Below are positions 1 through 33,309 of a stretch of DNA of 33,309 nucleotides, piece after piece. The stretch spans positions 1 through 33,309 of IMG/VR virus record IMGVR_UViG_3300021976_000049; one strand, 5' to 3'. Source of the DNA: a virus. How positions within the stretch are numbered: the stretch's first letter is position 1; the number at the start of each line of letters is the position of its first letter. The notes below the pieces were generated by a model. That model saw nothing but the letters and a program-made list of their open reading frames with translations, was not told the origin of the DNA and did no database searches. The position numbers and the translations under genes are program-made.

Positions 1-89
1 TGCCATGGCCTCTCTCCGATCCGTGCGTGTTGCGGTAGCCCTGGCTGGCCCCTGACGGCACCTAGGACAGCCTCCGGGAGGTGTCAGCG

Positions 90-539
90 ATGCAGCGTCC
101 CTGCAATGTCTGCGGCACCGTCTATGAGGCGCAGCGGTCGACGTCCAAATACTGCTCGGCGAGATGCCGGATGCGGGTCTCACGCGGGGTAGTCACCATC
201 CCTGAGGTCACTGAGGGTGAAATCACGCCTGTGACTGTGGGTGATATGCCTCCGGTGACGGTTCTGGTTCCACCGTCTGATCTCGATGTTGGTCCGGTCG
301 AGACGGCGCTGCTCTCTGAGCTGAATGAGGTGGAGCGTGCGTCGACTGCGCTGGGTCAGGCCGCGCTTGCTCTGGCTCGCCGGGTGGACATCGGCCGCGA
401 TACAGGCGCCGGTCTAGCGTCACTGGTCAAGCAACTCGAGGCCACCGCTAAGGCTGCGACGGCGAACGTGAAGTCCGCGGCGTCTGCGCTGGATCTGATG
501 CGTGACGAGCTCGCCGAACGCAGGTCTCGCGGTGCGTGA
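90..539 (+). CDS. Zinc-finger protein, probable small terminase subunit (149 aa)
   Basis: The product starts with a compact four-Cys zinc-finger-like motif (CNVC near residue 5, then CSARC near residue 25), followed by a low-complexity linker and an Ala-rich helical C-terminal half that could form a coiled coil. It lies directly upstream of the large terminase gene and overlaps it, the usual place of the DNA-recognising small terminase subunit. That role is inferred from position and architecture, since I see no specific family signature. The ATG at 90 is preferred over the GTG at 81 because the ribosome binding site GGGAGG (75-80) is well spaced for 90 and abuts 81. Confidence 0.7.
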   Translation: MQRPCNVCGTVYEAQRSTSKYCSARCRMRVSRGVVTIPEVTEGEITPVTVGDMPPVTVLVPPSDLDVGPVETALLSELNEVERASTALGQAALALARRVDIGRDTGAGLASLVKQLEATAKAATANVKSAASALDLMRDELAERRSRGA

Positions 540-2019
540 CCCGGCGTACAAGTGGGTGCCGCCGTACAAGCAGACGTTCGGGAACCTTGCCGCTGAGGTG
601 GGCGAACAACTCGGCATGGTGATGGACGCCGAGCAGCGGATGATCCTGGATGCGATCTTCGCCGAGAATGAGCGTGGCCGTCCGGCGTGCTTCTCAGTGG
701 CGGCCATAGCCCCTCGCCAGAACCTCAAGACCGCCACGCTTGAGATTGCGGCGCTCACGGATGTGTTCGTGCTGGGTGAGCCGTTGCATGCGTGGACGGC
801 GCACCTCTTCGACACTGCCGTGAAGACGTTCAATCACATGTGTCAGTTGATTGAGTCCAACGACGACTTCCGCAGGCGTTGCCGCAAGCCGAAGGCGTCT
901 CACGGCTTCGAGTCGATTGAGCTTCTGACGGGCGAGAAGATCGAGTTCCATGCCCGATCCAAGGGCAAGGGCCGCGGTATCACTGGGGACAAGATCACCT
1001 GGGACGAGGCCCTGTTCCTCCAGCCTGCCGAGACCGGCGCGCTGCTGCCGATCCTCGCCACCCGCAAGGGCGCACAGGTCCGGTATGGGTCTTCAGCTGG
1101 CTTCGTTAACAGTGACGTATTGCGGCGCATCCGTGACCGCGGCCGTGCTGGTGGGCATCCACGTTCCGCGTACTTCGAGTGGTGCTCACCGATGGCTGAG
1201 TGTGAAGACCCTGCCTGCAACCATGAGGTCGGGGTTACCGGGTGCGTAGCCGACAGGATCGATCTGCTGGAGATTGCGAACCCGGCGTACGGGACTCACC
1301 CCGGAGCACGAATCACCCCGGAGCGGATGCAAGACTTCCGCGGCGAGATGCCTCCGCTGGAGTACATCCGGGAGTTCCTCGGCTGGTGGGACGAGCCGGG
1401 CACTGCGGATGCCGCGTTCGGCCCGGGCAACTGGGAAGCGTGCGCTGGCGATCCTGCTCAGGGTGTCCCGATGGGCGCTATCGGTGTGGCTGCGTCGATG
1501 GACATGAAGCACGGCGCCATCACGGCCGCCGCGTCCGATGGCCGGGTGATTCACCTGAAGCCGCTGCAGCACGGTCCCGGTACTGCATGGGTTGTGCAGC
1601 GGGTCGCTGACCTGCAGGTGCAGCACAAGGTTCCGGTGGTGATCGACAAACGCGGCCCTGCGGCCCCGCTGATCCCACACCTGGAGCGCGCCGGGGTGGA
1701 ACTGACGGTCCTGGACACGCAGGGCGTCATGGACGCTTGCGCGGCGCTGCTGGATCTGGTGCGTGAACGGAAGGTCCGTCACGCCATGTACCCGGAACTC
1801 GAATTCGCGGTGCAGGGTGCGGTCCGCCGACTCGTGGGTGACCGGTGGGCGTGGGGCCGGAAGGTCTCCACCGCTGACATCTCGACGCTCGAGGCCGCGA
1901 CTCTCGCTGCTCACGCGGTGACACTGCCGGAACCCGAGAAGGTCCCGCCTGCTCCTCCGCTTGCCGATGTTGGTTCCAGTTCGCACATGTCCGATTCGTT
2001 CGACTCGATGGGCTTCTGA
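532..2019 (+). CDS. terL: Terminase large subunit (495 aa)
   Basis: This is the ATP-driven DNA packaging motor and nuclease that docks on the portal. From a GTG start at 532, a phage-type Walker A (APRQNLKT) lies near residues 60-67 and Walker B (ITWDEA, catalytic D-E) near 155-160. The C-terminal half has nuclease-like acidic positions such as the Asp in ASMDMKH and the Asp in VVIDKRG. Length is normal for the family. An earlier in-frame GTG at 502 exists. I chose 532 because conserved-looking sequence begins there and it leaves a short 8-nt overlap with the upstream gene. Neither start has a strong ribosome binding site. The portal gene follows 13 nt downstream. Confidence 0.93.
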   Translation: MRDPAYKWVPPYKQTFGNLAAEVGEQLGMVMDAEQRMILDAIFAENERGRPACFSVAAIAPRQNLKTATLEIAALTDVFVLGEPLHAWTAHLFDTAVKTFNHMCQLIESNDDFRRRCRKPKASHGFESIELLTGEKIEFHARSKGKGRGITGDKITWDEALFLQPAETGALLPILATRKGAQVRYGSSAGFVNSDVLRRIRDRGRAGGHPRSAYFEWCSPMAECEDPACNHEVGVTGCVADRIDLLEIANPAYGTHPGARITPERMQDFRGEMPPLEYIREFLGWWDEPGTADAAFGPGNWEACAGDPAQGVPMGAIGVAASMDMKHGAITAAASDGRVIHLKPLQHGPGTAWVVQRVADLQVQHKVPVVIDKRGPAAPLIPHLERAGVELTVLDTQGVMDACAALLDLVRERKVRHAMYPELEFAVQGAVRRLVGDRWAWGRKVSTADISTLEAATLAAHAVTLPEPEKVPPAPPLADVGSSSHMSDSFDSMGF

Positions 2020-2032
2020 CGGAGGTGAGCAC

Positions 2033-3295
2033 ATGGCTGACGTACCGGCTCCGTTGACCGCGAAGGGCTACGAGGCGGAGCAGTGGGGCCAGTGGGCAAC
2101 TCCGGACTCGATGAACGAGGAAACACCGGAGTTGATGTGGCCGAACTCGGTCCCGGTGTACGACAAGATGCGCCGGCAAGACGCGCAAGTCCGTTCGGTT
2201 CTCCGTGCCGTGGTGCTACCGATCCAGCGAACGAACTGGTCGATCGACCCCAATGGCGCCCGCGACGAGGTCGTGCAGCTGGTCGCTGAGGATCTCGGTC
2301 TCCCGATCAAGGGGCAGGGCGCGGTCCCGACCTTGCGGACGCGGGACCGGTTCTCCTGGTTCGATCATCTGCGCCTCGCGCTGCTGATGCTGCCGTTCGG
2401 GCACAGCTTCTTCGAGCAGGAGGCCCGCCTGGATGATCAGGGGCGCTTGCGGTTGAAGCGTCTCGGTCACCGCCCGGCGCGCACGATCTCCCGATTCAAC
2501 GTCGCACGCGACGGCGGGCTGCAGTCGATCGAGCAGCTGACCACGTTGGGTGCCTCGGGCCCGATCGACGTGAACCGGCTGGTCGCCTATGTCTATGAGC
2601 GCGAGGGCGGCAACTGGGCGGGTATCTCACTGCTGCGTCCGGCGTACAAGAACTGGGTCCTGAAGGACCGGCTCATGCGGGCAAACACCACCACGATCAT
2701 CCGCAACGGTCTCGGTGTCCCGGTCTACGAGGGCGCTGAAGGCGAGATGGACCTGACGCCTGGCTTGAACATGGCCAAGCAGGTCCGCTCCGGTGATGAC
2801 GCGGGCGCGGCTACCCCGAACGGCGCGAAGCTGCGGCTGATGGGCGTCGAGGGGACTCTGCCCGACGCCTTGCCGGCCATCCGGTACCACGATGAGCAGA
2901 TCGCCCGCGCAGTCCTGGCGCACTTCCTGAACCTCGGAACCCAGACCGGCAGTTGGGCGCTGGGGTCTACGTTCGCGGACTTCTTCACCCTGTCGCTGCA
3001 GGCTCTCGCGCAGCAGGTTGCGGACGTCGCGAACTCTCACATTGTCGAGGACATCGTTGACTGGAATTGGGGCGAGGCAGAACCCGCCCCGAAGTTGGTG
3101 TTCGAGGAGATCGGATCGCGCGAGGCCGCTACTGCCGCTGCGATCGAGATCCTCGTGAGGGCTGGCGTGCTGCGTCCCGACCGATCCCTGGAAGAGGCGA
3201 CCAGGCAACACTTCGGTTTGCCACCCAAGGACCCCAACCCGAATGCGCCGGTCGACCCGAACGCACCCACGGACGTGACCGGAGGAACGCCATGA
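2033..3295 (+). CDS. Portal protein (420 aa)
   Basis: This is the dodecameric channel at the unique capsid vertex through which DNA is packaged and ejected. Residues near 40-75 (VYDKMRRQDAQVRSVLRAV, then PIQRTNWSI) match the opening of the DUF935/SPP1-like portal group, with a Pro/Asn-rich tail at the C-terminus. The ATG at 2033 has a good ribosome binding site, GGAGGTG at 2021-2027. Longer in-frame extensions run back into the terminase gene and are unlikely. Its stop overlaps the protease ATG (ATGA), which suggests translational coupling. The position between terminase and prohead protease is standard. Confidence 0.93.
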   Translation: MADVPAPLTAKGYEAEQWGQWATPDSMNEETPELMWPNSVPVYDKMRRQDAQVRSVLRAVVLPIQRTNWSIDPNGARDEVVQLVAEDLGLPIKGQGAVPTLRTRDRFSWFDHLRLALLMLPFGHSFFEQEARLDDQGRLRLKRLGHRPARTISRFNVARDGGLQSIEQLTTLGASGPIDVNRLVAYVYEREGGNWAGISLLRPAYKNWVLKDRLMRANTTTIIRNGLGVPVYEGAEGEMDLTPGLNMAKQVRSGDDAGAATPNGAKLRLMGVEGTLPDALPAIRYHDEQIARAVLAHFLNLGTQTGSWALGSTFADFFTLSLQALAQQVADVANSHIVEDIVDWNWGEAEPAPKLVFEEIGSREAATAAAIEILVRAGVLRPDRSLEEATRQHFGLPPKDPNPNAPVDPNAPTDVTGGTP

Positions 3296-4497
3296 CCCTC
3301 ACTGCGGAGCACCCTGCGTGGTACCGCATCGACAACAAGGCCGGTGAGCCGGCCGCGCTGTACATCTTCGACGAGATCAACCCCATGTGGGGGATCGGCG
3401 CTCAGGATGTCGTGAATGAGCTGAAGGCCATCGACGCAGCGCAGATCGACGTGCACATCAACTCGCCCGGCGGCAACGTCTGGGACGGCATCGCAATCAT
3501 GAACGCACTGCGGAACCACAAGGCCAACATCACCGTGAAGGTCGATGGATTGGCTGCTTCGATCGCTTCGGTGATCGCGATGGCCGGCGACTCCATCACA
3601 ATGAGCCTCGGCGCTCAGATGATGATCCACAATCCGTCCGGGTTTGCGATGGGCGACGCGAAGACGATGCGCGAACTCGCCGACACCCTTGACAAGTCGC
3701 GCGCCTCGATCGCCTCGATCTACGCGGACCGGGCCGGTGGAACCGTCGACGCCTGGGGTGCCGCGATGGATGCCGAGACCTGGTACACGGCGCAGGAAGC
3801 CGTTGCCGCGGGACTCGCCGACAAGGTCGACGACTCTTCGCAGGCCGAAGACATCACCGCGAAGTTCGACCTGTCGATCTTCAACCATGCGGGTCGTGCC
3901 GCGGCACCCAAGCCGTACATGCCCCCACCCAAGACTCCGGTGACCGCGAAGACCGCGGTTGCCCGGATCCACAACGCTCCCGTAAAGGGGGCCGACACCC
4001 ACAAGGAGGGTGACGTGCAGTTCTCTGACGAGCAGCTCACCGCCCTGCGTACCAAGCTCGGTCTCGCCGATGACGCCACGCTTGAGCCGAGTCAGGTTCT
4101 CGCCGCCATCAGCGACCCGGGTACGGCCCCGCAGGACAAGAAGGATGACCCGGAGCCACCGGTCCCGCCGGTCAAGCAGGTTGCAGGCACCATGACCATC
4201 GACGCTTCCGCCTGGGAAGCGCAGCAGGCGTCCATCAAGCGCCTTGAGGCGAAGCAGGCCAAGAGCGACCGCGACGAGCGGGACCAGGTCATCGCGAAGG
4301 CGATCCAGGACGGCAAGTTCGCGCCGGCCCGCAAGGAGCACTGGGCGCGGCTGTGGGACGCCGACCCGGAGGGTACCCGCCAGGTGCTCGACAGCCTCAC
4401 CAAGAACGTCATCCCCGTGGATGCGCTCGGCACCAACCTCGAAGACGACGAGTCGATCGACGCCGAGTTCGCCCACCTGTTCCCGAAGGGGGTCTGA
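3292..4497 (+). CDS. ClpP-like prohead protease with C-terminal scaffold-like domain (401 aa)
   Basis: The N-terminal ~180 residues are a ClpP/S14-type serine protease. The nucleophile region is GLAASIAS (Ser near residue 90), the catalytic His is in MMIHNPSG (near 113) and a likely Asp is in the AAMDAETW segment (near 160). The oxyanion-type NSPGG motif is near residues 57-61. After a Pro/Lys-rich linker (about 200-300), residues 300-400 are charged and helical ([14 protein letters not shown]) and resemble an internal scaffold. Protease-scaffold fusions that cut the scaffold during head maturation are common in phages of this type. The gene starts at the ATGA overlap with portal. Its stop codon lies inside a palindrome leading into an HNH gene. 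Confidence 0.9.
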
Positions 4498-4511
4498 TCA
4501 CACTGTGATCA
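4495..4511. repeat. Perfect palindrome spanning protease stop and HNH start
   Basis: Arms TGATCACA and TGTGATCA flank a single C. The palindrome covers the TGA stop of the protease (4495-4497) and the GTG start of the downstream HNH gene (4505-4507). In RNA it would form a 7-bp stem with a 3-nt loop hiding the start codon. In DNA it could be a protein-binding site. Confidence 0.75.
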
Positions 4512-4993
4512 GCACAGTGAAGCCAGATCCCCGATTCTGGGCGAAGGTGGACTTCACTGGTCCCTGCTGGGTCTGGACCGGTTACACCAACGCTGATGGT
4601 TACGGGAAGCTCTGTCGTGGGACGACCACGTACGCCGCTCACCGGGTTGCCTACTTCGGCTTGGTCGGCGAGATCCCGAATGGGTTGGAGCTTGACCATC
4701 TATGCCGGAACCGGGCGTGCGTCAATCCGGATCACCTCGAAGCGGTCACACATCACGTGAACGTCATGAGGGGCGCTGGACTCGCCGCTAAGTACGCCCG
4801 CAGGACTTCCTGCTCAGAGGGTCACGAGCTGACTCCTGAAAACACCTACACGCCCCCGAGGGGTGACGGCAGACAGTGCCGCACCTGTCGTGCGGCAAAG
4901 CGCCCTCACAAAAGGACGGCGCTTCCAAGAACTCGGTCGGTTCGGAGTTCACCTCTGACCGCCAACCAAGAAGAGGTGAATTCAATTGGCTGA
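4505..4993 (+). CDS. HNH homing-type endonuclease, copy 1 (162 aa)
   Basis: This is a free-standing HNH nuclease inserted between the protease and decoration genes. Order of elements: an N-terminal RFWAKV...CWVWTG...GYG segment, a central HNH core ([16 protein letters not shown] near residues 60-80), and a C-terminal zinc-finger-like [13 protein letters not shown]...CRTC with a basic tail. The same layout occurs in the genes at 17057 and 23304, so the three are one family. The start is GTG 4505 (GTG 4517 is also possible). No strong ribosome binding site is visible apart from a G-run about 14 nt upstream, so translation may depend on coupling to the protease stop. The 3' end overlaps the decoration gene by 8 nt. 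Confidence 0.88.
4945..4983 (+). promoter_or_regulatory. Hairpin sequestering the decoration-gene ribosome binding site
   Basis: GAGTTCACCTCT (4945-4956) can pair with AGAGGTGAATTC (4972-4983), 12 bp with one G-U, around a 15-nt loop. The 3' arm contains the ribosome binding site AGAGGTGA for the TTG start at 4986. The stem lies inside the last codons of the HNH gene, so ribosomes finishing the HNH would open it. Confidence 0.7.
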
Positions 4994-5372
4994 TTACACT
5001 CCCATCTACTCCGGCGGCGTCGTTCCGTTCACCGCCACCACCTCGGCGATCGTCTCGGCCGGTCGTGTCGTGAAGGTCAGCGCCGATGGCACTGTCGCGC
5101 ACGGCGCAGCTGGTACGGACACGACGTGCCTGGGTGTCGCCGCGTCCGACGCCGCGTCCGGCGCCAAGGTCTCCGTGTGGCCCCTGGCCAACTGCGTGCA
5201 CGAACTGACCGCCCTCGCGACCATCACCGCCGGTGATGGTGTCGTGGCTGCTGCCGGTGGGGCGGTCGCCACGGCGGCCATCGCCACCGCTGCCGCTGCG
5301 GGCACGCTCATCGGTGTCGCGACCACCACCCGCACTGGCGCTGGCACGGTTCGTGTCATGGGCCGGTACTGA
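4986..5372 (+). CDS. Capsid decoration/stabilisation protein, DUF2190-like (128 aa)
   Basis: This small protein, rich in Ala, Gly, Val and Thr, begins [17 protein letters not shown] and is composed of short beta strands with phrases such as [15 protein letters not shown]. It resembles the DUF2190 family of head decoration proteins that sit on the outside of the capsid lattice. It directly precedes the major capsid gene, the normal location. The start is an uncommon TTG at 4986, supported by AGAGGTGA at 4972-4979. That site is buried in a hairpin (see separate entry). Family assignment is by sequence character and context. Confidence 0.8.
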
Positions 5373-5389
5373 CCCGAAAGGAATAGGCC

Positions 5390-6301
5390 ATGCCGCTTGC
5401 GCCTCCGGCCACCCTCTCGGGTGACCTCCTCACCATCAGCCGCTTCCTGTCCAACCCGACGCTGCTGCAGCGTCGGCTCCGCGACTACAAGGATCTCCGG
5501 TTCGTCTCGGACCAGATCCTGACCCAGCGCTTCCGGTCCACCGGTGGCGCTGTGCTGTACGAGCAGTCCGAGCCGTCCGTCACCGACCGCACCGTCGAGG
5601 CTGTCGGCGCCGGTTCGGAGTACCCGTTCGCGAACCTGCCGACGGGTACCGCCGCACTCGCGGCGATCGCCAAGTGGGGCCAGAAGGTCCGCCTCACCGA
5701 CGAGGAGATCGGCCGCAACGTCTACGGCGGAGCCGCCGTAGACCGTGCTCTGCGGAAGGTGGTCAACTCGATCATCGGCAAGGTCGACTCGATCACCATG
5801 TCGGCGATCTTGTCGGCGATCGCGGCCCAGACCACCGCCACCGGCGTCTGGTCCACCTCGACCACCGCCATTCCGTGGAAGGGCATCCTCCAGGGCCGGA
5901 CTGAGATCGTCCAGCGCAACCTCGGGTACACCCCTGACACCGTGGTCGTCAACGACACCGGCTACATGTACCTGATGACCGACGTTGGTCTAGCGGGCCT
6001 GCTGCGCCGTGAGTCGACCGACTCCCCCATCTACACCGGTCAGATCGACAAGATCGGTGGCATGAGCATCATCGTGTCGCCGACCATGCCCGCGCTGACC
6101 GCGATGGTGCTGGACTCCACCCAGTTCGGCGGCATGGCCGATGAGGTCGACGGGGCGCCGGGCTACTCGGTGTCCGACCTCGCCGTGCAGGTGAAGTCGA
6201 TCCGCCTCGAAGGCAACGACGCCTGGGATCTGCAGGGACGCCGCAAGACGGTCCCGGTGGTCCAGGAGCTCGGCGCCGCTCACCTCATCACGTACACGTG
6301 A
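5390..6301 (+). CDS. Major capsid protein, HK97-fold (303 aa)
   Basis: This is the main shell protein. The N-terminal part (LLTISRFLSNPTLLQRRLRDY) is helical, followed by a predicted E-loop/spine region (residues ~40-100) and a P-domain with WGQKVRLTDEEIGRN. The C-terminal A-domain holds DTVVVNDTGYMYLM and MSIIVSPTMPA, phrases typical of actinophage HK97-fold capsid proteins. The ATG at 5390 has AAAGGA at 5377-5382. It lies 17 nt after the decoration gene. The TGA overlaps the next GTG (GTGA). Confidence 0.92.
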   Translation: MPLAPPATLSGDLLTISRFLSNPTLLQRRLRDYKDLRFVSDQILTQRFRSTGGAVLYEQSEPSVTDRTVEAVGAGSEYPFANLPTGTAALAAIAKWGQKVRLTDEEIGRNVYGGAAVDRALRKVVNSIIGKVDSITMSAILSAIAAQTTATGVWSTSTTAIPWKGILQGRTEIVQRNLGYTPDTVVVNDTGYMYLMTDVGLAGLLRRESTDSPIYTGQIDKIGGMSIIVSPTMPALTAMVLDSTQFGGMADEVDGAPGYSVSDLAVQVKSIRLEGNDAWDLQGRRKTVPVVQELGAAHLITYT

Positions 6302-6648
6302 GTCTCCCGTTCACATCGCTGGACACGGCGACAGCGGTCGGCCCGGGTGCTTCGGAAGATCTGGGCGGAGCCTACGACCACCACACGATGGTGGTTTTCA
6401 AGACTGGCGGCGGAGCGGTGTCCGTCAGGCTTGAGGGTTCCCATGATGATGTCAACTGGTTCAGCCTGGGCACGGTCGGATTCAGTAGCCCATCCGCCGA
6501 TGAGGCGATGGTTCTGACTGCCGCTCCGGTGTCCGGCTCGCCAGGGCATCTGGTTCGTTACCTCCGGGCGTACTGGGTCAACCTTGCCGGCGGGACATCG
6601 CCCACCGTTACGGCGACCATCGCCACTGACACCACTGGAGAGGACTGA
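6298..6648 (+). CDS. Unknown head-region protein (116 aa)
   Basis: I do not recognise a family. The protein is predicted to be mostly beta: alternating polar and hydrophobic strands, e.g. HHTMVVFKTGG, VSVRLEGSHDDVNWFSLG, HLVRYLRAYWVNL. It resembles the small jelly-roll-like structural proteins found after capsid genes. It starts with GTG in a 4-nt overlap with the capsid stop and ends in a TGATG junction with the next gene, so it is co-translated with the head genes. A role as a minor capsid or decoration protein is inference from position. Confidence 0.75.
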   Translation: MSLPFTSLDTATAVGPGASEDLGGAYDHHTMVVFKTGGGAVSVRLEGSHDDVNWFSLGTVGFSSPSADEAMVLTAAPVSGSPGHLVRYLRAYWVNLAGGTSPTVTATIATDTTGED

Positions 6649-6974
6649 TGACTACTACCTACAAGGTCGTGGCGCCTTACGTCACGCTCAAGGTGAAGGA
6701 CGTCACCGGCACCTCGGTGGTGCAGGGGTTCTACGCCGGCGCCATCGTCGATGCGGTCGACGTGGAGCAGGCGGAGGCTCAGGCGAACATGGGGTTCCTG
6801 GAACCTGTCGCCGCCGTCGAGCCTGAGGTCGAGCCTGAGCCGCCTGTCTTCGACCGCCCCGCCGGCAACGCCTCACAGGAAGCCTGGGCGACATACGCCC
6901 TGGAGTCCGGTCAGGCATCGGAGGACGAGGTCAAGGGCCTGTCCCGCGACGACCTCCGCGAACTGTACGGCTGA
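6648..6974 (+). CDS. Head-region protein with C-terminal HeH/Rho-N-like segment (108 aa)
   Basis: An N-terminal beta-rich half (TYKVVAPYVTLKVKDVTG) is joined by an acidic Pro/Glu linker (VEPEVEPEPP) to a C-terminal helical segment, QEAWATYALESGQ...LSRDDLRELYG. That last segment resembles the short SAP/HeH/Rho-N-like helix pairs found at the end of many actinophage head proteins. Function is not known. The start is in a TGATG overlap with the preceding gene, and the next gene follows after about 20 nt. Confidence 0.75.
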   Translation: MTTTYKVVAPYVTLKVKDVTGTSVVQGFYAGAIVDAVDVEQAEAQANMGFLEPVAAVEPEVEPEPPVFDRPAGNASQEAWATYALESGQASEDEVKGLSRDDLRELYG

Positions 6975-6996
6975 CTGATGGATGGAGCTGGCGGGC

Positions 6997-7392
6997 ATGG
7001 CTGACATCGCACCACTGTCCGAGTTCGCCAGCTTCCTCCAGGTCGACTTGGACACAGCAACCGCAAACCTCGACCTGCTCGACCTGGCCCAAGGTCTGAT
7101 CACCGAACGCATCGGCGCCCAGAACCCCTGGCCGACCATCGCGAAGTCGATCGCCCTCACGGCCGCGGCGAGGGCGTACCGCAACCCCGAAGGCCTGCGG
7201 CAGGACACCACCGGTGGGACGACGGCGATCTACAACGATCCCCTGTACCGGATGGGTGTGTACCTCACGGTGGACGAGAAGAAGGAACTGTCCGACTGGC
7301 TGAACGGCCCTGGGGGTTCGACTCTGGGTCAGCCGCAAGGCTCGTTCCCAAGTTCGCACGCATGGCCTGACCCGGTGGAGTGGTCCTACTGA
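6997..7392 (+). CDS. Head-tail adaptor (HK97 gp6-like connector, 131 aa)
   Basis: This helical protein has the usual adaptor opening, LSEFASFLQVDLDTATANLDLLDLAQGLI split across helices 1 and 2, and a later segment AIYNDPLYRMGVYLTVDEKKEL. The adaptor ring binds beneath the portal and begins the neck. I prefer the ATG at 6997 to the in-frame ATG at 6982 because GGAG (6984-6987) is correctly spaced for it. Unusually, two extra structural genes (7407, 9589) separate it from the stopper gene. Confidence 0.8.
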   Translation: MADIAPLSEFASFLQVDLDTATANLDLLDLAQGLITERIGAQNPWPTIAKSIALTAAARAYRNPEGLRQDTTGGTTAIYNDPLYRMGVYLTVDEKKELSDWLNGPGGSTLGQPQGSFPSSHAWPDPVEWSY

Positions 7393-7406
7393 AGTAGGGG
7401 TGACCC

Positions 7407-9578
7407 GTGCCGACGATCACCAACCTCACCAGCGGTGCCGGGTCGGCGGCTACTTCGTTCGCCACCGCATCGGTTGCGCCTACCAGCAACCGACTGATCC
7501 TGGTTGCCGTCCACGCCTACATCTCCACAGGCTCGGTCCAGCCGGCCACCCCGACCGTCACGGGGAACGGCATCACCTACGCCTTGGTGCAGGCACAGGA
7601 CGTCGACACGTCTGGTGTTGACCGTGCCACTGAGTGGGTGTTCCGCGGTCTAGCCGCAAGCCCGACCAGCGGTGCGGTCACCATCTCGTTCGGCGCGGTC
7701 ACGATGACCCGCTGCGCGTGGTCGGTGGACCAATCCGACTCGGACATCGACCTGTCCAGCACGAACGGTGCGGGAGCGATTGCTCAGAAGGTCGGCGCGA
7801 CGAGCGCCGGCGCGACGAGTCTTAGTGTCAGCTACTCACCGGCGATGCGCTCCGACAGCGCCGGGTACTCCGCTTGGGGGCATCAGGTCCAAGAAGCGAA
7901 GACCCCGCGTACTTCGTGGACCGAGTTGTCGGATGTCACGTCCGTCACCTTGGCGAACATGGAGACGCAGTTCTTCTCCGGCACCGACACGGCTGCATCT
8001 GCTTCATGGACTACCAGTTCACGTGCCGGCGGCATCGCGATCGAGATCAAGAAGGCCGCACCGTTCGTCTGGGTCGGTGGCTACGGCCTCCAAGGTGGCA
8101 CCACTGCACTGACGATGGTCCCTCCGTCGGGCACATCGGTGGGCGACCTGGAGATCCTGTGGGTCGCGAACAAGAACTCCTCAGTGGACCCGACCGACCC
8201 GTCTGGCGGATCGTCGGGCACCTGGGTGCGGCGGGGAAGTTTCGAGGTCGGCACAGGCGCTGACGGGGTAGGGACCGGGAAGATCCGACTCACTGTCTGG
8301 TCGCGGATCCTGATCGCCGCCAACTCGAACACGTCCATCACGATCACCGCCGCGAACCGGTCCCTCGGTGGCGGTCAGGTCTACCACCTCACTGGTGCCG
8401 GGACCTGGGCTACGCCGACTGTCGAGTTCGGGTCGGACACCGACTCGTCCACGACAACATTCGCCGCAGTGATGGCATCGGACCTCGGCGCGCTGGTAGA
8501 CGACTACACCTTGTCGATCGGTGCGTTCACCGCGAACACGACCCTCAACGGCCGGACGCTGACGGTCCCGAACTGGAGTCACAGCAGACTCGACGGGATC
8601 GACTCCGGCGGCGGTGCCACCGGCAACCAGATCTTCGTCTGGACCGATCAACGGGTAGGCATGATCGGCTCCCAGTCGGGTGCTGCGACCACGGGCGCGA
8701 CCTCAGGTGTCGGCACCACGGGCGGTGCGGTCAATATCCGCATCGGCCTCTCGAGTGGCGTCACTGGCACTATCGCCGCCACGCAGGCTGGAGACGCCGC
8801 TGCGGCATCTGGGCAACTTGGCTATGCGGGCACCATTGCGAGCGCCCAGGCCAACCAGACTGCGTCCGCGTCCGGAACAGTAATCAACCCTGTCACGGGA
8901 ACGGTTGCAGCAGCTCAGGCCAGCGACACCGCCGCTGCAACCGGGAAGCTCGGCTATACCGGCACGGTCGCTGCAAGTCAAGCGAACCAGACAGGTGCGC
9001 TTACCGGGCAGCTCGGATACACGGGGTCTATCACCGCCAGCCAGACCAGCCAGACTGCGGCGGTCGTAGGCCAGCTTGGCTACTCGGGCACCGCGGTCCC
9101 GACCCAGGCGAACCAAACTGCGGCCATCGTCGGGACCTACGCCTCACCGGGCGCGTTCACCGGCACGATCGCCGCGACCCAAGCCAACCAGGCCGCGAGC
9201 GCGTCGGGGAAGCTCGGATACAGCGGAACCGTCACAGCCACGCAAGCTGGGAATACTGCGGCTCTCACCGGCGCGGTCATCAGCCCGATCACCGGAACCA
9301 TCACCACCGCCCAGGCGAACAACGCGGCGGCCATCACCGGGAAGCTCGGTTACGCCGGGTCGATCGCGGTAAGCCAGGGATCTAATACCGCAGCCATTCA
9401 GGGCACGGTCTTCATCCCTATCGTGGGCGTCATTGCCGCCACTCAGGGCAACCAGACCGCGAGCATCACCGGATCTACCCTGGGGGCCACGGTGATCAGG
9501 CCGGCCACAGGAACCACCTCACGCCCCGGCAGTGGCCGGACCGTCAGACCCTTCACCGGCGTCACGCCGCGACCGTAG
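7407..9578 (+). CDS. Large repeat-containing structural protein, possible head/neck fibre (723 aa)
   Basis: The protein has three parts. Residues ~1-215 and ~216-450 look like two beta-sandwich domains of related design, each with Gly/Ser/Thr-rich strands and a motif such as NGITYALVQAQD or TSVGDLEILWVANKNS. Residues ~454-696 contain 11 imperfect repeats of 20-25 residues. The C-terminal ~25 residues are Arg/Pro/Thr-rich. The GTG start at 7407 has AGGGGTGA just upstream. No enzymatic motif is visible. The gene sits between the head-tail adaptor and stopper genes, so a virion-surface fibre, collar or host-binding role is plausible but inferred. Similar beta-repeat proteins are also found as phage tail or fibre components. 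Confidence 0.8.
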   Translation: MPTITNLTSGAGSAATSFATASVAPTSNRLILVAVHAYISTGSVQPATPTVTGNGITYALVQAQDVDTSGVDRATEWVFRGLAASPTSGAVTISFGAVTMTRCAWSVDQSDSDIDLSSTNGAGAIAQKVGATSAGATSLSVSYSPAMRSDSAGYSAWGHQVQEAKTPRTSWTELSDVTSVTLANMETQFFSGTDTAASASWTTSSRAGGIAIEIKKAAPFVWVGGYGLQGGTTALTMVPPSGTSVGDLEILWVANKNSSVDPTDPSGGSSGTWVRRGSFEVGTGADGVGTGKIRLTVWSRILIAANSNTSITITAANRSLGGGQVYHLTGAGTWATPTVEFGSDTDSSTTTFAAVMASDLGALVDDYTLSIGAFTANTTLNGRTLTVPNWSHSRLDGIDSGGGATGNQIFVWTDQRVGMIGSQSGAATTGATSGVGTTGGAVNIRIGLSSGVTGTIAATQAGDAAAASGQLGYAGTIASAQANQTASASGTVINPVTGTVAAAQASDTAAATGKLGYTGTVAASQANQTGALTGQLGYTGSITASQTSQTAAVVGQLGYSGTAVPTQANQTAAIVGTYASPGAFTGTIAATQANQAASASGKLGYSGTVTATQAGNTAALTGAVISPITGTITTAQANNAAAITGKLGYAGSIAVSQGSNTAAIQGTVFIPIVGVIAATQGNQTASITGSTLGATVIRPATGTTSRPGSGRTVRPFTGVTPRP
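8766..9494 (+). repeat. Eleven imperfect ~22-residue coding repeats
   Basis: Each unit follows the pattern G-T-[IV]-x-A-[TS]-Q-A-x-[QD]-T-A-A-x-x-G, then either [KQ]-L-G-Y or a longer linker such as VINPVT. The N-Q and hydrophobic positions are most constant. The DNA copies differ at many codons, so these are old, selected protein repeats and not a recent tandem expansion. Confidence 0.85.
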
Positions 9579-9588
9579 GAGAATCAGC

Positions 9589-9981
9589 ATGACGCTCGGA
9601 TACGCCACCACCCTGCGGAACGCGCAGCTGGATCAGGTCACCACCGCTGTCGGCACATCTGGCAAGCTCCGCATCTACGACGGATCTCGCCCCGCCACGG
9701 GCGGCAGCGTCACGACCCTGCTCGCCGAACTACCCTGCAGCGCGACCTTCGCGCCCGCCGCTTCGGGTGGAGTGCTGACGGTGAACGCGGTCACCACCGA
9801 CGCGTCCGCTGATGCCACCGGTACCGCGACCTGGTTCCGTGTCGTCACCTCGGCTAACGCATTCGTCATGGACGGCAGCGTCGGCACGTCAGGCGCGGAC
9901 TGCAACCTGAACAGCACCAGCCTCACCGCAGGTGGCTCGGTGGCTGTGTCCTCGTTCACCATCACCGCGGGCAACGCGTAG
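9589..9981 (+). CDS. Conserved phage beta-rich protein of unknown function (130 aa)
   Basis: The product belongs to a recognisable but unnamed phage protein type. It opens with ATTLRNAQLDQVTTAV, then KLRIYDGSRPATG, a TTLLAEL strand, TDASADATGTATWFRV and a closing GTSGADCNLNSTSLTAGG. Related proteins occur in many tailed phages near head or tail structural genes, which supports a virion role, but no activity is known to me. The ATG at 9589 has AGGAGA at 9577-9582. It follows the repeat protein by 10 nt, so the two may work together. Confidence 0.78.
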   Translation: MTLGYATTLRNAQLDQVTTAVGTSGKLRIYDGSRPATGGSVTTLLAELPCSATFAPAASGGVLTVNAVTTDASADATGTATWFRVVTSANAFVMDGSVGTSGADCNLNSTSLTAGGSVAVSSFTITAGNA

Positions 9982-9984
9982 CCC

Positions 9985-10314
9985 ATGAGGTTCCGCGACA
10001 CGGTCGCGGTGGTCCGAGCCGCCAGTGTCGCGTCACCCGATGGCGGGGACGCGATCCCCGACTGGATCAACGTCACCGTCACCAGCTACCCCGGAGACCT
10101 GCAGCCCCTGTCGTCCACAGAAGACGTGGTGCTGCAGGAACGGACAGACTCCACCCACCGGGTGTTCCTGCCCGCTGAAGCGGACGTGAAGGCCATCGAC
10201 AGGCTGCGCCACCTCGGTCTGGACTACGAGGTCGACGGCCAGCCTGAAGTGTGGCGCAAGCGCGGGCGCCCCTCACATCAGGAAGTCCTGTGCTTTCGGA
10301 TCGTAGGTGGGTGA
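9985..10314 (+). CDS. Head-tail stopper / head closure protein (109 aa)
   Basis: This short beta-barrel-type protein opens MRFRDTVAVVRAA and has a central HRVFLPAEADV and a later YEVDGQPEVWRKRGR. That pattern matches the head closure (SPP1 gp16 / HK97 gp7-like) proteins that seal the connector after packaging. Gene order (adaptor before, tail terminator after) supports this. The ATG at 9985 comes 3 nt after the previous stop. Confidence 0.75.
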   Translation: MRFRDTVAVVRAASVASPDGGDAIPDWINVTVTSYPGDLQPLSSTEDVVLQERTDSTHRVFLPAEADVKAIDRLRHLGLDYEVDGQPEVWRKRGRPSHQEVLCFRIVGG

Positions 10315-10315
10315 G

Positions 10316-10735
10316 ATGCCAACACCGATCCTCCCTGATCCGGTGGTCGTTGCCCGGACAGCGCTTCTTGGACAGTCGACCCTGACCACGGTCATCAGTC
10401 AGCGCATCCACCAGGCGATCCCTTCCGACCCGCCGCCCACCTACCCGCTGCTCGTGGTGTCCCTCGTGGATGACGACGAGGAACGCCCCGAAGCGATGGT
10501 CGCCCGGGTGCAGGTGGACGTGTGGGGCAAAGGCAAGTCGGTCGTCGACCTGAACGAATGCCGATCCCTCGCGAACGTCGTCCGCTCCGTGGCCCGCGAC
10601 ATGAAGGGCGACTGGTCAGGGGCATGGGGGTCAGCCTCCATCACCCTCGCCGCACCTGGACAGATCATCCCAAACCCAGACGAGACATCCGGGCGTGCCC
10701 GGTTCGTCGTCGACATCGAGATCCACATCCAGTGA
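10316..10735 (+). CDS. Tail terminator-like protein (139 aa)
   Basis: Features are a helix near the start (VVARTALLGQSTLTTVISQRI), a PTYPLLVVSLVDD strand, the MVARVQVDVWG segment typical of tail terminator/DUF3168-like proteins, and a final FVVDIEIHI strand. Such proteins form the hexameric ring that caps the tail tube. I choose the ATG at 10316, with AGGTGG at 10305-10310, over the in-frame GTG at 10307. It lies next to the stopper gene, as expected. Confidence 0.72.
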   Translation: MPTPILPDPVVVARTALLGQSTLTTVISQRIHQAIPSDPPPTYPLLVVSLVDDDEERPEAMVARVQVDVWGKGKSVVDLNECRSLANVVRSVARDMKGDWSGAWGSASITLAAPGQIIPNPDETSGRARFVVDIEIHIQ

Positions 10736-10746
10736 AGGAGCCCATC

Positions 10747-11013
10747 GTGGCTGACAGCAACAAGCCTGACACGGTCGCCGAGGCGACCTCACCGATCACC
10801 GCCGAACTGTCCGACTTCATCGCGCGTCAGCGTGAGGAGTACGGCAAGTACGTCGCCAACCAGCAGATCTTCGCCGGCAACGCCCTCGCCTACAACGCGG
10901 GCGATGCGATCCCGATCGAGAACTGCGAACGCCTCCAGTACGTCGAGCACGGCCTCGCTGTGAAGGTCGGCTCGAAGGAGCACAAGGAACTGCTCGAGTC
11001 CCTGGGTCGCTGA
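10747..11013 (+). CDS. Small conserved neck/tail-region protein (88 aa)
   Basis: A helical, charged protein with no recognised domain. Notable stretches are ELSDFIARQREEYGKYVA, NALAYNAGDAIPIENCERL and a C-terminal KEHKELLESLGR. The GTG at 10747 has a good AAGGAG ribosome binding site at 10735-10740. It ends in a TGATG overlap with the HK97 gp10-like gene, so it is likely part of the neck or tail completion set. Function unknown. Confidence 0.7.
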   Translation: MADSNKPDTVAEATSPITAELSDFIARQREEYGKYVANQQIFAGNALAYNAGDAIPIENCERLQYVEHGLAVKVGSKEHKELLESLGR

Positions 11014-11378
11014 TGCGCATCGGCCAGTTCCGCCCCGAGGTGCTGGCCGCGATCTCGCAAGCCCCCTCGGTGAAGAAGCAGGTCCGCCAGGTCGCGAACG
11101 AGATCCGCAAGGAAGCCCGCAGGCGCGCCACGAAGCAGACCGGTGCGCTACGGCGAGGCATCCAGACGGAGAACGTCTACGACTCCAAGACCGGCCTCGT
11201 CGAGTACCACGTCGGGTGGTCGAAGAAGACCGCCTGGTATGGCCTGCTTGTCGAGCTCGGCACCGAAGACACTCCCGCTCGACCTCACCTCCGCCCCGCG
11301 GGCGACAAGGTCAATCAGGCCCGGAGTGCACCCGCCGCGCCCACTCACGAATTCGGTAGTCGCGGCGAATTCGCCTGA
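11013..11378 (+). CDS. HK97 gp10-like tail completion/neck protein (121 aa)
   Basis: The sequence ARRRATKQTGALRRGIQ, followed by EYHVGWSKKTAWYGLLVELGTEDTPARPHLRPA (given here only as a region, residues ~65-97), is the hallmark of the HK97 gp10-like family. In that family a basic helix and TGxLR motif precede a Y...E.GT....P.LRPA segment. These proteins help complete the tail joining region. It starts in the TGATG overlap with the upstream gene. A 72-nt non-coding gap with a small hairpin separates it from the major tail protein. Confidence 0.85.
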   Translation: MRIGQFRPEVLAAISQAPSVKKQVRQVANEIRKEARRRATKQTGALRRGIQTENVYDSKTGLVEYHVGWSKKTAWYGLLVELGTEDTPARPHLRPAGDKVNQARSAPAAPTHEFGSRGEFA

Positions 11379-11400
11379 CCTCCGAGAACACCCTCACACC

Positions 11401-11415
11401 GCCGCTCCTAGCGGC
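11401..11415 (+). promoter_or_regulatory. Short hairpin upstream of major tail gene
   Basis: GCCGCT and AGCGGC flank CCT in the 72-nt gap before the major tail gene. There is no U-run, so it is not a clear terminator. It may shape the 5' end of the highly expressed tail message. Confidence 0.4.
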
Positions 11416-11450
11416 TCTCCCACCAACGACGCCCTTAGGAGGGCCGTACC

Positions 11451-12044
11451 GTGCCAGGTGCAACCGCAGTTCCCACCCTGCTCACCGATCCGGGCTACCT
11501 GTACGCAGCCCCGCTGCTGTCGACCGCCCCGACCAACACCGTCGCCGGGTCGATCTTCACCGACGCGTGGCCGGCCGCGTGGATCTCCCTCGGTGCCACG
11601 AAGGAAGGCTCGACGTTCTCGTACTCCACGAGCGTGGAGGCGATGTCGGTCGCTGAGTTCTTCGACCCGATCAAGTACGCCACGACCGAGCGCGCCGGGT
11701 CGATGGCGTTCGCGTTGGCGAACGTGACGCTGCACAACATGAAGCGCGCCTTCAACGGTGGCATGGGTGCGATCACCGCCACCTCTGGAACTCTCGCGAC
11801 GACCCTCGGTACGTTCGAGCCGGTCGCGCCGGGGTCGGAGGTGCGGATCATGCTGGGGTGGGAGTCGCTCGACAACACCACCCGGATCGTGATGCGCCAG
11901 TCCATCCAGGGCGGCGAGGTGTCGCTGGAGTTCCAGAAGGCCCCGGCGTTCGCGGGCATCCCGTGCACCTTCAACTTCGAGGTGCCCGCCGCGCTCGCGG
12001 TGTTCTCGGTCTACTCCGCCGGCGTCCCGCGCTTCGGGGCCTGA
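11451..12044 (+). CDS. Major tail tube protein (197 aa)
   Basis: This is the repeating subunit of the tail tube. Phrases such as WISLGATKEGSTFSYSTSVE, followed by EFFDPIKYATTERAGSMAFALANVTLHNM (residues ~65-95, described as a region), are characteristic of actinophage tail tube proteins, as is the MRQSIQGGEVSLEFQKAP segment near the end. The GTG at 11451 has a very strong AGGAGGG ribosome binding site at 11437-11443, fitting high expression. The chaperone genes follow after 1 nt. Confidence 0.9.
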   Translation: MPGATAVPTLLTDPGYLYAAPLLSTAPTNTVAGSIFTDAWPAAWISLGATKEGSTFSYSTSVEAMSVAEFFDPIKYATTERAGSMAFALANVTLHNMKRAFNGGMGAITATSGTLATTLGTFEPVAPGSEVRIMLGWESLDNTTRIVMRQSIQGGEVSLEFQKAPAFAGIPCTFNFEVPAALAVFSVYSAGVPRFGA

Positions 12045-12045
12045 C

Positions 12046-12510
12046 ATGCCGCTCGAGATCGTGCAGGAGCTACCTCCGGAGCCGGAGGTCGAGCAGGTCA
12101 CGTTCATGGGCGACGAGTTCGCGGTCGCGACGAAGATCGGTCTCATGCCGCTGATGCGGTTCGCGAAGATCGCGAAGGCCGGTGTCGACTCGTCCGACGA
12201 GGACGGCCTGGCGGCGATGTACGACCTGCTACAGCAGTGCATCGCCGACGACGCATGGCCACGGTTCGAGGCTCACGCCGACAAGACGCGGGCCGACGAC
12301 AAGGAACTGATGCAGGTCATCAAGGACGTGATGGCGATCCTGTCCGAGCGCCCTACTTCGCGGCCTTCCGACTCCTCGGTTGGGCCGCAGCAAACCGCGC
12401 CTATCTCCGTGGACGATTCATCCTCGCTCGAGGTGGTGCGCCGCTTGAACTCCGGTCCTCACCCGCGGCCGGATCTGGCGATGGCGGTCTTGCGTCAGTC
12501 GGCGGGCTGA
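12046..12510 (+). CDS. Tail assembly chaperone, upstream frame (154 aa)
   Basis: This G-type chaperone binds the tape measure protein during tail assembly. The N-terminal part (MPLEIVQELPPEPEVEQVTF) leads to a helical middle, and the end contains the ERPTSRPSDSSVGP and RPDLAMAVLRQ segments seen in many actinophage chaperones. It is followed, overlapping in the -1 frame, by a second reading frame with good coding character that lacks its own start. This is the classic arrangement for a frameshifted G/GT pair. Confidence 0.85.
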   Translation: MPLEIVQELPPEPEVEQVTFMGDEFAVATKIGLMPLMRFAKIAKAGVDSSDEDGLAAMYDLLQQCIADDAWPRFEAHADKTRADDKELMQVIKDVMAILSERPTSRPSDSSVGPQQTAPISVDDSSSLEVVRRLNSGPHPRPDLAMAVLRQSAG

Positions 12511-12710
12511 CCCTCGCTGATCTGTGTGACGTGGTCTACGCGTTGCAGGTCGACCAGAAGCAGGCCCTTGAGCTCGCCGTCATCTCTGGTGGCGGCGAGC
12601 TTTCTCCAGGTGAGCTCGTCGACGAGTTCGACGAGTGGCTCAACTCCGAACCTGAAGTGGTCGACAGCGACAAGGCCCAACTACTGACGGCATTGGGGGT
12701 AGGACCGTGA
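12046..12710 (+). CDS. Tail assembly chaperone, -1 frameshift product (~221 aa)
   Basis: After the first chaperone stop (12510), the -1 frame continues with a plausible protein, LADLCDVVYALQVDQKQ...ELSPGELVDEFDEWL, to a stop at 12710 overlapping the tape measure start. The -1 frame is open from about 12237. No credible start codon with a ribosome binding site precedes it, so it is probably made by -1 frameshifting from 12046. I do not see a textbook XXXYYYZ slippery heptamer. One possibility is slippage on GGC just before the UGA at 12508-12510, but the site is not determined. Confidence 0.65.
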
Positions 12711-15553
12711 CCTCACTGCTAGACGTGTTTGTCACCGTGAAACCGGACATGGACAAGTTCGGCCCCGAGGTGAAGAAGAAGCTTGCCTTGATCGACTCGA
12801 AGGCGGACGGCGCGAAGGTCGCGGGCCGGTTCGGTGTCGGCTTCAATGGCGCGTTCGGTGGGATCGTCAAGCATTCGGCCGGCCTGTTCGTTGGTGCGTT
12901 CGCCGCGATCAAGGGTGCCCAGTTCCTCGGCGGGTTCATCAACGACGCCCGCGAGTCTGCGAAGGTCGCCCGCATCTCCGCGCAGGTGATCAAGTCCACC
13001 GGTGGGGTGGCGGGGATCACTGCCGCGCAGATCGGTGACCTCGCTACGGCGATCAGCAACAAGACCGGCGCCGACGACGAAGCGATCCAGTCCGGTGAGA
13101 ACCTGCTGGCGACGTTCACCAATGTCAGGAACGGTGTCGGCAAAGGCAACGACATCTTCAACCAGGCGACCCAGTCGGCGGTTGACCTTGCTGCGGCCAT
13201 GAACAACGGCGTCGTGGACGCGAATGGTCTGAAGTCCGCGAACATCCAATTGGGCAAGGCGTTGAACGACCCAGTGAAGGGCGTCACTGCCCTGTCGAAG
13301 GTGGGCGTGTCGTTCACTGCTCAGCAGAAGGAGCAGATCAAGTCCCTCGTCAAGTCCGGTGACGTGCTCGGTGCGCAGAAGATCATCCTGGGCGAGGTGG
13401 GCAAGGAGTTCGGCGGGGCCGCGGCTGCGGCTGCGGATCCGCTGACTCGGCTGCAGACGATCACCGGGAACCTTGCGGAGAAGGTCGGCGGGTTCCTGCT
13501 GCCCACTGTCGACAAGTTCGCGAACTTCATGGGCGACACTCTCATCCCGAAGGCCGCGGCGTTCTCGGATGTGTTCGCCGCGAAGGTGACCCCGAAACTG
13601 CAGGAGTTCGGCGGGTTCATCAACGCCGAAGTACTGCCACGCCTGAAGGATTTCGGCGGGTTCCTGAAGGACGAGGTTGTCCCGAGGGTCCTTGAGTTCG
13701 GCAACTTTCTCACAACGAAGGTTGTCCCTGCGGTTGCCGGGTTCTCGACGAACCTGGCGACGAGCCTCGCCCCTGCCGTGAGGGATGTGTTCGGGTTCTT
13801 CAAGACCGAGGTGATCCCACGGTTGAAGGATTTCGGTGCGTTCCTCGGTAACGACGTGTTGCCGAAGGTCGGCGAGCTCGCGACGTCACTGTCGAAGAAC
13901 AAGGATTTTCTGATCCCGTTCGCTGCCACGATCGTCACGATCATCGCGGCTTTGAAGGCGTGGGCGATCGTGCAGGCGGTCCTGAATGTGGTGCTCTCCG
14001 CGAACCCGCTCGGCCTAATCATCATCGCGATTGCCGCCTTGGTGGCGGGTGTCATCTGGGCGTTCAAGAATGTCGGCTGGTTCCATGACGCGCTGGTGGG
14101 TGCGTTCCAGGGGATCCAGGCTGCGGCGCAGTTCTTCGCCCCGCTGGTGAAGGCCGCGATCGACGTCGTGATTGGCGTCTTCTCGCTGTGGTGGAACTAC
14201 TACGCGAAGCCGATCCTGAAAGGTTTCTGGGAGGCGCTGAAGTTCGCGTGGGGTTACGCGCAGACGTTCGGCGGGGTCGTGGTCGCGGCGTTCAATGCGA
14301 TCAGGGGTCCGGCGCAGGCCGCGATCTCGTTCGTGGTGTCGCGCTTCCTCGACTTCGTTCAGACCATCCTCGACGGTGCGGCGAAGGCGTTCGGTTGGGT
14401 GCCTGGTCTGGGTCCGAAACTGAAGACGGCTGCGGGTGAGTTCAGCAAGTTCCGCGACAACGTCAACGCGAAGCTCAGCGGGATCACCGACCAGACTGTC
14501 ACTGTCACGGCCGACCTGAAGTCGTACGGTTCCCCGGAGCTCTTGGCTGCCGCGCATGGCCGTGCCGGTGGTGGCCCCGGTGGCCCGATCGATGGCCCCG
14601 GTACCACCACCTCGGACACGGCAGGTCTCTACGCCCTGTCCCGCAAGGAGTGGGTGATCAAGGCCAAGTCGTCGATGCAGTACGGCGACTACGCGATGCG
14701 GTCCGTCAACGACGGAACAGCAACGATCATCCCGAACGGCGGGTTCGCCAAGGGCGGCCGGCCAGGGCTCGACGTCGATGCGGGCCTCCCGTCGAACACG
14801 GGAGTTGTCGCTAACGCGTTCGCCTCCAGCATCAAGAACATCGGCAACACGATGGCCAAGTCGCTGGCGAAGAACCTCATCGCGGCCGGTATCAACCCGT
14901 CGCTGAACGGGGTGCTGTCGTTCGTGAAGTCGCAGGTCGGCAAGCCCTACGTGTGGGGCGGCGTCGGCCCTGGCGGGTATGACTGTTCGGGTCTGGTGAG
15001 TGCCGCGATCAACACGGCGTTCGGGCGTAACCCGCACAGACGGTTGGGTGCTACGGGTTCGATGCCGTGGTCCTCGTTCGCTTCCGGCCCCGGCGCGTTC
15101 GAGGTGGGCTGGTTCAACGGCAACCCGGGCCACACCGCCGCGACGGTCAATGGCGTGAACATCGAGTCCTCTGGTGGGCGCGGTGTCCACATGGGGCCCG
15201 GTGCTCGCGGTGCACGGAACTCACTATTCACCAACCGTGCCCACGTGAAGGGCTTCGCCGGTGGCGGGCCGATCGGTGACGCGCCGTACGACTCGCTCCA
15301 CAACAAGAAGCAGTTGATGAAGGAACTCGGCATCGACCTGTTCGACAACGGCGGCCGGTGGAAGTCCGGGACGCTCGCGGCGAACATGTCCGGGAAGACC
15401 GAGACCGTCGTGCCAGGCGGCGACACGATGACCGTTCGCCTGTCCGACGAGGACCGCCGTCTGCTGCGTGACGCAGGAGCCCGACCGATCACCCTCGATG
15501 GCCGCCGGCTGGATGAGCAGATGTCTCGACGAGCGATGGGCGGGGGTTTCTAG
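12707..15553 (+). CDS. Tape measure protein with NlpC/P60 peptidase domain (948 aa)
   Basis: This protein sets tail length and takes part in DNA entry. The N-terminal third is helical. Around residues 290-400 are repeats of about 18 residues with the pattern FG-x-F...V-[VIL]-P-[RK]-[LV], typical tape measure repeats. Residues ~405-570 are hydrophobic with several possible membrane segments (e.g. PLGLIIIAIAALVAGVIWAF). Residues ~735-820 are an NlpC/P60-type peptidase with Cys760 in YDCSGL and His809 in GHTAATV, likely for local cell wall cleavage during injection. The GTG start overlaps the chaperone stop (GTGA). Confidence 0.92.
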   Translation: MTSLLDVFVTVKPDMDKFGPEVKKKLALIDSKADGAKVAGRFGVGFNGAFGGIVKHSAGLFVGAFAAIKGAQFLGGFINDARESAKVARISAQVIKSTGGVAGITAAQIGDLATAISNKTGADDEAIQSGENLLATFTNVRNGVGKGNDIFNQATQSAVDLAAAMNNGVVDANGLKSANIQLGKALNDPVKGVTALSKVGVSFTAQQKEQIKSLVKSGDVLGAQKIILGEVGKEFGGAAAAAADPLTRLQTITGNLAEKVGGFLLPTVDKFANFMGDTLIPKAAAFSDVFAAKVTPKLQEFGGFINAEVLPRLKDFGGFLKDEVVPRVLEFGNFLTTKVVPAVAGFSTNLATSLAPAVRDVFGFFKTEVIPRLKDFGAFLGNDVLPKVGELATSLSKNKDFLIPFAATIVTIIAALKAWAIVQAVLNVVLSANPLGLIIIAIAALVAGVIWAFKNVGWFHDALVGAFQGIQAAAQFFAPLVKAAIDVVIGVFSLWWNYYAKPILKGFWEALKFAWGYAQTFGGVVVAAFNAIRGPAQAAISFVVSRFLDFVQTILDGAAKAFGWVPGLGPKLKTAAGEFSKFRDNVNAKLSGITDQTVTVTADLKSYGSPELLAAAHGRAGGGPGGPIDGPGTTTSDTAGLYALSRKEWVIKAKSSMQYGDYAMRSVNDGTATIIPNGGFAKGGRPGLDVDAGLPSNTGVVANAFASSIKNIGNTMAKSLAKNLIAAGINPSLNGVLSFVKSQVGKPYVWGGVGPGGYDCSGLVSAAINTAFGRNPHRRLGATGSMPWSSFASGPGAFEVGWFNGNPGHTAATVNGVNIESSGGRGVHMGPGARGARNSLFTNRAHVKGFAGGGPIGDAPYDSLHNKKQLMKELGIDLFDNGGRWKSGTLAANMSGKTETVVPGGDTMTVRLSDEDRRLLRDAGARPITLDGRRLDEQMSRRAMGGGF

Positions 15554-16968
15554 TGGCGACGTGGCAGTTCGTGGCCGACATGGTCACCGCTACCCCAACG
15601 GTTCTGCTGGACATCAACAGTGCCTCGACGGGCCTGTGGGTGGGTGACGGGTACAACCTGTCACCCACCGGGTTCGACAAGGGCCGGGTCGGGAACTCGA
15701 TGCGCCACGGTCAACGGATCGTCCGGTCGTCGGCGCAGAACCAGATACTGAACATCCCGCTCCAGGTGAACGCCACCACCAACCAGACGGCGTCGACCAC
15801 CATCCAGACGCTGGGGATGCTGCTCAGGGTTGACGGCATCCTGAAGTACCAGGCGTCGGGCGCGACGAACCCGGTGTTCTTCCGGACCTTCGCCGACCCA
15901 GAGTATGCGATCGAGGTCACGAAGACCCTGGTGCAGAACGCGAAGCTCAACCTGCAGATCGAGTGCGAGCCGTTCGCGTACTCCCCGCGGGTGGAGGTGA
16001 CGGGTTCACCGTTCACCCTGTCGAACGATCCTGCCGCAGGCTCGAACGGGATGTTCATCGACATCGCCTCCGTGGTCGGTGACGTGGAGACGCCGCTGTT
16101 CCTGATCGCGACGTCGACAGGTGCGACCAACGGTCTGCTGTCGAAGTGGACCCACGTCGCTACCCGTCGCAGGGGAACCCCTTCCAGTTACAGCAACGTC
16201 GTTCAGGGCGAGGCGATGACGCTCGGCACGAACGCGGTCGTCACTGCGGACGCTGCGATGTCTGGCGGCAGCAAGTTGCGGATCACTCCCGGTACGGCAA
16301 CCCACGTGATCCGCGCGAACGACACCTTCCCCGCGAACGGCACCTCGACGATCGAAGCCCGCGGCGAGTACATCGTCTACGCGCGTCTGGCGAAGACCGT
16401 TGCCGGTGACACATGGACCGCCCAGCTCAAGTACGGCGTGGACTCCACTGCCCCGGTCGCGAACGACACCGTCACTCTTCCCGCGGCTGTGGCGGGTCCG
16501 TTCTGGGTGAATCTCGGGAAGATCCCGGTGCCGCCCTGGAGCGATCCCGCGAACCATGGGTTCAGTGGGATACCCCTCAAGGTCTTGATGCCGTGGGTGG
16601 GTTTCTACGCCGGGAGAACCGCTGGTTCAGGGAGTCTCGACTTCGACTGCCTGTACTTCATGCCCGCCGACGAGTCGACGGTGATCACGAAGTGGCCGGC
16701 GACCGACACCACCTATGTGCTGGACGGCACATCAGCTGAGGGCGGTTCGGTGTACGCGGCGACCACGGCACTGGACGAGGTCATCACCACCGCATCGCCC
16801 GCGCAGATCGTGGGTGGCGGCGGGTTCCCGGAGTTGATCCCGGGCCAGACGAACCGGGTGCATGTGATCCGTCAGGTCGATCCTGCGGGGACGACGGATG
16901 GGATCACGAACACCACAACTCTGCGGGCGTACTACTGGCCTCGGTGGAGAGAGCCGTTCCGCACGTAA
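15553..16968 (+). CDS. Minor tail protein, Dit-like distal tail protein (471 aa)
   Basis: The N-terminal ~150 residues (MATWQFVADMVTATPTVLLD...NSMRHGQRIVRSS...LNIPLQV) fit a distal tail (Dit)-like hub domain. The rest is beta-rich and could hold a carbohydrate-binding-like jelly roll, e.g. the SKLRITPGTATHVIRAND region near residue 240. It starts with GTG directly overlapping the tape measure stop (TAGTG), the canonical Dit position. An HNH gene separates it from the next tail-tip gene. Confidence 0.82.
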   Translation: MATWQFVADMVTATPTVLLDINSASTGLWVGDGYNLSPTGFDKGRVGNSMRHGQRIVRSSAQNQILNIPLQVNATTNQTASTTIQTLGMLLRVDGILKYQASGATNPVFFRTFADPEYAIEVTKTLVQNAKLNLQIECEPFAYSPRVEVTGSPFTLSNDPAAGSNGMFIDIASVVGDVETPLFLIATSTGATNGLLSKWTHVATRRRGTPSSYSNVVQGEAMTLGTNAVVTADAAMSGGSKLRITPGTATHVIRANDTFPANGTSTIEARGEYIVYARLAKTVAGDTWTAQLKYGVDSTAPVANDTVTLPAAVAGPFWVNLGKIPVPPWSDPANHGFSGIPLKVLMPWVGFYAGRTAGSGSLDFDCLYFMPADESTVITKWPATDTTYVLDGTSAEGGSVYAATTALDEVITTASPAQIVGGGGFPELIPGQTNRVHVIRQVDPAGTTDGITNTTTLRAYYWPRWREPFRT

Positions 16969-17001
16969 GTGTCGGTGGCGGCAACTAGCGTGGAACATAA
17001 A

Positions 17002-17051
17002 GCTCCGGCGACTGCGCAAACAGCCCCGGAGCGTGACCGACTTACTAGGAG
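17002..17051 (+). promoter_or_regulatory. Structured leader upstream of HNH copy 2
   Basis: GCTCCGG (17002-17008) pairs with CCGGAGC (17026-17032) around a 17-nt loop. It is followed by TGACCGACTTACTAGGAG, which includes the ribosome binding site TAGGAG at 17046-17051. The leader of HNH copy 3 has the same order: hairpin, TGAC-GAC, then CCTAGGA. Confidence 0.6.
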
Positions 17052-17056
17052 TCGAT

Positions 17057-17527
17057 ATGGCAGACCTTACGCTCACTATGTTCGGCGACCCGCGCCTACC
17101 CACGCAGTTCTGGGAGAGGGTGTTCATCGAGGCCAACGGGTGCTGGAAATGGTCGGGTTCGATCACGACTTCCGGCTACGGCATGGTCCCGTGGCATACC
17201 TCGTATCCCGCCAGTAAGCGTGCTCACCGTGCGGCCTATCTGGCGCTGGTGGCCCCCATCCCTGAAGGACTCGTGCTCGACCATCTCTGCCGGAACCGAG
17301 ACTGCGTGAATCCGGATCATCTTGAAGTGGTCACGATCCGCGAGAACACGCTGCGCGGCGATGGCCCTGCAGCCATTAACGCAAGGGCTGTCGTGTGCTC
17401 GACAGGCGGCCACCCGCTATCCGGAGAGAACCTCTACGTCAATCCTCGTGGAGCTCGCTGTTGTCGAACTTGCATCAACGCGAGGAGGCGCGCCCGGCGC
17501 GCAGAGGCGAGGTCCGCCACTACCTGA
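17057..17527 (+). CDS. HNH homing-type endonuclease, copy 2 (156 aa)
   Basis: The layout is the same as the copies at 4505 and 23304: QFWERV...CWKWSG...SGYG at the N-terminus, HNH core [20 protein letters not shown] near residues 73-92, and a C-terminal zinc-finger-like CSTGGHPLSGENLY...CRTC with an Arg-rich tail. It is inserted between the Dit-like and Tal-like tail genes. The ATG at 17057 has TAGGAG at 17046-17051, behind an 88-nt leader with a hairpin. The next gene begins 13 nt later and its ribosome binding site overlaps the HNH stop. Confidence 0.9.
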   Translation: MADLTLTMFGDPRLPTQFWERVFIEANGCWKWSGSITTSGYGMVPWHTSYPASKRAHRAAYLALVAPIPEGLVLDHLCRNRDCVNPDHLEVVTIRENTLRGDGPAAINARAVVCSTGGHPLSGENLYVNPRGARCCRTCINARRRARRAEARSATT

Positions 17528-17540
17528 GAGGGGTCGATCC

Positions 17541-19229
17541 GTGACTGCCTTGAATGCATCGACCGTCCCACTGGCAGTCCGGATTAAGAACTCTCGTTAT
17601 GACGGCTTAGTGACTGGCTATCTCCACGGTGCACCGAAGTTCACAAAGACCGACCCCGGAGGGTTCCGGTCAGGTTCGTTCACCATCGATCAGCGGCTAG
17701 CACATCGCTCCGACATTATTCAGCCGTACTCGCGGGTGCAGTTCTTCAACAAGCGCAACGGCGACGTCGTGTTCGAGGGCGACATCACTCACCCCGGCAG
17801 GAGCGTCACCGGGGACGGGCCGCTGCTCGAGGTCACGATCGAGGGTGGCGCCGAGCGGCTGAATGACTGGTCCGGGCCGCGCATCTACTGCGACTCCGAC
17901 CTCACGGCGTGGGAGAAGAACCTCTCAACATCGAACTCCGCCGCCGTGGTCGAGGCCGGCGACGACCGAGGCGGATCCGGCTTCGACGCGCTGATCCTGG
18001 CGATCCCGAGCGAGACGCACGTCGAAACGAACTATCGCTCCGAGGCCATCTATCGACGGATCGTGGAATCCGGCCAGCAACTGGGCAGGATCAACTACTC
18101 ATGGGACACGGGACTCACCAACGCCTCATGGCTGGTGCGCCTGATAGTTTCGGCGCCCTCCGTGGTGGCGCGGGCCAGTGGCGCCAACGTGGCGGGTGGC
18201 GGGATCTCCGCCGCCTACGTCGGACCTTCATGGACGGCGGGCGCGAACTTCGGGTTCCTCCAGTTCATCTGGACGAGCACCGCATCGAACACCGGAACCA
18301 CCGATGTCGCGTGGGCGTCGATCATGGAACTCACGGTCGTCGCTCACCTGTGGCTGAAGGACGGAACCCGCAGGGCAGGCGTCGACCACGACGACTCGGT
18401 GAAGGCCGTGCACGTGATCGAGGACCTTCTCGGTGACCCGAATATCCTGTCGTCGTCGTTCGACGGCCCCAACGCCGACCTCGCTGCTGGTGCATCGAAC
18501 GACATTCGGCATCTCGTGTTCCCCGACGGCATCACCCCGGCAGGCGTGATGGACGAGCTGATGAAGTTCGAACCCAAGTGCACCTACATCGTGGGCCCCT
18601 CGAACCCGGCCAGCGACAAGTACTCCCTGACCTGGCTGGAGAGATCCACCCAGATCCGGTACGAGTTCATTGTGTGGACCGACGAGCACTCGGGTGGGGT
18701 TCAGCCGGCGGACCAGTTCAACGAGGCCGTGTCCCGGTGGAAGACCCCGACGGGAAACATCCGGTTCACGACTTCTACCCAGGCGATCCCGGAGATGGAC
18801 GCGGTGGGCAGGAAGCGGCGCTACTTCCAGGACCTCGGCCAGATATCGGGTGACGCGACGAACGCCACCACAGCAAATGCCTCTGTCCTGGAGGAGCACC
18901 GCTACCCGTCGAACGGGGGCAGGGTGCGGGTGCAGCGTGACGTGGTGGATCTGTTCACTGGCCGCAGTGTCCAGCCGTACGAGATCGAACCCGGCTATCT
19001 CTGTCGTGTTGTTGGTGTCGACCCAAGCCCGGACGCTCTCAACGCCACAGAGTCCAACGGGGCGAGCGTCTGCCGGATCGTCACCACCGACTACTCAGCC
19101 GACGATCACTCGGTAGACATCGACCTGGACAGCGTCCCGTGGTCGATGTTCCGCGCGATCGCCCAGGCAGCGAAGCCGACCAGGCCACTACTGCCGAGGC
19201 CCGGCCCGGGCGGCTTCCCCACCCGCTGA
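17541..19229 (+). CDS. Minor tail protein, Tal-like tail-tip protein (562 aa)
   Basis: This tail-tip hub protein has the actinophage Tal-like pattern: an N-terminal GSFTIDQRLAHRSDIIQPYS segment, a RVQFFNKRNGDVVFEGDI strand pair, and later DGITPAGVMDELMKFEP and LTWLERSTQIRYEFIVW. The central residues ~130-260 form an inserted beta-rich domain that might bind carbohydrate. The C-terminus is Pro-rich (RPLLPRPGPGGFPTR). The GTG at 17541 has GAGAGGGG at 17526-17533. It is the last gene of the tail module; a promoter/operator begins 2 nt after its stop. Confidence 0.85.
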   Translation: MTALNASTVPLAVRIKNSRYDGLVTGYLHGAPKFTKTDPGGFRSGSFTIDQRLAHRSDIIQPYSRVQFFNKRNGDVVFEGDITHPGRSVTGDGPLLEVTIEGGAERLNDWSGPRIYCDSDLTAWEKNLSTSNSAAVVEAGDDRGGSGFDALILAIPSETHVETNYRSEAIYRRIVESGQQLGRINYSWDTGLTNASWLVRLIVSAPSVVARASGANVAGGGISAAYVGPSWTAGANFGFLQFIWTSTASNTGTTDVAWASIMELTVVAHLWLKDGTRRAGVDHDDSVKAVHVIEDLLGDPNILSSSFDGPNADLAAGASNDIRHLVFPDGITPAGVMDELMKFEPKCTYIVGPSNPASDKYSLTWLERSTQIRYEFIVWTDEHSGGVQPADQFNEAVSRWKTPTGNIRFTTSTQAIPEMDAVGRKRRYFQDLGQISGDATNATTANASVLEEHRYPSNGGRVRVQRDVVDLFTGRSVQPYEIEPGYLCRVVGVDPSPDALNATESNGASVCRIVTTDYSADDHSVDIDLDSVPWSMFRAIAQAAKPTRPLLPRPGPGGFPTR

Positions 19230-19230
19230 C

Positions 19231-19271
19231 TTGACGGTGTACCTACACCCCGCTTATGGTGTAGGTACACC
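19231..19271 (+). promoter_or_regulatory. Promoter overlapped by double palindromic operator
   Basis: A -35 TTGACG (19231-19236) and -10 TATGGT (19255-19260) lie 18 nt apart. A perfect 14-bp inverted repeat (19236-19249 and 19258-19271, 8-nt spacer) overlaps both elements. Each arm is itself a palindrome, GTGTA-SS-TACAC. This is the expected layout for autoregulation by the RHH protein encoded at 19292. The repeat could also form an RNA hairpin at the end of the tail message, but no U-run follows. Confidence 0.75.
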
Positions 19272-19291
19272 GACTCAGGGGAGCGCCGATG

Positions 19292-19444
19292 ATGGCCAAG
19301 GGAACACCGATCCGGAACATCCGGGTTGACGACGAACTGTGGGAGGCTGCCGCCGAGGTGGCCAACGCGCGGCAGGAGTCCCTGTCCGAGGTCCTCCGCC
19401 AGTTCCTCCGCGACTACATCGCGGCACACAAGGCTGCACTGTGA
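19292..19444 (+). CDS. Ribbon-helix-helix DNA-binding protein (50 aa)
   Basis: This short protein has the RHH (CopG/Arc) layout: a strand (PIRNIRVDDELW), helix 1 (EAAAEVANARQ), a turn with S-L-S-E, and helix 2 (EVLRQFLRDYIAAH). Such dimers insert a beta ribbon in the major groove of short palindromes. Two ATG codons (19289, 19292) are possible; GGGGAG at 19278-19283 is better spaced for 19292. It lies just after a promoter with two GTGTA/TACAC palindromes, so it probably controls its own transcription and that of the deacetylase gene, whose GTG overlaps its stop. Confidence 0.8.
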   Translation: MAKGTPIRNIRVDDELWEAAAEVANARQESLSEVLRQFLRDYIAAHKAAL

Positions 19445-20367
19445 TTACCCGGCGCACTCTCCTGAAGATCGGTGCCGCCGCCACGCTCGTGCCCACCCTC
19501 ACCACAGCGCAGGCGAAGGGTAAGCCCATGCCGCGAGTCTTCTTCCACAGTCCTCACCCCGACGATGAGACCCTGTCCATGGGGCTCGCGGTCACCCACT
19601 TCATTGCCTCCGGCTACGAGGTTCACCTCGTCTCCATGACCAACGGCGACGCGCTCGGTGTGGCGAACACCCTCAACGGAACCTCCACGTGCACCCTGTC
19701 GGATCACCCGTACGCCCACAACCCTGCACGCGAGGGCTACCCGTCGCTCTCCACCGACGACATCGGTGCGGCCCGCCTGAAGGAAGCCCGCGCTGCTCTC
19801 GGCGCGATGGCGATGTTCCCCACCACCACACCGGGGACCGTCGTCCACCACTACGCGGGGCTGCATGACGGGTTCGGCGGACCGCCCCACGGCGCGGCCA
19901 CCTCTACCGCTATCGCTGAGGCGAAGGCCGTCATCAAGGGGTTCATCGACGAGTACCCGAACGCCCTGCACTACACGATGTCGAAGTCCGACGCCCACCC
20001 TGATCACGCCGCCTGCGGTGCGGCACTGCGGGAGTTGAAGAACGACGCCATCTACGGACCGCCTCTGGTCAACGCGAAGTTCTTCGTGTCCCGCCTGTAC
20101 TGGGGACTCTCCCAGCCCAACGGCCTCTACCCGCAGGTCGTGCTCGACGAGGCCGACGGAACACTCGCCTGGTACGGCTCAGCATCGACAGCGTTCCAGG
20201 CCCGGAAGGCTGAGTACGACGCGTGGCTGCGGACCAAGGTCGTCGTCCCGTACAAGGCATGGAACCCGGCCGCCGGCGCGTACGGGATCGGCTACCACCA
20301 GGTGGCCTCGCAGTTCAACAACAACTTCGGGCCGTCGGCGAGTGTTGCGAATCTTTGGCACGCCTGA
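19441..20367 (+). CDS. PIG-L/LmbE-type deacetylase with Tat-like signal (308 aa)
   Basis: The metal-binding motif HPDDE (residues 39-43) and the second motif HPDH (186-189) mark the PIG-L family of zinc-dependent N-acetyl-sugar deacetylases (MshB, LmbE relatives). The N-terminus TRRTLLKIGAAATLVPTL with a following AQAKG resembles a twin-arginine signal, which implies export across the host membrane. The substrate is unknown; cell wall amino sugars are a reasonable guess. The GTG at 19441 overlaps the RHH stop and gives the intact signal sequence. The operon ends in a hairpin terminator 13 nt later. This looks like an accessory (moron-type) insertion between tail and lysis genes. Confidence 0.88.
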   Translation: MITRRTLLKIGAAATLVPTLTTAQAKGKPMPRVFFHSPHPDDETLSMGLAVTHFIASGYEVHLVSMTNGDALGVANTLNGTSTCTLSDHPYAHNPAREGYPSLSTDDIGAARLKEARAALGAMAMFPTTTPGTVVHHYAGLHDGFGGPPHGAATSTAIAEAKAVIKGFIDEYPNALHYTMSKSDAHPDHAACGAALRELKNDAIYGPPLVNAKFFVSRLYWGLSQPNGLYPQVVLDEADGTLAWYGSASTAFQARKAEYDAWLRTKVVVPYKAWNPAAGAYGIGYHQVASQFNNNFGPSASVANLWHA

Positions 20368-20379
20368 CCGGTAACTGAT

Positions 20380-20415
20380 CTACCAAGGAAGGCCCTCGTT
20401 GGTAGCGAGGGCCTT
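20380..20415 (+). terminator. Hairpin terminator whose loop matches the upstream strand
   Basis: AAGGCCCTCG (20389-20398) pairs with CGAGGGCCTT (20406-20415), followed by a short T run. The 7-nt loop TTGGTAG (20399-20405) is the exact complement of CTACCAA (20380-20386), just upstream, so an alternative fold or pseudoknot is possible. Confidence 0.78.
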
Positions 20416-20435
20416 TCGCATGCGCTGGGGGTGCT

Positions 20436-20606
20436 GTGAAGAAACACTGCTGCCTGCCACCAGGTGCACTCGACGAACTCATCACCCGCATCGAGCAGGT
20501 AGAACAGCGCCTCGCCGCCCTCGAGGCAGCAGCCCGCGCCTTCGCCGTCGTCTACGCGATCCCACGGCTCCCCGAGAAGGAACCCCCACAGCCCAAGGGG
20601 CAGTGA
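20436..20606 (+). CDS. Small coiled-coil protein (56 aa)
   Basis: Read from the GTG at 20436 (GGGGGTG nearby), the product has a Cys pair near the start (KKHCCLPPG). A short heptad-like helix follows (LITRIEQVEQRLAALEAAARAF), then a Pro-rich tail. It ends in a TGATG junction with the next gene, which supports real translation. Many actinophages carry a similar short helix protein just before the lysis genes. Function unknown. Confidence 0.6.
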   Translation: MKKHCCLPPGALDELITRIEQVEQRLAALEAAARAFAVVYAIPRLPEKEPPQPKGQ

Positions 20607-21187
20607 TGACAATGAAACGCAAAATGTGGCTGGTGCGGTGGCAGGCCCGGCTATCAGCAACACCGTTCTCCCTGTTCCTGTCACTCGCCCTCGTGCCCGT
20701 CGGGATCACCGCGGCCGTCCTCGGCAGCGAAGTATCCAAGGCGATCACCAACGTCCTGGACGGCGAACCGATCCCCCACCTGTGGGGCGGTCTCCTCGCT
20801 CTGGCCGGCGCGACCACCTTGTTCGGGATTGCCCGCGGATCCTGGCTCGCCGAGTACGTCGGCCTCCAGCTGATGGCGTTCGGCCTGCTGTTCTACGCGG
20901 TGTGCTGCTACATCGGCCTCGGCGTCGGCGGCATTGTGTCTGGTTCGTTCGCGCTCGCCTACACCCTGGCGTGCTGGTATCGGTCCCGGACCCTGTTTGA
21001 GACAGCGAAGGTGAGCGCGCTGAAGCATCACGACGCGTCTCTGGTCTCGGCCCGGGAGTCCAGTGCGAGCGCCGACCGGTCGTCGGTGAGCGCGAGGGAG
21101 GCGAAGCAGTCGGCGCAGGAGTCCAGCGACTCGGCCGACAGGTCCGAGGAAGCTGCCAACCGGGGGGATCGGGGGTCCGATGAATGA
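20606..21187 (+). CDS. Membrane protein with Ser/Ala-rich cytoplasmic tail, lysis region (193 aa)
   Basis: Three or four hydrophobic segments are visible near residues 20-40, 58-75, 83-105 and 105-122 (e.g. LFLSLALVPVGITAAVLG, LQLMAFGLLFYAVCCYIGLG). The last ~65 residues are hydrophilic and repetitive, rich in S-A-x-E-S-S-x-S-A-D-R phrases with coiled-coil periodicity. It precedes a second membrane/coiled-coil gene and the endolysin, suggesting a role in lysis timing or as a membrane scaffold. A separate r1t-like holin lies downstream, so this need not be the holin. Confidence 0.72.
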   Translation: MTMKRKMWLVRWQARLSATPFSLFLSLALVPVGITAAVLGSEVSKAITNVLDGEPIPHLWGGLLALAGATTLFGIARGSWLAEYVGLQLMAFGLLFYAVCCYIGLGVGGIVSGSFALAYTLACWYRSRTLFETAKVSALKHHDASLVSARESSASADRSSVSAREAKQSAQESSDSADRSEEAANRGDRGSDE

Positions 21188-21608
21188 CGCCACTACACGG
21201 TTCGTTCTGCAGGTCCTCGCCGTCCTGCTGGGAGGCGGCAGCGTACAGCTCATTCTCCGGTTGGCGTTCAAGCGAAGCGATCTCCGGAAAACCAACACCG
21301 AGTCCGATTCGGTGGTCGTCACCGCAGCCAACAACCAGGTCGTCCGGCTTGAGGCCGAACTGCAGCGGGCGTTCGCCGAGGTCGAGAAGCTCCGCAGCGA
21401 CCTCAACACTGAGCGCACCTCACGTACCGCCGACATGGCGGAGATGCAGCGGGCCCACATCGCCGCGATGGCGGATGCGCAGGAGAACTCGAACGCGACG
21501 CTCGAGGAGTTCCGCAGGGAGAACGTGAAACTCAACAAGCTCCTGACCCGATGCGGGCTGGATCTGTCCAAGGCGAACGCCAAGATCAGCGTGATGGAAG
21601 GAAACTAG
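21180..21608 (+). CDS. Single-TM coiled-coil membrane protein, lysis region (142 aa)
   Basis: One N-terminal membrane segment (FVLQVLAVLLGGGSVQLILRL, residues ~8-28, described as a region) is followed by a basic stretch. A long predicted coiled coil runs to the end (VVRLEAELQRAFAEVEKLRSD and later heptads). One anchor plus a long coil resembles spanin-like or accessory lysis membrane proteins of actinophages; this is inferred from shape and place. It overlaps the upstream membrane gene by 8 nt and sits 2 nt before the endolysin ATG, so the set is co-expressed. Confidence 0.7.
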   Translation: MNDATTRFVLQVLAVLLGGGSVQLILRLAFKRSDLRKTNTESDSVVVTAANNQVVRLEAELQRAFAEVEKLRSDLNTERTSRTADMAEMQRAHIAAMADAQENSNATLEEFRRENVKLNKLLTRCGLDLSKANAKISVMEGN

Positions 21609-21610
21609 CC

Positions 21611-22531
21611 ATGGCAAGGCCAATGACAGCCCCCCAGACACTGACGGCGATGAAGAAGTGGGGCGTCCCATACCGGGAGTACCCGGGATGGAAGACCCGC
21701 GGACGGCCCGCTTCCACCGGACCGTTCAGTGACGTGCGCGGCATCGTCATCCACCACACCGGTTCGGACGCCGGCCAGTCGGATGCGTACCTGAAGTTCC
21801 TGTTCGTCGACGGCAGGAGCGACCTTCCCGGTCCGCTGTGCAACACGTCGACCGACATGGACGGTGATCTGTGGCTGGGTGCCGCTGGGCGCGCGAACCA
21901 CGCGGGCAAGGGTTCGAGTGGCGTCCTGGGTCATGTCACCAACGAGGACTACGCCGGGACCGTCTCCGAACTGAGGCCGGGACCGGACACCACCGACGGC
22001 AACGCCCACTTCTACGGCAACGAGGTCCGCTACGACGGCGGCCAGCCGATGACCGCGAAACAGTACGCCGCAGCTACCCGGTGGGCGGCCGCGGTCTGCG
22101 ACTTCCATGGCTGGTCGGCGCTGGCGATCATCGGCCACCGCGAGTGGACGTCGCGTAAACCCGACCCGGGCCACTGCCCGATGAACAAGTTCCGTTCCGA
22201 TGTCGCTGCACTCCTCAAGGCCGGGCCGGGCAAGAAGCCACCGACCGGCCCCACCCCGACACCTCCGAAGAAGGATCAGATGACCCCCGAGCAGATGCAG
22301 GACCTGAAGGACTTCATCACCGCAAGCAACAAGCTCTACGCCATCGCCACCAACAACTACACCCGGCAGGTCCTTGCGACCGCCACGGAATCGATCCTCG
22401 CCGCGGCAGGTGATGACGACGCGGTGAAGGCGATCGCCGACCTGAACACCGAGCTCGACCAGCGCGACGCCGAGGCCGCGAAGGACCTCGACGACATCGC
22501 CACGAAGGTGGACGCGCTCCCAAAAGCTTAG
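21611..22531 (+). CDS. Endolysin, N-acetylmuramoyl-L-alanine amidase (306 aa)
   Basis: An Amidase_2/PGRP-type zinc amidase domain spans residues ~30-210, with IVIHHTGS (His 48-49), GHREWT (near 175) and a KPDPGHCP segment (183-190) that provide metal-binding and catalytic residues. It cleaves the bond between muramic acid and the peptide stem. A Pro/Lys/Thr linker (about 212-235) leads to a helical C-terminal region (MTPEQMQDLKDFI and after) that may bind the wall or oligomerise. The ATG at 21611 follows GGAAGGA. No signal peptide is visible, so release through a holin is expected. Confidence 0.92.
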   Translation: MARPMTAPQTLTAMKKWGVPYREYPGWKTRGRPASTGPFSDVRGIVIHHTGSDAGQSDAYLKFLFVDGRSDLPGPLCNTSTDMDGDLWLGAAGRANHAGKGSSGVLGHVTNEDYAGTVSELRPGPDTTDGNAHFYGNEVRYDGGQPMTAKQYAAATRWAAAVCDFHGWSALAIIGHREWTSRKPDPGHCPMNKFRSDVAALLKAGPGKKPPTGPTPTPPKKDQMTPEQMQDLKDFITASNKLYAIATNNYTRQVLATATESILAAAGDDDAVKAIADLNTELDQRDAEAAKDLDDIATKVDALPKA

Positions 22532-22536
22532 GGCCC

Positions 22537-23199
22537 GTGTGGTCCTCTGGGGAGATGCAAGGGCAGTGGGCCGGTGACGGGTTCCTCGTCCAGAACAACG
22601 TGTGGAACGTCAAGGAGGCAGGCCCGCAGCGGATCGACGTCTGGTCACCTCACCGGTGGTCCGTGACCGCGAACCACTCCCGGCCCGACGTGCGACCCGG
22701 TTCAATCAAGTCGTACGCGTGCACCCGCAAGGACTTCACGAACCGGTCGATCGACTCCTTCACGGAACTGTCCTCCTCGTGGGCAACGGACTACCCCGCG
22801 GTCGGCGAGTTCAATGGCGCGTTCGACATCTGGGTCGGCGGCGTCGGCAGCAAATGCATCGCCGAATTGATGCTGTGGACGAACCACCGCTACAACGGTC
22901 CGCTTCCAGCGTCGAACGCCACTGAGTCCGTGAAGGTCGACATCGACAGTCAGGGCTTCACCGCATGGCGCCGACCACTCAACGCCGGGGATTCCCGCTG
23001 GTACATCGCCCTCGCGATGAATCCGATGCAATCCGCCGGCGCGGTGGATCTGCTGAAGGTATTCCACTGGCTCGTCTCCAGGGGCTGGCTGAAGGGCACC
23101 GACCTGGTCGCGGCAGTGGAATACGGGGTCGAGCTGGCGAACACCGCTGGCGAGGAGCGGACCTACTTCGTGGACGACTACCAGCTTCACTTCAGGTAG
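22537..23199 (+). CDS. GH12-like glycoside hydrolase (220 aa)
   Basis: The order of motifs follows the concanavalin-like GH12 family. FLVQNNVWN is near residue 16, SIKSYAC near 56, GEFNGAFDIWV near 90-100, AELMLWTNH near 109-117 (candidate nucleophile Glu110), and VEYGVEL near 194-200 (candidate acid/base Glu199). GH12 enzymes cut beta-glucans; the phage substrate could be a host surface polysaccharide. There is no signal peptide. GTG 22537 is used here, with ATG 22555 as an alternative; neither has an ideal ribosome binding site. The gene sits between the endolysin and a third HNH gene, so it may help lysis or act on the virion. Confidence 0.75.
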   Translation: MWSSGEMQGQWAGDGFLVQNNVWNVKEAGPQRIDVWSPHRWSVTANHSRPDVRPGSIKSYACTRKDFTNRSIDSFTELSSSWATDYPAVGEFNGAFDIWVGGVGSKCIAELMLWTNHRYNGPLPASNATESVKVDIDSQGFTAWRRPLNAGDSRWYIALAMNPMQSAGAVDLLKVFHWLVSRGWLKGTDLVAAVEYGVELANTAGEERTYFVDDYQLHFR

Positions 23200-23297
23200 C
23201 CACGGAAATTGTCCGTGGGTTCTGGAACGATGGAGAGCAAAAGGTGACCCCCGCGCGCTACCAACGCCGGGGGTCTGACGACCACCTAGGAAGAGGT
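23200..23297 (+). promoter_or_regulatory. Structured leader upstream of HNH copy 3
   Basis: Two hairpins are visible. CCACGGA/TCCGTGG (23200-23206, 23212-23218) directly follows the GH12-like stop. GACCCCCG/CGGGGGTC (23246-23253, 23268-23275) has a 14-nt loop. Then come TGACGACCACCTAGGAAGAG and the HNH ATG at 23304. The second hairpin and following motif parallel the leader of HNH copy 2. Confidence 0.6.
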
Positions 23298-23303
23298 GCT
23301 CGC

Positions 23304-23846
23304 ATGGGCGAGCGTACCTGCTGTCTACTCAACTGCGGCAAGCCAGTCCACGCCCGCGGCGTCTGCTCTCACTACATGAGGTGCTGGCGCGGGGAAGCCG
23401 AATGGCCGGTCGTTGCTCCGACCGTAGGTCCGTCGTACTCCGACCGGTTCTGGTCCAAGGTTGCCCGCCGTGAGCCGCAGGATTGCTGGCTCTGGCTGGC
23501 CAGCAAGTACCCCAATGGGTATGGCCAGTTCGATCATCAAGGCGCTCACCGAGTCTCGTACCAGCTCGCCATTGGGCCCATCTCCGATGAGCTCGTGATC
23601 GACCACCGCTGCTGCCGCAGGGACTGCGTCAACCCTGCGCACCTCCAACCCGTAACCCCAGCCGTCAATGTCCAGCGCGGGTACGCGCCACCCATCGCCG
23701 CAACCCGGATGCGCGAATGGTCAGCCGCCCGCACTCACTGTTCGCGCGGGCATGAACTGACCCCTCAGAACACCTATGTCACACCCAAGGAAGGCTGGCG
23801 GCAATGCCGTATTTGCCGAGCTGGCCGTAAGAAGAATCGGAGGTAG
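23304..23846 (+). CDS. HNH homing-type endonuclease, copy 3 (180 aa)
   Basis: An extra N-terminal zinc-finger-like segment (TCCLLNCGKPVHARGVC) precedes the same layout as the other two copies: RFWSKV...CWLWLA...NGYG, the core VIDHRCCRRDCVNPAHLQPVT and the C-terminal CSRGHELTPQNTY...CRIC with a Lys/Arg tail. It is inserted between the GH12-like gene and the holin. The ATG at 23304 is preceded by AGGAAGAGG. Its last codons contain the ribosome binding site of the holin, 4 nt downstream. Confidence 0.9.
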   Translation: MGERTCCLLNCGKPVHARGVCSHYMRCWRGEAEWPVVAPTVGPSYSDRFWSKVARREPQDCWLWLASKYPNGYGQFDHQGAHRVSYQLAIGPISDELVIDHRCCRRDCVNPAHLQPVTPAVNVQRGYAPPIAATRMREWSAARTHCSRGHELTPQNTYVTPKEGWRQCRICRAGRKKNRR

Positions 23847-23850
23847 CGCG

Positions 23851-24087
23851 ATGTTCTCACGCGCTTTTTGGTTGGCCGCGATGGAAAGAGCCGTCAAGAC
23901 GGCCGCTCAGGCGCTCGTCGCTGTGATGACCGCTGACGGGTTCGGCCTGCTCGATGCTGACTGGACCGCCCGCCTGTCTGCTGCCGGTATGGCCGCGGTC
24001 CTCTCGCTGCTGGTCTCGATCGGCTCGTCCGGTGTCGGCAACAGTGGGCCGTCGCTGACCTCGGAGAAGCTCGACCCTCTGGCCTGA
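23851..24087 (+). CDS. Holin, phage r1t-like (78 aa)
   Basis: The sequence FSRAFWLAAMERAVKTAAQALVA, an AxGxGLLDADW-type turn, a second hydrophobic helix (AAGMAAVLSLLVSIGSS) and a polar GPSLTSEKL tail match the small r1t-type holins of actinophages. Two membrane segments are present. It would form membrane lesions that release the endolysin. The ATG at 23851 has CGGAGGTA immediately upstream, within the HNH 3' end. A strong terminator follows 13 nt after the stop. Confidence 0.88.
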   Translation: MFSRAFWLAAMERAVKTAAQALVAVMTADGFGLLDADWTARLSAAGMAAVLSLLVSIGSSGVGNSGPSLTSEKLDPLA

Positions 24088-24100
24088 CCTACACAGCAAG

Positions 24101-24135
24101 GCGCCCCGCATCCTGGACGCCAGGATGCGGGGCGC
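24101..24135. terminator. Strong hairpin between convergent operons
   Basis: A perfect 16-bp stem (24101-24116 with 24120-24135) and 3-nt loop lie between the holin stop and the stop of the leftward operon. U-runs are short, but the position between converging transcripts and the stability fit a bidirectional terminator. Confidence 0.85.
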
Positions 24136-24145
24136 TGTCGTGCGT

Positions 24146-24388
24146 CTAGCAGGGCTTGATAGTGCCCAGCACCGCGCCGTACACGGTGGGGACGGGTGTC
24201 GCCGTCAGCGTGGAACCGTCTGCGGGAGGTTCCCAGATTCCAGGTGCCTGCTGACCCAGTGGGCGGACAATCTCTGCCTGCGTTACGTGGACGGCATCCT
24301 CGGGGCTGTGGGCATAGACGACAGCGGACTCGAAGTCGTCGTAGCTCGCCGCGCTCGCCGTCACCAGATACAGGGTCAGGTCGCTCAT
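24146..24388 (-). CDS. Conserved small phage protein (80 aa), last gene of leftward operon
   Basis: The product starts MSDLTLYLVTASAASYDDFESAVVYAHSPEDA (region residues 1-32), a pattern I associate with a widespread but uncharacterised actinophage protein. There is no catalytic motif. The ATG at 24388 has GGAGGTG just upstream on the minus strand and overlaps the previous stop (ATGA). The second half is Pro/Thr/Val-rich. It is the terminal gene before the convergent terminator. Confidence 0.75.
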   Translation of the reverse strand: MSDLTLYLVTASAASYDDFESAVVYAHSPEDAVHVTQAEIVRPLGQQAPGIWEPPADGSTLTATPVPTVYGAVLGTIKPC

Positions 24389-24531
24389 CTCTTCACCTCC
24401 GGGCATGTCTTGTGGACTCTCGCACCATCCGGTGCCGTCACAGCATCACCGAGAGGCTGAAGGCATCGCGGACAGCGGGCGGTGGAATCTACCGGGTGTC
24501 TACCACGCCGGGAACGGGTGGTGTAGCTCAC
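24385..24531 (-). CDS. Zinc-ribbon-like micro-protein (48 aa)
   Basis: From a GTG at 24531 that overlaps the upstream stop (GTGA), the product has a basic N-terminus and a CPRCLQPLG...VHKTC motif near residues 20-43, which could bind one zinc ion. The stop overlaps the next ATG. The tight overlaps on both sides support translation. Function unknown. Confidence 0.6.
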   Translation of the reverse strand: MSYTTRSRRGRHPVDSTARCPRCLQPLGDAVTAPDGARVHKTCPEVKR

Positions 24532-24731
24532 GACTGCATCCCGTGAGGTCGCGGCCCGACCAAGATGATCGGGGCCACCTTGCCCTGCGGATCGCGACCC
24601 TCGGTGTGCGCCAAATGCGCAGCCGAAGCCGCCGCCCTGCTCGGATAGACGCCGAGGCTTTCTCCACATCCACAGTCAGCGAAGTAATGCCCGTCGTTCG
24701 TTGCTTCCAGTGAGCGCCTGTGCCCCTTCAT
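24528..24731 (-). CDS. Small Cys/His protein (67 aa)
   Basis: The central motif DGHYFADCGCGESLGVY, followed by a helix with AAHLAH, suggests a small C-x-C...H..H metal site. The start ATG overlaps the previous stop (ATGA) and its own stop overlaps the next GTG. I know no function. Confidence 0.65.
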   Translation of the reverse strand: MKGHRRSLEATNDGHYFADCGCGESLGVYPSRAAASAAHLAHTEGRDPQGKVAPIILVGPRPHGMQS

Positions 24732-24898
24732 TGCTGGCCCTTCAGTACGTCGAGCTTGCTGTCCACTTCCCGCAGAGCCTTCACCCCGTCAGCCCCCAAC
24801 TCCCGGATCAGATCAGACCCGAGACGTACCTCCAGCAGTAGCTTGAGTGCGTCGATCTGGCGAGGCGTCAACGGGAGACGCTTCTGGGTGACGCTCAT
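24728..24898 (-). CDS. Small helical protein (56 aa)
   Basis: Reads MSVTQKRLPLTPRQIDALKLL and then a Leu-rich helix (RELGADGVKALREVDSKLDVL). It could be a small adaptor or DNA-associated helix protein; no domain is recognised. ATGA overlaps join it to the genes on both sides. One CACTTCCC sequence, the immunity operator half-site, falls inside it at 24764-24771, perhaps by chance. Confidence 0.65.
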   Translation of the reverse strand: MSVTQKRLPLTPRQIDALKLLLEVRLGSDLIRELGADGVKALREVDSKLDVLKGQQ

Positions 24899-25116
24899 CG
24901 TTGCCCCGTCCTCAACCTGTCAGCATCCCCACGCAACTCCGCGATCACCGACGGCGGCTCACCCTCATCGATCGCGTTCAACCGGTCCATGAACGCCTCC
25001 GCCTGCTCCAGAGACGGGTACGGCACCGGGTACCGGTACGGTTTCGCGTGCTCCACATCGACCACGAACCAGCGCTCACCATCACGCTCAACCAGGAACT
25101 TGGCTGGCCGGCTCAT
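24895..25116 (-). CDS. Small protein of unknown function (73 aa)
   Basis: The product begins SRPAKFLVERDGERWFVVDVEHAKPYRYPV, a beta hairpin-like start, and ends with a helix (LEQAEAFMDRLNAIDEG). This is common in phage-encoded single-domain accessory proteins. No motif suggests an activity. The ATG at 25116 overlaps the stop of the preceding gene. No strong ribosome binding site is visible, so coupling is likely. Confidence 0.7.
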   Translation of the reverse strand: MSRPAKFLVERDGERWFVVDVEHAKPYRYPVPYPSLEQAEAFMDRLNAIDEGEPPSVIAELRGDADRLRTGQR

Positions 25117-25277
25117 GCGGAGGTCGCCTGCTTACAATCTCGGCCCGGGCAGTAGTAATTGTGCTCCGTGCACCCCGGGCCGAAGCCGTGATCGACTTCG
25201 TGTTCCATCTCGACCTTGGGCCATTCCCGGCCGCACAGGTCGCAGTTCCGCTTGTCCACGGTCTTGCTATCGTTCAT
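25113..25277 (-). CDS. Zinc-finger-like micro-protein (54 aa)
   Basis: Cysteines are arranged as CDLCGREW near residues 12-19 and GCTEHNYYCPGRDC near 35-48. This suggests a two-knuckle zinc site separated by a His/Glu-rich loop (EMEHEVDHG). The ATG at 25277 has GGAGG about 10 nt upstream. A 111-nt gap with a hairpin separates it from the preceding gene of the operon. Function unknown. Confidence 0.65.
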   Translation of the reverse strand: MNDSKTVDKRNCDLCGREWPKVEMEHEVDHGFGPGCTEHNYYCPGRDCKQATSA

Positions 25278-25307
25278 CACAGCCTGAACCTCCAGTGTTC
25301 GGCTACT

Positions 25308-25338
25308 CGCCTCACTCCGTCACAAGCGGGGTGAGGCG
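25308..25338. repeat. Hairpin in the only sizeable gap of the leftward operon
   Basis: CGCCTCAC (25308-25315) pairs with GTGAGGCG (25331-25338). The inner TCCG/CGGG extends it to about 12 bp with one G-T. It is followed by TTCTTT on the plus strand, so it would look like a terminator for rightward transcripts. On the leftward message it may be an attenuator or processing site. Confidence 0.5.
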
Positions 25339-25388
25339 TTCTTTCGTTGTCCCCACGTTACCCCTCACTCAGGGTATGGGCGGAGACC

Positions 25389-25586
25389 TCAGAAGTCGTG
25401 GGTGCACAGCGGGCAGAACTCAAGGTCCGGCGTCACCCCGGTGTTCATCCAACTTTGAGCCGCCACGAACTCCTCTTCGGTGAGGAAGTAGTGACCGCAC
25501 TCGAAGCAGAACCGGAAGTACTCGTCGGGGACCGGCTCCTCACCGTGGAAGTAGCAGCCGGGATCCGCCACTGCGCCCCCTCCCAT
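25389..25586 (-). CDS. Zinc-ribbon protein (65 aa)
   Basis: Two CxxC knuckles, RFCFECGHYF near residue 26 and EFCPLCTHDF at the C-terminus, frame a helix (TEEEFVAAQSWM). This is a typical small zinc ribbon that may bind nucleic acid or protein. ATG 25586 is given, but the in-frame GTG at 25571 has GGAGGGGG just before it and may be the true start. With ATG, it overlaps the previous gene by 47 nt. Function unknown. Confidence 0.68.
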   Translation of the reverse strand: MGGGAVADPGCYFHGEEPVPDEYFRFCFECGHYFLTEEEFVAAQSWMNTGVTPDLEFCPLCTHDF

Positions 25587-25716
25587 GCTTCGCGCATCCA
25601 GTGCACGGGTTCCGCTTCGGGCAGGTCGGGAAGGCTGCGGCGACGTGCGGCATGTAGCGAAACTGGAGCCGTACTGGGTAGACGCGGTCGCGGTAGACGT
25701 ACGCGACCGGGGTCAC
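25540..25716 (-). CDS. Small Cys-containing protein (58 aa)
   Basis: The GTG at 25716 overlaps the preceding stop (GTGA). The product is basic, with a beta-like start (VAYVYRDRVYPVRLQFRY) and a CPKRNPCTGCAKHG cluster near residues 32-45 that could hold a metal. The C-terminal end overlaps the next gene in another frame. It is short and overlapped, so it is less certain than its neighbours. Confidence 0.5.
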   Translation of the reverse strand: MTPVAYVYRDRVYPVRLQFRYMPHVAAAFPTCPKRNPCTGCAKHGRGRSGGSRLLLPR

Positions 25717-25910
25717 GACTGCTCCACCCGGACACCGCAGGCGGTGCAGGCGAAGTACTCGCCCTCACAGTTCGTACATACCGGAGCGGCAACGGCTTCC
25801 CGCAGCATCACGACGACCTCACCTGCCACGTCATACAGGTCAGGTTGGAAGCCCCGACCTAGATCCATGAGCCGCTGGAAGACAGCGTCCTGCTCCGCCT
25901 CGCCGCTCAC
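25713..25910 (-). CDS. Zinc-ribbon protein (65 aa)
   Basis: An acidic helical N-terminal part (EAEQDAVFQRLMDLG...VVVMLREAV) is followed by two CxxC knuckles, VCTNCEGEYFACTACGVRV, forming a compact zinc ribbon at the C-terminus. The GTG at 25910 lies in a GTGA overlap. A helix plus ribbon could be a small protein-protein adaptor or anti-host factor; this is speculation. Confidence 0.68.
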   Translation of the reverse strand: MSGEAEQDAVFQRLMDLGRGFQPDLYDVAGEVVVMLREAVAAPVCTNCEGEYFACTACGVRVEQS

Positions 25911-26119
25911 TCCCCTCCCTCCCCACTAGATGAGAGAGCGGCAGACCGGACCCGCTCGGCGATTTCCGCATCCGTCAACTGCTCGCCCCGTTGGGCGCTC
26001 TCCAGGCTCTCAACCCTCACCCGCTCGAACGGCAGCCGCCTGCCTGCCTCGTCGCACAACCTGCGGTACTCCAGCACCCAACGATGCCGGTAGGCCGCCG
26101 CTGCTAGTACGTCGCTCAC
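25907..26119 (-). CDS. Small helical protein (70 aa)
   Basis: Starts at a GTG overlapping the upstream stop and reads SDVLAAAAYRHRWVLEYRRL, then a charged helix (ESLESAQRGEQLTDAEIAERV) and a Ser/Gly/Glu tail. It is predicted to be almost entirely helical. No known domain. Confidence 0.65.
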   Translation of the reverse strand: MSDVLAAAAYRHRWVLEYRRLCDEAGRRLPFERVRVESLESAQRGEQLTDAEIAERVRSAALSSSGEGGE

Positions 26120-26418
26120 TGGGTCACCTCGGTAGAGAGAAGAGCGAGGACAGCCCCGGCGATAGTCGCCCGCGTAGCGGGGTTGCTGACGTAGCTCAGG
26201 TCGATGGCCTGTTCGATCTGAGCCTGCGTGACCTCCACTTGAGACAGCTCCACGAAGCCACCTACACCTGCCGTCTTCATGGCGCGGTCGTACAGCCACG
26301 CGATGACCACGAGTTGCGTCTCCTCCGTGAGGCCCTCAAGTGGCACGCCGGACTGGTTCAGCTCGTCAGCGGCCCGCTCTAGCGCCTTTGCTTCAATGAC
26401 AGCCCTTGTGGTGCTCAT
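26116..26418 (-). CDS. Small helical protein (100 aa)
   Basis: The product is helical and mildly acidic, e.g. STTRAVIEAKALERAADELNQ and a later LVVIAWLYDRAMKTA. It ends with a hydrophobic helix (ATIAGAVLALLSTEVTQ). The ATG at 26418 has a strong GGAGGGGA ribosome binding site, so it is a separate translation entry point within the operon. Function unknown. Confidence 0.72.
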   Translation of the reverse strand: MSTTRAVIEAKALERAADELNQSGVPLEGLTEETQLVVIAWLYDRAMKTAGVGGFVELSQVEVTQAQIEQAIDLSYVSNPATRATIAGAVLALLSTEVTQ

Positions 26419-26894
26419 GACTTCCCCTCCGTAGCCTTCGGGTAGAGAGCAGCGAGGACAGCTTTGGCCTGCCGAATGCGGTACCGCTCGGGCCACTCAT
26501 CGATCTGGTTCTGAGGCTCGCACGACGCCAGCGCCGCTGTGATCTGACCCAGCGACGGCGCTTCCCGGTCGATCGCCCCAGGCTCGGCAGTGAGCTTGTT
26601 GAGGACCCGCTCCCGGGCGAACACGGCTTCCGGGTCCACGTCTCCCGCGCCCCTGCCCGGACCGATGTAGCCGTCCAGCCCGGCCGCGTTGCCGTCATCC
26701 CAAGCCTCACCCAGCGCTTCCCGGTCTACCACTGTGGGCTTCGACGCCTCCAGTACCGCGATGATCTCGGCGAGCGCCCGGTCACCGATCTCGTAGTGGC
26801 CCTGGTTGTTGCGGCCCAAGTGTTCGACCGCCTTCAGTTCGACGATCAAGTTCCGCCGGCCAACCTCGACCTCATCCGGCGTCAGGTCGGTCAT
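26415..26894 (-). CDS. Unknown helical protein (159 aa)
   Basis: The second largest product of the leftward operon. It begins TDLTPDEVEVGRRNLIVELKAVEHL and contains AIIAVLEASKP, a Gly/Asp-rich middle, and a C-terminal YRIRQAKAVLAALYP helix similar to segments in other products of this operon. No enzymatic signature is visible. The ATG at 26894 is in an ATGA overlap with the preceding gene and lacks a strong ribosome binding site. Confidence 0.7.
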   Translation of the reverse strand: MTDLTPDEVEVGRRNLIVELKAVEHLGRNNQGHYEIGDRALAEIIAVLEASKPTVVDREALGEAWDDGNAAGLDGYIGPGRGAGDVDPEAVFARERVLNKLTAEPGAIDREAPSLGQITAALASCEPQNQIDEWPERYRIRQAKAVLAALYPKATEGKS

Positions 26895-27169
26895 GACTTG
26901 CACCACGGGTTCGGACACAAGGCGATAGCGGAAGCGCGGCAGGGCGGGCACATCCGGATCCCCTTGCGCTCCTCACAGGTGTGGAAGTGGAACCGAGACA
27001 GGATGATGAACGCCGCCACCGACCTTCCTTCCTGCGTGGTCGTGTCTCCACACACTCGGCACTGAAGTACGCACGGTTCCCAGCCGACCACCCCATCGAC
27101 CTTGCCGGGGATCGTCGGCCGTTGGAATGGGAGCTCGAGCTCCGCCATCCCGACGCCTACCTCACTCAT
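26891..27169 (-). CDS. Zinc-finger-like protein (92 aa)
   Basis: Several Cys knuckles follow one another: CVLQCRVCGD near residues 33-42, FHTCEERKG near 61-69, MCPPC near 73-77 and CPNPWC near the end. This could support two zinc sites with an interposed strand (RSVAAFIILSRFHFH). The ATG at 27169 has GAGGAG upstream. Function unknown. Confidence 0.7.
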   Translation of the reverse strand: MSEVGVGMAELELPFQRPTIPGKVDGVVGWEPCVLQCRVCGDTTTQEGRSVAAFIILSRFHFHTCEERKGIRMCPPCRASAIALCPNPWCKS

Positions 27170-27444
27170 CGGTTCTCCTCGGCTGCTTCACGGATAGCCC
27201 GGACAGCATCCTCCTGCATGGACTCCCGGCCGTGGAGGTAGTCCTCGAACCCGATGCCCCATCCGATCGCGGTGACGGCTCGCTGTGCGTTCACGTACGC
27301 CTCGTGAACGGCAGCCTTGGCGCCGGTCTCATAACCTTCCTCGTAGGCTGCGCGCTGGTGACTGAACCCAGCGTTGTCATCGGTCGGATGGTCCGCGACG
27401 CCGCCGACCCATGCCTGGTGCGCCCTCGCGTTCAGGGTGGTCAT
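27166..27444 (-). CDS. Unknown small protein (92 aa)
   Basis: The sequence TTLNARAHQAWVGGVADHP, then YEEGYETGAKAAVHEAYVNAQ and a C-terminal acidic helix (MQEDAVRAIREAAEENR), suggests a helical protein with a Gly/Tyr-rich turn, as in other actinophage accessory proteins. A GTG (27447) and an ATG (27444) overlap the preceding stop; ATG is preferred. Confidence 0.68.
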   Translation of the reverse strand: MTTLNARAHQAWVGGVADHPTDDNAGFSHQRAAYEEGYETGAKAAVHEAYVNAQRAVTAIGWGIGFEDYLHGRESMQEDAVRAIREAAEENR

Positions 27445-28058
27445 CACAAGCCAGCCTTGGTCACACCGTAGACGGCCTGCGCGTGAGTGAACCCCTCACC
27501 AGCATCGGACTCGAGCTGCTGGATCAGGCCGCTGCGGGAGAAGTGCGTCATCTCCAGGTACTTCTGGGCGGACTTCGCGGCCTGCTCGTTCCAGTCGACC
27601 GTGACGTGGTCGACGGCGTACGTCGCATCCGCCACCGAGAACCCTTCACCCGCATCCGACGACAGCTGGCGGATCAGGCCCTTGCGGCTGAACGCGGTGA
27701 AGTCCAGGTACTGCTCGGCTGACCCGATCGCCTGCTCCTGACTGTTGGTCAGCGAAGGCTCCGGGGCCTCTGTGGTGGCTTCGACGGTGGGCTCAGTGGT
27801 CGCCGGCGCCTTGGTGGGGGCCACGGTGACCTTGGGCTTCGCGGTGGCCTGGCTCGTGACGCTCACCGGTGCCTTCGCGTCCTCCGTACCGGTCGCTGCA
27901 CCGATGACGCCCACCGCTACCGGGATGCCGACGACGATGCCGACGATCACGAGCAGGGCCGTGCGAACGGGGTGGGACTTCTTCGGGGCGGGCTTGAAGT
28001 TCTGCGGGCCCTCGAACGGCGGGTGGTTGGACGGCTGGTTCGGGTACTGCTGGTTCAT
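27444..28058 (-). CDS. Ltp-like membrane protein, probable superinfection exclusion (204 aa)
   Basis: The C-terminal ~95 residues hold two repeats of the Ltp lipoprotein domain (PF07553 type): SAEQYLDFTAFSRKGLIRQL with AGEGFSVADATYAV, then SAQKYLEMTHFSRSGLIQQL with AGEGFTHAQAVYGV. In the phage TP-J34 prototype this domain blocks DNA entry of other phages. Here the N-terminus has no lipobox. Instead a Pro/Asn/Gln-rich cytoplasmic part precedes one membrane helix (VRTALLVIVGIVVGIPVAVG, residues ~31-50) and a Thr/Pro/Ala stalk. It is the first gene of the leftward operon, with its own promoter. ATG 28058 has AAGGGGC upstream. Confidence 0.85.
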   Translation of the reverse strand: MNQQYPNQPSNHPPFEGPQNFKPAPKKSHPVRTALLVIVGIVVGIPVAVGVIGAATGTEDAKAPVSVTSQATAKPKVTVAPTKAPATTEPTVEATTEAPEPSLTNSQEQAIGSAEQYLDFTAFSRKGLIRQLSSDAGEGFSVADATYAVDHVTVDWNEQAAKSAQKYLEMTHFSRSGLIQQLESDAGEGFTHAQAVYGVTKAGL

Positions 28059-28089
28059 GGTGCCCCTTGCGTAGGATTGTGTAGGTGTC

Positions 28090-28118
28090 ATCCTGCGGAA
28101 CCAGCCGCGCATTGTCAA
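28090..28118 (-). promoter_or_regulatory. Promoter of the leftward accessory operon
   Basis: On the minus strand, TTGACA (28118-28113) and CAGGAT (28095-28090) are 17 nt apart, a good sigma-A-like match for actinobacteria. Transcription would start near 28083, about 25 nt before the Ltp-like ATG. Confidence 0.65.
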
Positions 28119-28129
28119 GCCCGCACGTA

Positions 28130-28135
28130 TATAGT
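28130..28135 (+). promoter_or_regulatory. Likely -10 element for leaderless integrase mRNA
   Basis: TATAGT ends 6 nt before the integrase ATG (28142), so the transcript would start at or next to the start codon. No clear -35 and no ribosome binding site are seen. Confidence 0.5.
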
Positions 28136-28141
28136 GCTGCC

Positions 28142-29578
28142 ATGGATACTCCGAAGAGTGCGGGCGTCTACTGCCGTCTCAGCTACAGCCCCGACGGTTC
28201 GCTCGAGAAGGTCGAGCGTCAAGAGGCTGACTGCCGCGCGCTCGGTGGTCGGCTCGGCTGGGGAATCCGTGAGGTCTACTCGGACAACTCCCGGTCCGCG
28301 TGGAAGCGGGACAGGAAGCGTCCGCAGTGGGACCGGATGCTCGCCGACATCAAGGCGGGATTGCTTGACGGCATCTTGGTGTACCACGGCGACCGGCTCA
28401 TCCGGCAGCCCTGGGACCTGGAGCTCCTGCTCAGCCTGGCCGACGACAAGGCGCTGCCGCTCGCGTCACCGTCCGGCACCCGAGACCTCAACAGGGAGGA
28501 TGACCGGTTCATCCTCCGCATCGAAGCTGCGGCCGCATGCCGCTCCTCGGCTGACACATCCCGTCGAGTGAAGCGTGACAATGACGCGCGCGCTATCGCG
28601 GGCCGCCCCTCCGGTGGAGGCAATCGCCCGTTCGGCTACGGCCTCCCCACTGGCAAGAACGGGGTCACCGGCAAGCCGTTGCACGACCTAACCCAGCAGG
28701 TCCCCGAAGAGGCCGCGGTGGGACGCGAGGCCGTGGAGCGACTGCTCGCTGGACAGTCGCAAGGTGGAGTGATCGCCTGGCTGAACACCGTCTCGACCAC
28801 CACTAACGGGAACCGGTGGAAGCCCCCCGCCTTCCGTGCGTGGCTGAAGACCCCCCGCCTCGCCGGACTCATCGAGCACAAGGGCTCCCTGATGCCTGGC
28901 GCGTGGGAGCCGATCGTCACGCGCGAGCAATGGGAGGACGTGCAGGCGCTCCTGAAGGCCAGCAGTGAGCTCCACGGCGAGCAGGGCAGGGTTCGGGTCC
29001 ATCTCCTCAGTGGGATCGCCGAGTGCTCCTCCTGCGGCGGCAAACTGCGAACGAAGCCCGTCACCGGCAAGTCCCCGAATGCCCGGCAGTACTTCTGCGC
29101 AGCCCCCGAATGTCCTCACCGGGTCTCCCGCAACATCATTCACCTCGACGCCTACGTCACCGGCCGCGTACTGCGCCGGCTGAACGACCCCGCCTTCATC
29201 GCCGCGCTCCACGCGAACGATGACCAGCCCGGAGTTGGTGCGGAGATCATCAGTCTGGAGCGCCGAAAGGCCGAGGCGAAGAAGGTGCTGGAGGAGCTCG
29301 CCGACCACCCGGACATCGACCCAGCACTTCAGGCCAAGTCACTGATGGGGTTCGACCGGAAGATCGCCCAACTCCGCGACCATCTGACCACCACCACCCG
29401 GCAGCGACTACTTGCCCGCCTGGCCGGGGTGACGCTAGAGCAGTGGGATGCCGAGCCGGTCGACGTCCGGGCGGAGACGGCGCGCTCCCTGTTCAGGGTG
29501 GTCGTGCTTCCGGCTACTCGCCGTGGCCCCGGGTTCGACCCGGCAAGCGTCCGTGTTGAGCGTGTGGAAGTTACATGA
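28142..29578 (+). CDS. Serine integrase, large serine recombinase (478 aa)
   Basis: This enzyme recombines attP with the host attB. The N-terminal catalytic domain has the R-x-S motif (CRLSYS, nucleophile near Ser14), followed by QEADCRALGGRLGW and the conserved RDRKRPQWDRML and VYHGDRLIRQPWDL segments. The recombinase domain (around 160-290) contains GRPSGGGNRPFGYG. A zinc ribbon follows (ECSSCGGKL...FCAAPECPH near 298-330), then a coiled coil (SLERRKAEAKKVLEEL) and a C-terminal tail. Length is typical. The ATG at 28142 has no ribosome binding site and is probably leaderless. Serine integrases usually lie beside attP. Confidence 0.93.
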   Translation: MDTPKSAGVYCRLSYSPDGSLEKVERQEADCRALGGRLGWGIREVYSDNSRSAWKRDRKRPQWDRMLADIKAGLLDGILVYHGDRLIRQPWDLELLLSLADDKALPLASPSGTRDLNREDDRFILRIEAAAACRSSADTSRRVKRDNDARAIAGRPSGGGNRPFGYGLPTGKNGVTGKPLHDLTQQVPEEAAVGREAVERLLAGQSQGGVIAWLNTVSTTTNGNRWKPPAFRAWLKTPRLAGLIEHKGSLMPGAWEPIVTREQWEDVQALLKASSELHGEQGRVRVHLLSGIAECSSCGGKLRTKPVTGKSPNARQYFCAAPECPHRVSRNIIHLDAYVTGRVLRRLNDPAFIAALHANDDQPGVGAEIISLERRKAEAKKVLEELADHPDIDPALQAKSLMGFDRKIAQLRDHLTTTTRQRLLARLAGVTLEQWDAEPVDVRAETARSLFRVVVLPATRRGPGFDPASVRVERVEVT

Positions 29579-29645
29579 CGCTAACAGTGAGACTCAGGTC
29601 ACGTAGCGGAGCGTAACTCAAACGAGATGCGGTGAGCCGTAGCGC

Positions 29646-29676
29646 TACCCCCTGTTGTAACGATCAAGTGGGGGTA
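29646..29676. other. Interrupted palindrome, candidate att or operator site
   Basis: TACCCCC and GGGGGTA (29646-29652, 29670-29676) flank a second matched pair, TTG and CAA, with a 7-nt centre. It lies in the 197-nt gap after the integrase, a usual place for attP. However, the odd-length centre is not ideal for a serine integrase site with its 2-bp crossover, so the role is open. Confidence 0.35.
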
Positions 29677-29775
29677 CCGACCGATCCACGGGGTGGTGAC
29701 ACCGGCCGGCACCCTTGCCAATCCAACGAGGCGGGGACCGGTGAGTTACAGGTGAGTTACGAGCTGGGAGAGAAC

Positions 29776-29865
29776 ATGCAGGAGTTACTGAGGATCCGAT
29801 CGGAGATAGCGGCAGCTCTGGAGCAGGTAGACGAGGTGATCGCGGGGGTCAGTCCTCGCGGTTAA
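29776..29865 (+). CDS. Possible 29-residue peptide
   Basis: An ATG with GGGAGAG 5-6 nt upstream opens a short helical peptide (QELLRIRSEIAAALEQVDEV) ending in TAA. Its last 17 nt overlap the 3' end of the convergent repressor gene. An N-terminal extension from a GTG at 29753 or 29742 is possible. Good ribosome binding site, but very short. Confidence 0.4.
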   Translation: MQELLRIRSEIAAALEQVDEVIAGVSPRG

Positions 29866-30205
29866 TCAGCCTCTCCAAGTCGTCCGCAGCCTGGCGGAAT
29901 CGTTGCAGGGCATCCCGGAGTTGATCAACGTCCAACTCCGGGCCTGCAGCGCCGGTCGGCCCTTCGGGCACCCAGTAGCCGAGGCCTCTGCGCGCCTCCA
30001 GCTCTGAGACTCCGAGCACTTCAGCGAGTCGAGGGATCCGCTCCTCGCTGACTGTCGTCTTTCCGTTGCGCCAGTAGTAGACCGTTTTCTCGGTGACGCC
30101 TAGGGCCTCAGCGATGCGCTGAATGCTGACGTCGCGGCGCTCCATCTGACGCGTGAGCCAGGCTCCTGCAGATGGGCTCGGTGGGGTCTGGACCGAGTTA
30201 CTCAT
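29849..30205 (-). CDS. XRE-family HTH repressor, likely immunity repressor (118 aa)
   Basis: A helix-turn-helix lies at residues ~25-75 (RRDVSIQRIAEALGVTEKTVYYWRNGKTTV, described as a region), with the typical RIPRLAEVLGV after it. The C-terminal part is Gly/Pro then helical (LRDALQRFRQAADDLERLI), suitable for dimerisation. It is divergent from another XRE gene, and both promoters carry CACTTCCC half-sites, so this is the best candidate for the lysogeny repressor. The ATG at 30205 is preferred to 30226 because the latter would lie inside the operator palindrome. Confidence 0.82.
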   Translation of the reverse strand: MSNSVQTPPSPSAGAWLTRQMERRDVSIQRIAEALGVTEKTVYYWRNGKTTVSEERIPRLAEVLGVSELEARRGLGYWVPEGPTGAAGPELDVDQLRDALQRFRQAADDLERLINRED

Positions 30206-30211
30206 GCTGCA

Positions 30212-30300
30212 ACTTTCACTTCCCACCTGGGAAGTGTCAAGTTACATGCAAAGAACCTCACACTTCCCCCTTGACACCTCCCACTTCCCACGGACATAGT
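30212..30300. promoter_or_regulatory. Divergent immunity promoters with shared operators
   Basis: Leftward: TTGACA (30240-30235) and GAAAGT (30217-30212), with a perfect palindrome CACTTCCCA-CC-TGGGAAGTG (30217-30236) filling the spacer. Rightward: TTGACA (30271-30276) and CATAGT (30295-30300), with CACTTCCC at 30261-30268 just upstream and at 30282-30289 in the spacer. Four half-sites for one repressor are therefore placed to shut both promoters. Confidence 0.8.
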
Positions 30301-30307
30301 GGTCCAC

Positions 30308-30541
30308 ATGGAGCAGACCGAGATGCAAGCAGCGTGGGGGACGCGCATTCGTCGCCTCCGCCAGCGCCGCGAGCTGACCGTCACCCTCGTCGCCGGGCAA
30401 GTGGGCATCACCCGGAGGTACCTGTACGCACTGGAGCGGGGTCAGTACGCGCCCAGCGTCTCGGTGCAGATGCGTATCGCCGATGCCCTTGGCGTCGATC
30501 CGGGCGAGATCTTCAGCTACGACCTGAAGGACGCCTCATGA
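30308..30541 (+). CDS. XRE-family HTH protein, Cro-like (77 aa)
   Basis: A single HTH domain (WGTRIRRLRQRRELTVTLVA, GQVGITRRYLYALERGQYAPS) fills the protein, ending IADALGVDPGEIFSYDL. It is the first gene of the rightward early operon, opposite the repressor, so a Cro-like or early activator role is likely. The ATG at 30308 falls at the predicted transcription start and lacks a ribosome binding site, so the message is probably leaderless. Its stop overlaps the next ATG (ATGA). Confidence 0.83.
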   Translation: MEQTEMQAAWGTRIRRLRQRRELTVTLVAGQVGITRRYLYALERGQYAPSVSVQMRIADALGVDPGEIFSYDLKDAS

Positions 30542-30694
30542 CTCCCCCGCGCAACGGCAGGCCGCTAGGGGGGGGCGAAGGGCGAGAAGGCCCAAAGCTC
30601 CGCCAACCAGAAGCTGGAGCGCGGCAGGCCCGCCAAGGGGAAGTCCGAACTTCCCGGCATCACCATCCGGCGCGGTCGCAAGGAAGGCGCATGA
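30538..30694 (+). CDS. Small basic protein gene split by a G8 run (apparent frameshift)
   Basis: The ATG overlaps the HTH stop (ATGA). In the first frame the product reads MTPPRNGRPLGG. After the run of eight G (30568-30575), good coding sequence continues only in the +1 frame (GEKAQSSANQKLERGRPAKG...GITIRRGRKEGA), whose TGA overlaps the ATG at 30691 (ATGA). One G fewer would give an intact basic 51-residue protein with perfect overlaps at both ends. As written, the first frame instead runs on into the next gene as a 98-residue fusion ending at 30834. This is either an error or mutation in the run, or deliberate slippage. Confidence 0.6.
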
Positions 30695-30834
30695 AGGCCC
30701 TCCGTACCACCGAGGAGTGCATCCAGGCCGGCTGGGATGACGGAGCCGACGACCGGCCTCTCTCCCAGCAGGAGATCGAGCGCCTCGCCGCCTTGCATGG
30801 CCCGTATCTCACGCCTCAAGCCGAGGCGTCCTAG
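30691..30834 (+). CDS. Small acidic phage protein (47 aa)
   Basis: Reads MKALRTTEECIQAGWDDGAD, then PLSQQEIERLAALHGPYL. This layout (a D/G-rich turn, then a Q-x-x-x-E-R-L-A helix) is frequent in small early proteins of actinophages. AAGGAAGG lies upstream of the ATG. It is in the same frame as the ATG at 30538. Function unknown. Confidence 0.65.
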   Translation: MKALRTTEECIQAGWDDGADDRPLSQQEIERLAALHGPYLTPQAEAS

Positions 30835-30836
30835 AC

Positions 30837-30902
30837 CTCCTACTGATGGCGGCCGGGGAAGTTCCCACCCCCCGAGCTTCCCGCTGGCGCCATCAGTAGG
30901 AG
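30837..30902. repeat. Large nested inverted repeat (15-bp outer stem)
   Basis: The outer arms (30837-30851, 30888-30902) are a perfect 15-bp match. Inside, GGGGAAG (30855-30861) can pair with CTTCCC (30877-30882), and GGGAAGTTCCC (30856-30866) is itself palindromic. No U-run follows. It may be a terminator/attenuator, a structured RNA or a DNA site, 3 nt after a gene stop. Confidence 0.7.
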
Positions 30903-30912
30903 CTTCCAACAC

Positions 30913-30996
30913 ATGAACTACCGCGCCAATGAAGAAGGGGCCAGCCCCCCATCCGCAAGAACGAGGGCTGACCCCAACTACTACAAGGGGAATTAG
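30913..30996 (+). other. 27-codon ORF containing a hairpin; coding status doubtful
   Basis: An ATG opens 27 codons (MNYRANEEG...NYYKGN), but the middle is an inverted repeat, GGGG-C-CAGCCC (30937-30947) with GGGCTG-A-CCCC (30965-30975). No strong ribosome binding site precedes the ATG. It may be a regulatory RNA element before the membrane-protein gene rather than a gene. Confidence 0.35.
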
Positions 30997-30999
30997 ATC

Positions 31000-31170
31000 A
31001 TGACTGAAGTACTGAAGTGGGCGGGACTGATCGGAGCAGGCTGGTTCCTGCTGTCGATCCCGGTGGCCCTGATCCTGGGCCAGATCCTGAAGCGCCGCAA
31101 CGCGCAGTACCCGACCTCCGATGAGCTCGACGAGCGTCGGGCCCTGCGTGTAGTCGAGGACCAGCGATGA
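31000..31170 (+). CDS. Small single-TM membrane protein (56 aa)
   Basis: One hydrophobic helix (VLKWAGLIGAGWFLLSIPVA, continuing LILG) is followed by a positively charged RRN and an acidic tail (SDELDERRALRVVEDQR), suggesting the N-terminus out or in the membrane and the tail in the cytoplasm. AAGGGG lies upstream of the ATG. Its stop overlaps the next ATG. Function unknown. Confidence 0.7.
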   Translation: MTEVLKWAGLIGAGWFLLSIPVALILGQILKRRNAQYPTSDELDERRALRVVEDQR

Positions 31171-31508
31171 GCGCCGTCGACGTCGCGTTCGGCGAGCGAC
31201 TCAAGCAGTTCCGGAAGGAGCAGGGCCGGAGCCAGGCGTCCCTATCTGAGGTCACAGGCGTCTCGCAAGCTGGCATATCCAAGATGGAGAGCGGCGTGCA
31301 GGTGGTCTACCTGCATCAAGCTGTCGCGCTGTCTGCCGCGCTTGGGGTCACCCTCCAGGATCTGCTCACAGGAATCCGCCCCAGTGAAGACGACCTGCTC
31401 GCCGAGGCCGGACGACTCAATGCCGAGATCGGTCGCCTGCGGTCAGGTCTAGCTCGGGTTAGCCACCTCGCCGCCTCCATTGGGCGCGGCGCGGAGGCGA
31501 CCTCATGA
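31167..31508 (+). CDS. XRE-family HTH protein with C-terminal coil (113 aa)
   Basis: A standard HTH domain at residues ~8-65 (FGERLKQFRKEQGRSQASLS, EVTGVSQAGISKMESG) is followed by a helical C-terminal region (LLAEAGRLNAEIGRLRSGLA) that probably dimerises. This is the third XRE-type regulator in 1.7 kb. It starts in an ATGA overlap with the small membrane protein and ends overlapping another, so it belongs to the early operon it may control. Confidence 0.8.
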   Translation: MSAVDVAFGERLKQFRKEQGRSQASLSEVTGVSQAGISKMESGVQVVYLHQAVALSAALGVTLQDLLTGIRPSEDDLLAEAGRLNAEIGRLRSGLARVSHLAASIGRGAEATS

Positions 31509-31621
31509 CGCACCCGAGTTTCGACCCTCAGAACGGGTGCGGCTGCCTCGCCGTCCTCTCCGGTGTCCTCACCGTCGTCGTGATCGCTGTCGGTATCGCC
31601 CTTGTGGGGTGGCTGTCATGA
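31505..31621 (+). CDS. Micro-membrane protein (38 aa)
   Basis: A short polar start (THPSFDPQNGCGC) leads to one hydrophobic helix (LAVLSGVLTVVVIAVGIALV, then GWLS). Overlaps (ATGA) on both sides support translation. No known family. Confidence 0.6.
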   Translation: MTHPSFDPQNGCGCLAVLSGVLTVVVIAVGIALVGWLS

Positions 31622-31992
31622 CCCCGGTGGAGCGGCTCCTCGCTGCGGCAGACCTGCTCGACGAGCGCGCGGAGGGAGCGACTGGTGGGCCGTGGGAAGC
31701 GCGGTTCACGGGCCTCTACAACCCCGGCAGCCTCGCCAGCGACATGGCAACCATCGAGCTCGCGGTAGCAGGCAACCCGAAGCTCGCCGCCACTCACTAC
31801 GAGTGCTACACCCTGGCCGGCCAACTGTGGGTCCGTGTCGAGGGCGGCAGTTGGGAAGCCCGCGCATGGCACTCCGTTGTCGGCGGCAAGATCTTCGGCT
31901 CCACCACGGACCGCGTCGGTGTACGCCGCCAGATGATCTTCGGCAGCCGTGTCGGTGTCGAGGTTATCGATGACCCCCGGACGCGTGCGTGA
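31618..31992 (+). CDS. Conserved actinophage protein of unknown function (124 aa)
   Basis: The N-terminal VERLLAAADLLDERAEGATGGPW is a recurring opening of small actinophage early proteins. The rest appears beta-rich (ATHYECYTLAGQLWVRVEGG) and lacks catalytic motifs. It is in the early operon with ATGA and TGATG junctions. Confidence 0.7.
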   Translation: MTPVERLLAAADLLDERAEGATGGPWEARFTGLYNPGSLASDMATIELAVAGNPKLAATHYECYTLAGQLWVRVEGGSWEARAWHSVVGGKIFGSTTDRVGVRRQMIFGSRVGVEVIDDPRTRA

Positions 31993-32555
31993 TGACCGCC
32001 GCACTCTTCACCCTCCAGCGTCACCGCGACGTCACCGGCATCTCCGGTGAGGGCCCGGTAGCAACGGTCGTCGAGTTCGACGACGGCCACACGGTCCTCC
32101 ACTGGGACACCGCGACCCCCTCCACCACGGTCTACACCGACATCCGCCACATCACCGCCCTGCATGGGCACGAAGGTGCATCGACCTTGGAACTCAACGA
32201 TCCGTACCGCCTGCTCGCTGCGTATCAGCGGGTCATGCCGTACCTGCTGAGCATCGAGCCGCGCAAGCCACTCCTGGTGGCATCGCATCCTGACCACCCT
32301 GACCGGCTGCGGCTGGTCTTCGACGTGACCGGGGTGGCGTGGGCGTTCTTCATCGCACTACTGGACGGCAGCACGAAGGCCGCCAGTCATGCCGAGGTGA
32401 ACGGCGAGATCGAGCACACCTGGGTCACGCCCGACGGGAACCTGTGGCTCACCTACTTCACACCGGGGACGTTCACGGAGCTCCTCGAAGGCGAAACCTA
32501 CAACACCCATGGCACGACCTGGGAATCCCACGATGACCCGGAGGTCCAGCAATGA
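31992..32555 (+). CDS. Unknown protein (187 aa)
   Basis: No family is recognised. The first ~75 residues are beta-rich (GPVATVVEFDDGHTVLHWDT), the middle helical (PYRLLAAYQRVMPYLLSI) and the remainder again beta-rich with several Trp residues (EHTWVTPDGNLWLTYFTP). TGATG junction upstream, ATGA overlap downstream. Role unknown. Confidence 0.65.
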   Translation: MTAALFTLQRHRDVTGISGEGPVATVVEFDDGHTVLHWDTATPSTTVYTDIRHITALHGHEGASTLELNDPYRLLAAYQRVMPYLLSIEPRKPLLVASHPDHPDRLRLVFDVTGVAWAFFIALLDGSTKAASHAEVNGEIEHTWVTPDGNLWLTYFTPGTFTELLEGETYNTHGTTWESHDDPEVQQ

Positions 32556-33309
32556 AGAAGATCACGAAGCTCACCCCCGAACAGGAAGCGATCCTGCCGG
32601 TAGTCCGCGACGAATGGCTCCAGCACGGCCTATCCACCGAGCCCGCCGACCGACCCGCCGCCGAAGAAGGCGTCCGCATGGCCTACCGCGCCGCCGGCCT
32701 CGAGCCGCCCCGGTTCATGATCTGGCTCGGCTCGCCCATGGCCGGCGTCTACGGTCAAGCAATCGCTGGCCCGATCGTCACCTCCGCGATGCGGCACGAC
32801 CAGGTGGACGGCCAGGTGTACGGCCAGGTGTACGACCAGGTGCACGGCCAGGTGCACGGCCAGGTGTACGACCAGGTGTACGACCAGGTGTACGACCAGG
32901 TGGACGACCAGGTGCACGGCCAGGTGCACGGCCAGGTGTACGACCAGGTGCACGGCCAGGTGGACGGCCAGGTGGACGGCCAGGTGCACGACCAGGTGTA
33001 CGACCAGGTGGACGACCAGGTGGACGGCCAGGTGCACGACCAGGTGTACGACCAGGTGGACGGCCAGGTGGACGGCCAGGTGTACGACCAGGTGCACGGC
33101 CAGGTGCGCGACCAGGTGCGCGGCCAGGTGCGCGACCAGGTGCGCGGCCAGGTGCGCGACCAGGTGCACGGCCAGGTGCGCGACCAGGTGCACGGCCAGG
33201 TGCACGGCCAGGTGTACGACCAGGTGCACGGCCAGGTGTACGACCAGGTGCACGGCCAGGTGCACGGCCAGGTGCACGGCCAGGTGCACGGCCAGGAGCG
33301 CGGCCAGGT
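32552..33309 (+). CDS. Repeat protein, incomplete at window end (>252 aa)
   Basis: The ATG at 32552 overlaps the previous stop. Residues 1-80 are a unique helical domain (KKITKLTPEQEAILPVVRDE, LSTEPADRPAAEEG, MIWLGSPMAG). From residue ~82 the protein consists only of a four-residue repeat, [H/Y/D/R]-[G/D]-Q-V, with no stop before the window ends. Proteins with a similar opening and long QV-type repeats occur in actinobacteria and their phages and may belong to the DUF6745-like group; I am not sure. The periodicity could form a long beta solenoid or fibre. Function unknown. Confidence 0.75.
   Translation, partial: MKKITKLTPEQEAILPVVRDEWLQHGLSTEPADRPAAEEGVRMAYRAAGLEPPRFMIWLGSPMAGVYGQAIAGPIVTSAMRHDQVDGQVYGQVYDQVHGQVHGQVYDQVYDQVYDQVDDQVHGQVHGQVYDQVHGQVDGQVDGQVHDQVYDQVDDQVDGQVHDQVYDQVDGQVDGQVYDQVHGQVRDQVRGQVRDQVRGQVRDQVHGQVRDQVHGQVHGQVYDQVHGQVYDQVHGQVHGQVHGQVHGQERGQ
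32795..33309 (+). repeat. About 43 tandem copies of a 12-bp coding repeat
   Basis: The unit is NAC or CGC, then GRC, then CAGGTG. The CAGGTG half is invariant until a single GTG-to-GAG change near 33297. Only the first two codons vary (His/Tyr/Asp/Arg and Gly/Asp). The array continues past the window edge. An apparent long minus-strand ORF here is only the shadow of the repeat. Confidence 0.9.

What the first reader, a model, noticed from the sequence alone, without database searches (positions are those of the whole stretch)
24146..28058. Fifteen-gene leftward operon of tiny overlapping genes, rich in zinc-ribbon micro-proteins
Between the lysis cassette and the integrase, 15 short ORFs (48-204 codons) run leftward from one promoter, nearly all joined by 4-nt ATGA/GTGA overlaps. 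Seven products (at 24385, 24528, 25113, 25389, 25540, 25713, 26891) carry Cys/His pairs that look like zinc ribbons, and the first gene is an Ltp-like exclusion protein. The overlaps show the genes are real, but none apart from the Ltp-like gene has a known role. This could be a lysogenic-conversion or anti-phage/host-takeover cassette.
Basis: partly seen in the sequence, partly recalled or inferred. Interest (0 to 1): 0.75.

Follow-up and report, generated by a model that had tools for sequence, protein, structure and literature searches.

The report
Phage exclusion-gene cassette beside attachment site
A temperate virus of an actinobacterium carries, next to the site where it joins its host's chromosome, a swap-in block of 15 tiny genes headed by a protein with the fold of a known blocker of other viruses, and the block's likely on-switch lies so that joining the chromosome would cut it off.

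Summary
The 15-gene leftward operon is real. Twelve of 14 junctions are 4-nt ATGA/GTGA overlaps; its longest overlap chain (8) exceeds all 1000 shuffles (max 5). Gene 1 has two Ltp repeats and its predicted fold matches the TP-J34 superinfection-exclusion protein (PDB 4eqq, TM 0.88), with a TM helix instead of a lipobox. The other 14 proteins match no family at curated cut-offs; they are three times richer in Cys than virion/lysis proteins, and five are credible metal-binders.

Five related phages carry an Ltp-headed array of small, mostly overlapping genes in the same slot between attachment site and lysis genes, with different cargo (secreted proteins, SGNH-like hydrolases, DUF6221). A sixth has the slot without Ltp.

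Two features were not in the finding. (1) The likely promoter, TTGACA-N17-CAnnnT, lies within attP (serine-integrase kin) or just before it (tyrosine-integrase kin), so integration should uncouple it from the cassette; six of seven such sites in 200 strand-kb are these. (2) A hairpin plus RBS-hairpin plus ATGAACGATAGCAAG element precedes gene 10 and recurs in seven phages; Rfam lacks it. New variant of a known kind.

The parts
27444..28058 (-). g1: Ltp-type superinfection-exclusion protein, 204 aa, TM-anchored, two Ltp repeats
   Evidence: PF07553 E 9e-37; PHROG 4980/15667; fold match to 4eqq
27166..27447 (-). g2, 93 aa, no family
   Evidence: GTGA overlap with g1; codon score best in frame
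26891..27169 (-). g3, 92 aa, 8 Cys with two CxxC, probable metal-binder
   Evidence: ATGA overlap; Cys count; weak codon score
26415..26894 (-). g4, 159 aa, carries an AWDDG...GPGR motif shared with small genes of other actinophages
   Evidence: tblastn matches up to 70% over 44 aa, sited among DNA-metabolism genes there
26116..26418 (-). g5, 100 aa, no family
   Evidence: ATGA overlap; codon score
25907..26119 (-). g6, 70 aa, no family
   Evidence: GTGA overlap; weak codon score
25713..25910 (-). g7, 65 aa, CxxC-x6-CxxC
   Evidence: GTGA overlap; CxxC spacing beyond shuffles, P 0.008
25540..25716 (-). g8, 58 aa, doubtful; its end overlaps g9 by 47 nt
   Evidence: GTGA start overlap but weak codon score
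25389..25586 (-). g9, 65 aa, CxxC-x28-CxxC, zinc-ribbon-like
   Evidence: Pfam DZR E 0.03, below cut-off; CxxC P 0.025
25263..25350 (-). Conserved element before and into g10: A-rich stretch, hairpin 1 (25308-25338), RBS hairpin 2 (about 25280-25305), start with AACGATAGCAAG
   Evidence: Seven phages; 35/35 outer pairs Watson-Crick versus 54% in swapped arms; no Rfam match
25113..25280 (-). g10, 55 aa, MNDSKT start, Cys/His-rich
   Evidence: Start sequence conserved in kin before otherwise different ORFs
24895..25116 (-). g11, 73 aa, no family
   Evidence: ATGA overlap
24728..24898 (-). g12, 56 aa, no family
   Evidence: ATGA overlap; codon score
24528..24731 (-). g13, 67 aa, CxC and HxxxH-like
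   Evidence: ATGA overlap; weak codon score
24385..24531 (-). g14, 48 aa, CxxC and HxxC
   Evidence: GTGA overlap; PHROG 3693 E 0.0024; codon score not in favour
24146..24388 (-). g15, 80 aa, no family; start moved from 24406 to 24388
   Evidence: ATGA overlap; codon score
24101..24135 (.). Strong GC hairpin between the convergent holin gene and g15, probable end of both units
   Evidence: Perfect long stem in the RNA fold; no T-run, so not scored as an intrinsic terminator
28079..28132 (.). Probable attP: imperfect inverted repeat between integrase and g1
   Evidence: Conserved in seven phages; integrated relatives show the half-sites
28090..28118 (-). Probable operon promoter TTGACA-N17-CAGGAT, inside attP, -35 on the integrase side and -10 on the Ltp side
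   Evidence: Fixed spacing in kin; 6 of 7 such sites in 200 strand-kb lie at Ltp operons
28145..29578 (+). Serine integrase, divergent from the cassette
   Evidence: 66-70% identical to integrases of L002, L003, L004, L018; aligned

Best explanation
This is an accessory (moron) cassette of a temperate actinobacterial siphophage, placed between attP and the lysis genes and read as one leftward unit towards the lysis genes. Shown: the gene array, the Ltp identity, the conserved slot and the cargo exchange in kin. Inferred: transcription starts at a repressor-independent host-type promoter that lies in attP. The first product is a membrane-anchored Ltp that blocks DNA entry of other phages at the cell surface, as TP-J34 Ltp does. 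The 14 small, partly metal-binding products act on the host or on competing phages and are exchanged between phages. After integration the cassette lies at the prophage end opposite the integrase, with the -35 box left behind on the integrase side, so its expression is predicted to drop or to pass to flanking host DNA.
For: Overlap chain beyond all shuffles. Ltp by Pfam, PHROG and fold. Same slot with Ltp-headed overlapping arrays but different cargo in five kin, and a sixth without Ltp. Cargo in kin includes secreted and SGNH-like proteins. attP, host cpaF/tadA target and inward-reading secreted gene at the far prophage end in P. limicola. Promoter motif specific to Ltp operons. Repressor-operator-like repeats only at 30217-30290. 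Ltp biology: PMC3952083; prophage-mediated defence mapped to a variable central region in cluster N phages: PMC7542560.
Against: No expression data. g2-g15 have no assigned function. The g4 motif occurs in small genes among DNA-metabolism genes of other phages. TTGACA may be conserved as part of the integrase half-site. The attB of this phage is unknown. g8 and g14 may not be genes.
Confidence: 0.68

Rival explanations
1. Plain lysogenic-conversion cassette: expressed from the integrated prophage, through a hybrid or host promoter at attR, to protect or modify the lysogen.
For: Prophage-end position; secreted and surface cargo in kin; [quoted passage not shown] in L033 an Xre-type gene ends at the Ltp start; tyrosine-integrase kin would place the cassette behind a host tRNA gene.
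Against: Integration separates TTGACA from the -10 box, and in P. limicola the host half offers no obvious -35.
Confidence: 0.4
2. Routine early lytic or host-takeover genes that happen to lie in this slot.
For: g4 motif relatives lie among DNA-metabolism genes of Arthrobacter and Gordonia phages; attP is intact on the free genome.
Against: Direction opposite to the late genes and slot next to attP; Ltp at the head; cargo replaced wholesale in kin with 85-87% terminase, not expected of essential replication genes.
Confidence: 0.17
3. A dedicated multi-gene anti-phage defence system.
For: Ltp at the head and tight translational coupling.
Against: No PADLOC model matches convincingly among ten proteins scanned; the gene set is not kept together in any relative found.
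Confidence: 0.1
4. Some of the ORFs (g8 and g14 above all, perhaps g6 and g13) are not genes.
For: Weak or failing codon scores and the 47-nt g8/g9 overlap.
Against: Exact 4-nt overlaps on both sides of g6, g13 and g14 and a chain length beyond all shuffles.
Confidence: 0.2

Closest known systems
Ltp superinfection-exclusion lipoprotein of Streptococcus phage TP-J34 (Pfam PF07553)
   Same: Two helical repeats with the same fold; extracytoplasmic domain behind a Pro/Thr-rich linker; encoded near the integration functions
   Different: TM helix instead of a lipobox Cys; heads a long operon of micro-genes; targets unknown
Variable central region of cluster N mycobacteriophages (Butters; PMC7542560)
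   Same: Accessory genes between lysis and immunity/integration functions, varying among relatives; membrane proteins among the products
   Different: No gene in common was shown here; expression and defence not tested for this phage
Integration-dependent immunity of phage BPs (PMC4557955)
   Same: attP placed so that integration changes expression of nearby phage genes
   Different: There attP lies in the repressor ORF and truncates it; here it lies in a promoter region of an accessory operon
Start-associated sequences (SAS/ESAS) of cluster K mycobacteriophages (PMC3203893)
   Same: Inverted repeat followed by a conserved sequence at a translation start
   Different: One copy per locus examined, different sequence, conservation extends into the first codons, hairpin sequence varies while pairing is kept

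Membership tests
Ltp superinfection-exclusion proteins | Ltp (PF07553) repeats above cut-off | tested here: met
   125 bits against a cut-off of 23
Ltp superinfection-exclusion proteins | Fold of TP-J34 Ltp | tested here: met
   4eqq best hit, TM 0.88-0.90 on target
Ltp superinfection-exclusion proteins | Lipoprotein signal with lipobox Cys | tested here: not met
   g1 has no Cys; hydrophobic segment instead. It is an Ltp-domain protein, not a lipoprotein
Ltp superinfection-exclusion proteins | Blocks DNA entry of other phages | not testable with these tools
   Needs an infection assay
Prophage-mediated defence region (cluster N type) | Located between lysis and integration/immunity genes, variable among relatives | tested here: met
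Prophage-mediated defence region (cluster N type) | Expressed in lysogens and protective | not testable with these tools
   Needs RNA-seq and challenge assays
Zinc-ribbon proteins | Match to a zinc-ribbon profile above cut-off | tested here: not met
   Best g9 DZR 14.9 bits versus 27.3; g14 14.1 versus 27
SAS/ESAS of cluster K phages | GGGATAGGAGCCC at start codons | tested here: not met
   No site with 2 or fewer mismatches in the window; fewer 3-mismatch sites than chance
Integration-dependent immunity (BPs type) | attP inside the repressor gene | tested here: not met
   Probable attP at 28079-28132, repressor at 29849-30226
Known anti-phage defence systems (PADLOC) | Convincing match to a system protein model | tested here: not met
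   No match for g2-g7 and g9-g11; g1 only weak (E 0.0016-0.013); g8 and g12-g15 not scanned

The most novel reading that the evidence does not exclude
An attachment-site switch for an exclusion cassette: a host-type promoter is laid across or just before attP so that the Ltp cassette is on whenever the phage genome is free (at infection or after excision) and is cut off, or handed to a host promoter, by integration. Serine- and tyrosine-integrase relatives would share this layout by different means, and a conserved hairpin/start element would separately control the distal part of the operon.
Probability: 0.33. Interest if true: 0.72.

Novelty: new variant of a known kind. Interest (0 to 1): 0.52.

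Why it matters
Many phage genes of unknown role are small accessory genes like these. The slot, its Ltp head gene and its exchange pattern give a rule for finding exclusion and host-modifying genes in actinobacterial phages. If the attP promoter works as its position suggests, superinfection exclusion would be tied to whether the phage genome is free or integrated, which a two-reporter experiment can test. The hairpin/start element, conserved in pairing but not in sequence and absent from Rfam, is a nucleic-acid feature worth a direct test.

Tried and rejected
Homologues of g3, g4, g10 and g15 in viral contigs: none. Megablast of the region against isolate phages: none. Ltp hits in ten Actinomycetes genomes looked at closely: isolated Ltp genes without this operon or phage. 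Pattern GAYGAACGATAGCAAG: of 16 viral hits, 5 are true elements (4 already known plus L157), the rest look like chance; the single hit in 394 genomes is chance. Element as a cluster K SAS: rejected. Rfam: nothing. MAFFT alignments of all seven elements misalign the stems, so pairing was counted on a structure-anchored basis; the five-sequence RNAalifold run is likewise limited by the alignment, with a positive (unfavourable) covariation term. The g9 AlphaFold model without an alignment is low confidence and was not used. A PADLOC resemblance of Ltp (E 0.0016) covers mostly the Pro/Thr-rich linker and was discounted. Hairpin 1 as a rightward (antisense) terminator stays open: its C.A site becomes U.G and the flank becomes a T-rich tail on the + strand, but why that site is conserved is not explained.
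Full report
WHAT THE WINDOW IS. The window is an IMG/VR virus record of 33,309 bases. It encodes a terminase, tape measure, amidase and holin reading rightward, then the leftward array in question, then a rightward serine integrase, a leftward Xre-type repressor and a rightward Cro-like gene. The terminase is at most 38% identical to isolate phages among the best hits listed but 77-87% identical to four IMG/VR records.

CHECKING THE OBSERVATION. All fifteen ORFs are present. With g15 started at 24388, twelve of fourteen junctions are exact ATGA/GTGA overlaps; the exceptions are a 47-nt overlap (g8/g9) and a 108-nt gap (g9/g10). The longest overlap chain is 8, against 2 on the other strand and at most 5 in 1000 dinucleotide-preserving shuffles. 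Codon preference learned from the virion genes favours the operon frame for 14 of 15 ORFs; g14 fails, and g3, g6, g8 and g13 are weak. Cys content is 2.6% against 0.85% in virion and lysis proteins. Zinc-ribbon profiles match only below cut-off.

THE HEAD GENE. g1 carries two Ltp repeats. AlphaFold with five relatives gives confident helices over residues 105-201, and the best PDB match is Ltp of phage TP-J34 (4eqq, E 1.4e-5, TM 0.88 on the target). It has no Cys; a hydrophobic segment after a short N-terminus replaces the lipid anchor. [quoted passage not shown] the tape measure protein is its reported target (cited in PMC11480721). Isolate phages with related Ltp genes include many Gordonia phages.

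THE REST OF THE OPERON. g2-g15 have no family match at curated cut-offs (Pfam; NCBIfam for ten proteins including g1), no PADLOC match among the nine of them scanned, and no relative found in viral contigs for g3, g4, g10 and g15. The exceptions are a motif in g4 shared with small genes among DNA-metabolism genes of Arthrobacter and Gordonia phages, a weak g4 N-terminal match in kin L030, and g14 with PHROG 3693 of unknown function at E 0.0024.

THE SLOT. Five kin (L029-L033) carry an Ltp gene that overlaps the next gene by 4 nt and heads a run of small, mostly overlapping genes towards the lysis cassette. A sixth record, G414, has the same slot with a secreted-looking first gene instead. Their cargo differs: SGNH-type hydrolases (L032, L033; below Pfam cut-off), secreted-looking proteins (L029, L031), and DUF6221 (L029, L033). 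This is cargo exchange at a fixed place. The position resembles the variable region of cluster N mycobacteriophages, to which prophage-mediated defence has been mapped (PMC7542560).

ATTACHMENT SITE AND PROMOTER. The 86-bp gap between integrase and g1 holds a 54-bp imperfect inverted repeat whose features are conserved in seven phages. In integrated relatives (for example Acrocarpospora, Herbidospora, Spongiactinospora) the integrase-side half is joined to a host gene that reads as a CpaF/TadA-type ATPase (assigned by its Walker and GEVRG motifs, not by a profile search). In Phytoactinopolyspora limicola the rest of that gene (LLAALNTGHEGGCGTLHAN) lies 63 kb away, next to an inward-reading secreted-looking gene, and the two junctions share CTCC at the centre of the repeat. 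So the repeat is very probably attP, and the Ltp cassette would lie at the prophage end opposite the integrase. Within it lies TTGACA-N17-CAGGAT reading into g1, with the hexamers on opposite sides of the crossover. The kin with the closest terminases, L031 and L033, use tyrosine integrases and an attP core that looks like the 3' half of a tRNA gene; there TTGACA-N17-CAGACT lies between integrase and core, reading across the core towards Ltp. Only seven TTGACA-N16-18-CANNNT sites occur in 200 strand-kb of these loci; six are these (one per phage), and the seventh is the Cro-side site at 30271. Repressor-operator-like repeats are confined to 30217-30290. Inference: the cassette promoter is repressor-independent and is uncoupled from the cassette by integration. 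The caveats are that TTGACA may be kept as part of the integrase half-site, and that the window phage's own attB is unknown. BPs-type integration-dependent immunity (PMC4557955) shows that phages do use attP position to change expression, but by truncating the repressor.

THE INTERNAL ELEMENT. The gap before g10 contains an A-rich stretch, a GC-rich hairpin, a second hairpin enclosing the ribosome-binding site, and ATGAACGATAGCAAG at the start of g10. The same arrangement occurs in six further phages (L029, L030, L031, L032, L157, and a weaker one in L033), in front of otherwise different ORFs; in L030 the ORF is only 11 codons. The hairpin's outer five pairs are Watson-Crick in 35 of 35 cells while their bases differ, against 54% when arms are swapped between phages, and six of seven keep a C.A site, which is U.G on the opposite strand. 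On the opposite strand the hairpin is followed by a T-rich tail, so a rightward terminator is one reading; a leftward translation-control element is the other. Rfam has no match and isolate phages show none. It is not the cluster K SAS (PMC3203893).

VERDICT. The operon is real. It is best read as an attP-adjacent accessory cassette headed by a superinfection-exclusion protein. Exclusion by Ltp is well supported by homology; the roles of the micro-proteins are open; the timing of expression is the key unknown and is directly testable.

Noticed in passing
32794-33309: Forty-three copies of a 12-bp tandem repeat (GCACGGCCAGGT) run off the right end of the contig; either a real repeat array or the cause of the assembly break.
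   Followed up: no
19411-20367: PIG-L/LmbE-type deacetylase with a possible TAT signal in the tail/lysis region (Pfam E 6e-16); relatives lie in the same region in three kin (47-65% identity).
   Followed up: partly
about 4500-4990, 16970-17527 and 23305-23846: Three ORFs whose sequences read as HNH homing-type endonucleases lie between structural and lysis genes; assigned by eye, not by profile.
   Followed up: no
L035-L038, L047, L052; G017:C1 about 35.8-98.9 kb: This serine-integrase family appears to integrate into a host gene that reads as a CpaF/TadA ATPase, splitting it at GEVRGxEV|..LLAALNTGHEGG.
   Followed up: partly
25540-25586: g8 and g9 overlap by 47 nt out of frame, unlike every other junction; a frameshift, a wrong start or a sequencing error are all possible.
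   Followed up: no
L116 8001-9476: Another actinophage contig with Ltp divergent from a serine integrase, followed by a matrixin-like metalloprotease (PF00413 E 1.8e-6) and small overlapping genes.
   Followed up: partly
30217-30290: Operator-like repeats CACTTCCCA/TGGGAAGTG between the divergent repressor and Cro-like genes.
   Followed up: partly
L033 9966-10367 (-): The start sequence ATGACGAACGATAGCAA also occurs at a gene on the opposite strand beyond the operon end, so it may be a wider start-associated sequence in this phage group.
   Followed up: no
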